64,000 bases of DNA. It comes from Planctomycetaceae bacterium. GTDB lineage: Bacteria; Planctomycetota; Planctomycetia; Pirellulales; UBA1268. Below, piece after piece: positions 1 to 64,000 of this stretch; position 1 is the stretch's first letter; each line of letters opens with the position of its first letter. The stretch lies in assembly GCA_947449135.1 (NCBI GenBank), contig CANFQO010000004.1:1-64000 (forward strand), written 5' to 3'. Made by a program: the position numbers and the translations under genes. The notes below the pieces were generated by a model. It searched no databases. It was not told where the DNA came from and worked only from the letters and a program-made list of their open reading frames with translations.

Positions 1-46
1 CAGACTGACGCCGGCGGAAAACGAAGGAACACCACTGGGAACGAGG

Positions 47-83
47 GCGGCCCGGACCGAAAGGTCCGGGCCGCTTCTTTTTT
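47..83 (+). terminator. Rho-independent terminator of a gene lying left of the window
   Basis: 12-bp perfect stem GCGGCCCGGACC / GGTCCGGGCCGC with GAAA loop, followed by TTCTTTTTT. Confidence 0.9.
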
Positions 84-110
84 GATGGGCACGTTTTCAA
101 TGTGCTCTGA

Positions 111-259
111 GTTGGTGCTACTGCTGCGTGCTGAATCCAGCACGCCGGCTGCGGCATGCTCGTCGCCGGCGGACTTTGACGTTGCGGGCTCCACGGGCAT
201 GGTGCGCCAACTCGGACAGTCAAAGTTCACCGGCTCCTGCGCGTGCCTCCGACCGGCTC
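111..259 (-). repeat. Dispersed intergenic repeat family 1, copy A (inverted relative to copies B and C)
   Basis: Reverse complement matches 22152..22302 and 52621..52770 at both ends (GCTGCGTGCTGAATCCAGC..CGCCGGCTGCGGCATGCTCGTCGCCGGCGGA and CTCCTGCGCGTGCCTCCGACCGGCTCC); the middle is diverged. Confidence 0.8.
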
Positions 260-345
260 CTCAGCATCTGTGTTCACGCGACGGCTCGGTATTCTGCGTC
301 GGGGATGGCGGTACGCCCGCCACGCCAACAACCGTGGATCTACGC

Positions 346-505
346 TTGAATAGAAGCCCGGAGCGGAAGCGACGGGACACCGGGTTTGAACACCACACCG
401 ACTACCACGTGCACACGGACAAGCGCACGGCAACCGATCGAAATGGTAACCGGGAACCGCCGCTCGCCCGGTGTCCCCCGGCTCCCGCCGGGGGCTTTTA
501 TTCAA
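346..505. repeat. Imperfect inverted repeat with ~40-nt arms (346..388 and 465..505)
   Basis: TTGAATAGAAGCCCGGAGCGGAAGCGACGGGACACCGGG versus the reverse complement of the right arm, TTGAATAAAAGCCCCCGGCGGGAGCCGGGGGACACCGGG. Confidence 0.7.
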
Positions 506-542
506 CCAGCCCGCCGTCCCCACATGGTTCGTCGCCAGCGCA

Positions 543-920
543 CTACCCCGGCTCGGGCTCGATGGAGGCCGACATCCCGCCCTTGCAGCGGGCCAGTAGC
601 CGGTCGACACCGAAGGCGTGGATCTGATCCCGCTTCAGCTCCGCGTGTTCCTTGGTCGTCGTCAGCACGATCACCCGCCCCTGGGCATCGACCTCCTTCG
701 CCAGCAGAAATCCCTTCTCGGGCGGATGCCCAAACAGCTTCTGCAGCATCGCGATCACATACTGATAGGTGTGGTCGTCGTCGTTCCAGAGCACCACGTG
801 GTACCGCGGCTGCTTCTTGGGGCGGGACGCAGACTTCGCGGCCTTCTCGGTCGGGGCAGAGGCGGGAGCCGGGGCATCCTCAACGGGCTCCACGGCAGGG
901 ACGGTGGCAGTGGCGGTCAT
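543..920 (-). CDS. clpS: ATP-dependent Clp protease adaptor ClpS
   Basis: PRYHVVLWNDDDHTYQYVIAMLQKLFGHPPEKGFLLAKEVDAQGR is characteristic ClpS; start moved to the internal ATG (MTATATVP). Confidence 0.93.
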   Translation of the reverse strand: MTATATVPAVEPVEDAPAPASAPTEKAAKSASRPKKQPRYHVVLWNDDDHTYQYVIAMLQKLFGHPPEKGFLLAKEVDAQGRVIVLTTTKEHAELKRDQIHAFGVDRLLARCKGGMSASIEPEPG

Positions 921-1060
921 GGGCAGACAGACTCCGGCGGTTTTCCCTGTTTTCGTCGAAGGAATGACGGAAACAGCCTGACAGGAACCGTTCCAGAGTA
1001 TAAGGTGTGGCCCTCTGCCGGAGGCTATCGCCCCGCGGATTCCCACGGAGATACTCCGCC

Positions 1061-2341
1061 GTGCTCGACCGCCGTTTTGTCGCCGATAACGTGGATCTCG
1101 TCGCCACCAACTGCCGCCAGCGGGGCTCGTCCGCCGATGTGGCCCGGTTTGCCGAACTCGACCGGTTGCGGCGGCAGATGCAGGCCGACATCGATCGGCT
1201 CAATCAACAGGCCGGACAGGTGAGCAAGTCGATCGCCACGGCGGCCGACGCCGCCGAACGCGAGGCCCGCAAGGGCGAAGGCCGTCGGCTTCGCGAGGAG
1301 GTCTCCGCCTTCGAGGGAAAGCTGGGCGAGATCGTCCAGGAATCAGACGACATCCTCCGGGCGATCCCCAACCTCACGCATCCGGCCGCTCCGGTCGGGG
1401 GCGAGGACGCTGCCGTTGAAATCCGCCTGGGTCGCACTCCCGTCGCCGACTTCGATTTCAAGCCGCTCGACCACGTCGATCTCGGCGGCCGCCTGAAGCT
1501 CTTCGACTTCGAGGCCGGCGCGAAGGTGGCTGGCCACGGTTTTTATTTTCTGACCAATGATGCTGTCCTGCTGGAGCTGGCCCTACAGCGGTATGCGGTC
1601 GATCTGCTGATGCGTGAGAACTTCACGGTGATGACCACGCCCGACCTCGCGCGTGACAGCATCCTCGAAGGTACCGGCTTCATGCCCCGCGGCCCCGAGA
1701 CGCAGATCTATTCGATTAACGGCAGCGATCTGTCGCTCATCGCCACTGCCGAGATCACGCTCGGCGGCGCGATGCACGAGCGGATCTTCGAGGCCGACGA
1801 ACTGCCGCTCAAGCTCTGCGGCATCAGCCACTGCTTCCGCACGGAGGCCGGTGCCCACGGCCGGGCCACCCGCGGCCTCTACCGGGTGCACCAGTTCACG
1901 AAGATCGAGATGTTTGCCTACACGCTCCCGGAGCAGAGCGAGGACATGCACACCTATCTGCTCGACCTGGAATGCGAACTGTTCGACGGCCTGGGTATTC
2001 CCTATCGGGTCATCGACACCGCCAGCGGCGATCTCGGCGGCCCCGCCTACCGGAAGTTCGACCTGGAGGCCTGGATGCCCGGCCGTGGCGAGAAGGGGGA
2101 GTGGGGCGAGGTGACGAGCACCTCCAACTGCACTGATTACCAGGCGAGGCGGCTGGCCGTGCGGTATCGCAAGCCGGGCGAGAAGGGCACCTCCTACGTC
2201 CACACGCTCAACGGCACGGCGATCGCCATCAGTAGGGCGATCATCGCCATCATGGAAAACTACCAGTGCTCCGACGGCTCGATCGTCGTCCCCGACGCGC
2301 TCGTGCCGTGGATGGGAAAGAAAAAGATCGAGCCGCGGTAG
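1061..2341 (+). CDS. serS: Seryl-tRNA synthetase
   Basis: N-terminal coiled-coil (LDRRFVADNVDLVATN..), class II motifs (CFRTEAGAHGRATRGLYRVHQFTKIEMF, EVTSTSNCTDYQARRL, LNGTAIAISRAIIAIMENYQ); GTG start at 1061 fits the family N-terminus. Confidence 0.96.
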   Translation: MLDRRFVADNVDLVATNCRQRGSSADVARFAELDRLRRQMQADIDRLNQQAGQVSKSIATAADAAEREARKGEGRRLREEVSAFEGKLGEIVQESDDILRAIPNLTHPAAPVGGEDAAVEIRLGRTPVADFDFKPLDHVDLGGRLKLFDFEAGAKVAGHGFYFLTNDAVLLELALQRYAVDLLMRENFTVMTTPDLARDSILEGTGFMPRGPETQIYSINGSDLSLIATAEITLGGAMHERIFEADELPLKLCGISHCFRTEAGAHGRATRGLYRVHQFTKIEMFAYTLPEQSEDMHTYLLDLECELFDGLGIPYRVIDTASGDLGGPAYRKFDLEAWMPGRGEKGEWGEVTSTSNCTDYQARRLAVRYRKPGEKGTSYVHTLNGTAIAISRAIIAIMENYQCSDGSIVVPDALVPWMGKKKIEPR

Positions 2342-2386
2342 CTTCACTTCACACGAGGGGCTGCCCATGCCCTGAGAGCCGGCGTT

Positions 2387-2539
2387 GCTGTATACACGCG
2401 ACGGCTCGGCATCCTGCCGACCGCTGCTTGGCCGACCTCCGTCGGCTGGTGCTGACCCGGCCGGCTGTATACACGCGACGGCTCGGCATCCTGCCGACCG
2501 CTGCTTGGCCGACCTCCGTCGGCTGGTGCTGACCCGGCC
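2387..2539. repeat. Direct tandem repeat, 77-bp unit, two copies
   Basis: GCTGTATACACGCGACGGCTCGGCATCCTGCCGACCGCTGCTTGGCCGACCTCCGTCGGCTGGTGCTGACCCGGCC occurs at 2387 and again at 2464. Confidence 0.95.
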
Positions 2540-2596
2540 CTCCGGGCCTGGCGCGATTGAAGACGGTAGGCCCCACGGGTATTGCTGCATCCGTGA

Positions 2597-2727
2597 GGGG
2601 CTGCCCATGCCCTGAGAGCCGGCGTTGCTGACAAGCGTAGGCAGGATGCCGAAGCGTAGTCAGCATCGAGTGAGCGAAGGCCAGGATGGCCGTAGCGAAC
2701 GTCCGGCGACAGGGCATGGGCAGCCCC
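2597..2727. repeat. Long inverted repeat: 18-nt perfect arms enclosing a structured ~95-nt interior
   Basis: GGGGCTGCCCATGCCCTG (2597..2614) is the exact reverse complement of CAGGGCATGGGCAGCCCC (2710..2727); the left arm region also occurs directly repeated near 2357. Confidence 0.9.
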
Positions 2728-2740
2728 GGCGCGACACCCG

Positions 2741-4429
2741 CTACCACTTCAGGCCGAACTTCTCGCCGGCGGACTTACCACCGACGCGACCCGTGCCACC
2801 CTTCAGCACGCCCGAGTGTTTCTTCACAACCGGCGCGGCCGGTACTTCCTCAGCAGCGTCCTCACCGGCTGTATCATCGACATCGACCGCGGCCGACGGC
2901 GCAGAGAGCGCCTTGATGGAGAGCGACATCCGCTGTTCGTCGGGATCGACGGCGAGCACGCGGCACTCCACCGGCTCACCTTCCTTCACCACGTCGCCCA
3001 CGCTGCGAACGTGCCGGTTGGCGAGTTCGGAAACGTGGACGAGACCCTCGATGCCCGGCTCGAGCTTCACAAAGGCCCCAAACTGGGCGATCCGACTCAC
3101 CACACCGCGGACAGTGGCCCCGACGTGGTATTTCTCACCAGCCCGCTGCCATGGGCTCTCCACGAGATCACGAGCCGAGAGGCCGATCTTGCCGGTGTCG
3201 CGATCGATCTTCTTGACGACTACCCGCACCCGCTGGCCGGGCTGGAGGACGTCGGCGGGATTCGCCACGCGGTCCCATGAGAGTTGGCTGACGTGCACGA
3301 GCCCCTCGACACCCTCGCCGATGTCGACAAAGGCGCCGAAATCGCGGACCGATCGCACCGTACCGTCGAGCGTGGTGCCCACTTCGAGCGTTTCCAAGAG
3401 CTTTGTCTTCGCCTCGGCGGCCTGCTTCTCGATCACGGCCCGCCGCGAGAGCACCAGTCTGCGGGCGGCCGGCACGATATCGGTGACAAGGCTTTCGAGC
3501 GTCTGCCCAACCATTTCCTCGAGGTTTTCCACCCGCCAGGTGCTGACCAGGCTCGCCGGCATGAAGCCCCGCAGGCCGGCCACATCGCATTCCAGGCCGC
3601 CCTTGTTGGCTGCCGTCACGCGGGCTTCGACGATCATGCCGGCCTGGAGCTGCGACCAGTCTTCGACGGCCACGGCCCGATTGGCGAAGGCAACGTCGTA
3701 GAGGCCGTCGTCCTCATTACGAAGGCCCGCGCTGAGTTGCAGGACATCGCCGACTGAGGGAACGAGTTCGAGATCGAGTCCGGCCAGCTTGAGTGCACCC
3801 TGCCGCCGCTCACCGAGATCGATGAACGCCGTGTCGGCACCGATCGACAGCACCGTGCCGGTGAGCCGCGTGCCCGGCTCGATAGGAGCGTCGGCCCGCG
3901 CAGGCGTCGATGCGGTGATCAGGTCGTCGATCGCCACGCCGGCCAGTGCCGCCTCAAAATCCTCCTCCAGATCGTCGTCGAGTGCCGCCCGCAGGTTGGG
4001 CACCGCGACACGCTTCTGCTGAATCACACTCTGGAAAGCGGACTTATCGGCTCCGCCACCCCGCTTGTCACGACGTCCCTCGCGTCGCGGACCTTCAGAA
4101 CGCTGGGGAGCCACCGGAGCCACGGAAGCGGCAGCCACCGGCCCGGTTGCGGCCGCGGTCTGCGTGGGCTCGGTCTGCTCAGCAGACGGCGGTGCAACTT
4201 CCGATGCTGCAGACGGCTGGACTGCGGGAACGGCGTCGGCTCCAGGATTCGCCGGAGTGGCACCGACATACTGATACCGCGGCGTCAGCGTCGGCGGCTT
4301 CACGCCGGGCCTCTGCGTGCCGATCGGAATCCGCCGGGGCTGTGAACCGGAATCCGCGTGCTGCGGATCGGCCTGTGGTTCCGAATGCCCTTCCGGGTGA
4401 CTCTGGGAAGGCTCTGGCGTTGAACTCAT
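2741..4429 (-). CDS. S1 RNA-binding domain protein, 30S ribosomal protein S1-like
   Basis: Several S1 motifs, e.g. GTVRSVRDFGAFVDIGEGVEGLVHVSQLSWDRV and GVVSRIAQFGAFVKLEPGIEGLVHVSELANRHV. Confidence 0.88.
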   Translation of the reverse strand: MSSTPEPSQSHPEGHSEPQADPQHADSGSQPRRIPIGTQRPGVKPPTLTPRYQYVGATPANPGADAVPAVQPSAASEVAPPSAEQTEPTQTAAATGPVAAASVAPVAPQRSEGPRREGRRDKRGGGADKSAFQSVIQQKRVAVPNLRAALDDDLEEDFEAALAGVAIDDLITASTPARADAPIEPGTRLTGTVLSIGADTAFIDLGERRQGALKLAGLDLELVPSVGDVLQLSAGLRNEDDGLYDVAFANRAVAVEDWSQLQAGMIVEARVTAANKGGLECDVAGLRGFMPASLVSTWRVENLEEMVGQTLESLVTDIVPAARRLVLSRRAVIEKQAAEAKTKLLETLEVGTTLDGTVRSVRDFGAFVDIGEGVEGLVHVSQLSWDRVANPADVLQPGQRVRVVVKKIDRDTGKIGLSARDLVESPWQRAGEKYHVGATVRGVVSRIAQFGAFVKLEPGIEGLVHVSELANRHVRSVGDVVKEGEPVECRVLAVDPDEQRMSLSIKALSAPSAAVDVDDTAGEDAAEEVPAAPVVKKHSGVLKGGTGRVGGKSAGEKFGLKW

Positions 4430-4461
4430 CGGTCTCTCAGGCCCCTGGATAGAGAAAGAAA

Positions 4462-4545
4462 TGCGGGAAACAGGACTTGAACCTGCACGGTATTACTACC
4501 ACCAGGCCCTCAACCTGGCGCGTCTGCCAATTCCGCCATTCCCGC
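4462..4545 (-). tRNA. tRNA-Leu (anticodon GAG)
   Basis: Minus strand GCGGGAATGGCGGAATTGGCAGACGCGCCAGGTTGAGGGCCTGG..GGTTCAAGTCCTGTTTCCCGCA: acceptor stem, D arm, anticodon loop TTGAGGG, long variable arm, T arm; 3' CCA not encoded. Confidence 0.93.
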
Positions 4546-4617
4546 AGCGGTGCGAACCACGAACTTTCTCTAATGGACCGTGGCTCTCTGATCATTCTCA
4601 ACCGACCCCGATCCCCG

Positions 4618-5199
4618 TCAAGCAGCGTTCGCAGGATGCGATGAAATCGGCTGCGAGGAGGTCGCGATGCCGCCAAACGCGGCCAGACCGCCTACGAATG
4701 CCAGGCTCCAGGCAACGTCGCCAACTGGCATCCAACGGTAGAACGGCAGCCCGGCGGCGTAGCAGGCGAGGAGTCCGGCTACGGTGTGCGGATAGTCATT
4801 GCTCAGGTACCAGTAGGCACCATTCGTTGTGAGGAAAAACACCAGCGACGAGGCGAGCGCGCCCCCGATGATCGTCAGCAAACGGCCGTTTCTCACCATG
4901 CCACCCAGGAGCACTGGCCAGGCAAAAGCGGCATAGATCACGGCAGCCATTGCCAGGCTTTCCCAGGAACTGCCATAGCCCGGCAGAACGAGGTTGCTGA
5001 TGGTCAGAGCCGCCAGCGGCACCGTCACAGCCACAAACGGGCTGGGAAACGCCGCCCCAGCCGCGAGGGCCGCCCCGGCCAGCGGACTGACGTTGAGGAC
5101 TGGTTGCCACAGCCGGCCCACCACCGAAACGGCGACGAGTACGAACCAAAACCCGCAGAGCATGGCAAATGAGGGCCGGGACGTTGAGTTGGTTTCCAT
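4618..5199 (-). CDS. Small multi-pass membrane protein, possibly DUF6580-like
   Basis: Several hydrophobic segments (PSFAMLCGFWFVLVAVSVVGRL, LAMAAVIYAAFAWPVLLGG, GALASSLVFFLTTNGAYWYL); start moved to METNSTS. Confidence 0.65.
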   Translation of the reverse strand: METNSTSRPSFAMLCGFWFVLVAVSVVGRLWQPVLNVSPLAGAALAAGAAFPSPFVAVTVPLAALTISNLVLPGYGSSWESLAMAAVIYAAFAWPVLLGGMVRNGRLLTIIGGALASSLVFFLTTNGAYWYLSNDYPHTVAGLLACYAAGLPFYRWMPVGDVAWSLAFVGGLAAFGGIATSSQPISSHPANAA

Positions 5200-5335
5200 G
5201 GACAGCCGTAGCTCCCGAACTGGGTGGATTGATACGGTGGGTTGAACACCGCCGCGGTTGGCCCGATACACTAACGGTTTTCGGGTTTCGAGCAAGCGAA
5301 AACCATTGCCTCCCGGCCCGGGCGGGACCATAGCC

Positions 5336-7570
5336 ATGCCGTTACAGCCACCGGAAGCAGCCCGCCCCTATCGCACCGTCACGGTCGAGCCGAGGAGCGA
5401 CGGCGTGGTAGTCATGTCGTTTTTCGTCCCCGACCATGGCCAGAACGTGCTCACGTCCCAGGCCGTGAGCGAACTCGCGGCGGCACTCGACAGCCTGGAA
5501 ACCGGCCCAGTACCGACGGCGGTCGTGGTCCGCTCGACCCGCGAGGGCTCTTTTTTCGCAGGCGCTGACATGGCCCGCCTTGAGAGGCTGCACGAGGCGA
5601 CTCCGGCGGAGATCGAGGGGCTCTGCGCTGCCGGCCGCCACATATTCTCGCGGCTCTCCTCCCAGCCCTGGCCGAGCGTGGCGATCATCGATGGCCTCTG
5701 CCTCGGCGGTGGCCTCGAACTCGCCCTCGCCTGCGATGTGCGGATCGCCACCGATGCCAGCCATACATCGCTCGGATTCCCCGAGGTGAAACTGGGGCTG
5801 TTGCCGGGCTGGGGTGGCACGGTGCGTCTCGCCCGGCTGATTGGCCCCGGCGCCGCGGTGGAACTGGCCGCAGCTGGCGAAACCGTCGACGGACCCACGG
5901 CTGCCAGACTGGGTCTGGTCGACGCCTGCGTGCCGCCCGACCAGGCGCTGGCATCGGCCTGCCGACTGGCCGAGATTACATCGGCACGGCAGAGCCATCT
6001 GGAACGACGGCGACAGCAGGCCGGACCGGTGACACTCGTCGCCGAGGAACGCGACTTTCTCGAGGCCATGTCGGCCGCCGTGATCCTCGGCCGCAGCGGC
6101 GGCCAGTATCCAGCGCCGCTGGCCATCCTGGAGACGATCCTCGCCGGTGCCGCCATGACCGCCGACGAGGCAGCAACCCGCGAGGCTGCCGCCTTTGCCA
6201 CCCTTGCAAAGTCGGATGTGTCCCGGCAACTCATTCGGGTGTTTCGACTTGGCGAACGCAACCGCCGCGACAAGGGACTGGATGGACAGGGGCTCGATGA
6301 GGGATCGCCCACCACTGGCTCTGACAGTCGACCGACGGATCGATTGGAAGCTGCCGATCCGCCCGCACGAGATCGTCCGGCCGTCATCGGTGCCGGCATC
6401 ATGGGTGCGGGGATCGCCGCCAGCCACCTCCGGGCCGGGTTCGCAGTCACCCTTGTCGACGTGCAGGCTGACACTCTGGCCGCGAGTGTCGCTGGCATTC
6501 TCGATGAGGCCGCCTGGGACCGCGGCACCAAGCGTACCGACCCCGCTCGGGCCGTTGCACTATCAGGCAGGCTCCACACCGCCACCCGAATGGCCGCTAT
6601 CGCCGAGTGCGATCTCGTCATCGAGAGCGTGCTTGAACGTGCCGACATCAAGCGGCAGGTGCTGGTAGAGATCGAACGGACGGTGGGCCCGGCGACGGTG
6701 ATCGCCACCAACACCTCGACCAACCCAATCGCAAAACTGGCGGAGCCCCTTCAAGACCCGACGCGATTCTGCGGCATCCACTTCTTCAATCCAGTCCGTC
6801 GCATGACGCTCGTGGAAGTGATCCGCGGGCCGGCCACGAGTGATGCGACCGTCGCCACCGCCGTGGCCCACGTCAAACGTCTGGGGAAATGCCCGATCGT
6901 CGTGCGCGACAGCCCCGGCTTCCTCGTGAACCGCGTGCTGATGCCCTACCTCCACGAGTCGGTAGAGATGCTCCGCGAGGGGATCGAAGCGAAGCGGATC
7001 GATCGGGTTGCCCGCGGATTTGGCATGCCGATGGGCCCTCTGGAACTCTACGACATGATCGGCCTCGACACGGCCTTCTATGCCGGACTCGTGCTCAGCG
7101 CCGCCTACGGCGACCGCATCGAGGCCTCGCCCCTGATTCCAGCACTGGTGAAGTCGGGTCGACTCGGACGCAAGACCGGCGCCGGCTTTTATAAGTACGG
7201 TACGGGCGGCCAACGGTCCCGGATCGATCGTCCCGATGAGGGCGTGGCCGCGCTCATCCGCCCCTACGCACTCCCCGCGCGGGAGACCACCGACGCGACG
7301 ATCTGCGACCGACTCCTGCTGCCGATGCTGCTGGAGGCGCTCCGCGTGCTCGACGAGGGGATCGTCCGCGACGGTCGAGACATCGATCTGGCCGTGATCC
7401 ATGCCCTCGGCTTTCCGGCATTTCGGGGCGGACTGCTGGCCTGGGGCAACACACTCGGTGCGGCGGAGGTGGTCCGCCGCCTCGCACCGCTCGCCGATCT
7501 TGGCATTCGCATGCATCCCACCCCACGACTGCTCGCCATGGCTGCCGCGGGCACGCCCTTCACCGCCTGA
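5336..7570 (+). CDS. Bifunctional enoyl-CoA hydratase / 3-hydroxyacyl-CoA dehydrogenase (FadB/FadJ-type)
   Basis: Crotonase motifs (FFAGADMARLER, IDGLCLGGGLELALACDVRIA, LGFPEVKLGLLPGWGGTVRL) then HAD motifs (AVIGAGIMGAGIAASHLRAGFAVTLVD, GIHFFNPVRRMTLVEVI, DSPGFLVNRVLMPYLHE, GRKTGAGFY). Confidence 0.95.
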   Translation: MPLQPPEAARPYRTVTVEPRSDGVVVMSFFVPDHGQNVLTSQAVSELAAALDSLETGPVPTAVVVRSTREGSFFAGADMARLERLHEATPAEIEGLCAAGRHIFSRLSSQPWPSVAIIDGLCLGGGLELALACDVRIATDASHTSLGFPEVKLGLLPGWGGTVRLARLIGPGAAVELAAAGETVDGPTAARLGLVDACVPPDQALASACRLAEITSARQSHLERRRQQAGPVTLVAEERDFLEAMSAAVILGRSGGQYPAPLAILETILAGAAMTADEAATREAAAFATLAKSDVSRQLIRVFRLGERNRRDKGLDGQGLDEGSPTTGSDSRPTDRLEAADPPARDRPAVIGAGIMGAGIAASHLRAGFAVTLVDVQADTLAASVAGILDEAAWDRGTKRTDPARAVALSGRLHTATRMAAIAECDLVIESVLERADIKRQVLVEIERTVGPATVIATNTSTNPIAKLAEPLQDPTRFCGIHFFNPVRRMTLVEVIRGPATSDATVATAVAHVKRLGKCPIVVRDSPGFLVNRVLMPYLHESVEMLREGIEAKRIDRVARGFGMPMGPLELYDMIGLDTAFYAGLVLSAAYGDRIEASPLIPALVKSGRLGRKTGAGFYKYGTGGQRSRIDRPDEGVAALIRPYALPARETTDATICDRLLLPMLLEALRVLDEGIVRDGRDIDLAVIHALGFPAFRGGLLAWGNTLGAAEVVRRLAPLADLGIRMHPTPRLLAMAAAGTPFTA

Positions 7571-7617
7571 GTTCAATCGACACGACACCGCCTGCGCACA
7601 ACACGATCCGCGACACC

Positions 7618-8805
7618 ATGCCTCCATCCCCCACCAACAACCCCGACACCACGCCCGTTGTCGTCGCCTGCTGCCGCACCGCGATCGGAAGGGCCCATGC
7701 CGACCGTGGCGTGTTCCGCAGGGTGCGCGGCGATGAACTGGCTGCAGCGGTCGTGCAGGCCGTGGTGGCACGGAGCGGCGTCGAGCCCGACACGATCGAC
7801 GATCTGGTTCTGGGCGCGACTCAGCAGCGGGGCGAACTGGGCGGCAACGTGGCGAGGTGCGTGGCGCTCCTGGCAGGCCTGCCGTTTTCCGTGGCCGGCA
7901 CCACGGTCAACAGGCTCTGTGGCTCATCGCTTCAGGCACTCTCGCAGGCCTGCCACGCGATCACCGCAGGGGCTGAAAACGTGCAGGTGGTTGGAGGCGT
8001 CGAGCACATGCACCATCTGCCGATGGATTCCGCCGTCGACATCCATCCACGGGTCTTTGCCCGCTCGAGCCGGGGCATGCTCTCGATGGGACTAACGGCG
8101 GAGCACCTCGCGGCGGCGCATGGTATCTCGCGACGACGGCAGGAGGCCTACGCCATCGAGAGCCACGCCAAGGCCGTGCGGGCCGCGGATGCGGGCTTGT
8201 TTGAGGACGAGGTCGTGCCCGTGATCGGCCACGACGAGGCGGGAGCGGTGATGGAGGTGGTGGACGACCAGTCGGTCCGCCGCGGCACCACGCCCGAACA
8301 GTTGGCGTCGCTCGAACCGGCGTTTCTGCCAAAGGTCGGCACGATCACCGCAGCCACGAGCGCCCCGCTCAGCGACGGCGCCGCCGCGATCATCGTGATG
8401 TCACTCGCGGAGGCACAGCGACAGAGACTCGAGCCACTCGCGCGAGTCGTCGGCACCGCCGTGGTGGGCGTGCCGCCGGCGATGATGGGCACCGGGCCGG
8501 TGGCCGCCACGCGGAAACTGCTCGATCGCACGGGAGTGTCCCTCGCCGACATCGACCTCATCGAACTCAACGAGGCCTTTGCGGCCCAGGCGATCCACTG
8601 CATCGACACGCTCGGCCTCGACCCGGCCCGGGTCAATGTCCGGGGCGGATCGCTCGCCATCGGCCATCCCCTCGGCGCCAGCGGCGCCCGGATCACCACA
8701 ACGCTGCTCCACACGATGCGCGACACCGGCGCAACCTTGGGCCTGGCGACCATGTGCATCGGCCTCGGGCAGGGGATCGCCGTGCTCTTCGAAAGGATCG
8801 ATTGA
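7618..8805 (+). CDS. Acetyl-CoA C-acyltransferase (thiolase, FadA-type)
   Basis: Thiolase motifs NRLCGSSLQALSQACHAI, GGVEHM, ELNEAFAAQAI, NVRGGSLAIGHPLGASGARI, LATMCIGLGQGIAVLFER. Confidence 0.96.
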   Translation: MPPSPTNNPDTTPVVVACCRTAIGRAHADRGVFRRVRGDELAAAVVQAVVARSGVEPDTIDDLVLGATQQRGELGGNVARCVALLAGLPFSVAGTTVNRLCGSSLQALSQACHAITAGAENVQVVGGVEHMHHLPMDSAVDIHPRVFARSSRGMLSMGLTAEHLAAAHGISRRRQEAYAIESHAKAVRAADAGLFEDEVVPVIGHDEAGAVMEVVDDQSVRRGTTPEQLASLEPAFLPKVGTITAATSAPLSDGAAAIIVMSLAEAQRQRLEPLARVVGTAVVGVPPAMMGTGPVAATRKLLDRTGVSLADIDLIELNEAFAAQAIHCIDTLGLDPARVNVRGGSLAIGHPLGASGARITTTLLHTMRDTGATLGLATMCIGLGQGIAVLFERID

Positions 8806-8814
8806 CGGCCCGTC

Positions 8815-11800
8815 ATGTCCTCTGCGTCCATCTCCACTCCCGCTGCCCGTGCCACGGCGAATCGCCCAGGGGATCGGCGAACCATCGAATCGATCCCAGC
8901 CGCCGCATCGCTCGTGGAGCTGCTGCTCGTCAGGCTTGAGTCGTCATTCGACAGGCCTGCGGTCTGCGACGCGCTCGACAACGGCCAGACGTGGACCTGG
9001 GGCGAACTGATCGCGGCCGCCGTCGAACTCGCCGAGTCCTTCGGCATGCGGGGACTCCGCCGCGGTGACCGACTCGCCCACATCGGACCACACTCCACCG
9101 ACTGGATCGTTGTCGATCTGGCCTGTCAATTGGCAGGGGTGGTGCATACGCCACTCCATGGCGATGCGACTGCCGGCGAGCAGGCGGCCCAACTCGCCTG
9201 GCTCGCGCCGCGAGGAATCGTCTGGAGTGGCTCAGGGCAGCGCAGAAGCAGCGCCGTCGAGACGCTGATCTCGATCGACCTACGAGCAAACGGTGGCCTG
9301 CTGCGATCCGGCCAATGGCAGCAACGGCACGCCGACGAACAGTCGCTCCGTGACGCTGTCGCGGGCTACGTCGCATCATGCGATCCCGATGCATGCTCCA
9401 CGATCCTGCTCTCCTCCGGCACGACCGGTCGGCCGAAGGGGATGATGCACTCCCAACGAGCGGTCTTGGCCAACGCGCGCGCCGCGGCCGCTGTCTTCCT
9501 CGACGAGCCCAACGACGTACGGCTCTCGTGGCTTCCGATGAGCCACTCGCTGGCCCGCACGGGCGACCTCGTCACGGCCTTGATCCGCGGCAGTTGCCTG
9601 AATGTCGTGACCGACCGGCGGCGGGTGCTCGATGCCTGCCGCGTGCTGCCGCCGACGGTCGTTCTGGGCGTGCCGGTGTTTTTTGAGCGGCTCGAGCGGG
9701 CTGCAGAATCCGGGCGGATCCCCGATCTGGGGCAGGCGCTCGGGGGACGCGTGCGGGTCTGCGTGTCGGGCGGTGCGGCACTCCGTGAGCGAACAGTGAA
9801 GGTTTTTTTCGCCCGTGGAGTGCCGCTCGTGCAGGGCTACGGTCTCGCTGAGGCCGGGCCGGTGGTCACGCTCGCCAATCCCCGAATCGCACGCCCTGGC
9901 ACCGTGGGCCCGCCGCTTGAGGGCGTGGAGGTGAGGCTCGACACGCGACCAGGCTCGCTCGGGCAGTTGCTCGTGCGGACCCCCAGCCGCGCGATCGGCA
10001 TGATCGAAGACGCCACGGCCGAACCGCACGTCGACGGCGGAGCATCGGCAGATCAGCTCGCTCCGCAGTCGGCAGAGCAACCGCAGTCCAGCTGGATCGA
10101 AACCGGCGACCTGGCCGAGATCGACTCCGCTGGTCATGTGAGGATCACCGGTCGGCTGGTGGACACACTGGTGCTCTCGGGCGGTGCGAAAGTGCCACCC
10201 GCCGAGGTGGAGGCGGCGCTCGCGGAAGATCCCGTCGTGGCGCAGGTCTGCGTGGTAGGCGACGGCCTGGCTGCACCGCTGGCGCTCGTCGTACCAGACC
10301 CCAACGAGCTTCGTGCGGCCATGCGGCGGATGGGCGTCAGAGTCCTGACGAAACGCGCCGCTCTTAGGCACCCGCGTGTGCTGCAGTGGCTCGGCCGGCG
10401 GCTCGCGCGGCGGCAGGAGCAGTTACCGCGGGCCTGGCGGGTGCGGCGGGCCGTGCTGATCGGCCGACCGTTCGATGCTGCGCACGGCGAGGCAACCGAA
10501 TCACTCAAGCTCAAACGCCCCGCGATCGTCGCACACTTCCGTGCGGAGCTGACCGCAGCGGCGGAACTGCCGGCGCCGTCATGGATGGCGGTGGTGCCAT
10601 CTGGCCAGCCACAGCGCGCCGACACCATCCTGCAGCCGGACGGAGGCGCGAAAGCACCACGCGTCAGTTGGGCGGCCACCACCCTCTGGGGCAGCCAGCA
10701 GCCCCACAGCATAGGCCTGAGCGGTTTTGCAGTGGCCGCCGGGGCGGCCGCCATGCCGCTTCGTGACGCGGTCGCCGACGTCGTTGAGCGGACCGCCAAG
10801 GCAATCGCCGCGCTCCGCGACCAGAAGCGGCTCTATGATGCGGCTGAGGGGCCGACTGCCGCCCAGGATGGAAGAACCTGGCAGGCTGCGCCCCTCGACG
10901 ACGCCCCGGCCCAGCCGGTGGGAAAATTCTCGTCGGTAGCTGAACAGTCGCTCGGCGAGGCCGGGCTCTGGGGGCTGCTCGCTCCGGAACGCTTTGGCGG
11001 CACCGGCTGCACGCTCCAGGAATTGGTCCGCGTCGTCACGCGATTTGCTGCCGATGTGCCGACGGCAGCCGGGCTGCTCTCTGTCCATTCCTCGATCGGC
11101 GCGGTGGCGGCACTGCGGGCCTTTGGTTCGCCAAGCCAACAGGAGCGACATCTGCCGGGACTCGCGCAGGGACGACCGCTCTCGATCTTCGGCGCCACCG
11201 AGCCCAATGCCGGCTGCGACCTGCAGGCAATCGCAGCACGCCTGGAGCGCCACGACGGCAGGCTGCTGCTCTCCGGCACGAAGATGTTCATCACCGGGGC
11301 AACCTACGGCCGGCTCGTGAAACTGCTGGCACTCCTCGATGGGCGGCCGACAGTCATCCTCGTGACACTGCCAGACTCCGACACACCGTCGTTTCGACTC
11401 CGGCACTATGCGATCCATCCGCTGAAGCACGCCCACAACGCGGCCCTCGAGTTCATTCGCCATGAGGTGCAGGAAGCGGACATCCTGCAGCCCTCGGGTG
11501 ACTCCGCCGACGGCATGCGGATCGTCTGGCACGGCCTCAACCGCGGCCGCGTCACGCTTGCCGCCCAGGCGGCCGGCACGCTGCGTTTGCTCCTCGCGCA
11601 GGCGCGTGCCCATGCCCTGCGCCGCTGCACCTGGGGCGTGCCGATAGCATCGCGGGAGCTCGTGCAGGGAAGGCTCGCGCGGATTGCCGCTGGCATCGTG
11701 GCCTGCGACAGCCTCGCGGCCTGGGCGGCGGCGGCGATCGACGCAGGCCAGTCCGGGGAACTTGAGGCGATCATTGCGAAGATCGTAGCGAGCGAATGCG

Positions 11801-12408
11801 TGCGGGATGGGGCGATCAACAGCCTCGGTGTGCACGGCGGTCGGGCCTTTCTCGTCGGCCATCCGCTGGGCGACTCGTTCCACGACCATTTCGCCGCGAC
11901 GGTCTACGAGGGGGAAAGCGATCTGCTTGGCCTTGCCCTCTTCAAGGGCCTCGCCAAGCATCATCCGCTCGCAAGCCTGGCCGGCGAGACATCGCGTGGC
12001 AGGCGGGCAGCGGCATGGCTCGCCTGGCGGATCGGGCTCGTTGGCAGGCGTCCGTCCAGTGCCGACCTCTCGATTCTCGACCACCGACTGCGGAATCACG
12101 CCCGCACCGCGCGACGTCTGCTCGACGCGGCAGCAATCCGCATCGACCGCGGCATCAGGCGGTATGGCAAGGGACTCGTCGAACGGCAATTGCTGGTGGG
12201 CGGCTGGTCTGCGGAGGTCCGCGATCTGGTGAGCGTGCTGGCGGTGGCCCACCACGCCGACGCAGCCGGCGACAACGAATTCGATCTGCTGGCCGCCGAC
12301 TGCTGGTGCCGGCTCGCGCTCGCCCGCTGCCGGGGACGGAAACCCACCGCGGCCGACCATGCTTCCTTGGCAGCACTGGGACGACTGGTGGCGGAGCGAC
12401 CGGCGTAG
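8815..12408 (+). CDS. Fusion of an AMP-forming acyl-CoA ligase (N-terminal) and an acyl-CoA dehydrogenase (C-terminal)
   Basis: Ligase motifs ILLSSGTTGRPKGMMHSQRAV, QGYGLAEAGPVVT, ETGDLAEIDSAGHVRITGRLVDTLVLSGGAKV; ACAD motifs GLWGLLAPERFGGTGCTL, IFGATEPNAGCDLQAI, VYEGESDLLGLALFKGLA, all in one uninterrupted frame. Confidence 0.92.
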   Translation: MSSASISTPAARATANRPGDRRTIESIPAAASLVELLLVRLESSFDRPAVCDALDNGQTWTWGELIAAAVELAESFGMRGLRRGDRLAHIGPHSTDWIVVDLACQLAGVVHTPLHGDATAGEQAAQLAWLAPRGIVWSGSGQRRSSAVETLISIDLRANGGLLRSGQWQQRHADEQSLRDAVAGYVASCDPDACSTILLSSGTTGRPKGMMHSQRAVLANARAAAAVFLDEPNDVRLSWLPMSHSLARTGDLVTALIRGSCLNVVTDRRRVLDACRVLPPTVVLGVPVFFERLERAAESGRIPDLGQALGGRVRVCVSGGAALRERTVKVFFARGVPLVQGYGLAEAGPVVTLANPRIARPGTVGPPLEGVEVRLDTRPGSLGQLLVRTPSRAIGMIEDATAEPHVDGGASADQLAPQSAEQPQSSWIETGDLAEIDSAGHVRITGRLVDTLVLSGGAKVPPAEVEAALAEDPVVAQVCVVGDGLAAPLALVVPDPNELRAAMRRMGVRVLTKRAALRHPRVLQWLGRRLARRQEQLPRAWRVRRAVLIGRPFDAAHGEATESLKLKRPAIVAHFRAELTAAAELPAPSWMAVVPSGQPQRADTILQPDGGAKAPRVSWAATTLWGSQQPHSIGLSGFAVAAGAAAMPLRDAVADVVERTAKAIAALRDQKRLYDAAEGPTAAQDGRTWQAAPLDDAPAQPVGKFSSVAEQSLGEAGLWGLLAPERFGGTGCTLQELVRVVTRFAADVPTAAGLLSVHSSIGAVAALRAFGSPSQQERHLPGLAQGRPLSIFGATEPNAGCDLQAIAARLERHDGRLLLSGTKMFITGATYGRLVKLLALLDGRPTVILVTLPDSDTPSFRLRHYAIHPLKHAHNAALEFIRHEVQEADILQPSGDSADGMRIVWHGLNRGRVTLAAQAAGTLRLLLAQARAHALRRCTWGVPIASRELVQGRLARIAAGIVACDSLAAWAAAAIDAGQSGELEAIIAKIVASECVRDGAINSLGVHGGRAFLVGHPLGDSFHDHFAATVYEGESDLLGLALFKGLAKHHPLASLAGETSRGRRAAAWLAWRIGLVGRRPSSADLSILDHRLRNHARTARRLLDAAAIRIDRGIRRYGKGLVERQLLVGGWSAEVRDLVSVLAVAHHADAAGDNEFDLLAADCWCRLALARCRGRKPTAADHASLAALGRLVAERPA

Positions 12409-12437
12409 CACCGCTCCATGGGCAACGCCTGCTGGTG

Positions 12438-13514
12438 CTACCGGCTGGTCACCAGCGCCGGCCACCAACTGCAGAGATACCAGGCGCGGGGCGTCGTCCA
12501 TTCCGCGAACGCCTCCAAGGCTCCGCGGCCCATCGTGCCACCACCGCCCATCCCCTGCGTACCCGCCGAGAAGTCCCCGTCAAACACGTCTTGCAGCAGT
12601 CCGCGTGGCTTGGAATATCGCACCACCCGCGCGGTCTCCTTCGTGAGTCCTGCCAACTCGACCGCCCGCGTCACCGCGTCCTCCAGAAATCCGATCCGGT
12701 CGACCAGGCCCGCATCGACGGCTTGCTGCGCCGTGAAGATCTGGCCCGTTGCCACGCTCGTCACCTGTTCGTCGTTGAGCTTCGGCCGGCCCTGCTTCAC
12801 GATCTGCTTGAACCTCGCAAACATCTCGTCGACCAGGCTCTGCAACACCTTCCGTTCGCGTTCCGCCAGTTCGGGGGTGCGTTCCTTGGTGGGGCTCAGC
12901 ATCTCCTTGAGCGGTCCGCTGGCGATCGAGTCGTCCTCGATGTCGAATTTCTTCAGAAGCTTGGAGACGTCGAAGTGAGGGATGATCACGCCGATCGACC
13001 CGGTGAGCGTCGCCGGCTCGGCGAAGATCACGTCGTCGCGGCCACCGTTGGCCATGGCCACGTAGTAGCCGCCGCTGGCAGCGATGCCGCCCATGCTGAC
13101 AACCACGGGCAGGTCGCGTTCCTTGGCCAGTTCCGCGAGCCGGTAATGCAGTTCGTCACTGCCGCTGACCGTGCCTCCGGGGGAATCGACGCGGAGCACG
13201 ATCGCCTTGACGCTCTTGTCCTCGTCGATGTGGTCGAGTTGGGCACGGGCAAAGCCGCTCCCTCCCATGATGGCGCCGGCGATGTCGACGATCGCCACCT
13301 TGCCCGCCGCCATCCGGGAGAGCGAGTGATACTTCTCCACCACTCGTGCGTCACGCTGAAAATACTGTGCGGCCGCGCCGGCACTGGCCAACGCCGTCAG
13401 CAATGAAATGCCCGCGATCGACCAGGCGATCCACGTGCCCCAGCGGCCCCAGACGCCGCCCTGTTCGAGAATCACACGAGTCGGCAGCGGCGATGGCATC
13501 GGTTCGATCGGCAT
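12438..13514 (-). CDS. sppA: Signal peptide peptidase SppA, S49 family
   Basis: KAIVLRVDSPGGTVSGSDELHYRLAEL, PVVVSMGGIAASGGYYVAMANG, TLTGSIGVIIPHFDVSKLL; N-terminal TM segment. Confidence 0.93.
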   Translation of the reverse strand: MPIEPMPSPLPTRVILEQGGVWGRWGTWIAWSIAGISLLTALASAGAAAQYFQRDARVVEKYHSLSRMAAGKVAIVDIAGAIMGGSGFARAQLDHIDEDKSVKAIVLRVDSPGGTVSGSDELHYRLAELAKERDLPVVVSMGGIAASGGYYVAMANGGRDDVIFAEPATLTGSIGVIIPHFDVSKLLKKFDIEDDSIASGPLKEMLSPTKERTPELAERERKVLQSLVDEMFARFKQIVKQGRPKLNDEQVTSVATGQIFTAQQAVDAGLVDRIGFLEDAVTRAVELAGLTKETARVVRYSKPRGLLQDVFDGDFSAGTQGMGGGGTMGRGALEAFAEWTTPRAWYLCSWWPALVTSR

Positions 13515-13710
13515 GGCTGTACTCCGGCGGACGCACGGGTTCGGTTCAATCCCGGGCACGTGAGCCCGGTGGCGACTTCTCAGTTTGCCATTTTTCCACG
13601 AGTGCCGTTACCCTTGAAGCACAGGCGGTCAGGATTGTTGGCACGGCGTGCCACGGAACGTCTGCGCCGGCTGAATCATGACGGCGACAGAGTGAGAGGA
13701 GTGTGGCGAC

Positions 13711-14457
13711 GTGTTTGTATGTGTCAGCACTGAGTGTTTTCCCGATCTGCCGCTGGCCAAGGCGATGGAGCGGCTCGCGGAACTCGAGTTTACGGCCGTG
13801 GAAATTGACGTCCACGAGGGGGGCCCGCACCTGCAACCTGGCGGCGTGGCGGCCGATCCCGATGCCGCCATCGCGGCCTGCAGCGACCTCCAGCGGCTCC
13901 GTCCCGTGGCGATCTCGTTTTCATCCCCCGAGACGCCCGAACTCTACGATCGGTTCACCGCGTGCTGCCGGCTCGCGAAGTCCCTCGCGGTGGTGACGAT
14001 GGTGGTCGAAGCGTCGGAATTGGGCACCCCGTTCAACGGCGAGATCGAACGGCTGCGACGAATGGTGGCAATCGCATCCGGTTTGGGTGTCGTGGTGGGG
14101 GTGCGGACCACCGCCGACCGCATGACCCAGGATGCTGAGACGACTGCCTCACTCTGCCGCAACGTACCCGGGTTGGGTGTCTCGCTCGATCCAAGCCACT
14201 TCATCTACGGCCACAAGAAGATGGCCTCGTGGGAGCAGATTCTCAAGTATGTCTGTCACGTCCACCTTCGCGACACGAAGCCGGATGTGTTCCAGGTGCG
14301 GATCGGGCAGGGCTGTGTCGAGTACGGCAAGCTCGTCGCCCAACTGGAACGGGTGGGCTACAAGCGGGCGCTCTGTGCCCACATGCCACCGATCGAAAGC
14401 GTCGATCAGGTGGCTGAGCTCCGCAAGATGCGGCTCCTGCTCGAAAGCCTGCTGTAG
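13711..14457 (+). CDS. Sugar phosphate isomerase/epimerase-like TIM-barrel protein (AP endonuclease 2 fold)
   Basis: MERLAELEFTAVEIDVHEGG, GLGVSLDPSHFIYG, YVCHVHLRDTKPDVFQVRIGQGCVEYGKLV. Confidence 0.8.
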   Translation: MFVCVSTECFPDLPLAKAMERLAELEFTAVEIDVHEGGPHLQPGGVAADPDAAIAACSDLQRLRPVAISFSSPETPELYDRFTACCRLAKSLAVVTMVVEASELGTPFNGEIERLRRMVAIASGLGVVVGVRTTADRMTQDAETTASLCRNVPGLGVSLDPSHFIYGHKKMASWEQILKYVCHVHLRDTKPDVFQVRIGQGCVEYGKLVAQLERVGYKRALCAHMPPIESVDQVAELRKMRLLLESLL

Positions 14458-14501
14458 GCAAAACACGACATCGTGCCATGCAGGTTTGCTTGCTGCACTG
14501 G

Positions 14502-14580
14502 GGAGCCTGGGGTCGGGGAAAGCCGGAGCGAGTTGGGCTATCCTGCCCCCGTGTCGGAGGCTTTCACCGCCCCAGGCGGC
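14502..14580 (+). repeat. Dispersed repeat family 2, copy 1
   Basis: GGAGCCTGGGGTCGGGGAAAGCCGGAGCGAGTTGGGCTATCCTGCCCCCGTGTCGGAGGCTTTCACCGCCCCAGGCGGC, homologous to 46314..46406 and 62825..62940. Confidence 0.85.
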
Positions 14581-14611
14581 GAACGACCGCACCAGCAAAC
14601 CCAGACACGAG

Positions 14612-17068
14612 CTATCGCAGCGTGGAGCCGGAAGCTTCCGCGCGGCTGGCCATCTCAGCGTAGGTCTGCGACTGGGTGTCGTCGCCCTGCTCTGCATACA
14701 TCGTCGACAGGTTGCCATAGGCGACTGCCAGGGCCCGCTCTTCCATCTGCTTGGAATCGACCGCCGCCACCATCATGTCCACGCCACGGCGGCTGATCGC
14801 CAAGGCGTCGTCGCGCCGATCGACCTGCCAGTAGGAGATCGCCATGCTGACGTATGATTCGCCGAGCTGTCCGGCCTCGCGGTCGCGTTCCAGCATCGGA
14901 TTCACGTTCCAAAGCGGGATGACGCGGTCGAACCAGGTCACCGCGGTGGCGTGATCACCACGCTGCAGGCTGTGCATGATCCCGATACGGAAGAGCAGGT
15001 CGCCGACATTCTTCCGCTCCTTGTCGGTCAACTCGCGGTGCTCGCCACCTCGTTCCAGGTAGGCCGCAGTGAGCGTCCCATTGTCAAGCATGTCGGACGC
15101 GTCGCCACGGATCTGGGCCGCGGCGATGGCGTCGAGAAGCCCCTGTCCGACCTCCCAGTCGATCTGCCGACGACGCCACGGATCTTTGACCGATTCGCCC
15201 ATGCGATCGCGGAGCTCCAGCAGCCGCTTCACCCAGGGCAGCGGCTCAAACGAGTCTGCGGAGCCGGCCGCGACTGCCAGCGCCCCGCGACACAGCTGCA
15301 GTTCCAGCGTTTGCTGCACAGACTTCTCCGCCGTGCACTCGGCCACGACGGCCTCGGCGCGAGCCATCCATTTGGGAATCACTCGGCTCTTCTGCTGCCA
15401 CGTGCCCAAGGCGATGGCTTCAGCGGTGCCCACGTGGGCATCGAGCATGATTTCACGCGAGGCCTGCTGAACCGCCGGCATTGGCTTGGCCAGGAGGGCC
15501 GATGACCGACGAATCGCCTCGGCAAAGTGCTCGACTGCCCGCTGGTGATCAGGGGTGGCGCCGGCAAGTTCGATCCGGCCGAGCAGCCGCTCGACCTGCG
15601 CCGCCACGAGCGGCGGACTGTTGGGGGTGGCTTTCACCGTCTCCACCACGGCACGGGCTTCCGCGGGCCGATCAAGTGCCAGCAGAATCCTGGCGTGCTT
15701 CATCTTCGTCCAGATGTCAGCGGGATCGATCTGCCCGGCCGCCTCGGCCAAGTGCAACGCCTGCTGCCACTTGCCCTCATCACACATCAGCACCATCAGA
15801 AGCCGGTGGGCACGGAGGTGCCGGGGGTCGATCTCCACCGCGTATTGCAAGTCGGCGACAGCAAAAGCACTGCAGACATCGATCTCGCCCTCGGCACGCA
15901 ACACGAACGATTCCGCATCGAGTGGCTCGATCATCACGGCGGTAGCCGATTGGGTACCTGGTTTCACGCTGAAGATGACGCCACGTTCGGGAAATACCTC
16001 ACCGATCGAGACGCCCTCGTCGTCGAGAATCGACACCGTTCGCAGGTCTGAAATTTCCAACTGCTTGGCGAGATCGACCACGGCGACCGGCTCGGCCAGC
16101 TTGATCCGGATCGCGCTCACGACATCCGCGTCGAGCGTAATCTCGACCCGCTCGAAGGGCTCGGTCTTCCAATAGAACCCGTGGGTGCCGTCCTCTCGGG
16201 TAAATGGTTCGCCATCACCCCAGCCGGCCCGTAATTCATCCGCAGTTGTCTTGCCAGGATGGACCCCTCGAAAACTAGCAGGATCGATCGAGAGGGTGGG
16301 CATCTCGTCGGGCATGACGGCCACCGGAGCGGTGACCGTGGTCTTGAGAGATCGCTCGCCGACGGACAGTTCTTCGGCACGGGCTTCCGGTTGCGGCGTG
16401 GCCTCGTCGGAGACAGTCGGGCTGGAGGTATCAGCCTTGGTGCTCATGGCCGTGGAGAGCGGCACCGGTAGCTTCACTGTCGGCTTCGGCAGCGTGCCGA
16501 CCTTGTCGGTCAGCCACCGCTTGAGCACGCTGGCCTCAGGCCCGAGGCCAGCCTTTTCGGCGGGGGCATCGACGGCAGCGGCATTGTCCGGACTCGACGC
16601 CGGCGATCCGGCGGGAACCAAATCTGTCCATTCGGCCGTCAGTCGACCGGCCGGCGCATCCGTTGGTTGACCGCCTGCACGCAAGACGGCAGGTGAGGGC
16701 TTGATCTCCACTCGGAGCGGGGGAGACAAGACTTCTCCGATGTGCTGCGGGCTCCGCTCGGCCACCGGCTGGATGGCAGCGGCGGCTTGGCTGGGCCTGG
16801 TTGTGGCCCGCGGATCCACCTGCTGCGCAACCGCCGGTCTGGCGTCGTTGCCCTGCATCGCGTGCGACGGCACGTTGCCGCGGGTGGGTTGCTGGGTCCG
16901 CTTTGCGGCCGGCTCGCTCATTGATTCGATCCATTGCGGCATCCGCATGATCGCGCGGGGCGGTTCAGGACGTGTGGCTTCATCAGCGCGGACGGCACCA
17001 ATGAGTGCGACGGCTGCCGCGCCGGAAAAGAGTGTTCGGGAGAGTGACAGGTGCAGGCACCGCAGCAT
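14612..17068 (-). CDS. Secreted TPR-containing protein of unknown function
   Basis: Signal-like N-terminus MLRCLHLSLSRTLFSGAAAVALIGAVRADE; TPR-like helical C-terminal half (AVADLQYAVEIDPRHLRAHRLLMVLMCDEGKWQQALHLAEAAGQIDPADIWTKMKHARILLALDRPAEA). Confidence 0.75.
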   Translation of the reverse strand: MLRCLHLSLSRTLFSGAAAVALIGAVRADEATRPEPPRAIMRMPQWIESMSEPAAKRTQQPTRGNVPSHAMQGNDARPAVAQQVDPRATTRPSQAAAAIQPVAERSPQHIGEVLSPPLRVEIKPSPAVLRAGGQPTDAPAGRLTAEWTDLVPAGSPASSPDNAAAVDAPAEKAGLGPEASVLKRWLTDKVGTLPKPTVKLPVPLSTAMSTKADTSSPTVSDEATPQPEARAEELSVGERSLKTTVTAPVAVMPDEMPTLSIDPASFRGVHPGKTTADELRAGWGDGEPFTREDGTHGFYWKTEPFERVEITLDADVVSAIRIKLAEPVAVVDLAKQLEISDLRTVSILDDEGVSIGEVFPERGVIFSVKPGTQSATAVMIEPLDAESFVLRAEGEIDVCSAFAVADLQYAVEIDPRHLRAHRLLMVLMCDEGKWQQALHLAEAAGQIDPADIWTKMKHARILLALDRPAEARAVVETVKATPNSPPLVAAQVERLLGRIELAGATPDHQRAVEHFAEAIRRSSALLAKPMPAVQQASREIMLDAHVGTAEAIALGTWQQKSRVIPKWMARAEAVVAECTAEKSVQQTLELQLCRGALAVAAGSADSFEPLPWVKRLLELRDRMGESVKDPWRRRQIDWEVGQGLLDAIAAAQIRGDASDMLDNGTLTAAYLERGGEHRELTDKERKNVGDLLFRIGIMHSLQRGDHATAVTWFDRVIPLWNVNPMLERDREAGQLGESYVSMAISYWQVDRRDDALAISRRGVDMMVAAVDSKQMEERALAVAYGNLSTMYAEQGDDTQSQTYAEMASRAEASGSTLR

Positions 17069-17340
17069 GGCCACGAAAGAATCCTCCTTGGTTGCGAACA
17101 GCAGATGCCGTAAGGCGGCGGGAAGGTAGGAGCCGGGATTCGCCACGTCCAGAGCAAATGGTGGCCGTGCTTCCACCGAAATCTGCTCTTCCAGCCAGGT
17201 CCCGTTCTTCCGGGTTCCATTCCGAACTCAATGACCCACAATCGAGGCGAAATGGCCCTTAGCCCCATTCCACGCAGTCCACGCAGACTGGATGATTCCC
17301 CCCTTTCCTTCACACGGTAGCCGGCGCATGCTACGGCGAC

Positions 17341-18801
17341 ATGAATACTCCACGCCCGCAGCATGTGGTTGTCATTGGAGGCGGAATGGCCGGGCTGGCC
17401 GCCGCCGAGGCCCTGCTGCCCGCTGCTTTTGAAGCCCCCTCCGAAGCAGCCCGCCGGGTAACGCTGATCGAACCCTCCGACCGATTTGGTGGGGTTGTCC
17501 TGACAGATCGCCGCGAGGGTTGGCTGATCGAGCGATCCGCTGACAGTTTTCTCGCGGCTCGGCCCGAGGCTGTCGCGCTCATTGAGCGGCTGGGCCTCAC
17601 CAGCGAATTGATTGGCGTCGATCCACGGGTACGGAGGGCCTTGGTGCTTCACAAGGGCCGCACGCAACCCGTCCCTGCCGGCTTCAGGCTGCTCGCCCCC
17701 GGACGACTTCGCAGTATTCTGACAACACCGCTCCTCTCCCCGCTGGGACGACTACGGCTGATTTGTGAACGGTTCGTGCGGTCGAGGAGCGTCAACGCAG
17801 AGGATGAATCGCTCGAACACTTTGCGGTACGGCGACTGGGCCGCGAAGCCTTCGAGGGTCTCGTGCAGCCGCTTGCCGCCGGTATCTGGACGGCCGATCC
17901 AGCCCGCCTGAGCATGGCGGCGGCCTGCCCGGAATTCTTCGCCATGGAACTCGGCGCTGGGAGCCTGTGGGCCGGCGAGCAGATGCGGGCTAGGACTGCC
18001 ACGGGCGAAACACAGGCCGCAGGCGCCCGTTACGGCCAGTTCCTCACGCTGGCCTCCGGCATGGAAACCATGCCACGGCGGTTGGCAGACCACTTGGCGG
18101 CCCGCGGCGTGCAGTTCATCAAGGACTCTGTGACCGAATTGTCGCAACTGCCTGATCAACGCTGGCGGGTTTCCCTACGCGGCATGACTGGCAACGAAGC
18201 AGCCGGTGCGCCCGCTGTGGTCGAAGCCGATGCGGTGATCGTGGCGGTGCCGTCAACCACGGCGGCCGCCCTGCTGCGTCGCTGTGATCCCACGTTGGCT
18301 GGCGAACTTGCTGCGATTGAATATGCGGGCTCGGCGATCGTGTCGCTGGGGTTCTCCCGGGACGACGTCGCCCATCCGCTCGATGCTGCGGGCCTCGTCG
18401 TACCACGTCGCGAGGGCCGACGCATGCTCGCCGCGAGCTTTTCGAGCCAGAAATTTCCGAGTCGCGCGCCAGTTGGATCGGTTCTCATCCGCACGTTCGT
18501 GGGAGGTGCGCTCGACCCCGAAACCGCGGCAGTCGAGGACGCGCACCTCGTGCCACTTGTCCTTGCAGAATTGCGGGATGTTCTTGGGGTCAGCGGCAGT
18601 CCACAGATCGTGCAGATAAACCGCTGGCTGGGGGCCATGCCGCAATACACTGTTGGACACTGTGACCGCGTGGCGACCATCCAGCAACTGGTCGCTGGCC
18701 GCCGCGGATTGGCTCTCGCAGGTTCGGCCTACGAGGGCGTTGGCATACCGCAGGTGATCGCCTCAGGTCAGGCAGCCGCTGCGTCCGTGCGGCAACCATA
18801 G
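17341..18801 (+). CDS. Protoporphyrinogen oxidase (HemG/HemY-type FAD enzyme)
   Basis: HVVVIGGGMAGLAAAEALL FAD-binding motif; RFGGVVLTDRREGWLIERSADSFLAARPEA; C-terminal GLALAGSAYEGVGIPQVIASGQAAA. Confidence 0.9.
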   Translation: MNTPRPQHVVVIGGGMAGLAAAEALLPAAFEAPSEAARRVTLIEPSDRFGGVVLTDRREGWLIERSADSFLAARPEAVALIERLGLTSELIGVDPRVRRALVLHKGRTQPVPAGFRLLAPGRLRSILTTPLLSPLGRLRLICERFVRSRSVNAEDESLEHFAVRRLGREAFEGLVQPLAAGIWTADPARLSMAAACPEFFAMELGAGSLWAGEQMRARTATGETQAAGARYGQFLTLASGMETMPRRLADHLAARGVQFIKDSVTELSQLPDQRWRVSLRGMTGNEAAGAPAVVEADAVIVAVPSTTAAALLRRCDPTLAGELAAIEYAGSAIVSLGFSRDDVAHPLDAAGLVVPRREGRRMLAASFSSQKFPSRAPVGSVLIRTFVGGALDPETAAVEDAHLVPLVLAELRDVLGVSGSPQIVQINRWLGAMPQYTVGHCDRVATIQQLVAGRRGLALAGSAYEGVGIPQVIASGQAAAASVRQP

Positions 18802-18840
18802 CAGCCGTCGTGCCGAAAAAAATCCGACACAAGAAGCCGC

Positions 18841-19080
18841 TTACTTCTTCTTGCCAGCGGCAGGTGCCTTGGCACCAGCAGCCGCATCGCCCTCTTCCTT
18901 GGCCTTCTTCTTTTTCTTCATGGCGGTCTTCATGACCCGCACCTTGGGCAGTCCGAGAGGGCTACGGCCTTCCTCCCATCGCTCCTGTTCCTTGAGCTTG
19001 ATGATCCGCTCGCCGCGGGAGAGCACGCCTCGGGCACTGGAGGATCCCTTGCGAACGCGGAGGCTTTTATCCATGGTCAT
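18841..19080 (-). CDS. Small basic protein (TIGR04137-like, Planctomycetes/Verrucomicrobia/Chlamydiae)
   Basis: DKSLRVRKGSSSARGVLSRGERIIKLKEQERWEEGRSPLGLPKVRVMKTAMKKKKK. Confidence 0.85.
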   Translation of the reverse strand: MTMDKSLRVRKGSSSARGVLSRGERIIKLKEQERWEEGRSPLGLPKVRVMKTAMKKKKKAKEEGDAAAGAKAPAAGKKK

Positions 19081-19222
19081 CGGCGTGGATCCTTCTCGGC
19101 AACAGAATAAGGGGGGGTATGGCCTGCGGGATCTGAACCCGTTCCAGACCCACAGAATCTAGAAACCGGGTGCCCAGGCTTCAAGTCCTTCCCTGTGAAA
19201 CCCGGGCATCACGGTTCCTGGC

Positions 19223-20083
19223 TCAGATGGCAACACCGGCGATCCGCTCCAGAAATTTCTCCAGGGTGGGGGGCCGCCGATCGGGTTCGGCCGCAATGCA
19301 GGCCATGATGGCATCGGCCAGTTGAGGCGGTATCTCGGGCCAGAACTCGCGAATATCCCGCGACTGCGAATCGTGCCTGAGGGCTGCCTTGCCCCCGGCG
19401 GCCCGCGGCCAGGGCATGTCAAGCGTGCAGATCTCGAACGCCGTCACACCAAACGAGAAGATGTCGATCCGTTTGTCGATCGGTCGCCGACGAACAACCT
19501 CGGGGGCCATGTAGCTCGGGGTGCCGATCCGGTTTCCAGGCTGCAGAAATGCCGGCTGATCCGGGACCGTAAGGCCGAAATCGAAGAGGATGAGACGACC
19601 ATCAGGACGCAGCATGAGGTTGCGCGGACAGATGTCCCGATGGATGAACCCTGCGTTGTGAACGGTGGCGATCGCCGACGCCGCCTGACGCACGAGGTCG
19701 AGTCGCTGGGCCGGCGGAAAGGGTTCGTGTGACGACATCACCGTGTGAAGCACCTTGCCCGGGATGAATTCGAGCAGGATGTAGGAATCGCCCGCTGTCG
19801 ATTCGCCCCACTCCAGGGTTTTGGCGATGTTGTCGCCGGCGATGAGCATGCCGATCGCTCCCTCGCCTGGCTTCTTTAAGCCGCGGTATCGGCCCTCAAC
19901 AGGATCACTCTTCGCGTGATCGATGATCTTCAAACCCAGAACCGTCCCCGTCTTGATCTCACGCACCTTGTAAAAATGCGACATGGTGCCGGTGACGCTC
20001 TCCCGCATCCGTTCAAAACGGCGCCAGAGATCGACACGGGGCTTGCCGCCAAAGAACTTCTCGAAGAATTCGGAAAGCTGCAT
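19223..20083 (-). CDS. Serine/threonine protein kinase
   Basis: FIHRDICPRNLMLRPDGRLILFDFGLTVPDQP, GTPSYMAPEVVRRRPIDKRIDIFSFGVTAFEI; start moved to MQLSEFF. Confidence 0.9.
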   Translation of the reverse strand: MQLSEFFEKFFGGKPRVDLWRRFERMRESVTGTMSHFYKVREIKTGTVLGLKIIDHAKSDPVEGRYRGLKKPGEGAIGMLIAGDNIAKTLEWGESTAGDSYILLEFIPGKVLHTVMSSHEPFPPAQRLDLVRQAASAIATVHNAGFIHRDICPRNLMLRPDGRLILFDFGLTVPDQPAFLQPGNRIGTPSYMAPEVVRRRPIDKRIDIFSFGVTAFEICTLDMPWPRAAGGKAALRHDSQSRDIREFWPEIPPQLADAIMACIAAEPDRRPPTLEKFLERIAGVAI

Positions 20084-20206
20084 GGGGCGGGCGTCGCGGG
20101 AGGGTGCTGCCCGCCACAGGGAATGGCGGGCCACTGGGGCGCTCTCTCAGGATACCACCGAGGAACCCGATGCGGTCTCACTCGGATCGAGCATTCCCCG
20201 CCAGCT

Positions 20207-20377
20207 TCAGATGTTCTTGAGCTTCGACAGCTCGGCATGGGCAGCGGCAAGTTCCTTCTCGAGCCGCGGCACCTCGGCGGGGTCGTCGGGCTGCTGCTTC
20301 GCACCCGTCAACAGTTGCTGCAGCTTGGCGATCTTCTGCTGCAACACTTCCAGGCGCTTCTTTTCCTTCTTGTCCAT
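20207..20377 (-). CDS. Short charged coiled-coil protein, 56 aa (not in the ORF track)
   Basis: Manual translation: MDKKEKKRLEVLQQKIAKLQQLLTGAKQQPDDPAEVPRLEKELAAAHAELSKLKNI*; GGAGGATCTCC purine-rich RBS-like sequence just upstream on the minus strand. Confidence 0.75.
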   Translation of the reverse strand: MDKKEKKRLEVLQQKIAKLQQLLTGAKQQPDDPAEVPRLEKELAAAHAELSKLKNI

Positions 20378-20426
20378 CGGAGATCCTCCGCTCAGCTCAA
20401 GGAAAGCGACTCATGACGATACAGGC

Positions 20427-21107
20427 TCACGGTGACGGCACTGCTTCAGAAGTCGCTTCAGAAGTCGCTTGTGGAGTTACTTCTGGAGTTGTTTCTGGAG
20501 TTGCCTCGCTGTCATCCGCACCCCGGGTGCGGAAATTCGATCCTGCCTCTCCGTCTTGGTAACGAGTGTCGGGCATCTCCTCACCTGAGCCCCCAGATTC
20601 GATCCGCACGCCATTCTCATCACCCAAGAGATTTTGCCCCGTGTGCAGCTGCCGCATCCAGCCCGAGAGCATCACGACCGCCAGCGTCAGGCCAAGCGTG
20701 ACGGAGAGCCACTTGGCACGGTCGTTTCGCACCCACTGCGTGCCCGCACCGCGGCCGACGAGCGCGCTGGCAAAGTAGAAGGCCACCAGTGCCAGCAGGA
20801 ACTTCGCCCCAAACAGGGCGTGATAGCTCGTCTCCCGCATCCACTGGCCGTTCGCCCAACCTTCCGCCTTGACCCGGCCATTGAACAGCAAAAAGTTGGC
20901 CAAGCCGCTCGCCAGGAGCACCGTAATCGCACCGATCACCCACGGCAGCCAGCGGCGGCGGATCGCGTCGTGGATCCTGTCCCGTGTGGTGGAGTCTATT
21001 TCCGACAGTGCCGGCACCAACGCAAAGCGGGCGAAGAACAGCCCTCCCATCGCCACGATGGCGGCGAGTACGTGGGCCCAGCGAAGCAGGAGCAGGGTCG
21101 GATCCAT
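20427..21107 (-). CDS. Four-TM membrane protein, CopD-like, with low-complexity acidic/Thr tail
   Basis: LLLLRWAHVLAAIVAMGGLFFARFALVPAL..WLPWVIGAITVLLASGLANFLLF..LLALVAFYFASALVG..LSVTLGLTLAVVMLSGWMRQLH; tail ATPETTPEVTPQATSEATSEAVPSP. Confidence 0.7.
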   Translation of the reverse strand: MDPTLLLLRWAHVLAAIVAMGGLFFARFALVPALSEIDSTTRDRIHDAIRRRWLPWVIGAITVLLASGLANFLLFNGRVKAEGWANGQWMRETSYHALFGAKFLLALVAFYFASALVGRGAGTQWVRNDRAKWLSVTLGLTLAVVMLSGWMRQLHTGQNLLGDENGVRIESGGSGEEMPDTRYQDGEAGSNFRTRGADDSEATPETTPEVTPQATSEATSEAVPSP

Positions 21108-21277
21108 GGGAAATTTCCTGGAATGGGATCGATGGAGATCCGGGAAATGGTACCCGATGAGAGACGCCCCCCCAAGTCAGTCGATTCTACCAGCGGTTTG
21201 CCCGTTGGAACGGACGCACGTAGAGTGCGTCGTTTCTGCCCACGCAGCTGCTGGGCCGATCGATTGAAACCACACCC

Positions 21278-21829
21278 GTGAACCACGCCATGTCTCCCGA
21301 CCATCCCGACGACTTTCTCCCGCCGGAAGAATCGACGGAGGATCTGCTGGCCGCTTTCGGGCAAGGCCTGACAGGCGAACACATGCATACTCGCTGGATG
21401 CGGCTCGCGCTCGATGAAGCGCGCATGGCAGCAGCCGAGGACGAGGTGCCGGTGGGTGCGATCGTAGTGGCCGCCGGGCGGGTGATCGCCAGCGCCCACA
21501 ACCAGCGAGAACAGCTGGCTGATCCAACCGCCCACGCAGAAATGATCGCCCTGACACAGGCAGCGGCGGCACTTGGTTCCTGGCGACTCGAGGGCTGCAC
21601 GCTCTATGTCACGCTCGAACCCTGCCCGATGTGCGCCGGCGCGATCCTCCAGGCCCGCGTGCCAGTGGTCGTGTGGGGCGCGGCCGATCCCAAGGCAGGC
21701 GCAGTCGAATCGCTCTACCGGCTCTTTGAAGATCCCCGGCTCAACCACCGGGTCGATCACACCGGCCGGGTGCTGGCCGACGAATGCGGCCAGATACTCA
21801 GCACCTTCTTTCGCGAGAAGCGAAAGTGA
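21278..21829 (+). CDS. tadA: tRNA-specific adenosine deaminase TadA
   Basis: [14 protein letters not shown] and [16 protein letters not shown] zinc-binding deaminase motifs. Confidence 0.93.
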
Positions 21830-21977
21830 AACAAGCTTCGCCGTAAGCGAAAGCCAGCGGCTGAACCATCGTCAAGCGGTCCAAGCCGCCGGGGACGGCA
21901 GAAGTCTCGTCGCGGAGGATTTTTCTCCTTCCACGACCTACGGCAGTGCATTCCCCAGAAGGTCGAAAAATCCTAAC

Positions 21978-22133
21978 GCTCCTCGAGCTTACGCCGATCC
22001 CCGGCTCATCCAAAACTGCTTCACAGGATGCGAAGCGCAGCACCAGCAAACTGCGTTTGCACAGCGAAAACGACACGACGTCGTGTTTCGCGGAAAGATA
22101 GCTCCTCGAGCTTCCGCCGATCCCCGGCTCATC
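21978..22133. repeat. 33-nt direct repeat pair (21978..22010 and 22101..22133)
   Basis: GCTCCTCGAGCTT(A/C)CGCCGATCCCCGGCTCATC occurs twice with one mismatch. Confidence 0.9.
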
Positions 22134-22151
22134 AACTCTCAGCGTGAAGGA

Positions 22152-22302
22152 AGCCGGTCGGAGGCACGCGCAGGAGTCCGGTGAATTCTGCGACTCACGA
22201 GCGATGCCCGATTCGTCCAAGAGCCTCCCGTAGCAGAATCCGCCGGCGACGAGCATGCCGCAGACCGGCGGGCTGGATTCAGCACGTGGCAGCAGCGTCA
22301 AC
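22152..22302 (+). repeat. Dispersed intergenic repeat family 1, copy B
   Basis: AGCCGGTCGGAGGCACGCGCAGGAGTCCGGTGAATTCTGCGACTCACGAGCGAT..GATTCGTCCAAGAGCCTCCCGTAGCAGAATCCGCCGGCGACGAGCATGCCGCAG nearly identical to 52621..52770. Confidence 0.95.
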
Positions 22303-22343
22303 GTGTTGGGGGGGTGCAAGCATGCCCAACAGGAAGGACGAAC

Positions 22344-23699
<1,356 letters not shown>

Positions 23700-23840
23700 G
23701 AGGCCAATCTCCTGGGCATGTGGGCAGCCGGCACGGAGCGGAACGCCGAACGCGACCATCCGCAGCAAAAGTCCGCCAGAGGCGGCAGTCTAGCCCGCGC
23801 CGCACGGGTCGGCAATCGCTCGCCGAACGGCTGCCGATTG

Positions 23841-25292
23841 TTACCGGGTCGTACGGGGCTGGCTCGCAGTTTGGGAGGCGGCTTGGGACGGACCTCCGCC
23901 AGGCTCGTCATCGAAGACCGTCCAGACAGGGGTGCGGCCGCGGACCGTGGCAAGGTATTCATCCATCTCGCGTTTGCGACGTTCGTCCGCGAGTTTGTCG
24001 CGGATGCCGACCTGCGCCTCGATGAAGGGGGTGCGGCCGGCGTCGGTCCGTTCGATCACCCGCACGATGTGCAGGGCCGATCCATCGTCGAGGATCGCAC
24101 TCATCTGGCCAACTGGCAGCGTGAAGACGGCCTCGTTGATGACCTTCGAGACGAGGCTCCCTTTGGTGGTCCAATCGAAGACGCCGCCGGTTGCCGCGGT
24201 CGGCCCCTCCGACCCCGTCCGAGCAATGTCGGCAAAGGGTTTGCCTTGCATCACCTCATTGCCCATGGCTGCCAGCATGGTCCAGGCCTGCCCACGCGGT
24301 CGGCTCGCCGTGACCTTCACGGTAAGCTGCTCGAAGCGGGCCTTGGCGGGATACTCGTATTCGGCCAGATGATTCTGGTACCACGCGATCATTTCCGCGT
24401 GCGGGATCTCCCCGTCGTTCACCACCTTTTGCTGGATCCATTGCTGGGCGAGAGCCCGCTCGAAGAACGTCTTGCGGATCCGGTCGAGCGACTGACCCCG
24501 CGACCTCAGCAACTGGTCGTATTCCAGAGCATTGGCCACTCCAGCATCACTGACAAGCCGTGGCAGTTGTTGTTGATCAAACGCCTCGTTGACCTTCTTT
24601 TCGATTTCCGGCAGGCGATCCTCGGGAATCGTTCGGCAGGCGTCGACATAAATCACTAGCGACTCGACGTGCTGCTTGATCACCTGCCGGCAGATCTGTG
24701 CCTTCAGTTCTCGGATCTGCTCGGGGGTGAGGCCTCCCGAGACCTTGTCGAGCCAGGCCAGCGCTGAAGGGGTGAGCAGGTCGCCTTCCAGCACGACCTC
24801 TGGTCCGACCCGGGCGACCACCCGGGCGTTGTCGAGCGACTGCATTCCGTCCGGTTGGCCATCTGAAGCGACACCCGCCGGAAGCGTTTCCTCGAAGCCC
24901 GCCTGAATGACGCCTGATTTTTTCGTCCCGGATTCGACGGCGTCTTTCTTGGGAGCCGCAACCGGTTCGAGGGGAGCGCCCGGGTTCGGCAGGATGCTCG
25001 ACAGCACATGGTTGTCCTTGCTGCTCTTGCCATCCTCGGCACCGTTCTTGGCTCCCGGCCAACCATCCGGCCGTGACACCGCCTTCGGCACATGAGGCAT
25101 CTGTCCGGGGCCAACCAGGCTGCGGGTGGCTGGGGCCGCGGTGGCCGCAGGGCCGCTGGCGGCTGCGGCCGGATCGTCAACCGGTTGGGAGGGATCTTGG
25201 GCGGTCGCATCGATGGCGAACAGCAGGACAACCGCGCAGCTCAGCCACGCGAAGCTTGTGCGCACCTCAATTTGGCGGCCGGGATGGGTCAT
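23841..25292 (-). CDS. Peptidylprolyl isomerase of the SurA/parvulin type, exported
   Basis: Signal-like N-terminus; parvulin-like MGNEVMQGKPFADIARTGSEGPTAATGGVFDWTTKGSLVSKVINEAVFTLPVGQMSAILDDGSALHIVRVIER. Confidence 0.83.
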   Translation of the reverse strand: MTHPGRQIEVRTSFAWLSCAVVLLFAIDATAQDPSQPVDDPAAAASGPAATAAPATRSLVGPGQMPHVPKAVSRPDGWPGAKNGAEDGKSSKDNHVLSSILPNPGAPLEPVAAPKKDAVESGTKKSGVIQAGFEETLPAGVASDGQPDGMQSLDNARVVARVGPEVVLEGDLLTPSALAWLDKVSGGLTPEQIRELKAQICRQVIKQHVESLVIYVDACRTIPEDRLPEIEKKVNEAFDQQQLPRLVSDAGVANALEYDQLLRSRGQSLDRIRKTFFERALAQQWIQQKVVNDGEIPHAEMIAWYQNHLAEYEYPAKARFEQLTVKVTASRPRGQAWTMLAAMGNEVMQGKPFADIARTGSEGPTAATGGVFDWTTKGSLVSKVINEAVFTLPVGQMSAILDDGSALHIVRVIERTDAGRTPFIEAQVGIRDKLADERRKREMDEYLATVRGRTPVWTVFDDEPGGGPSQAASQTASQPRTTR

Positions 25293-25337
25293 CACGGTCT
25301 CGGTCGGGGAGATCCAGGAACCGCTCGGCAACCCACG

Positions 25338-28300
25338 CTACGGTCGCGTGGGTGTCGAAGCGGGCCGGGGACTATAGGGACGCCCTCGCGTGGGTCGCAA
25401 GAGCGTCCTGACCGCGGCCAAAAGCCTGTCTGGATCATCACAAACCCGCTTTTCGAGTGGTACCACGGCGCTTTTATCACCGACCACTCGCAGCGTTTTC
25501 CCCCCAGCCTGCCAGGCTGCCCGCAGCCGCTGGATGGCCTGCGGGTCGTGGTGGCCGATCACGAGCATGCCCGGTTGCCGGGTGATGGAATCGATGCCGT
25601 GGGCCGCGGCCGCAACCCGCAGCCGGGCAAACTCCAGCATGCGTGTCACCTCGGTCGGCAGGGGGCCGAACCGGTCGACCAGTTCCGCGGCGAGGTCATC
25701 GACCTGCCCTTCGCCCGTGACCCGCGACAGTCGCCGGTAGACGTCGATCTTGGCGCGGAAATCGGGAATGAAGTCACGCGGTAGCCAGGCCGTGCCCGGC
25801 AGGTCGATGGTCACCGGCGGCGGCTCGGCCGGCGGCATCGACTTGAGCCCGCGGACAGCCTGCTCGAGCAGCCGGCAGTAGAGCTCGTAGCCGACGGTCG
25901 CGATGTGGCCGCTCTGCTGCGTGCCGAGCAGGTTGCCCGCGCCGCGGATCTCAAGATCGCGCATGGCGAGCGAGAAACCGGCCCCCATGCTGGAGAACTC
26001 CTGAATGGCGCGGAGCCGCTTGGCCGCCGTACTCGTCAGCGTGGCTGCCTCATCGACGAGCAGGTGACAATAGGCACGGTGGTGGGACCGACCGACGCGA
26101 CCGCGGAGCTGATGGAGGTCGGCGAGGCCGTAGGTATCGGCCTCGTCGATGAAGATGGTGTTGGCCCGCGGGATGTCGAGGCCGCTCTCAATGATCGTCG
26201 TGGCCAGGAGAATGTCGGCCCTCCCGGCGACGAACGTGAGCATCACCTCCTCCAGTTCCGATTCGGAGAGCCGACCGTGGGCGATGACGATCGTTGCCTC
26301 GGGCACGATCTGCGAGAGCCGATGCGCGACCTTGTGGATGTCGTTGATCCGGTTGTGCACGAAGAACACCTGACCGCCCCGGGCGAGTTCCCGGTCGATG
26401 GCACCGCGGATCAGCCGCTCGTCCCAGCGGGCCACGCGAGTTTCGACGGCGATCCTGTTGGCGGGCGGCGTGGTGAGGTTGGAGATGTCGCGGATGCCGA
26501 GCATCGCCATGTGGAGCGTTCGCGGAATCGGCGTGGCGGTCATCGTGAGCACGTCCACGCTGGCGCGGAGCGCCTTGAGCTTTTCCTTGACGTCCACGCC
26601 GAACCGCTGCTCTTCGTCGACGACCACGAGTCCCAGGTTGGCGAAGTGCATGTCGGTCTGGGCGATCCGGTGCGTGCCAATGACTATGTCGACGGTGCCC
26701 CGTGCGAGTCCCTCCAGCGTGTCACGTTCCTCCTTCGTCCCGGTGAGCCGCGAGAGCGCCCGGATCGTGAAGGGGAATTCGGCGAACCGGGCGACGAACG
26801 TGCGGCGATGCTGCTCGGCCAGCACCGTCGTCGGCACGAGCACGGCTACCTGCGAGCCCGCCTCCGCCACTTTGAAGGCCGCACGCATCGCCATCTCAGT
26901 CTTGCCGAAGCCGACGTCGCCGCAGAGCAGCCGATCCATGGGCCGCGGCCGCTCCAAGTCGGCACGGATAGCCTCGATGGCGGTGAGTTGGTCCGGCGTT
27001 TCGTCAAACGGAAAGGATTCTTCGAAGCTGCGTTGCCAGGGAGTATCGGGTGGAAATGCCGCGCCGGGACGGCTCTCCCGCCGGGCCTGCAGTTGGATCA
27101 TGTCGGCGGCCATGTCGGCGACGGCCCGCTCGACCGCAGCCTTCTGACGTTCCCAAAGCGTGCCGCCGATCTTCGCAAGCTTGGGGGCAAGTTTGGTCCC
27201 ACCGACATATTTCTGCACCAGTTCGATACAGGAAGCCGGCACGTAGATCCGTGTGCTCTCCGCAAACTCGATCTCGAGAAACTCCTCCGTGCGGCCGTGC
27301 TTTTCCAGGAGCTTGAGGCCCTTGTAGCGGCCGATGCCGTGGGCGACGTGCACGACGTAGTCGCCCTCGTGAAGGTCGAGGAAGGTGTCGATCGCTCTCG
27401 AGAGCCGCTGTTTGGTGGGCCGCGATGTCGCCACATCCTCGCGACGGAAGAGCTCCGCACTCGAAATCAGCACGATCTTTTCGGGCACGAGCCGAAAGCC
27501 GCCGGAGAGATGCCCCCTGGCGAAGTGCAGCCGTCCCGATTGCGCCGGCCCACAGTCGGCCAGCAGTTCCGAAAGCCGCTTCTCCTCCGCGGCGGTGGGC
27601 GCGACCACCCATACTTCCTGGTCACGGCCGACCGTTTCCAGTTCCTCGCGAACCCGGTCCAGCACCCCGGTGAACCGCTCCACGCTCTCGATCGCCAACA
27701 AGGCCGTGGACTCCATGCTCGACGGCGCAACGGCGGAAAGAGTCACCGAGGGAAACCGATAGATCCTGGCAAACACCTCCGCTGGATCGGAGAGCCCGGC
27801 GGTAGGGCCCGCATCGGCACCGGCATGGGCGAGTCGCTGGTGGGCTCGCTGCGCCTCCTCGGCAAGTTCCCCAGGCTCGACCAGCGCCCACCACGAGCCC
27901 GCCGGAACGATGTCGGCCAACTGCGTGCGCCGAGTTGGGAAGGCCTTCGACTCTGGCACCGAACGCTCAAGCGCTGTCAGGTCGATGGCGTCGAGGGCGT
28001 CGACGCTCCGCTGGCTGACGGTGTCGAAGGTGCGGAGCGACTCAATCTCGTCACCGAACAGTTCCACGCGCACGGGACGTTCCCAGTCGGTGGCAAAGAG
28101 GTCGAGGATGCCGCCTCGGCGTGCGAAGGTGCCGGGCGTATCGATGGCGTCGGCCGCCTCCCAGCCCCGCGCGACGAGCCAGTCGGCAAGTTCCGCCGGG
28201 TCGAGCCTGCCACCCACGACAAGCTGGCGGGTGCTCGCCTCGATCTCGCGCGGGTCGGCAAGCGGAGAGAGCAACGCCTGAATGGTGGTGACGATGATCC

Positions 28301-28700
28301 GCGGATGTGCCGCCGGGGGGGCGATGAGTCGCTTGACCAACGCGAGGCGGTCGGCTGCGGTGGGATTACCTGCCGTCACTGCATCGCCGTCATCTTCGAG
28401 CGCCGGCAGGACGGCAACTGGAAGCGGCGTGAACAACGCAAGGTCGTCGAGAAAGAAGTCGGCATCAGCGGCGTGGGGCAGCACGACCACGAGCAGGCCG
28501 GCCCGCTCCGGCATGGCGACCAAGGCCTCTGCCAACGCTGCCGCCGTCAGCGCAGAGGCCGATCCCCAGGTTCCGCCAATGGTGCCGCCATGTCCCGCCC
28601 GGAGACTGGCGACCACCTCGGCGAACCCATTGTGCGTGTCGAGCGTGTTGGCAAGGCCGAGCAATCGCCCGGCCGGCCCTGAAACCGTGGAATCGGCCAC
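25338..28700 (-). CDS. mfd: Transcription-repair coupling factor Mfd
   Basis: CarD/RID region (DFLDLHEGDYVVHVAHGIGRYKGL), helicase motifs (LLCGDVGFGKTEMAMRAAF, VVVDEEQRFGVDVKEKLK, MTATPIPRTLHMAMLGIRDIS, QLRGRVGRSHHRAYCHLL), C-terminal TRCF region. Confidence 0.97.
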   Translation of the reverse strand: MADSTVSGPAGRLLGLANTLDTHNGFAEVVASLRAGHGGTIGGTWGSASALTAAALAEALVAMPERAGLLVVVLPHAADADFFLDDLALFTPLPVAVLPALEDDGDAVTAGNPTAADRLALVKRLIAPPAAHPRIIVTTIQALLSPLADPREIEASTRQLVVGGRLDPAELADWLVARGWEAADAIDTPGTFARRGGILDLFATDWERPVRVELFGDEIESLRTFDTVSQRSVDALDAIDLTALERSVPESKAFPTRRTQLADIVPAGSWWALVEPGELAEEAQRAHQRLAHAGADAGPTAGLSDPAEVFARIYRFPSVTLSAVAPSSMESTALLAIESVERFTGVLDRVREELETVGRDQEVWVVAPTAAEEKRLSELLADCGPAQSGRLHFARGHLSGGFRLVPEKIVLISSAELFRREDVATSRPTKQRLSRAIDTFLDLHEGDYVVHVAHGIGRYKGLKLLEKHGRTEEFLEIEFAESTRIYVPASCIELVQKYVGGTKLAPKLAKIGGTLWERQKAAVERAVADMAADMIQLQARRESRPGAAFPPDTPWQRSFEESFPFDETPDQLTAIEAIRADLERPRPMDRLLCGDVGFGKTEMAMRAAFKVAEAGSQVAVLVPTTVLAEQHRRTFVARFAEFPFTIRALSRLTGTKEERDTLEGLARGTVDIVIGTHRIAQTDMHFANLGLVVVDEEQRFGVDVKEKLKALRASVDVLTMTATPIPRTLHMAMLGIRDISNLTTPPANRIAVETRVARWDERLIRGAIDRELARGGQVFFVHNRINDIHKVAHRLSQIVPEATIVIAHGRLSESELEEVMLTFVAGRADILLATTIIESGLDIPRANTIFIDEADTYGLADLHQLRGRVGRSHHRAYCHLLVDEAATLTSTAAKRLRAIQEFSSMGAGFSLAMRDLEIRGAGNLLGTQQSGHIATVGYELYCRLLEQAVRGLKSMPPAEPPPVTIDLPGTAWLPRDFIPDFRAKIDVYRRLSRVTGEGQVDDLAAELVDRFGPLPTEVTRMLEFARLRVAAAAHGIDSITRQPGMLVIGHHDPQAIQRLRAAWQAGGKTLRVVGDKSAVVPLEKRVCDDPDRLLAAVRTLLRPTRGRPYSPRPASTPTRP

Positions 28701-28872
28701 GCCGAGATTGTAGTGAAAGTGGTGGGCGGCGAGTCACTCTCCCCGGTAAAGTCCGCGTAAATTCCGCAAAAAATCCGCCCCTGACGCAGCAGGGCATTTA
28801 TCGTGTATTTTTGAGGGGTCGCTGCCCGGCCGTTTCCGAACCAGCCAGCCCCACACCAGAGGAGCCCATCCC

Positions 28873-30645
28873 ATGGCCACCGTCTCCCGACCCCGGACCT
28901 CCGAAGCCTTTGTCAGCGGGGCCGATGTGGTCGTTGAGTCGCTGATCCGCCACGGTGTGGACGTGCTCTTTGCCTATCCGGGTGGCGCGAGCATGCCGCT
29001 CCATCAGGCGCTCACCCGCGCGGCCGACAGGCTCCGCACCATTCTGCCGCGGCACGAGCAGGGAGGCGGCTTCGCGGCGCAGGGCTATGCGAGGACGACC
29101 GGCAAGCCCGGTGTCTGCATGGCGACCAGCGGCCCGGGCGCGCTCAACCTCGTGACGGCCATTGCCGACGCCAAGATGGACAGCGTTCCGATGGTCGCCC
29201 TCACCGGGCAGGTGGGCACCAGCGTGATTGGCACCGATGCCTTTCAGGAGACGCCGATCGTCGAGGTCTGCCGCGGCATCACCAAGCATCACTATCTCGT
29301 CACCGACGCCAACGACATCGCCCGCGTGATGCGGGAGGCGTTCCACATCGCCACCACCGGCCGGCCCGGCCCGGTGCTCGTCGATCTGCCGAAGAACGTC
29401 CAACTCGCACAGATCGTGCCAGACTACGATGCCCCGATGAATCTGCCGGGCTACCACCCCGAGGTCCGCAAGCCGCACCCTGAGCAGATTGCTCAGGTGG
29501 CCGCCGCGATCAAGCGGGCCAAGCGGCCGGTGATCTATGCCGGCGGCGGCGTGATCGCGGCCGAGGCCTCGGCCGAACTCCGCGAACTCGTGCGGCTGAC
29601 AGGCATCCCGGTCACGATGACGCTCATGGGCCTGGGGGCATTTCCCGCCGACGATCCGCGGTGCCTGGACATGCTTGGCATGCACGGCAGCGTGTATGCC
29701 AACCAAGCCGTCGATCAGGCCGACCTGCTGATCGCGGTGGGCGTGCGATTCGATGACCGCGTGACGGGCAAAGTGTCGGAATTCGCCGAACACGGTTTCA
29801 TTGTCCACATCGACATCGATCCCTCCGAGATCAACAAGAACAAACTTGTCCACGTGCCGATCGTGGCCGACGTGAAGGAGTCGCTGGCACAACTCAACGC
29901 GATCGTGACGCCGCCGGCGGCGTCCCTCGACGAATGGTATGCCCAGATCGACGCCTGGAAGCACGAGGATCCGTTCTCCTACGACCGCTCTTTCAAGGGC
30001 ATCCTGCCTCAGCACGCGATCGCCGAACTCTCACGGCTCACCGCCGAACGAGACACGATCATCACGGTGGGCGTGGGCCAGCATCAGATGTGGTCGGCGC
30101 AGTTCTACAAGTTTCGCCGGCCGCGAACCTGGCTCTCGTCGAGCGGCCTGGGCACGATGGGCTTTGGCCTGCCGGCGGCGATGGGGGCCAAGGTCGCCCA
30201 CCCGGAGTCGCTCGTAGTCGACATCGACGGCGACGGGAGCATCCTCATGAACATCCAGGAGTTCGCCACCTGCCACTGCGAGAACATCGGCGTGAAGGTT
30301 CTGCTCCTGAACAACCAGCACCTCGGCATGGTGGTGCAGTGGGAGGACCGGTTCTTCAAGGGCAACCGGGCACACACCTACCTCGGCCCGGTGGGCAATC
30401 CCGAGGCCTCGGGTCAGGGCAACGGTATCTCGCCAGCGGCCCGCTACCCCGACTTCGTGGGCATCGCGCAGGGATTTGGCTGGCAGGCCGAAACGGTCGT
30501 GGAGCGAGGCGACCTGGAAGCGGCGCTCAAGCGACTGATCGACGCACCGGGGCCCGCATTGCTCGACGTGCAGGTGCCCTACCAAGAGCACGTGCTGCCG
30601 ATGATCCCGTCGGGCGGCACGGTTCGTGACCTGATCAAGCGCTAG
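28873..30645 (+). CDS. ilvB: Acetolactate synthase large subunit
   Basis: [111 protein letters not shown]. Confidence 0.95.
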
Positions 30646-30721
30646 TCGGGCCGTTTGGGCCATCGACCGGCTGCCGAACTCGAGCGCCTCTTGGTTAGGT
30701 GTCGCACCGGCTTCGGCCGCG

Positions 30722-32026
30722 TCAGGGCTTTTGACCCGCGGCGCCGCGAGGCATCAGTTTGGACAATGCCTGTCGGAGAATCGGCTCGAGGGGCCGTTCA
30801 TCCAACGCCATTGCCATCCGACGCATGCTCTGAGCCTGCGTTTTGACAGGTTCTGGAACATCGCCCATCAACAGCGCGAGCCCGCGTTTGGAATCGTCGG
30901 TGAGAATGGCGTCCGCGAGCACGGCCAGGCGCCAGGCGGCCCGACGGCACACCTCCCGCGGGATCAACTGGGCAGCCGCCGGTTGGCCGATCAGATCGGC
31001 GGGCATACCGGCACCGCTGAATTCATCCTGCGAGACGATTCCGGCGGAACCTGGCAGGGGCTGCCCTACTCCGCCACCGTACTGCCGATCGAGCAGGAGC
31101 TTGTCGGCGGCGGCCACATCACGCTCGAGCGACACTACGGCAAGACCTCCAATCGATTGAATGAGAGCTGCTGCATCGACCTTCGACTCCGGGCCGGCTA
31201 CAGCCGCCAGAGCCGCTGCAGCCCGCACACGCACATTGATTGAACGGCTACCGTCGTCCAAGATCCGCACAACTTCTCCCGCCGTGTCAGGCTTCATCGG
31301 CCCCAAGAACTGCAGCATCGTCAGGCAGCGTGACGCCATCCAGTCGTTCTCGACGACCGTTTCCGGCGTGGTCGGCTCCTTGAGAATCGCCTGGATGGCA
31401 GGGACAGCTATGGAAGCCATCCGTTGCTGCTCCTCAGCCACGCCCTTCGTCGCCTCGACATGCTTCGCAAGCCCGACGCAGGCTGCAATCCGCACCGCCT
31501 TGGGCAGGTCTGTATTGGAGACCGCCTGCGCAAGCGTGGCAGCGGCAGGCGGCCAGGGCTTTCCCGTCGACTGCAACTCGCCGATCAGCAGCATCGCGTT
31601 GACCCGCACCGCCGGATTGGCGTCGTTCTTCGCCGCGAGTGTCTCCATGAAACTTGCCACTGTCTTGGTTGCCTCTTCGGCTGACCTTTCGTTCGCGATG
31701 CCGCCGAGCAGGAACTCTCGCAGCCGCTTGCGAGTCCGTTCGATCGTCGACCGGTTGGCTTCCATCTGCAGTTGCGGCAGCGCGATCTGCTCAAGAAACT
31801 CGCGGGCAGTCGCATCGAAGGCACCACCGCCACTCATCGCCTCCTTGTAGGCTTTCGTCTCTGGAGCCGCCTCCACATCCTTCATCGTTGCGAAGCGGGC
31901 ACTATCGTCCTGAGCGAAGGCCCCGGCCGCCAGGGTGAACCACGCCACGACGGCCACAAGGCAAACACTCGACGGACGAAACCCGCGAACGCAAGGCTGT
32001 CGCAGGCCAGAATGCATGTGGCTCAT
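30722..32026 (-). CDS. Exported HEAT-repeat-like helical protein of unknown function
   Basis: Signal-like N-terminus (SVCLVAVVAWFTLAAGAFAQDD); repeated helical Ala-rich units (KTVASFMETLAAKNDANPAVRVNAMLLIGELQ; INVRVRAAAALAAVAGPESKVDAAALI). Confidence 0.65.
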   Translation of the reverse strand: MSHMHSGLRQPCVRGFRPSSVCLVAVVAWFTLAAGAFAQDDSARFATMKDVEAAPETKAYKEAMSGGGAFDATAREFLEQIALPQLQMEANRSTIERTRKRLREFLLGGIANERSAEEATKTVASFMETLAAKNDANPAVRVNAMLLIGELQSTGKPWPPAAATLAQAVSNTDLPKAVRIAACVGLAKHVEATKGVAEEQQRMASIAVPAIQAILKEPTTPETVVENDWMASRCLTMLQFLGPMKPDTAGEVVRILDDGSRSINVRVRAAAALAAVAGPESKVDAAALIQSIGGLAVVSLERDVAAADKLLLDRQYGGGVGQPLPGSAGIVSQDEFSGAGMPADLIGQPAAAQLIPREVCRRAAWRLAVLADAILTDDSKRGLALLMGDVPEPVKTQAQSMRRMAMALDERPLEPILRQALSKLMPRGAAGQKP

Positions 32027-32068
32027 GGGAAGAAATTCCGGGGCTAGTTTCTGGGTGCGGGTGGGTTA

Positions 32069-33919
32069 TCAGAACGGCGACTCACCGCCGGGTCGTTGCT
32101 GGCCTGCGCGATCACCCGCGGCAGCATTCGCCTGATCGGTCGGCAGCGTGGCACGATACCGTTCAAAGTCCAGTTGTGAATCGGGCGAAGAAACAACATC
32201 AATGATGCCGTCTGGACGGAGAAAGATCATCTCAAGCGGCTCCGGTGGCGGCGTTGCCTTGCCACCCCTCGTCTCCGTGCGATCCTCGCGTGCGCCACGG
32301 ACATCGAGCAGCACGCGGTTGGTTGTGATCGAGTCTCCCAGCGACCGCAGTTCAGCGGTTTTTTTCTGCTGCGAGTCGACGTTGGCGAGGCCACCGGGCT
32401 CCATGATCAGGACACGCAAAGCGAGCGACCCGGTATTCGGTTTTTCACCAAGAATCTGCACCGCAAACATGCCTGGCTTTATCTTTTTCAGGACCTGCTT
32501 TCCGACTGGTTGCACGAGCAGGCGCGCGCCATCCGACACGACGACCGGTGCAGTGGCTTTGCTCTCCGGCGATTCAAGAATAGGCTTGGTTGCAAGCGAC
32601 GCCTCGACGAGGTGCCGGCTGGGAACATTTAGGTTCGGATTCCAGCAAACGACCTTCACACGATAACGATACGTACGTCCCGGCTTCACATCCAAGTCGA
32701 TGAACCGAAACAAGCGGTATTCCGGCCCCAGCATCACCGATCCGGCCATACCGGGCGCCATGCCGGAGTCCTCATCAACCGGCATAACGGGAACGCCAAA
32801 ACCAGGTTTCCCAATGCCGCCACCGACGGATTCCTCGTTCGCTGCCCCAAAGATGTTGGTGCTCGTCTCGGCTTTCACCTGATCGGCCAAAGCCTGCGAC
32901 TTTTTCTCCTCCGCATCGCGTTGCAAATAGTCCACAAACCAGGGGTGCATCGCATTCAGGCCCCAAGAACCGTCGGCGAGCTGCGGCATGGGGCTGGAAA
33001 ATGGAATGGGCGATACTGCAAGATCACGATTCTCCTGAGTCGTTGGAATCGTGATCGTGGCCAGCGCCGGCTCCGATTGAAAACCCACCCACTCGGCGCC
33101 GTACCGAATAACCGCCTGTTTTACGTCGATGGGGCTCCATTTCTCGGCGGCGCCGGGCTGTATCTCGGCTCGCTCGATGCGATAGCTGCTCCAATTTGGC
33201 GCGTCGATAGTCGCGTTCTTGAAGCTCGCGTTATCAAACCGTGAATGATATTCCTGCTGCTGCTTCTTGAGTGGAATGAGGCCCGTGACGAGAACGTAGG
33301 GCACGACCTTGCCCTGCGGTCCGAGTTGTTGATCGGGCTGCAAAGCCTGATCCTGCTCCGGCTGCTCCGGCTGGTCCGGCTGCTGCGCCTGCTGGCCTGG
33401 TCCACGACGATTACCTCTCGGCTTCTGTCTCGGCGCGTTGCCGTCATCAAGATCGGGGGCACGAACCTGCGGAGCCACGCGCCCGCCGGGCGGGGCCTTG
33501 ACCGCCAGAACAGCAGCCCCAGAGACGGCCCGCAGGTCTTCAATGGGCAGAATGTCCGGGCTGCTCCGCCGCGCCAGTTCGCCAAAGAGCGGCCTGCTGA
33601 ACAGCGCATGCGGTGGTTCGGAAACTACTTTCGGTTCCCGCCATTGGGTAACAACCTCCGCCAGCGTCTTATCACTTGCCCGCTCTTCAGCCGGCGGATT
33701 TTTCACCGCATCGATGTGCTCAGACGCCGCGGCTGCACTGGCTACGATTGCCTGCGGTTCCTGCTTGGAAGAGGGCCGCAGATCGCGGATCGTTCCAATG
33801 CCACCCCAAACAAGACCGCAGGCCGCCAGACCGATTATGGCCGCAATGATTTTCTCACCATGGCTCAGAAAAAACGACAGGACGGCGGCCTTGTTGAGGG
33901 CGAACTTTGGCATTTTCAT
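32069..33919 (-). CDS. Single-TM protein of unknown function in the pilM locus
   Basis: N-terminal TM (EKIIAAIIGLAACGLVWGGIGTI), Pro/Gln-rich linker, C-terminal LEMIFLRPDGIIDVVSSPD; overlaps the upstream stop by ATGA. Confidence 0.7.
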   Translation of the reverse strand: MKMPKFALNKAAVLSFFLSHGEKIIAAIIGLAACGLVWGGIGTIRDLRPSSKQEPQAIVASAAAASEHIDAVKNPPAEERASDKTLAEVVTQWREPKVVSEPPHALFSRPLFGELARRSSPDILPIEDLRAVSGAAVLAVKAPPGGRVAPQVRAPDLDDGNAPRQKPRGNRRGPGQQAQQPDQPEQPEQDQALQPDQQLGPQGKVVPYVLVTGLIPLKKQQQEYHSRFDNASFKNATIDAPNWSSYRIERAEIQPGAAEKWSPIDVKQAVIRYGAEWVGFQSEPALATITIPTTQENRDLAVSPIPFSSPMPQLADGSWGLNAMHPWFVDYLQRDAEEKKSQALADQVKAETSTNIFGAANEESVGGGIGKPGFGVPVMPVDEDSGMAPGMAGSVMLGPEYRLFRFIDLDVKPGRTYRYRVKVVCWNPNLNVPSRHLVEASLATKPILESPESKATAPVVVSDGARLLVQPVGKQVLKKIKPGMFAVQILGEKPNTGSLALRVLIMEPGGLANVDSQQKKTAELRSLGDSITTNRVLLDVRGAREDRTETRGGKATPPPEPLEMIFLRPDGIIDVVSSPDSQLDFERYRATLPTDQANAAAGDRAGQQRPGGESPF

Positions 33920-35406
33920 GATGCGGCCCTCCGGCGGGAAACTGGAGAAGACATCGCAGCCTTGTCGCCAGCCTCAGCCGACTCCAAACCGACAGCTTTT
34001 TCGGATGGCGGTGTCGCCAAGCCGATCGTACCGCGGAGTTCAAGGGAAACGTCGTACATCCGGCCCGAGCCGCCGGGACCGGCAGCCATCGGATCGGCAG
34101 CGGCCTGGCCCATCGACACATCGACAGCAGGGCCGCCCGACGCGTTGATCCGCACCTGACGCACATCAATCGGGATTGCAGACGTTGACAGGCTGACAAG
34201 CAGCGCGTCGATCTGCCTCTGATCGATGACGACCCGTAACACGAACGGCATCAAGTGAACCATCTGGCTATCGACAGCCGCAGCAAGTTCGGTGGCACTC
34301 AAGGGCTTTCCCGTGAAGTCAACGTAAATCCAGTTTTGAAGGCCGTCGTCGGGATTCGCCGGTGCAGGGGCCTGTGACGAACCGTCGTCGTCGAAAGATG
34401 ATCTCGCTGCACCTGGAGCGACGACCAGTGCCCCACCGCCAAATCGCGGATTGGCAGGCCTGACCAAAACAGCCGCCCCAGACGCGCTCGGCGATCCTCC
34501 CGAATCATCGTCAGGTGACGCCATGGTCGAAGCTGACCCCGCCGCCACCCGGACAATGCGCTTCCCGGAGCCGCCGCCCGGATCGTCCTCCGCCGCTGGA
34601 TATCCCACGGCGAGTTCATCGACTTTGGCAATCGCAGCGCTGTGCGGACCGGCAGCCGTTTTATTCATGCCGGCCAGAAGGTCGCAGAACATCCCATACA
34701 CCCAGAGTTCTTCCTGGGCGAGCAGAATCCTCGTCGGCGAGGGAGGAGCCTCTTTTTCCCAATTGAACGATGTATAGATTCGCTGTTGATTTTCCGGACT
34801 CCACTCCATCATGTAGGGCGACGACTCGACAGCATCATCATCTGACGCCACGCCCGGACGCATCGCCGGCTGCCCGGCTGGCTGTCGACGGGTGTTTGGC
34901 CGCGATGTGGTCACATCCGACAGGTCCCCCATCTTAGGCTCGACCCCCATGCGGACGGGCAACCCTCGCACCAGCGTCCTCACCTTGTCTTTGTAGCGCT
35001 CACGAAACTGTGGGGACAGCTTTCCATCCGGCTTCAGCGTCTCCACCTTCTTGACGAAGTCGGCTCCCAGCGTTTCCTCAGGCCAGACGCGAAAGGTCTT
35101 TTGGCTGTCCCAGAAGGCCTGCCATTCCTTCAAGGTTTCTCTGCTGACCTGACTTGTTGTGGCTTCGATACTCTTGGACCATGAATCATTCGGGTGGTCC
35201 GCGACGCTGCTGATGCTCTGCAACGCCGTAACGTGCCCATCGATCTGCTGTCGCATCGACGCGATGTGCGATGTCATCGCAGCGCGGGCAATGAACAGCA
35301 GTGGCAAAAGGATCAGCGGCACGATGGCCGCCAACAGCCAGAAATAATACTTGAGAAAGATCGCCAACCACGGACGTAGCTGGTCCGATATGGAACTCTT
35401 GGCCAT
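33916..35406 (-). CDS. Single-TM protein, possible PilO-like component
   Basis: N-terminal TM (AIFLKYYFWLLAAIVPLILLPLLFIARAAM), coiled coil, C-terminal alpha/beta segment (MPFVLRVVIDQRQIDALLVSLSTSAIPIDVRQVRI..MYDVSLELRGTIGL). Confidence 0.65.
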   Translation of the reverse strand: MAKSSISDQLRPWLAIFLKYYFWLLAAIVPLILLPLLFIARAAMTSHIASMRQQIDGHVTALQSISSVADHPNDSWSKSIEATTSQVSRETLKEWQAFWDSQKTFRVWPEETLGADFVKKVETLKPDGKLSPQFRERYKDKVRTLVRGLPVRMGVEPKMGDLSDVTTSRPNTRRQPAGQPAMRPGVASDDDAVESSPYMMEWSPENQQRIYTSFNWEKEAPPSPTRILLAQEELWVYGMFCDLLAGMNKTAAGPHSAAIAKVDELAVGYPAAEDDPGGGSGKRIVRVAAGSASTMASPDDDSGGSPSASGAAVLVRPANPRFGGGALVVAPGAARSSFDDDGSSQAPAPANPDDGLQNWIYVDFTGKPLSATELAAAVDSQMVHLMPFVLRVVIDQRQIDALLVSLSTSAIPIDVRQVRINASGGPAVDVSMGQAAADPMAAGPGGSGRMYDVSLELRGTIGLATPPSEKAVGLESAEAGDKAAMSSPVSRRRAAS

Positions 35407-35466
35407 GATGTTGAGATTCCTGGCGAGACGGTGAGCCGAGGGCTTGAGACACGCTGCAGGGCCGGA

Positions 35467-37629
35467 TCAGTCCGAGTTGTTACTTACTGGGGCAGCCCCA
35501 GGAGCGGCGGCAGCCGCAGGGGCGGCGGGCGGTGCTTCTCCGGCGGGCCGCGGCTGCCAACAGAATTGCACCACGAAATCGTATCGTCGCAGCACTAACT
35601 CCTGAGGCGATTCTAATTCCGACAGGTCGTCGGCCGGCTGCTGGGCCCTTGTCGCGAAGGACGGTGCATTTCCGCCACCCATTTTCGCCAGGGGAATTCG
35701 CACCGGCTTGATGGACGAGGACTGAACGATGACTGGAAAGCCGATACCGAGTTCGGAGACGCTCACCTCCTGACCTGCCAGCGGTCCTGCCGAAACAATC
35801 ACCTTGTTTCCTTCGCCAAGCAGGTTTTTGATGAGCGTGGAACGGACATATTGGGCCCCTTCCATAGGCTTGTGGCGGTCTTCGTTGTGAAAATGATGGC
35901 CCTGCAACTCAACCACCCAGCCAGGACCAGTGGGGCCGCTGTTGGCGTTCGGTTTTGCTCCCTCGACAGCCGTGGCGTCAGGGGGGGCCGCGGGCTGACC
36001 GCCCTCGGCAGCCGGTTCGCCAGCGGCTACCGCAGGAGCTTCCGGAGCGTCGACCTCCTCGTCCTCTTCTTTCGCGTGGGTTTCCGCCCACTGCTGCTTC
36101 AGCCCCGCAAACCACGCGCTGAGTTCGGGGAAATACTGGCAGTCCATGCGATCGATGAGGAGTTCTTGCCGATCGGCAGGGTTCTCGGGAATCGGATCTG
36201 CCTCGTCACGGGGCAGCAGCGTCTCCACGGCCCGCAGCATATCGAGCGTTTCGAATCTCCGGTTCTGCAGCTTCGCTAGCCACTGCTGCTGGGCGATGGC
36301 GGTTGCCTGCTTTTCGCGAACCATGCCCACGGCAGCGGTGGCCGCCACAGACTTTTTCTTGACAGCATCAGCCTTCCCAAAGGCATCTGCGTAGAGATCG
36401 GGGGCATACGCAGTCCACGCCGCGAAGGTCCCGCTAAAATTCAGCATCGCAGCCGCCAGCAATCCCACCATTGCGGCAACGGCCCACGGCTTCTTCGCAT
36501 CGATGATGCGGTCGCGAACGATTTCATCAGGCAGCAGATTCGTGCCGATCGCCGCCACGTCCGCCGCCTGGAGAGCCAAGCCATAGGCGGTGCCAAAGGC
36601 GAGTTGGTGCTCCCGGAATGCCGGGGTTGCGAGCACCGCCTCCCCCTCCAGGCCCTTGAATGTGTCCAGTCGCTGCACGTCGAGCTGAAGTTGCTGCCCC
36701 ACGAAGTCGGTCAGGCCACGGAGCTTGGTGGCATTCCCCATCAGCAGCACTTTGGTGATCGTCGCCGTCCGATCGGCACCGGTGAAATAATTCAGCGATC
36801 GCTGCAGTTCAGAAGCAAACTCGTTGAACACCGGCTTCATCATTTTGAAGACGGCTTTCGGGTCTTCCGCCTTGACGGCATTGCGCTTGAGGTTTTCAGC
36901 CTGAGAAAATGTCAGCTTCATCCCCTGCACGAGCGCCTTGGTGAAGTTGCTCCCGCCTGCCGGAATACTCCGCTGCCAGATCCGGCGTCCGTTGGTGACC
37001 ACCAGATCCGTGGAATCCACGCCGACGGACACCAGCGCCACGGAGGGAGCCGGCTCGTCTGGATCGATGGTGGCGGGATCGGGTAATTGATCGAACATCG
37101 CCATGTTGGCCAGCGCGATTGGCGCCAACTGCAACACGTCGACATGAATGCCCGCCTGCGTCAGAGGTGCAAGGGCCTTGAATACCTGTTCACGCTTCAT
37201 CGCGAAGAGGGCGACTTCGGCATCGAGGACGAAACCGCTGTCCTCCATTCCGCCCGCAAGCCGCTGCCACCGCCAGACGACTTGCTCCAACGGAAAGGGA
37301 ATCTGCTGTCGGGCCTCGTATTTGACGATGTCGGGAATCTTCTTGGCCTCGATCGGCGGCAGCTTGATGAACTTCGAGAGCCCAAGGTTGCCAGGCACGG
37401 AGACAGCCACCTTGTCACCCTTCAGATCGTGGCGACTGATGAGCTGTTCGAGGGCAGACTGAACCAGCTCAACGGGGTCGGCCTCCGGCTGGGTGCGAAT
37501 CTTCGGGTATTCGATGTATTCGCATGCCACAACTTCCAGCTTCCGAGGCTGGGTGGACACGCGGCAACGCAGCGCCTTCAAAGCGCAGTTGCCGATGTCG
37601 ATTCCCCACACATACGAAACGCGGGCCAT
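35467..37629 (-). CDS. pilM: PilM-like actin-fold ATPase with C-terminal TM/coiled-coil (PilN-like) extension
   Basis: YVWGIDIGNCALKALRCR, VAVSVPGNLGLSKFIKLPP, EARQQIPFPLEQVVWRWQ, ALVSVGVDSTDLVVTNGRRIWQRSIPAGGSNFTKAL, LLMGNATKLRGLTDFVGQQLQ; then TM PWAVAAMVGLLAAAMLNFSGTFAAW. Confidence 0.85.
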   Translation of the reverse strand: MARVSYVWGIDIGNCALKALRCRVSTQPRKLEVVACEYIEYPKIRTQPEADPVELVQSALEQLISRHDLKGDKVAVSVPGNLGLSKFIKLPPIEAKKIPDIVKYEARQQIPFPLEQVVWRWQRLAGGMEDSGFVLDAEVALFAMKREQVFKALAPLTQAGIHVDVLQLAPIALANMAMFDQLPDPATIDPDEPAPSVALVSVGVDSTDLVVTNGRRIWQRSIPAGGSNFTKALVQGMKLTFSQAENLKRNAVKAEDPKAVFKMMKPVFNEFASELQRSLNYFTGADRTATITKVLLMGNATKLRGLTDFVGQQLQLDVQRLDTFKGLEGEAVLATPAFREHQLAFGTAYGLALQAADVAAIGTNLLPDEIVRDRIIDAKKPWAVAAMVGLLAAAMLNFSGTFAAWTAYAPDLYADAFGKADAVKKKSVAATAAVGMVREKQATAIAQQQWLAKLQNRRFETLDMLRAVETLLPRDEADPIPENPADRQELLIDRMDCQYFPELSAWFAGLKQQWAETHAKEEDEEVDAPEAPAVAAGEPAAEGGQPAAPPDATAVEGAKPNANSGPTGPGWVVELQGHHFHNEDRHKPMEGAQYVRSTLIKNLLGEGNKVIVSAGPLAGQEVSVSELGIGFPVIVQSSSIKPVRIPLAKMGGGNAPSFATRAQQPADDLSELESPQELVLRRYDFVVQFCWQPRPAGEAPPAAPAAAAAPGAAPVSNNSD

Positions 37630-37848
37630 GGCCGATTCCAGAAGATCCTTGGGAGCCCCTTCGTCCGAGATTCAGAAGGGCATCAAACGCTTCCCTACCA
37701 ACACTTTATGAGCGATGTGCGCGGGGTGTCAAACGGGCCTTGTTCACGCCGGGCTCGGCCCTCCCGGCCGCCCCGTCTCAGCCTTGCCTCCAAACCCGTC
37801 CGCCGTGCTTTCCGCTTTCTGTTTTCCAGTGTCGCTAAACTCGTCGGC

Positions 37849-40410
37849 ATGAAGCCTGACCGAATCGCCGTCTTTCTTCCCTGCCATTCCCTCCACGACT
37901 TCCCCACCTGGTTGGACGAGGCGGAAGCCGATGCATTGCTATCGGCCTGGACTTCGGCATGGCACCCCTGGCTGATCGCCACGACGGGCGCCATGCCCCG
38001 CTGGGCGAGTGTCGACCTGCCACCGGTTGATAACGCCACCCTGGGGATCGTGCCGACCCCGTGGGACGACCGTTTCGCGGCTCAGGCCGACACCGTCTGC
38101 ACGGCCGGCTCGTGCTGGGTGCGCGGCGTCACCGGCCAGTCGGAGATCGTCTCCGCTGCCGCGGCAGCGTTGGCGGGGGGGCAGCCTGTCGCATCGCCGC
38201 TCCCCGGCGGGCACCTGGCAGAAGAGTTTCACGCCCTCGGCCTGGCCTCGCTGCTGGCGGAACTGTTGGCGCAGAGGATGCGATCCTCAAGCGGCCTGAC
38301 GGACACGGGCTTTGCCGACGCCGCCATACGAGCGGCCGGGGCGGCGATCAACGGCGACGACCATGCTGCCCGGGACGCACTGCGGGAATGTTATGGCTTC
38401 CTCGAGGCCACGCGGGCGCACTACTATCCCGTCGATGTCTGGCTCCTCGACCTGGTTCTGCTGGCAGATACGACGCTCGGCAATGGACTCGACCAGGAAT
38501 TGCGTTCACCGGTGCCGGCAGCGGTGGTTGCCACTGGCCGCGTGATCGAGCAGCTCGCCGCCCGCAACCCCGTGGCCCTCTCCCGTATGCGAGAACGTTG
38601 CGCAGCCGGCACGCTCGCCCCTGCCGGCGGTCGCTACGACTCGCAGTCCCTCGACGCGTGCACACCGGAGGAGATTGTCAGCTCGTTCGAACGAGGCCTC
38701 GCTGTCTGGCACGATACCGTGGGCGTGGTGCCCGTCACCTATGCCCAGCAGACTGGTGGATCATCGGCGATCCTGCCGCAGTTGCTTTCCACCCTGGGCT
38801 ATACCGGGGTCATCTGGACGCTGTTTGACGGCACCCGACTGCCCGATCCATCCAGCAGCCGCCTCCGCTGGGAGGGCACGGGTGGCGGGTGCATCGACGG
38901 GGTCGCGCGGCCTCCACTTGATGCCCGCTCCGCCCAGGCAATTCTCAGCCTGGCCGAACGGATCGGCGACGCCATGGATCACGACCACACCGCCGTCATC
39001 CAATGGGCGCATTACGCCGGCACCGCCAGCCCCTGGTTCAACACGCTCCGCCAGATCGGTGCCGCCAGCACGGCGTTGGGCACGTTTGTGACGCCTCCCG
39101 AATTTTTCAGACGCACCGCGGGATCAGGCACGGTGGTCTCCTTCGAGCCGGATCTGTTTCCTGTGGGGCTGCCTGCCACCGCAGCCGTCGGCAACGACCC
39201 CGTTGGCGCTCAGGCGGCTGCAACCCGCGACGAAGCCCGCCGCGTGATGACTGCCCACGAGTCGCTACGCGACGCTCTGCCACGGCCGTCGACCTCTGTG
39301 GTCGCCCCGGGTGCAGTCGCCACAGGCCGTGCCCGTCGTGCATCGTGGGGCTTCCGTGCCCTCTTTGCGACAGACCGACGGGACGATGAGTTCGTGCTCG
39401 AGCATGCCATGCTGCGAGTCGCGATCCACCCACAGACCGGCGGACTGCTTTCGGTGCGACGTCCCATCGATCGAAGCAACCGATTGTCACAGCGGCTGGC
39501 GGTCCGCAGCACCCGACCGGCGCCGCCGCCGAGCCAGCCCTGGGAAGACGCCGCCGAACGGGCTGTCTATTCGGGGATGCAGGCCGATTCGATCGAACGC
39601 GTGGCTGCCGCCGGCGGGCGGGGCGAGCAGATCGTCAGTCGCGGCCGACTGGTCTCGGGACAGCATCGGCTGGAGGGTTCGTTTACTCAGCGGGTCGAAC
39701 TCGTTTCCGGACTGCCGCTGGCGTTGATCGACATTGATGTGCAACTCACGAACCGGCCGCAAGGGCCGCTCTTCGAACACCATGCAGCCTGCCGTTTCGC
39801 ATGGAATGAAAACGATGACGTCGACGTTCACCGCAGCCTGCACACGCAGTCGGTCGCCACCGAACGCGGACGCTTCACGGCACCTTGGTTCATCGAACTC
39901 GGAAGCCCGAATGAACCGGACAGTCGGCTGTCAATTCTCACAGGCGGTCTCCCGTGGCACGCCCGCACGATCCCCCACATGCTCGACTCGATCCTGCCAC
40001 ACCCAATGCCGACGACCGCTCCGTGCCGACTGGCCGTGGGGATTGGCCTCGAACGGCCCTGGGATCTGGCGGCTGCAGTGCTGGCCGACATGCCACCGCT
40101 GGCAATCCAGACCGCGGCGACACAGCCCGGGGTGCCCGCCAACATCCGGCTTACTGAAGGCTCTGTGCAGCATGAAGCGGGTCAGCTCGTGTCAGCTCGG
40201 GTCGGCCTGCTCGAATCGGCCGGGCGTTCCGGGGAGGTGCGGCTGGAATGGGCCTCTGAGGTGGCCCGGGCTTCGGTCTGCGGTCCGGGCGGTCAGCGGC
40301 TCTCCGCCGCCGGGTCAACCGCGGATGGAGTCACGATCGACGGCCGCGGGATCATCCTGTATCTCAGACGGTATCAGTGGCTACATCTCGAGGTGGAGTT
40401 TCGCAGATGA
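37849..40410 (+). CDS. Large glycosidase-like protein, possibly GH38/GH57-like
   Basis: Start moved to MKPDRIAVFLPCHSLHDFPTWLDEAEADALLSAW; the upstream ORF part is antisense to pilM. C-terminal beta-sandwich-like region FVLEHAMLRVAIHPQTGGLLSVRR..RLEGSFTQRVELVSGLPLALIDIDVQLTNRP. Confidence 0.65.
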   Translation: MKPDRIAVFLPCHSLHDFPTWLDEAEADALLSAWTSAWHPWLIATTGAMPRWASVDLPPVDNATLGIVPTPWDDRFAAQADTVCTAGSCWVRGVTGQSEIVSAAAAALAGGQPVASPLPGGHLAEEFHALGLASLLAELLAQRMRSSSGLTDTGFADAAIRAAGAAINGDDHAARDALRECYGFLEATRAHYYPVDVWLLDLVLLADTTLGNGLDQELRSPVPAAVVATGRVIEQLAARNPVALSRMRERCAAGTLAPAGGRYDSQSLDACTPEEIVSSFERGLAVWHDTVGVVPVTYAQQTGGSSAILPQLLSTLGYTGVIWTLFDGTRLPDPSSSRLRWEGTGGGCIDGVARPPLDARSAQAILSLAERIGDAMDHDHTAVIQWAHYAGTASPWFNTLRQIGAASTALGTFVTPPEFFRRTAGSGTVVSFEPDLFPVGLPATAAVGNDPVGAQAAATRDEARRVMTAHESLRDALPRPSTSVVAPGAVATGRARRASWGFRALFATDRRDDEFVLEHAMLRVAIHPQTGGLLSVRRPIDRSNRLSQRLAVRSTRPAPPPSQPWEDAAERAVYSGMQADSIERVAAAGGRGEQIVSRGRLVSGQHRLEGSFTQRVELVSGLPLALIDIDVQLTNRPQGPLFEHHAACRFAWNENDDVDVHRSLHTQSVATERGRFTAPWFIELGSPNEPDSRLSILTGGLPWHARTIPHMLDSILPHPMPTTAPCRLAVGIGLERPWDLAAAVLADMPPLAIQTAATQPGVPANIRLTEGSVQHEAGQLVSARVGLLESAGRSGEVRLEWASEVARASVCGPGGQRLSAAGSTADGVTIDGRGIILYLRRYQWLHLEVEFRR

Positions 40411-41072
40411 TTATCACGCTCGACGGGCCGGCCGGTGCCGGCAAGAGTTCGGCCGCCCGGGCCTTGGCCGCCAGGCTCGGCTGGTGCTACATGGATACCG
40501 GGGCGATGTACCGCGCCGTCGCCCTGACGGCTCTGGAACGAGGCATCCTGCTCGATGACTCGGCCGGGATCGCGGCGCTTGCCGAGCAGATCCGGATTGA
40601 ATTCCGTGACGGCCGCGTGAATGTCGACGGCCGCGACGTCTCTGCCGACATTCGCACGGAGCGGATCACGGCGGCAACGCGCCCCGTAGCCGATGCCCCG
40701 CCGGTCCGCGACGCGATGAAACGCATCCAGCGGCAGATGGCGGAAGGACTCGATGTCGTCACCGAGGGCCGTGATCAGGGATCGGTCGTGTTTCCGCAGG
40801 CAGATCTCAAAGTGTTTCTGACTGCCACGCCAGAGGAGCGGGCCCGCCGACGGCACCAGGAAGAGGTGAGCCGCGGCCAGTCTTCGACGCTCGCAGCGGT
40901 GCTCGAATCGCAATCGCGTCGTGACGACGGCGACTGTTCACGGCCAGTCGGCGCGCTGAAGCAGGCTGACGACGCGGTGCTGTTGGAGACCGATGGACTC
41001 TCGGCGGATGAGGTTGTGCAGCGACTGGTCGAGATGGTCGAGGTGTGTCGACGACTGCGGGGGCTGGCATGA
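40407..41072 (+). CDS. cmk: Cytidylate kinase
   Basis: IITLDGPAGAGKSSAARALAARLGWCYMDTGAMYRAVAL, VVTEGRDQGSVVFPQADLKVFLTATPEERARRR; ATGA overlap with the previous gene. Confidence 0.95.
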   Translation: MIITLDGPAGAGKSSAARALAARLGWCYMDTGAMYRAVALTALERGILLDDSAGIAALAEQIRIEFRDGRVNVDGRDVSADIRTERITAATRPVADAPPVRDAMKRIQRQMAEGLDVVTEGRDQGSVVFPQADLKVFLTATPEERARRRHQEEVSRGQSSTLAAVLESQSRRDDGDCSRPVGALKQADDAVLLETDGLSADEVVQRLVEMVEVCRRLRGLA

Positions 41073-41803
41073 CCGGGGAATCAGACGCTACCGCAGTGCC
41101 TCGAACAGCGGGTCCGGCCGATGCAGTGAGCGGTGGCCAGAGGGGCCTTGGCCGCTGGCTCTACGACTGCCTGTGGGTGCTCTGCCGCACGCTCGCCGTG
41201 TCTGTGCTGGGCTTCCGCGTGCGATTCGCGGAGTCGCTGCCACGGGATGGTGGACTGCTTGTGCTCTCCAGCCATCAGAGCCATCTCGATCCGCTCCTAC
41301 TTGGGCTCGCGGCCGATCGCCGGCTCTCCACACTGGCCCGCAGTTCGCTCTATCATTTCAAGCCCTTCGCTGCGGTCATCACAGCGCTCGACGCCGTGCC
41401 CATCGACCGCAACGCCTCGATGGTAAAGGCAATGAAAGCGATCATAGGCAGACTGCGGGCCGGTCATGCCGTGGCCATTTTTCCCGAAGGCACCCGGACG
41501 GCAACCGGGCGACTCGGAGAGATCAAGGGGGGCTTTGCGCTCCTCGCCAAGAAGGCCGCTGTGCCGATCGTGCCGGTGGCGATCGTCGGCGCCTACGAAT
41601 GCTGGCCTCGCACGCGGCTCCTACCCCAGCCAGGGCGGATCCGGCTCGAATTCGGCCGAGTGATTCCGGCCGCTGAGATCGCTCAACTCGATGAACAGGC
41701 AATCCTCGCACTCTGCACCGCCCGCATCCACGAACTGGACACGAATGCCCGTCGCCTCCGCGCCGGCCTTGGTGTGTCAAAGGCAAAACCGCAGCCGACA
41801 TGA
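41069..41803 (+). CDS. 1-acyl-sn-glycerol-3-phosphate acyltransferase (PlsC family)
   Basis: LVLSSHQSHLDPLLLGLAA (HX4D), VPIDRNASMVKAMKAI, VAIFPEGTRTATGRLGEIKGGFALLAKKAAVPIVPVAI; ATGA overlap with cmk. Confidence 0.93.
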   Translation: MTGESDATAVPRTAGPADAVSGGQRGLGRWLYDCLWVLCRTLAVSVLGFRVRFAESLPRDGGLLVLSSHQSHLDPLLLGLAADRRLSTLARSSLYHFKPFAAVITALDAVPIDRNASMVKAMKAIIGRLRAGHAVAIFPEGTRTATGRLGEIKGGFALLAKKAAVPIVPVAIVGAYECWPRTRLLPQPGRIRLEFGRVIPAAEIAQLDEQAILALCTARIHELDTNARRLRAGLGVSKAKPQPT

Positions 41804-41843
41804 GTCAAACGGCCTCAACCGCCGGACCTAACGGGTATCCAAT

Positions 41844-42641
41844 CTAGCCAGGTATGCCTCCGGCCTTGCCGGAGTTCCGAGTGAACGCGACACCCAACTG
41901 CTCCCACGGCGGGGCGGCCGAGAAATCGATCTGTGGCACCGTCGTGATCGCGTGCTTGAGCGCTTGCTCCCAGCTGGAGCGAACTTCACCCAGTTCAGGG
42001 TCGCCAGCTTCAAGCCGGCGGTACCGCTTCACGGCCAGATCGTCGTTGGAGTAGACCAGCAGGTCGATTGGCGGCCCGACGGCCACGTTCGACCGCATCG
42101 TCGAATCGAGTGAGATGATCGCGTAGGTCACCGCCTGGTCGAGCGTGGTTTCGCCAAACCGGATGCCCCGGTCGAGGATTGGCCGCCCATACTTGCTTTC
42201 GCCGATCTGCAGAAAAGGGGAAAGTCGCGTGCAGCGCAGGGGATTGCCCTGCGCGTAGATCAGATAGAGCTGCGGCAGTTCACCTTTGATCTGTCCCCCA
42301 ACGAGCAGGTTGACCGAGAAGTTGATGTTGTCTCGCTCCATGAATTCCCGGTCGAGCACTCCGACCGCCCGGACCTGACCGCCGACGCACCGGGCGGCTT
42401 CGTAGAAGTTGGCCGCACTGGCCAGCCCATCGCCGGCACGGAATTCCTGCTCGAGTCGCGTCATCACCGACTGCGTCAGCGAGAGGCTGCCGCTGGAGAG
42501 GATCGTGAACATCCGCTCGCCGGGAATGACGAAATTGTGCATTTTGCGGCAGACTTCTACCTGATCGATCCCCGAATTCGTCCGAGAATCGGAGGCCAGA
42601 ACGAGCCCCTGATGGGTGCGGATGCCGACACAGTAGGTCAT
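41844..42641 (-). CDS. Anbu/BPH-type proteasome-like peptidase
   Basis: MTYCVGIRTHQGLVLASDSRTNSGIDQVEVCRKMHNFVIPGERMFTILSSGSLSLTQSV with putative Thr2 nucleophile; adjacent to the characteristic Anbu partner genes. Confidence 0.92.
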   Translation of the reverse strand: MTYCVGIRTHQGLVLASDSRTNSGIDQVEVCRKMHNFVIPGERMFTILSSGSLSLTQSVMTRLEQEFRAGDGLASAANFYEAARCVGGQVRAVGVLDREFMERDNINFSVNLLVGGQIKGELPQLYLIYAQGNPLRCTRLSPFLQIGESKYGRPILDRGIRFGETTLDQAVTYAIISLDSTMRSNVAVGPPIDLLVYSNDDLAVKRYRRLEAGDPELGEVRSSWEQALKHAITTVPQIDFSAAPPWEQLGVAFTRNSGKAGGIPG

Positions 42642-42746
42642 CAAATCCTCTGCTTCAGGGGGATGCTCTGGTAAGTGGCGCAAAAATTGCTGTGATGATT
42701 CCCGTCAAGGATCGCAGACTAGCGTAGACGATGCTTTCGTCAAGGA

Positions 42747-44297
42747 ATGAGGCGGATGATATCCCACCAGCTCGCGGACAGTGCCCTTCGTTCGGGCACG
42801 GAGTGCCCAATTTCCGCGCAGGAGGGTCTGTTTGCTGGCTACGAACTCGGCGCGGCCTACGACGAAATGTTTGGCGTGAGTGCCAGCGGGGCGCCGCTGC
42901 CGCGGCCGCACTACCAGCCACTCCACGACCGGCTCATGCAGACGAGCCCGGATGACTTTCGCCGCCGCAAGGCGATGACCGATCTGTCGATGCGTCAGGA
43001 CGGAGTCGGGTTCACGGTCTACCGCGCCGAGGAGGGAATCGAACGGGTGTGGCCGATGGACCCGGTGCCGAGGATCATTCCAGCCACCGAGTGGCGGCAG
43101 ATCGAAGAGGGACTCACCCAGCGGATCAACGCCCTCAACCTTTTTCTCTGGGACGTCTATCACGATCAGCACATCCTGCGAGACGGCGTGGTGCCCGCGG
43201 GACTGGTGCTGCAGGGAGCGTTTTTCCGCCGTGAATTCGTCGGCGTCAACGTGCCCCGTCGGATTTACATCCACGTCTGCGGCACCGACCTCATCCGCGC
43301 GGCTGATGGCGAATATCTCGTGCTCGAGGACAACGCGCGCACGCCATCGGGCGTGAGCTACATGCTGCAGAACAGGCAGGTCATCAAGCGGGTGTTTCCG
43401 TCGCTGTTCAACGACTACGACGTGCTGCCCAACGACGATTATCCAGCGGCGCTCCTCGATGTGCTGCAGTACATCGCCCCCGAAGGCGTGCCGCAGCCGA
43501 CGGCCGTGCTGCTCAGCCCGGGGATGTACAACTCCGCCTACTTCGAGCATAGCTTCCTCGCGCAGCGGATGGGCATCGAACTGGTCGAGGGGCGGGATCT
43601 GCTCATCGACGGCAATCGCGTCTTCATGCGGACCACCCGCGGTCGCCAGCGGGTCGATGTCATCTATCGGCGAATCGATGACGACTTCCTCGATCCGCTC
43701 ACCTTCCGTCCAGACAGTGCGTTGGGTGTGCCTGGACTCGTCAATGCCTACCGGGCTGGCACCGTGGCGCTGGCCAACAGCATCGGCACCGGCATCGCCG
43801 ACGACAAGGGAATTTATCCGTTCGTGCCCGACATGATCCGCTACTACCTCAAGCAGGATCCACTGCTCAACAACGTCGAGACCTTTCGGCCCGAGATTCC
43901 GGCACAGCGGAGCCATGTGCTCGACAACCTCGAGAAGCTCGTCGTGAAGCGGGTGAACGAATCGGGGGGCTATGGCATGCTGGTTGGGCCAGCCTCGACG
44001 AAACAGCAGCAGGAGGAATTCCGCCGCCTGATTCAGGCGAACCCACGGGATTTCATCGCACAGCCCACGATCCAACTCTCCACGCACCCCACCTTCGTCG
44101 ACGGTCGCCTCGAGGGTCGCCACCTCGACCTGCGGCCGTTCGTGTTGTGCGGTGAGCGGGTGACGGTCACCCCCGGCGGACTGACCCGCGTGGCACTCCC
44201 GAAAGGCAGTCTCGTCGTCAACAGTTCCCAAGGGGGCGGCAGCAAGGACACGTGGATCCTTGCCGACAAGAACCCTGCCATCAGCGGGAAGACGTGA
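42747..44297 (+). CDS. Circularly permuted type 2 ATP-grasp protein
   Basis: [85 protein letters not shown]. Confidence 0.94.
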
Positions 44298-44304
44298 GGC
44301 CTCG

Positions 44305-45255
44305 ATGCTTAGCCGGGTCGCCGACGCGCTGTTTTGGATGAGCCGCTATCTGGAGCGGGCGGATCACCTTGCCCGCGCAGTTGACGTCACATTTCAACTC
44401 GATCTGGATCTCCATGGCGTACTTGCCAACCCGGTGGAATTCGAGTGGAACGCATTGCTTTCCCTCCTCCGCCAGCCGCCGCCAAACGTCCGGGACGGCG
44501 AGGATCCTGTCGGTGCCGTCCAGCGGTGGCTTCTGCTCGACATGGCCAACGCCGGAAGCGTGATGTCGTGCGTGAACCGTTCCCGCAACAATGCCCGCAG
44601 CATTCGGGGATCGATCAGCCCGTCCATGTGGCGGGAGCTCAACAAGCTCTACTGGCGGCTCTCCGATGCCGCCCTGCCGGCTCGGGTGGCGGAATCGCCG
44701 CACGATTTCTGCGAGGAGGCGCAGATCGGTGTGCTGCTGTTTCATGGCGTCTGCGAAGCGACCCTCATGCACGACGAAGGCTGGCACTTCATCCAGCTCG
44801 GTCGGTATCTGGAGCGGGCCGAGAAGGTCCTGCGGATCCTCGACTCCAAATTCGGCCTCCTGGAGCGGGCCGGCGCGGCCGACCTGCCGATCAGCAACCT
44901 GCAATGGGGCGCCGTGCTTAAGAATTGTGCCGCCTACGAGGCCTACCAGCGGCTCTACATCAGCCGGGTGGAGCCGGAGAGGGTCGTGGAGTTTCTGCTC
45001 ACCAATCCCGACTTCCCACACTCCGTGCGGTTTTGCCTCACGCGAATCCTGCAATCACTCACGGAAATCAGCGGCCGGCTCCCCGACCGTTGCGACGACG
45101 AGGTGGTGCGGACAGTCGGCCGGCTGCTCAACGATCTGGTGTATATGGATGGTACCGCCCTCGACGGCGAGGGGCTGCATTCCTTTCTCAGCAAATCCCT
45201 TTCGCGCTGCGCGAGGATTGGAAACCTCCTGCAGCAGCAATACGCCCTGCAGTAG
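44305..45255 (+). CDS. Alpha-E domain protein
   Basis: MLSRVADALFWMSRYLERADHLARAVDV; HDEGWHFIQLGRYLERAEKVLRILDSKF. Confidence 0.92.
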   Translation: MLSRVADALFWMSRYLERADHLARAVDVTFQLDLDLHGVLANPVEFEWNALLSLLRQPPPNVRDGEDPVGAVQRWLLLDMANAGSVMSCVNRSRNNARSIRGSISPSMWRELNKLYWRLSDAALPARVAESPHDFCEEAQIGVLLFHGVCEATLMHDEGWHFIQLGRYLERAEKVLRILDSKFGLLERAGAADLPISNLQWGAVLKNCAAYEAYQRLYISRVEPERVVEFLLTNPDFPHSVRFCLTRILQSLTEISGRLPDRCDDEVVRTVGRLLNDLVYMDGTALDGEGLHSFLSKSLSRCARIGNLLQQQYALQ

Positions 45256-45295
45256 CCGCACGGCCAACTGGCACGGAGACCAAGGAGATGCAGCG

Positions 45296-46249
45296 ATGAT
45301 CCTCGAAATCCAACATGAAACAGAGATGAACTATTCGCAGCCGGTGAGCGAATGGCTCTGCGAACTGCGAATGGAGCCGATGAGCGATGCCACGCAGCGC
45401 TGCCATTCATTCCAGATCAGTGTCGGGCAGACCGTAAACCTCTGTCATTATGTCGACGGCTTCGGCAACCGCGTGCATCACTTCAATCTCCTCAGGCCCC
45501 CCACGACGCTGCGAATCCTCGCCGCCAGCGTCGTCGAGACGGAAGATACAGGCATCGGGCCCATGGCCAGCCAGACAGCTTTTTCGGCCGACGCCACTGC
45601 AGATGGCTGGCAGCTGCCGCTCGAGGCGGTCGACTATCTGCCGCTCCGCGGACCGGCTCGCTTCACCCCGCTCCTAGAACCGCTCCTGATAGAATTACGG
45701 CCGATGCCTCGAATACGGGTTGGGATGTGGGTCTGTCAGGTCGCCGAGTACATTCGTGGACGATTCGAATACGCCCGGGATGTCACCGATGCCACTTCGC
45801 CGATCGACCATCTGCTGGCCCGAGGCAAGGGCGTCTGTCAGGATTTCACCCACCTGATGATCGCCGTGCTGCGATCGTTCGGCGTGCCGGCCCGCTATGT
45901 CAGCGGCTACATCCACCGAGAGAACAAGGAGTCACAGAGCCACGCTTGGTGCGAGGTCTGGCTGCCCGACGTCGGCTGGACAGGATTCGATCCCACCAAC
46001 GGCTGCCCTGTGAACGGGCATTTCGTGAAGACGGCCGTCGGCAGGGATTTCACCGATGTGCCGCCCAACAAAGGAATCTACCGCGGTACCGGCACCGAGC
46101 GAATTCAGGTTCGTGTCGCCACCCGCACGCTCGAACGCCTGCCGTCTCTTTCGTGGCACGATCAACTGGCCCCGCTCGATGTGCCCGTGCATTCCGTCCT
46201 GCGAACGGTGCCGGTGTACAGCGATGCAGAAGAGGCCCAGCAGCAGTAG
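45296..46249 (+). CDS. Transglutaminase family protein
   Basis: LEIQHETEMNYSQPVSEWLCELRMEP N-terminal bacterial transglutaminase-like region; RGKGVCQDFTHLMIAVLRSFGVPARYVSGYIH..SHAWCEVWLPDVGWTGFDPTNG Cys-His-Asp triad. Confidence 0.93.
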   Translation: MILEIQHETEMNYSQPVSEWLCELRMEPMSDATQRCHSFQISVGQTVNLCHYVDGFGNRVHHFNLLRPPTTLRILAASVVETEDTGIGPMASQTAFSADATADGWQLPLEAVDYLPLRGPARFTPLLEPLLIELRPMPRIRVGMWVCQVAEYIRGRFEYARDVTDATSPIDHLLARGKGVCQDFTHLMIAVLRSFGVPARYVSGYIHRENKESQSHAWCEVWLPDVGWTGFDPTNGCPVNGHFVKTAVGRDFTDVPPNKGIYRGTGTERIQVRVATRTLERLPSLSWHDQLAPLDVPVHSVLRTVPVYSDAEEAQQQ

Positions 46250-46313
46250 CAGCCGTGGCGAACTCGCTCGAGAGCATCTGGGATTGCTGGAGCGACGTAT
46301 TCGACTCGTGAAG

Positions 46314-46406
46314 GGAGCCGGGGGTCGGGGGAAGCCGGGGCAAGCTACAAGTAGGGCTATCCTGCCCCCGAGTCGAAGGCTTTCGCCGCCCCCGGCGGCT
46401 TGGGCC
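46314..46406 (+). repeat. Dispersed repeat family 2, copy 2
   Basis: GGAGCCGGGGGTCGGGGGAAGCCGGGGCAAGCTACAAGTAGGGCTATCCTGCCCCCGAGTCGAAGGCTTTCGCCGCCCCCGGCGGCTTGGGCC. Confidence 0.85.
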
Positions 46407-46476
46407 GCTCGACATATCCAGGATTCGCTCTCCAACCCACGCGAAGTCAGTCCGTCGTGCGCCAGGTGCGCTGCCG

Positions 46477-47427
46477 TCACACGCTGGCCAAGGCAACCAG
46501 TCGCTCGGCGATCTCGGCCCGGGCGGCTGCGATGATCGGCATCGGCCGCCGGATGTCGTAGGGCTGGCCATCGATTCCCCAATACACGCCCCCGCGTTCC
46601 TCCACCCAGAGTTTGACCGGCAGTGCATCCCAGACCATCTGCTTGGGAAACTCGGCTGAGTTGTCGTGGATAACGGCCAGCCGCCGGTGGGTTCCCAGCC
46701 CCAGGGCGGCCATGGAATGGGGCATCCGGCTCTCGATCGCCATCGTGTGGGCACCCGTCCGGAGACTGTTGTGCAGTTTCACGAATGCGGGATGCGATCG
46801 GCCGCTGTCGCTCTGTGGATTGAACAGCAGACAGCCATCTTTGAGCCTGCCGCTGGTGGCAAAATCAGCAACGGGCAGCCACCGCGGTCCGTCCTCGGTC
46901 ACCCGCAGGAGCACCGCACCGCCACCCCGTTCGGCTATGCCAAGCGTGGTCCCGTCGAGAGTGAGCATCACGGAGAACCTTGGCTCCCCGCGTTCGAGAA
47001 GGGCGACCATCGGGCCACAGAGGCCCATCTCACCGCAGATGGAGGCCGTCGTGCCGTCCACCGGATCGATGAGCCATGCCTCAGGCAGAGCTTGAAAGTC
47101 CGCAGGGCTTGGCCCCTCCTCGGAAATAATCGGGACCGCGTTGATCGCGGTGAGCGCCCGGCTCAGATGACGGTCGAGGCTCAGGTCGAGCGCCGTCACG
47201 TAATCACCGACTGATTTCTCAGTAATCGAAAGGCGGTCTGTTGGGAACAACGATTCGCCAGCGCCGTGCCCGACATCGCGAGTGCCGTTCTCCCGGAGGG
47301 CGGTGTCGGTGGCTTCAATGACAGCAGAGGCCATGGCGAGCGCGGCAGCCGACACCAAACGGTCGGTCCGCTCCGCGGCCTCAAGGCTACGGAGCAGGTC
47401 GGAGCGGAACCGTAGGCCAGATCGCAT
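46477..47427 (-). CDS. Inositol monophosphatase family phosphatase
   Basis: VGDYVTALDLSLDRHLSRAL, ISEEGP, AWLIDPVDGTTASICGEMGLCGPMVALLERGEP; start moved to MRSGLRF. Confidence 0.88.
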   Translation of the reverse strand: MRSGLRFRSDLLRSLEAAERTDRLVSAAALAMASAVIEATDTALRENGTRDVGHGAGESLFPTDRLSITEKSVGDYVTALDLSLDRHLSRALTAINAVPIISEEGPSPADFQALPEAWLIDPVDGTTASICGEMGLCGPMVALLERGEPRFSVMLTLDGTTLGIAERGGGAVLLRVTEDGPRWLPVADFATSGRLKDGCLLFNPQSDSGRSHPAFVKLHNSLRTGAHTMAIESRMPHSMAALGLGTHRRLAVIHDNSAEFPKQMVWDALPVKLWVEERGGVYWGIDGQPYDIRRPMPIIAAARAEIAERLVALASV

Positions 47428-47541
47428 GTCAGAACGTCCCGGGGGAAATAGGGTTCGTGCTCCACTGGAGCATTGGGCGAACCGTCTGAATGTAGCCGGC
47501 TCGGCGGAATCTGTGACCGGACCCACACGGAGGCGGGGAGC

Positions 47542-50500
47542 CTACTGCGGTGGGGTTCGGGCCCGTTTGAACGGGTCGATCGTGCCGCCGCCGGGTCCGG
47601 GAGGTGGAGCGTTGGATGACTGTCCGAAGGGGAGCAGTTTCGGCCATTCGAGATTCATGCCGGGCCACTGCGGCCCAGCCGCTGCTGACGGCGGGATCGC
47701 TGGGTCGGCTTTCGGCTTCTCGGTGGCCGCTGACGCAGCACTCGGGGCTGGCACCGTGTCGGCCGCGGGAAGAGGCATGGGGCCAGACAGCAGGTCGCTC
47801 GGCTGGGGAAATCCTGGCGACGATGGTATGCCAGGCCCGGTTGGCTGGCTGGTGGAAACGACGCTCGCCGGAATGCCGCCCACACCACGTTCCAACACCC
47901 GGATTGAGACATCGTCGATCCGGGCCTCGCCCATGCCGGTCAGTGCGAAGGTCACCGTAAGCGGTTCCTCCGTGGCATCGGCTGGCACGATGCGGTAGAG
48001 CACCAGACGCCGCCACGCCGGAGTCATGCCGACACGTTCAGCGAGCGCTGGACCGCCGAGCGAGTCAAAGACGAGCAGCCCGTCGACGCTCCCTTTGATC
48101 GGTCGCGGCACCCAGACTCTGGCTTGAATCTCGAGCAGCCTGCCGGCCGGAGCACGAACTGCCGGCGTGACGACCCAGACAGGTGGCGTCTCCACCACCA
48201 CGGGGGCATCTGCGGGCGATGTCGGCTCCGCCTTGATCGTCAGGCTGCCGGTGCCGACGGCGGGCCGGGTGCGGTCGATTTCCACGGATGTGCGCAGATC
48301 CTGCTGTTCGAGGGCAAAATGCCGCCAGCCGGCACCGGCGAGATCCTCGATCCGTTCCATGCCGCCACTGTCCAACAGTTCGGTCGCGGGTGCGGTGGCC
48401 GAGAGGGCATCGATGAACCGCCAGTGCTCCGCGAGCGTGGCGTCGGAGGTGGAGAGCGGACTTGCCACCATCGAGCCGGTGGCAAGCACACCCCGTTCCC
48501 AGGCAAGCCGCTCCACCTGCCCTCCAATGGCAGCTGCGCGACGCAGGAGTTCGATCGCCACCGTTGGATCGGCCGCGGACACCTCCGCCTGTTGCAGATC
48601 CCGCTGTGCCTCAGCGAGCATCGCAGCCACTGGCAGGTTGCCAAGCGCCGATGGCGGCAGGCGTCCGAGCAGACCGGCATCATCGGCCAACACGCCAGTG
48701 GCCAGCGTTCGAGCCGAGGAGAGTTCGTGCGGTATGAGCCCACGGACGCGTTCCTGTACGTGCGCCGTCACTGCCGGATCTCCGCTGAGCAGGATGAGCG
48801 AGTGAGCTCGGAATGATTCGAGCGTGAGTGAGATGCCGCCGGTCACCCTCTTGTGACGCAGCGGACGCAGCCCACCGGGAGACACCTCCCAAGCCTGGTG
48901 CGCCTCAGGCACTCCAGGCACGAGCAGCGTGAGCGGTTGAGCGTTACGCGGAATGTCGCCGTGGTAGTGCCGGGCGACGATCTGCGATCCTTGGACGCAG
49001 CGCCAGGCGACCACCATCCGTGCCCTCGCCGCCTCCAGCACCACAGCCTGCACCTCTGGATCGCTGGACTGCGCCGCAGCCGCGAAGCGTCCCGCCGCGC
49101 CCCAGGGCTCCAGGAGTGACATCTGCAGGTTCATGGAGAGCGCGGCGGCCGCGCGGGCCCGCGACTCGTGATCGTCGCCGTCGATTCGCCGGGTCGATGA
49201 AAACAGGATGCCTCGAGTGCCGGCCGAGATGGCCGCCAACGATGCCAAGCAGAGGCTCTCAGGATCAACCGCGAGACCTTGCCCGCCAATGCCGGAGAGC
49301 GCCGCGGCCTGCCGCGACGTGCGAGGGTCGATCTCGGTCGAGAGCATCGCCAGAATTGGAGTTCCGGGTCTGGTAAGCCGGGGTCGTTCGCGGAGCCAGG
49401 CCAGATAATCGAGAAGTTCGAGGCTGGTGCCGAGCACGGTGCGGCGGGCCACGAGCATGTCGACGTGACGAGACACCGACCGGAGTCCTGAGTCGGCCGC
49501 TGCAATCAGCGGCCGACTGCCCCGGGAGTCACACGTCCGCACACGTCGCACCCGCTCGGCAAGATGCTCGACGTCGTTCTCCGCCAGCCCGCTGCCCATG
49601 TCCCAGAACAGCACCCTGTCCCAGCGGGCCGAAAAACTGGGAAGCGAATCAACATCGCGGATGTCGATGTCGGGCAGATCGGGAGGTGGGGAGATCAGCC
49701 AGATGCCAGACCGCTGCGCCTCGGCGAGCAGATCCGCGGTCGCTGGCGCTGACAGCCGCACGCAGTTGAAACCGAGTCGTGCGATCGCCTCCAGTGGCTC
49801 GCCGTTGTGATCGAGGCTGCGGGGAAAGAATGGCAGGCCGTCCACCTCCAGAACGCCCCGCGTGAGCGCGGCCTTCGGAGCAGCCACTGTCTGCGGTGGT
49901 GCTGCCGCCTCGGCGAACGCTGCCATTTTCACGGCAGAGTCACCCGATGCACTGTCCGTGGCGACTGCCGGACCACCGTTGACCACGGCCGAGATCACGC
50001 CCTGCACACGCAGGTCGTCGATGGAGACGTCGTAATGGCCGGGGGCGGAGTAGAGTTCGAGAATGACGTGGGTCACCAGCGCGCCCGTGAGGCTACTCGC
50101 CGGACCGTGCTGGGCACGGATCGCAGAAAGTTGACGTTCGAGGCCGACCACGATGTCGCCCACCTCGAGCAACTCCCATCGGTCTGGTTGGCGGGAGGAC
50201 GTCCCCTGTACCACGACGTCGATCGGTCGGCCCGTCTGCCGGGAGAGAACATTGGGCAGCATGATTCGCACGCCCAACCGGACCGCCGAGCGATTGGCCC
50301 GCACCCAGACGGAGGCCTGGAGTTCATCGATCACTGCCGCGCTGCCAAGCGGAAACTGAAGCTGCAACGTCGAACCGGTGGTGGCGTCCAGAACAATTCG
50401 CTCACCGGAGGCACCCCGGTGGGCCGCAGCGGGCGTGATCGTGTGGCTGACCAGACGCGGGCTACAGTCTGCATCGACAAGCGACCAAACAGTCCGCCCA

Positions 50501-50655
50501 CCCTCAGCCCCCTCCTCGACCTCGGCCGCGAGGCCCCCGACAGGGTTCATGAGCAGCCCGAGGAACAGGCTGCACCAGGCCGCCAGCAGGGCATGACGGC
50601 CTGGCGACGGTGGCAGCGCAGACAGACCGGGCATGGAATTTCCAACGGTGGCCAT
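47542..50655 (-). CDS. Large exported protein with glycosidase-like TIM barrel and beta-sandwich-like domains, function unknown
   Basis: N-terminal signal-like segment; GVLEVDGLPFFPRSLDHNGEPLEAIARLGFNCVRLSAPATADLL resembles glycosidase barrels; C-terminal jelly-roll-like segment and Pro-rich tail. Confidence 0.6.
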   Translation of the reverse strand: MATVGNSMPGLSALPPSPGRHALLAAWCSLFLGLLMNPVGGLAAEVEEGAEGGRTVWSLVDADCSPRLVSHTITPAAAHRGASGERIVLDATTGSTLQLQFPLGSAAVIDELQASVWVRANRSAVRLGVRIMLPNVLSRQTGRPIDVVVQGTSSRQPDRWELLEVGDIVVGLERQLSAIRAQHGPASSLTGALVTHVILELYSAPGHYDVSIDDLRVQGVISAVVNGGPAVATDSASGDSAVKMAAFAEAAAPPQTVAAPKAALTRGVLEVDGLPFFPRSLDHNGEPLEAIARLGFNCVRLSAPATADLLAEAQRSGIWLISPPPDLPDIDIRDVDSLPSFSARWDRVLFWDMGSGLAENDVEHLAERVRRVRTCDSRGSRPLIAAADSGLRSVSRHVDMLVARRTVLGTSLELLDYLAWLRERPRLTRPGTPILAMLSTEIDPRTSRQAAALSGIGGQGLAVDPESLCLASLAAISAGTRGILFSSTRRIDGDDHESRARAAAALSMNLQMSLLEPWGAAGRFAAAAQSSDPEVQAVVLEAARARMVVAWRCVQGSQIVARHYHGDIPRNAQPLTLLVPGVPEAHQAWEVSPGGLRPLRHKRVTGGISLTLESFRAHSLILLSGDPAVTAHVQERVRGLIPHELSSARTLATGVLADDAGLLGRLPPSALGNLPVAAMLAEAQRDLQQAEVSAADPTVAIELLRRAAAIGGQVERLAWERGVLATGSMVASPLSTSDATLAEHWRFIDALSATAPATELLDSGGMERIEDLAGAGWRHFALEQQDLRTSVEIDRTRPAVGTGSLTIKAEPTSPADAPVVVETPPVWVVTPAVRAPAGRLLEIQARVWVPRPIKGSVDGLLVFDSLGGPALAERVGMTPAWRRLVLYRIVPADATEEPLTVTFALTGMGEARIDDVSIRVLERGVGGIPASVVSTSQPTGPGIPSSPGFPQPSDLLSGPMPLPAADTVPAPSAASAATEKPKADPAIPPSAAAGPQWPGMNLEWPKLLPFGQSSNAPPPGPGGGTIDPFKRARTPPQ

Positions 50656-51081
50656 TGCCGAACGCCGCGTCGGGATGCGAGCGGAGAGGCAGGAATCGGG
50701 GGCGGGTTTGTACCAGCCGGGCTACGGAAGGCTCCAGAGCGATCCCTCCGCACCGGCTCGGCAAGAACCCTTGCTCGACGGCAGACCAGGCTTCCCCTCG
50801 CCCGGTCCCTCGGCTCCTCATGACGGTTGTGTCGGCCCTGCCGACGAATTGGGCTCATTCCGAGAAACAGCGGCGATTTTCGGGAATTTGACGGCTGAGA
50901 GTGACGACACTTCCGAAAACATTCGGCTAGGATATGCCGTAGAGAAACCGTCCGCGGCTCGCCCCTACCTCCCCGTCATGGTTCGATCGCCCCCGATGGC
51001 CTGCCCATCCGTCGACCGCCTGCCCCAGCCTGCCTAGTCTGCCAGGCCCCGCCTTCCGTATCCCGCCAGGTTTCCGTCCAT

Positions 51082-52569
51082 ATGAAGCCGTCGACGGCTG
51101 ATGAATTCGCGCACCTCCTGGAGCAACTCGATCTTGTGCATGCGGCGCAGCTCGAGTCGGTCTGGAGAGATCTGGGCGGCCACAATGTGCCTGTCGCAGA
51201 ATTCGGGAACGCGTGTGTCCGCCGCGAGCTCTTGACGGGGTTTCAGCTCGATCGGCTTCTGCGCGGCGAATCGAACGGACTCTTCTATGGTCGGGCGAAG
51301 GTCCTCTACCAGGTAGGGGCCGGATCCTTCTCTCGGGTGTACCGGGCCATCCACGCCGACAACGGCAACATTCTCGCCGTCAAGGTGTTGCGGAGCCGCT
51401 ACAGCTCCGATGCCGAAAAGTGCCAGTCGTTCCAGAGCGAGGGGGAGATGGGCCGGCTGCTACGGCATCCCAACATCGTCGCCATTGAGGACGTCGGCCG
51501 GGAATACAACTCCAGCTACATCACCATGGAGTTCGTCGAGGGTCAGACGCTCCGTGAGTTGGTGCGGGTTCGCGGAGCGATTGACCTGCCACGGGCTCTG
51601 GGGATCATCCTCCAACTGGTGGAAGGTCTCGAATATGCCCATCGCCACGGCGTGACCCACCGCGACATCAAGGCTTCCAACGTTCTCATCTCCTTCACGG
51701 GACAGGCGAAACTCGTGGACTTTGGGCTCGCGGGCGTCGATACGACCGCCAACAAGGCACTCCGCCGCGCGGGGCAGCCACGAACCGTCGACTACGCAAC
51801 GCTTGAGACCATCGGCAAGGTCAAGGATGACAGCATTCGTAGCGACATCTATTTCCTTGGCACCGTCGCCTACCTGGCGCTCTGCGGCATGTCAGCGCTC
51901 ACGGAATCGCGGGATCGCGCCGTCCGCACCGATCCCCGACGGTTCACGGGCGTCGAACCGCTGGCGTGGAAGGCGCCGGACCTGCCTCGTGATGTCGTCG
52001 ACTTGGTCACGCGGATGATGCACCTCAATCCGGAGGATCGCTTTCAGACAGCATCTGAAGTGCGACGGGCGCTTGAGCCTTTGGTGGCCAAATATTCGAC
52101 GGGAGACCTCGCGGCCCCTTCGGGCAGTGCCGGCAATCCGGCTGTTCGCACAAAAGCGGCCGACGCCAAGGCGGCTCCGGTACAAGAAGCCGTAAAGGGC
52201 ACGCTCATGCTGGCGGAGGCCTCTCCGCAGGAGCAGGCCGAACTACGGACATTTTTCAAGAACCTGGGCTACAAGGTGCTGATGACGGAGAACCTTCAGC
52301 GGGCGCTGGACCGTTGTTCGGCGATACCGCGGGCCGCCGACTGCATCGTGATCAGCGCGACAGCGTTCGGTGATTCGGGTGTGGAAGCGTTCAACAAACT
52401 GCCACAGGATCCGTTTCTCAGAGACCTCCCGGCCGTGCTGCTTGTCGATCCCGCGCAAGGGGATGTGGTGGATCACGTTCAGGAGGATGGCCGTCGTCGC
52501 ATGGTTCGCGTGCCGTTGAAGGCAGCTGAATTGACCGAAGTGCTCACATCCCTGCTCGGCCAGACGTAG
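51082..52569 (+). CDS. Serine/threonine protein kinase with C-terminal receiver-like domain
   Basis: YQVGAGSFSRVYRAIHADNGNILAVKVL, HRDIKASNVLISFTGQAKLVDFGLAGVD, DIYFLGTVAYLALCG; C-terminal GTLMLAEASPQEQAELRTFFKNLGYKVLMTENLQRALDRC..LPAVLLVDPAQ resembles a CheY-like fold. Confidence 0.88.
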   Translation: MKPSTADEFAHLLEQLDLVHAAQLESVWRDLGGHNVPVAEFGNACVRRELLTGFQLDRLLRGESNGLFYGRAKVLYQVGAGSFSRVYRAIHADNGNILAVKVLRSRYSSDAEKCQSFQSEGEMGRLLRHPNIVAIEDVGREYNSSYITMEFVEGQTLRELVRVRGAIDLPRALGIILQLVEGLEYAHRHGVTHRDIKASNVLISFTGQAKLVDFGLAGVDTTANKALRRAGQPRTVDYATLETIGKVKDDSIRSDIYFLGTVAYLALCGMSALTESRDRAVRTDPRRFTGVEPLAWKAPDLPRDVVDLVTRMMHLNPEDRFQTASEVRRALEPLVAKYSTGDLAAPSGSAGNPAVRTKAADAKAAPVQEAVKGTLMLAEASPQEQAELRTFFKNLGYKVLMTENLQRALDRCSAIPRAADCIVISATAFGDSGVEAFNKLPQDPFLRDLPAVLLVDPAQGDVVDHVQEDGRRRMVRVPLKAAELTEVLTSLLGQT

Positions 52570-52620
52570 CTGCCATGGTATCGCCGGGCACGATGCCTGG
52601 CGTGAAGCCGAATATTGCGG

Positions 52621-52770
52621 AGCCGGTCGGAGGCACGCGCAGGAGTCCGGTGAATTCTGCGACTCACGAGCGATTTACGATTCGTCCAAGAGCCTCCCGT
52701 AGCAGAATCCGCCGGCGACGAGCATGCCGCAGCCGGCGGGCTGGATTCAGCACGCAGCAACAGCGTCAAC
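52621..52770 (+). repeat. Dispersed intergenic repeat family 1, copy C
   Basis: Two ~54-nt blocks identical to copy B (22152..22302), separated by a 4-nt difference. Confidence 0.95.
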
Positions 52771-52973
52771 TCTGGGCGAGTTGAAACCGTGCTCCACGTG
52801 AGACACGCACGTATCCGGATGAACACGACTGCGCGGATGGCCAGGATGTGCGGCGAAGCAACGCTGCATGGCACGATGCCATGCGCAGCACCAGCGGGCG
52901 GAGGCCCGCCAAGCGAATCTGGCCCGGATGGCCAGGATTCGCTTGAAGCTGGATGGCCAGGTTTCACCTGAAG

Positions 52974-53411
52974 TCAGATGTAATACATCGGCTCATTGAT
53001 GGCGCGGGAGCGTTCCACCAAGTCGGCGAACGTGATGCTCTGCAGCGCCGCAGTCTCTGCCCGGGCGGCCTGACGCCAGGCGTCGAGCAGCACCGTTACC
53101 GTCCGCGATCGGCCCGCAAGGTCGGCCGTGACGGCCGTCAGAAGTTCATCGGGCCCCTCGATCACCCGAAACACATCTTCCAGCGTGATCTCAGCGGGCG
53201 GGCGAGCCAATTGGTAGCCACCCGCGGCGCCGCGGGTGCTGACGACGATCCCCGATCCCTTCAGTTGCAGCAGGATCTGCACGAGAAATCGTGCAGGCAC
53301 GCCATGCGCCGCGCAGATAGAGCGGATCCGCACCGGCTCGCCGGAGGTCCACTGCCTCGCCAACTCGAGCACGGCGATCGCGGCGTATTCGGTCTTTGCG
53401 GAGAGTCTCAT
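52974..53411 (-). CDS. Rrf2 family transcriptional regulator
   Basis: MRLSAKTEYAAIAVLELARQWTSGEPVRIRSICAAHGVPARFLVQILLQLKGSGIVVSTRGAAGGYQLARPPAEITLEDVFRVIEGP. Confidence 0.93.
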   Translation of the reverse strand: MRLSAKTEYAAIAVLELARQWTSGEPVRIRSICAAHGVPARFLVQILLQLKGSGIVVSTRGAAGGYQLARPPAEITLEDVFRVIEGPDELLTAVTADLAGRSRTVTVLLDAWRQAARAETAALQSITFADLVERSRAINEPMYYI

Positions 53412-53460
53412 TCCGGCCCTTTGGAAGCCCCGGGAAATTCACGGGCAATCCGGTTGGAAG

Positions 53461-54285
53461 TCAGTGGTCGCGGGAATGCAGGCCGCACTCGGTCTTGGCC
53501 GTACCGCTCCAGCGGCCAGCCCGTTCATCCTCGCCAAAGGTGATGGCCCGGGTGCAGGGCCAGCAGCCGATGGAGATGTAGCCCTGATCGTGCAGTGGGT
53601 TGTAAGGGATGTCCTCGCGCACGATCGCGTCCCAGACCCGTGCCTTCGTCCAGTTGGCCAGCGGAGAAATCTTCACGACGTTGAACTTGTGATCCCAGCC
53701 GACGATCGGCGCGAGGGCGCGATCAGGGCTCTGATCACGGCGGATGCCACTCATCCATGCATCAAACCTCGTCAGCACGCGGCGAATCACGGCGAGTTTG
53801 CGATCGGCGCAGCAGCGGCTGGGATCGGTTTGGTGGAGCGGGCCGCCGTGAAGGTGTTCGTATTCCTCCACCGTCGTCTCGGGCCGCTCCAACGACACCT
53901 CGATGCCATACCGGCGGGCTAACCGGTCGCGAAGTTCGAGTGTTTCGGCGAACTGGTAGCCGGTGTCGAGATTGAACACAAACGTGTTCGGGGCCACCGT
54001 TGCCAGCCAATGAATGATGAGGCAGCCCTCGGGCCCGAACGCTGTGGCCATCGTCAGCCGATGGCCATACCGCTCCGCCGCCCAGGCAATGATCTCCGCG
54101 GGCTCGCGACCCTCGAGCGAACGGCTCGCACGGGCAAGATCCTCGAGCACCTCTGGCGAGACGCCGCTGGACTCAACTTCAACCACATTCAAGCCCATGA
54201 AGGCTGCCCGCTGCCCGGGATGCTTTGGAGGGTCGGAATTCTTCACTGCCTGAATCCTACATAAGTTGCCCAAGCAGGTTAACAA
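53461..54285 (-). CDS. cysH: Phosphoadenylyl/adenylyl-sulfate reductase
   Basis: TMATAFGPEGCLIIHWLATVAPNTFVFNLDTGYQFAETLELRD, CCADRKLAVIRRVL, WDHKFNVVKISPLANWT, SIGCWPCTRAITFGEDERAGRWSGTAKTECGLH. Start may instead be at MGLNVVEVES (54198). Confidence 0.94.
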   Translation of the reverse strand: MLTCLGNLCRIQAVKNSDPPKHPGQRAAFMGLNVVEVESSGVSPEVLEDLARASRSLEGREPAEIIAWAAERYGHRLTMATAFGPEGCLIIHWLATVAPNTFVFNLDTGYQFAETLELRDRLARRYGIEVSLERPETTVEEYEHLHGGPLHQTDPSRCCADRKLAVIRRVLTRFDAWMSGIRRDQSPDRALAPIVGWDHKFNVVKISPLANWTKARVWDAIVREDIPYNPLHDQGYISIGCWPCTRAITFGEDERAGRWSGTAKTECGLHSRDH

Positions 54286-54505
54286 TAGGCTCTCGCCCGG
54301 GAATTATCGACCCTCTGGCAAGGAACGTCACACGAAGGCCCCTCTCTAACGGGAAAGTCCGCCGTTTTACCCCCGCCTGCCGTCCTGGCAGCAGGCCGCC
54401 CCGCGCCACCCTCGGTTCCCCGCCGCCCCCCCTCGAAACCGTGGCCGAAAAAGGAACAATGGCGAGCCGTTCAGGGCATTTCTCATCTGGCAGGAGTCTT
54501 CAGGA

Positions 54506-55975
54506 ATGACACGATCCGTGGCCTTGGCGGTTGATCTTGGGGCCTCCGGGGGACGGGTCGTCTCGGGGGTTTTTGATGGGAGACTGTTGGAACTCGAGGA
54601 ACTTCATCGTTTCGAGAACGGGCCGGTCTCGATGGGCGGCCTTCTCGTCTGGGATCTTGTGAGGCTCTGGCAGGAGGTGGTGACCGGCCTGCGGGCGGCG
54701 GCGGTTCGACACGGCCGCGCGGTGCAGAGCGTCGGCGTCGACACCTGGGGCGTCGATTTTTCCTTCTTGACCGCCGACGGAGCGCTCCTGGCCAACCCCG
54801 TCTGCTACCGCGATGCCCGCACGCAGGGCATGCTCACGGCAGCCGAGGCGATCGTGCCGCGCGACGAGATCTTCGCGGCCACCGGCCTCCAGTTCATGGA
54901 AATCAACTCGCTCTATCAGCTCCTCGCCCTCAAGCGTCAACACCCGAGCATGCTGGCTGCGGCCGACCGCCTGCTGATGATTCCCGATCTCATCCATTGG
55001 CTGCTGTCGGGGGAGCTGTCCAACGAGCGGACCAACGCCACGACGACTCAGTGTTTTGATCCCAGGCGTCGTGATTGGGCCTTCGACATGCTCGCTCGGC
55101 TCGGCCTGCCGCGGCATGTCTTCGGCCCGATCGTGGAGCCGGGGGCTGACCTCGGGCCCCTACGGCCGGAGATCGCTGCCGAAACCGGTCTGACGGGCGT
55201 GCGGGTTATCGTACCCGGCACGCACGACACGGCCAGCGCTGTCGCGGCTGTTCCCGCACTCGAGCCGCCCTGCAGCAGGCCGGAGTGGTGTTACGTGAGT
55301 CTTGGCACCTGGGCGCTCGTCGGGGCCGAACTCGATCAGCCGCTCGTCACGCCGGAGTGCCGCAGCCACAACTTCACCAACGAGGGTGGCGTCGGCGGCA
55401 CGACCCGTCTCCTCAAGAACATCTGCGGCCTCTGGCTCGTGCAGCAGTGCCGAGCCAGCTGGCAGAAGGCCGGACAGGAGTGGAGCTGGGAGCAGCTCAC
55501 AGCATTGGCGGCAGAAGCCCCGCCCCTGGTCACGCTCGTCGATCCAAATCATCCTTCACTCGTGGCGCCCGCCGACATGCCGGAGGCAATCCGCAGCCTC
55601 GCCCGAAGCGGCGGAGATCCGGTGCCGGAGACGACAGGAGCCGTCATCCGCGCGGCGCTTGAAAGCGTTGCCGCCGCCGTTCGCAAGACCCTTGAGGAAC
55701 TCGATGAACTGGTCGGCCGCCGCGTGGGGCGGGTCCATGTTGTGGGGGGTGGCGTGAAGAACGCCTTGCTCTGCCAGATGATCGCCGATGCGACGAACCG
55801 GCCCGTTGTGGCCGGGCCCGTCGAGGCAACTGCCATCGGTAACCTGCTCGTACAACTCGTTGCCCGCGACGGTGCGGTCGATCTCCGCACGGTGCGGTCA
55901 GTGGTCCGCGACAGCTTCGAACTCACCCACTACCAGCCGCGGGACGCCGACCGCTGGAATGCCCGCCTGGGCTGA
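54506..55975 (+). CDS. rhaB: Rhamnulokinase (FGGY carbohydrate kinase)
   Basis: SVALAVDLGASGGRVVSGVFDGRLLELEELHRFENGPV, GVDTWGVDFSFL, VPGTHDTASAVAAVP, YVSLGTWALVGAELDQPLVT, VHVVGGGVKNALLCQMIADATNRPVVAGPVEATAIGNLLVQ. Confidence 0.93.
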   Translation: MTRSVALAVDLGASGGRVVSGVFDGRLLELEELHRFENGPVSMGGLLVWDLVRLWQEVVTGLRAAAVRHGRAVQSVGVDTWGVDFSFLTADGALLANPVCYRDARTQGMLTAAEAIVPRDEIFAATGLQFMEINSLYQLLALKRQHPSMLAAADRLLMIPDLIHWLLSGELSNERTNATTTQCFDPRRRDWAFDMLARLGLPRHVFGPIVEPGADLGPLRPEIAAETGLTGVRVIVPGTHDTASAVAAVPALEPPCSRPEWCYVSLGTWALVGAELDQPLVTPECRSHNFTNEGGVGGTTRLLKNICGLWLVQQCRASWQKAGQEWSWEQLTALAAEAPPLVTLVDPNHPSLVAPADMPEAIRSLARSGGDPVPETTGAVIRAALESVAAAVRKTLEELDELVGRRVGRVHVVGGGVKNALLCQMIADATNRPVVAGPVEATAIGNLLVQLVARDGAVDLRTVRSVVRDSFELTHYQPRDADRWNARLG

Positions 55976-55988
55976 GGCCGGGAGGCTC

Positions 55989-57938
55989 TCAGGCCGCGCG
56001 GTGCTGCGCGGCGGGTTTCTTCGTGGCCGTGCCATGCTCGACGTGCACGATCGAGTCGGCCAGGGCCAGCGTGCTGGCCCGGTGCGTGATCATGATCACG
56101 GTGCGGTTTTCCACATAGCGCGCCAGCGACTCGTGGATCAGCCGCTCGCTCTCCACGTCGATCTGGCTGGTCGCCTCGTCGAGTACCAGAATCTCGGCGT
56201 TCCGCAGGATCGCCCGGGCCAGCGCGATCCGCTGCCGTTGGCCGCCTGAGAGGCGGAAGCCGTTGGGGCCGACCATGGTGTGATAGCCATCGGTGAAATC
56301 CGCGATGAACTCGTGGGCATGGGCCTGCTTGGCAGCGGCGATGATCTCCTCTTCGGAGGCATCCCAGCGGCCGTAACGGATGTTGTAGAGAATCGACTCG
56401 TTGAAGAGTTCGGTCTGTTGCGTGACCAGCGCGATCCGGCGGCGGACATCGTGCAGCGTGAGTTCGGTGAGCGGCACGCCATCGAGGAGCACCTCGCCCC
56501 CAGTAGGGTCGTAGAACCGGCAGATGAGGTTGATGAGCGTGCTCTTGCCTCCGCCGTTGGGACCGACGATCGCCACCCGCTCGCCGAAGCCAATCGACAA
56601 ATTGACGTTCCTGACAACCGTATCGATACCGTCATAACTGAACGACACGTTCCGCAGGCTGATCTCGCGGTGGGGCGAGGGAAGCGTCTTTGGCGCCGTG
56701 GCTTCCTTCAGCTTCGAAGGATTGTCGAGCAGCGGGTAGAGCGCCTGGGCACCGACGACACCCATGTTGAGTCCAGTGAGCACTCCCGAGAGCTTGCGGA
56801 CCGGGTCGCTCGCGCCGATGAGCATGCCGAAGAACACCATGATGCCTGGCACGGTCATCGGGCGATCGGTCATCGTGACGCCGAAGATCTGCGTCTGCTG
56901 GTTGATCACGAGCCAGGCCCCGACGGCAATCGACGTGGCGACCATGCCGATGCCCAGGATCTCGGTGATCGGATTTGCCAGTGCGAAGTAGAAGGTGTGC
57001 CACATGCCCGTCCGGAGCATGTCGCCCGTACAGTTGCGGAAACGCTGCCGCTCGAAGTCTTCCATCGTGTAGGCCTGCACGGTGAGCACGTTGTTGAGCG
57101 TCTCCAGCAGCACGTGGTGGAAGCCCTTCGATCTCGAGAGAATGTGCTTCGACACGTTGCGGATGCGTCGATTCAGCCAGATCATCAGGAAGCCGACGAT
57201 CGGTGCCAGAGTCAGGCAGGCGAGGGTCAGCTGCCACGATATGAAAAAGGCGCCCGCAAGGCAGGCAACGATCTTCAGAGGCTCGGTGACGGCGCCGCCG
57301 TAGACTGCCGTAATGCCACCAGCGAGCATGTCGGTGGTGTGGGTCAATTGCGACATGAACCCTGCGGAGCCGTGCCGCATGAACTGGGCGCGGTCGAGTT
57401 CGATGGCCTTGTCGAATACCCGTAGCCGGAGGTCGCGACTGATGTTCATCGCCACCCAGCCCACCATCATGGTGCCGGCCAGCATGAAAACATGTTTCAG
57501 GAATGTGCTGAAGACGATCAGCGCCACCACCATCAGCACCGTTTGGAACGGATCCTTCGGCAGAAAACGGTCGAGCCACGGCGCTAATTTTCTGGCCGAA
57601 TAGACGACCGCCTCGTCGCCGCGACGATTCAGCGCCAGCGTGTCGATGCGGTTCCTCGCCTTCGTGGCCTCGGCTTCCTCGAGGACGTTCGTGGCGAGAG
57701 ACGATTCCAGGTCGGCGACCTCAGCAGTGCTCACTTCGATGCGGCTCTGGGCATCGGTCAGACGCCGCTCGTTCCAGGATTGGAGCGACTCGCCATTGAG
57801 CGTCACCTCGATGATCGGAAACAGGGCGGCGATATTGGCCCCCCACAGCCCGGCCACACCGGCCGAGCAGAGGAAGGCCGCCAGCAGGAAAGGCCAGCTT
57901 TTGATCGCATCGCGGAGTGCACGGAGAAATTGATTCAT
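55989..57938 (-). CDS. ABC transporter, fused permease/ATPase (MsbA-like exporter)
   Basis: VAIVGPNGGGKSTLINLICRFYDPTGGEVLLDG Walker A, LSGGQRQRIALARAILRNAEILVLDEATSQID signature/Walker B, multi-TM N-terminal half. Confidence 0.93.
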   Translation of the reverse strand: MNQFLRALRDAIKSWPFLLAAFLCSAGVAGLWGANIAALFPIIEVTLNGESLQSWNERRLTDAQSRIEVSTAEVADLESSLATNVLEEAEATKARNRIDTLALNRRGDEAVVYSARKLAPWLDRFLPKDPFQTVLMVVALIVFSTFLKHVFMLAGTMMVGWVAMNISRDLRLRVFDKAIELDRAQFMRHGSAGFMSQLTHTTDMLAGGITAVYGGAVTEPLKIVACLAGAFFISWQLTLACLTLAPIVGFLMIWLNRRIRNVSKHILSRSKGFHHVLLETLNNVLTVQAYTMEDFERQRFRNCTGDMLRTGMWHTFYFALANPITEILGIGMVATSIAVGAWLVINQQTQIFGVTMTDRPMTVPGIMVFFGMLIGASDPVRKLSGVLTGLNMGVVGAQALYPLLDNPSKLKEATAPKTLPSPHREISLRNVSFSYDGIDTVVRNVNLSIGFGERVAIVGPNGGGKSTLINLICRFYDPTGGEVLLDGVPLTELTLHDVRRRIALVTQQTELFNESILYNIRYGRWDASEEEIIAAAKQAHAHEFIADFTDGYHTMVGPNGFRLSGGQRQRIALARAILRNAEILVLDEATSQIDVESERLIHESLARYVENRTVIMITHRASTLALADSIVHVEHGTATKKPAAQHRAA

Positions 57939-58164
57939 GAACCGGAACTTTCGGCATGCCTGGAAGGATTGTTCCTCAAGCATCGGAACGACCGCATCGA
58001 AACCCTACCCTGCGCGGCCAGAGGACGGCGCGGGGAGGATGCACTGGAGCAGGCAACATGGGCAACTTGTCCCAGTGCGCGATCCCGTGCGGGGAGGGAA
58101 GATAGGGATCGCAGCCCGCTCGAACAAGGCGAAGTTGCCGGATGAAAGAGCCTGCGGCTGGGTT

Positions 58165-59055
58165 TCAGCGGCGTCCGGCACGGAGTTCGGCGGCCAGCAG
58201 CGTGTTTGCCAGCAGCATCGCCACCGTCAGAGGCCCCACCCCCCCGGGTACCGGTGAAATCGAGCCGGCCACCTCACGAACGGCTTCGAAATCAACATCC
58301 CCGACGAGCTTGCCCGAGCCATCGGGGCCGGTAATCCGGTTGATGCCGACGTCGATCACCGCGGCCCCCGGCTTCACCATGTCAGCGGTGACGAGTCGCG
58401 GCCTGCCGACGGCGGCGACGAGGATGTCAGCCTGTCGCGTGATGGCCGCCAGGTTAGCCGACCGACTGTGACAGATCGTGACCGTGGCATCGCCGCCGGT
58501 TCCCCTCGACGCCAACAACAGTGCCAGCGGCTTACCGACGATGTCGCTGCGACCCACGATCACCGCATGCCTTCCGGCGGTTTCAATACCCGCGTCGATC
58601 AGCATCCGCTGCACGCCGGCAGCGGTACAGGGCACGAATCGGGGCCTCCCCTGGGAGAGCAGTCCGGCGTTCTCGGGATGGAAGCCGTCAACATCGCGGT
58701 CCGGTGGCACCGCATCGAGCACGGCGACCGTGTCGACATGCTCCGGCAGCGGCAACTGCACCAGGATGCCATCGGCGACGCCATGCTCTTCGCGGGCGAT
58801 CGCGGCCACAAGCGCCACCAATTCCTCGGTGGTCGAGGTGGCGGGCACGCGAATCACTTCGGAATCAATTCCCACCCGGGCTGCTGCCGCCGCCTTGCTC
58901 TTCACGTAGGACCCGCTGGCCGCAAGGTCGCCGGCGAGAACGACCACCAGCCGCGGTGGCCGCCGAAACATCGTCGTGAAGGTGTCGACCTCGTTCCTCA
59001 AGGACCCTTCAATCCGCGCCGCGAGCGCCCGGCCGTCGAGCAGGATGGCGGTCAT
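58165..59055 (-). CDS. folD: Methylenetetrahydrofolate dehydrogenase/cyclohydrolase
   Basis: GILVQLPLPEHVDTVAVLDAVPPDRDVDGFHPENAG, AVIVGRSDIVGKPLALLLASRG, TICHSRSANLAAITRQADILVAAVGRPRLVTADMVKPGAAVIDVGINRI. Confidence 0.96.
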   Translation of the reverse strand: MTAILLDGRALAARIEGSLRNEVDTFTTMFRRPPRLVVVLAGDLAASGSYVKSKAAAAARVGIDSEVIRVPATSTTEELVALVAAIAREEHGVADGILVQLPLPEHVDTVAVLDAVPPDRDVDGFHPENAGLLSQGRPRFVPCTAAGVQRMLIDAGIETAGRHAVIVGRSDIVGKPLALLLASRGTGGDATVTICHSRSANLAAITRQADILVAAVGRPRLVTADMVKPGAAVIDVGINRITGPDGSGKLVGDVDFEAVREVAGSISPVPGGVGPLTVAMLLANTLLAAELRAGRR

Positions 59056-59408
59056 GAGGGCTGCCTTCCCGGGGCAGCTGGCCGGCCCGCACCGTCCTGG
59101 TCGTTCATGTACATCATCCGCAGTTGGTGCTGGATCTCCTCCAGCATCCGCCGCTCGTCCTCGGTGAGGTTCCCTGACGTCTTCTGCTCCAGCATCGTGA
59201 GCGTGTCGATGAAGTGCCGTGCGGTCGGCAGGTTGCGGTGTGCCTTCTTGGTGATCGGATTGGGGATGCGTCCCAACGCCATCAGAGCCTGCGTGAAGAG
59301 TGTGTGCGCAAGAAACTCGAACGTCGCCGGGGGGGCCTGCCCCGCAGCCGCATCATCAGCCGAGACGATCTCGTCGGACTGAACATCGTCATCGTTGGCT
59401 TGGCTCAT
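59052..59408 (-). CDS. DUF1844 domain protein
   Basis: FEFLAHTLFTQALMALGRIPNPITKKAHRNLPTARHFIDTLTMLEQKTSGNLTEDERRMLEEIQHQLRMMY; ATGA overlap with folD. Confidence 0.88.
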   Translation of the reverse strand: MSQANDDDVQSDEIVSADDAAAGQAPPATFEFLAHTLFTQALMALGRIPNPITKKAHRNLPTARHFIDTLTMLEQKTSGNLTEDERRMLEEIQHQLRMMYMNDQDGAGRPAAPGRQPS

Positions 59409-59419
59409 ACTGCTCCTTC

Positions 59420-61568
<2,149 letters not shown>

Positions 61569-61716
61569 GAGGAACACCGAAGTGTGGTGAGCCGGAACCG
61601 GCCAAATCGAGGGTAATCCGACATTCTCATCCCCAGATAAAGCGTCGGTCGGGGATGGGACGGCCGCACAAGTCTTGCCCCAATTCCGCGGGCGGGGCGT
61701 GGTGTAGAGTAATGGG

Positions 61717-62796
61717 ATGAACCACCCCGCCTCCGTCCGTTCGGCTACCACCGTGCCCTCCACTTCGAACCTCCGCATCCGCAGCCTCGAGCCGCTCGTG
61801 CCCCCGGCCCGCCTCGCCGCTCTGTTGCCACTCGATGAGGCCGCCACGAGGACCATTGTTGAAGGCCGACAGACGGTCGAGCGGGTGCTCGCCGGCGAGG
61901 ATTCCCGACTGATGGCCGTCGTCGGCCCCTGCTCGATTCACGATCTCGATGCAGCCCGTGACTATGCAACTCGGCTGCTGAAACTAGCCGAGCGGGTGAA
62001 CGATCGACTGCTGATCGTCATGCGGGTCTATTTCGAGAAGCCGCGTACAACGGTCGGCTGGAAGGGGCTGATCAATGATCCGCACCTCGACGATTCGTTC
62101 GATGTCGCGACGGGCCTGCGACTGGGCCGCGGCTTGCTGATCGAAATCGCCCAGATGGGTCTGCCGACGGCGACTGAGTTCCTCGAGCCGATCACGCCGC
62201 AATACATCGCCGACACGATCGTGCTCGGCGCCATCGGCGCCCGCACGACTGAGTCGCCCACGCACCGGCAGATGGCCAGCGGACTGTCGATGCCAGTCGG
62301 CTTCAAGAACTCCACCGACGGCTCCCTGCAGGCCGCCGTCGATGCGATGCAGTCGTCGCGTGCCGCCCATTGTTTCCTCGGGATCGACAACGATGGCGGC
62401 ACCTGTGTGGTCTCGACCACCGGTAATCCCTGGGGCGTGCTGATGCTCCGCGGCGGCCGCAGCGGCTCGAACTACTCCCCCGAAATTCTCCACGAAGCCC
62501 GCGCGAAGCTGGAGGCGGCGGGCCTGCCCGCCTGCGTCATCGTCGACTGTAGCCATGCCAACTCCGGCAAGGACCACAGGCGGCAGTCGATCGTCTGGCG
62601 CGACGTGCTCTCACAACGCGTGGATGGCGATCGTTCGATCGTGGGGATGATGCTCGAAAGCAACATCCATCCCGGCAACCAGCCGGTGAACAGCGACCGC
62701 TCCCGACTCCAGTACGGCGTGTCTGTCACCGACGGCTGCATCGGCTGGGAGGAGACGGAGGAGCTCCTTCTCGAAGCCCACGCCCGGCTGGCGTGA
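61717..62796 (+). CDS. 3-deoxy-7-phosphoheptulonate synthase, class I
   Basis: LMAVVGPCSIHDLDAARDYATRL, MRVYFEKPRTTVGWKGLINDPHLDDSFDV, GARTTESPTHRQMASGLSMPVGFKNSTDGSLQ, VIVDCSHANSGKDHRRQ, SVTDGCIGWEETEELL. Confidence 0.96.
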   Translation: MNHPASVRSATTVPSTSNLRIRSLEPLVPPARLAALLPLDEAATRTIVEGRQTVERVLAGEDSRLMAVVGPCSIHDLDAARDYATRLLKLAERVNDRLLIVMRVYFEKPRTTVGWKGLINDPHLDDSFDVATGLRLGRGLLIEIAQMGLPTATEFLEPITPQYIADTIVLGAIGARTTESPTHRQMASGLSMPVGFKNSTDGSLQAAVDAMQSSRAAHCFLGIDNDGGTCVVSTTGNPWGVLMLRGGRSGSNYSPEILHEARAKLEAAGLPACVIVDCSHANSGKDHRRQSIVWRDVLSQRVDGDRSIVGMMLESNIHPGNQPVNSDRSRLQYGVSVTDGCIGWEETEELLLEAHARLA

Positions 62797-62824
62797 CGCC
62801 CAAGGCCGGCCCCGCTTCGCTCAA

Positions 62825-62940
62825 GGAGCCGGGGGTCGGGGGAAGCCGGAGCGAGTCGGGCTGTCCTGCCCTCGAGCCGGAGCCTCTCCGCCGCCGGGGC
62901 AGCGGACGCAGTCCTGTCACCGCCCCCCGCGGCTTGGGCC
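62825..62940 (+). repeat. Dispersed repeat family 2, copy 3 (longer, with an internal insertion)
   Basis: GGAGCCGGGGGTCGGGGGAAGCCGGAGCGAGTCGGGCTGTCCTGCCCTCGAG..CCGCGGCTTGGGCC shares both ends with copy 2. Confidence 0.8.
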
Positions 62941-63064
62941 AATCTGCCGCAAAACGTTGTTCACGTCGGCTCCGGAATCACGCGACGAACTGCCGTCGAC
63001 CAGGAGGGCACCGGGGGGATAGGCTGTTTGGCCTCGGTTTCTCCTCGCCGCGAAGGGATGCGCC

Positions 63065-64000
63065 ATGCGAATGATGTCTGCCCGTCTGGTCTCCGTGTTC
63101 TCGATCTGCGTTCTGGTGTCATGCAGCTGTGTCGGGCCGGCTTTGGCCCAGCCCATCGCCGGCGAGCCTGAGGTTCAGACCGTCGTGGGCGCCCACCAGG
63201 CACTTGACCAGTTCTTCACGAATCCCGGTGAGTCCCTGCCGGCCACGATGCTGCAGAAGGCCGAGGGCGTGGCGATCTTTCCCAACATGATCAAGGGCGG
63301 TTTCATTCTTGGTGTGAACTACGGACGGGGTGTACTGCACGTCCGCAACCCCGATCGCACGTGGAGCCCGCCGGTGATGGTGACGATGGGGGGTGGCAGC
63401 GTCGGTTTTCAGGTGGGAGTGCAGTCGGCCGACATCCTGCTCGTATTTGCCACCCCACGCAGCCTCAACGGCGTGCTGCAGGGGCAAAAGATCACGCTTG
63501 GTGCCGATGCGTCGGTGGCGGCCGGCCCGGTCGGCGTGCAGGCCAATGCTGGCACCGATGCAAAGCTTGGCGCCGAGATCTACTCGTATGCCCGTAGCCG
63601 AGGGCTGTTCATGGGCGTGTCGCTCGGTGGTGCCGATCTCTCGGTCGACAACAACGCCTGCTCGGTACTCTATGGCCGGTTCGGCGTGACGCCGACCGAT
63701 GTCTTCCAAAACCGTGGCATCGGCATCCGACCGGAGGTGCAACAACTGGTCGATGACCTCAACATGCGATCTCGGCAGATGGTAGCCTCCGCTCCTCCGG
63801 TCGCCACGGCATCGGGCTTCCCGGCAGCCGTGCCCACACAGCCCGCCTTCACCGCACAGCCGGCCGGCTTTCCGGTGCAGCCGCAACTTCTCCCGTCACA
63901 GCCGATTCCACCGCCGCTGCCGATCCAGCCTCAGCAACCGCTGCAGCCCCAGCCGGCGGCACCGGCACCCAACGTCGCCAATCCTCCGCTGGTGCCGATC
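63065..64000 (+). CDS. Exported SYLF-domain (Ysc84-like) lipid-binding protein with Pro/Gln-rich tail, truncated by the window edge (not in the ORF track)
   Basis: Manual translation: MRMMSARLVSVFSICVLVSCSCVGPALAQ signal; ATMLQKAEGVAIFPNMIKGGFILGVNYGRGVLHVRNPDRTWSPPVMVTMGGGSVGFQVGVQSADILLVFATPRSLNGVL..KLGAEIYSYARSRGLFMGVSLGGADLSVDNNACSVLYG; open to 64000. Confidence 0.9.
   Translation, partial: MRMMSARLVSVFSICVLVSCSCVGPALAQPIAGEPEVQTVVGAHQALDQFFTNPGESLPATMLQKAEGVAIFPNMIKGGFILGVNYGRGVLHVRNPDRTWSPPVMVTMGGGSVGFQVGVQSADILLVFATPRSLNGVLQGQKITLGADASVAAGPVGVQANAGTDAKLGAEIYSYARSRGLFMGVSLGGADLSVDNNACSVLYGRFGVTPTDVFQNRGIGIRPEVQQLVDDLNMRSRQMVASAPPVATASGFPAAVPTQPAFTAQPAGFPVQPQLLPSQPIPPPLPIQPQQPLQPQPAAPAPNVANPPLVPI

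Follow-up and report, generated by a model that had tools for sequence, protein, structure and literature searches.

A gene at 8815..12408 (+ strand) of the window, the whole stretch of 64,000 nucleotides of Planctomycetaceae DNA that was analysed, joins a fadD-like and a fadE-like part in one reading frame and closes a beta-oxidation operon. The fused architecture occurs in most sampled genomes of the host family and goes back to a single fusion event. The motifs of both parts are conserved, the dehydrogenase part is the only acyl-CoA dehydrogenase (ACAD) in the genome of the window and in most others of the family, and no recognisable genes for an electron-transfer flavoprotein (ETF) were found in the family. 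No report of this fusion was found in the literature searched, and it apparently represents an undescribed domain architecture in primary fatty-acid catabolism that is fixed across an aquatic planctomycete family. We rate the combination of a single ACAD with the lack of ETF as more important than the fusion itself. Taken as a whole, the results make it likely that the protein is a bifunctional FadD-FadE which originated once at the base of the family, brings benefit by co-localisation of its two halves and is re-oxidised without ETF.

Domain organisation of the fused gene and its operon

The open reading frame starts with ATG and encodes 1197 amino acids without internal stop codons. It is the last gene of an operon with the order fadB-fadA-[fadD-fadE]. 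The fadB-like gene (5336..7570, +) codes for an enoyl-CoA hydratase and 3-hydroxyacyl-CoA dehydrogenase (Pfam ECH_1, 3HCDH_N and 3HCDH); its longest reading frame runs from TTG 5258, but ATG 5336 is the more likely start. FadB was the top NCBIfam model for its product; the score of 576 bits lies under the equivalog cut-off. A gap of 47 nt separates it from the fadA-like gene for an acetyl-CoA C-acyltransferase (7618..8805, +; Thiolase_N and Thiolase_C), whose product exceeded the TIGR01930 cut-off (412 vs 240.55 bits), and a further 9 nt separate the latter from the fusion. The first-pass annotation had described a ligase and an ACAD in a single frame, as the last gene of a beta-oxidation operon. 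Its coordinates were right, and Pfam analysis of the 1197-aa protein confirmed AMP-binding ligase domains followed by ACAD domains. A gene for an SppA-like S49 peptidase (12438-13559, -) is convergent with the fusion and lies 30 nt past its stop codon.

The ligase half comprises residues 46-580 (8950..10554, +), as delimited by Pfam matches and by alignment columns that vary little or not at all among 20 fused proteins. AMP-binding (PF00501) covered residues 46-391 with 197 bits (cut-off 29.9) and AMP-binding_C_3 residues 450-500 with 31 bits (cut-off 20.8); AMP-binding_C scored slightly below its cut-off (22.2 vs 24.5). The half displays the ligase motifs SSGTTGRPKG (A3, residues 200-209), YGLAE (342-346), TGD (430-432) and ITGR. 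K565, the conserved catalytic lysine in GEATESLKLKR, is invariant across the 20 aligned proteins, and the A3, A5, A7 and A8 motifs are kept in all of them except for a disturbed A7 region in one (L049). In that locus (about 7300-7400, ligase A7/A8) the WxxTGD region is an unrelated alanine-rich stretch between flanks that align, a pattern resembling a pair of compensating frameshifts. Long-chain fatty-acid CoA ligases are among the named models nearest to the ligase half, and all of these nearest models scored far under their curated cut-offs. Judged by its motifs, the ligase half is an acyl-CoA synthetase of the ANL superfamily and of the FadD/long-chain type, with a putative CoA-ligase activity as opposed to that of a fatty acyl-AMP ligase (FAAL). 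It has no close paralogue within the genome of the window, where the next best match reached 29% identity. An AMP-binding domain at G000:C3:45962-47029 of the same genome (G000) lies inside a 3563-aa open frame that may encode a large multidomain synthetase.

A variable linker (approximately residues 585-618; 10567..10668, +), for which pLDDT fell below 50 at residues 595-615, connects the ligase to the catalytic part of the ACAD (residues 619-1046; 10669..11952, +). The latter extends from a WxxxxLW segment, which aligns to the N-terminus of unfused FadE, through the FAD/acyl-CoA binding core. Acyl-CoA_dh_N (PF02771, residues 711-786) was found above its cut-off and Acyl-CoA_dh_1 (PF00441, residues 899-1038) with 77 bits. 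Acyl-CoA_dh_M (PF02770, residues 792-865; cut-off 33.3) reached 32.3 bits in the whole protein and 33.5 bits in the ACAD part alone. The glutamate at the position of the ACAD catalytic base, E1032 in YEGESD (11908..11910, +), is invariant in fused and unfused relatives, and the FAD-contacting arginine R937 is invariant across the 20 fused proteins, so that the loss of binding residues considered in the first-pass annotation was not seen. In fact, over these 20 proteins, at 49-76% identity, neither half has lost its catalytic residues.

The C-terminus (residues 1047-1197; 11953..12405, +) had been regarded as about 100 amino acids explained by neither enzyme family. In an AlphaFold2 model of the fused protein (mean pLDDT 73; pTM 0.53, which makes the placing of the halves relative to each other unreliable), the top Foldseek match was human VLCAD, C-terminal domain included, with a TM-score over VLCAD of 0.71-0.74. 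Moreover, the profile alignment of the ACAD half continued through the VLCAD C-terminal domain up to VLCAD residue 548-568. PF21343 gave 13.6 bits in this region, below its cut-off of 27.8, and matched weakly in eight of 15 members. On the basis of fold match, profile alignment and these weak matches, the C-terminal ~150 aa most likely form a domain of the VLCAD/ACAD9 type. A tryptophan- and arginine-rich segment, RRAAAWLAWRIGLVGRR (approximately residues 1063-1079), is located at the junction with the catalytic part. Its pattern is suggestive of an amphipathic membrane helix (1063-1080), but this candidate was rejected since the hydrophobic moment was low (0.19) and other segments scored equally.

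Distribution, origin and possible benefit of the fusion

The genome of the window is a draft of 3.69 Mb in 169 contigs, and genome-wide presence or absence was judged by family profile searches. Within its family (f1), both halves occur in one open frame in approx. 43 of the 50 genomes sampled, at approx. 49-78% identity; in one case (G007) the frame includes a masked run of N. Given this recurrence, the fused frame is due neither to chance nor to a contig artefact. Among the remaining genomes, the linker is frame-broken in G003 and G014, the locus is cut by contig ends in G015, G016 and G020, and another gene set is present in G022 and G034. Both of the latter are assigned to f1, and in place of the fusion they contain divergent unfused FadB, FadA, FadD and FadE (L068 and L069) that group with other families, which points to either replacement by transfer or mis-binned contigs. 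A contig scan of named genomes displayed 26 further loci, most of them fused and partly overlapping with the 50-genome sample. All belong to planctomycete-filed metagenome-assembled genomes (MAGs), among them MAGs listed under Planctomycetaceae or Pirellulales such as ZH-3NOV15-plancto7, a name in keeping with the Lake Zurich MAG set of PMC6461901. The family may correspond to Vodnikaceae or Nixeaceae, two freshwater families named in a study of Lake Zurich MAGs (PMC6461901), which lists beta-oxidation in the reconstructed metabolism and does not mention the fusion.

Outside the family, direct inspection covered approx. 25 loci that represent about 15 further families of the same order. They mostly show the order fadB-fadA-fadD-fadE with fadD and fadE as separate reading frames. 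Among 392 genomes sampled across the phylum, no fusion besides that of the window's genome was found. Open frames of about 1330 aa in G053, G115 and others were considered as a second, independent fusion and rejected, as on direct reading each resolved into two same-phase genes with intervening stop codons. Whether built from the ACAD or from the ligase portion, the tree needs only one change between the fused and the unfused state (SH-aLRT 100); both are quick trees, in which the long-branched L061 adjoins the fused clade. Furthermore, G005 and G010, the basal members of the family, already have the fusion, which arose a single time at the base of f1. Unfused FadE proteins carry an N-terminal segment of ~45 aa (SFAETALKLGGKSxxExRRTGAIDxADDQVExLF; e.g. 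L058, 10088-12103) that is absent from the fusion, and similarity between the two restarts at the W625 segment (profile probability 98.7). In an ancestral operon of the order fadB-fadA-fadD-fadE, the neighbouring genes fadD and fadE would thus have been joined once, with loss of the ~45 N-terminal residues of FadE.

In three relatives, ligase and ACAD are in different frames (L050 of G003, L053, and L067 of G014), and each of them nests inside the fused clade. The breaks (L050, 7500-8150; L053, 7380-7900; L067, reverse strand, 8202-8752) all fall into the wider linker (approximately residues 585-700), which makes up about one tenth of the protein. Random sequencing errors are an unlikely cause; judging from position only, we estimate their chance of producing this pattern at about 1 in 1000. 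Unless they are sequencing errors, the three breaks indicate that a single polypeptide is not strictly required.

A single PF00441 match, the fused gene itself, was obtained in the genome of the window. Of 36 genomes of the family, 31 likewise have one match; four others contain two matches and one, 69% complete, contains none. In the other families of the order the counts range from 1 to 12. We infer that the N-terminal half uses ATP to turn a long-chain fatty acid via acyl-AMP into acyl-CoA. The ACAD half would convert this to trans-2-enoyl-CoA, E1032 serving as base and FAD accepting the hydride. The operon's FadB and FadA would then finish the cycle and the shortened acyl-CoA would pass back to the same ACAD.

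It had been hypothesised that the acyl-CoA is channelled from ligase to dehydrogenase. As the fusion is the only ACAD, shortened acyl-CoA released by FadB and FadA must return to it, and the tether could aid the first turn only. Contact between the domains cannot be read from the model at its low pTM, and three lineages tolerate a broken frame in the linker. Substrate channelling is not supported and stays a hypothesis. What stands of the earlier interpretation is the operon-terminal fusion, the motifs for both activities and the conservation across the family, in contrast to channelling and an unexplained C-terminus. The benefit of the fusion likely consists in a fixed 1:1 supply of both enzymes and their co-localisation, probably at the membrane.

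The strongest alternative, to which we assign a little less than an even chance, is a neutral joining of two ordinary enzymes in compact genomes, the tether having no kinetic effect and being unopposed by selection. fadD and fadE were already adjacent and in the same order in the ancestor, the linker is variable and disordered, the secondary frame breaks are confined to it, and the family has smaller genomes than most members of its order. On the other hand, the fusion has been held in the great majority of the sampled genomes down to ~50% identity, where more splits might be expected. Neutral joining is compatible with a bifunctional, ETF-free FadD-FadE of single origin and denies only that the fusion is of benefit.

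Electron acceptor of the dehydrogenase half

Family profile searches, in which controls and family f17 were positive, detected ETF in none of the f1 genomes (PF00766, 0/24; PF01012, 0/50); an unrecognisable ETF would escape such profiles. A profile search of the window's genome for ETF-QO (PF05187) was also negative. Across the order, ETF was present in 27 of 178 genomes matching the fadDE set (absent from 151) vs 51 of 69 without the set, an association of Fisher p ~3e-18, uncorrected for shared ancestry. Genomes with both ETF and fadDE are often rich in ACADs (G036, 11; G047, 10; G053, 9; G055, 12), with one in G041, and the ETF-rich family f17 gave no match to the fadDE set at the threshold used. 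As ETF is missing in f1 and in most fadDE-carrying genomes, FadE is probably not ETF-dependent, and the electrons of the fused enzyme probably go to another acceptor. The route by which bacterial FadE, including that of E. coli, is re-oxidised is an acknowledged open question (PMC9329746, PMC11495604), which the presence of three ETF homologues complicates in E. coli (PMC9329746). A one-ACAD, ETF-free lineage offers a clean natural case for separating quinone reduction, oxidase activity and an unknown partner.

FADH2 would most likely be re-oxidised without ETF, perhaps directly to quinone, and a membrane/quinone route is our best remaining guess. Tentatively, the protein could be a membrane-bound, ETF-free entry enzyme that takes up a free fatty acid at the membrane, activates and dehydrogenates it and reduces the quinone pool directly; in that case, fatty-acid oxidation throughout a bacterial family would depend on a single ACAD and dispense with ETF. 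Equally speculative is the replacement of ETF by a soluble redox protein that is unrecognised, diverged or of another kind. Profile searches are blind to unrelated proteins, which leaves room for such a partner, but no extra conserved operon neighbour stood out in a comparison that was weak and swamped by shadow ORFs.

A transfer of electrons to O2 by an ACAD half acting as acyl-CoA oxidase, giving H2O2 and making ETF unneeded, is less likely, and we consider it improbable. It would agree with the lack of ETF in the family, with a report that E. coli FadE produces H2O2 in vivo (PMC11495604) and with a KatG-type peroxidase in the window's genome and 12 others of the 24 family genomes searched. 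However, heme catalase was found in none of these 24, and 11 of them contain neither catalase nor KatG. In a related ACAD, the exchange T317G (Thr to Gly) turned the dehydrogenase into an oxidase (PMC6017585). The corresponding threonine is apparently kept here as T827 (KMFIT), which is invariant in the fused proteins and was equated with the ACAD threonine by motif and not by structural alignment; by this motif match, the O2-reactive glycine is not present.

A catalytically dead half serving as scaffold is very unlikely. Such a reading could draw on unusual ACAD signature residues: the conserved glutamine of the QxxGGxG FAD signature is replaced by glycine (G1005), and A1011 and C801 stand in place of glycine and serine, respectively. 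But the unfused FadE proteins of the same order also lack this glutamine, which makes the change older than the fusion. Moreover, the ligase motifs, K565 among them, are invariant, as are E1032 and R937, and the fusion carries the only ACAD of the genome. Finally, an assembly or frameshift artefact, conceivable in a draft of 169 contigs and named at first as a possible error at the junction, can be dismissed because the fusion recurs in dozens of relatives assembled independently in different studies.

Comparison with known systems

The closest counterparts of the fused protein are the unfused FadD and FadE of other members of the order. They share the gene order and are ~30-36% (ligase) and 36-41% (ACAD) identical to the fusion, and their FadE likewise has lost the FAD-signature glutamine and kept YEGE. 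In contrast to the fusion, they are two polypeptides and FadE retains the conserved N-terminal ~45 aa. Human VLCAD (ACADVL) and ACAD9 resemble the ACAD half in combining an ACAD core with a C-terminal domain, but display only ~21% identity and no ligase. Human VLCAD uses ETF. Fusions of ACADs to another enzyme are represented by ACAD10 and ACAD11, which combine a kinase with an ACAD. Acyl-adenylating domains fused to other enzymes are known from FAALs linked to PKS/NRPS (PMC8460268). Both groups differ from the planctomycete protein in partner, context and pathway; the latter resides in a beta-oxidation operon without an adjoining PKS/NRPS gene. E. coli FadE fulfils the FadE role, and its acceptor is likewise unsettled, with no ETF partner identified (PMC9329746, PMC11495604). 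Unlike the fusion, it is a protein of 814 aa with a larger, different C-terminal extension, is separate from FadD and occurs in an organism with ETF homologues (PMC9329746).
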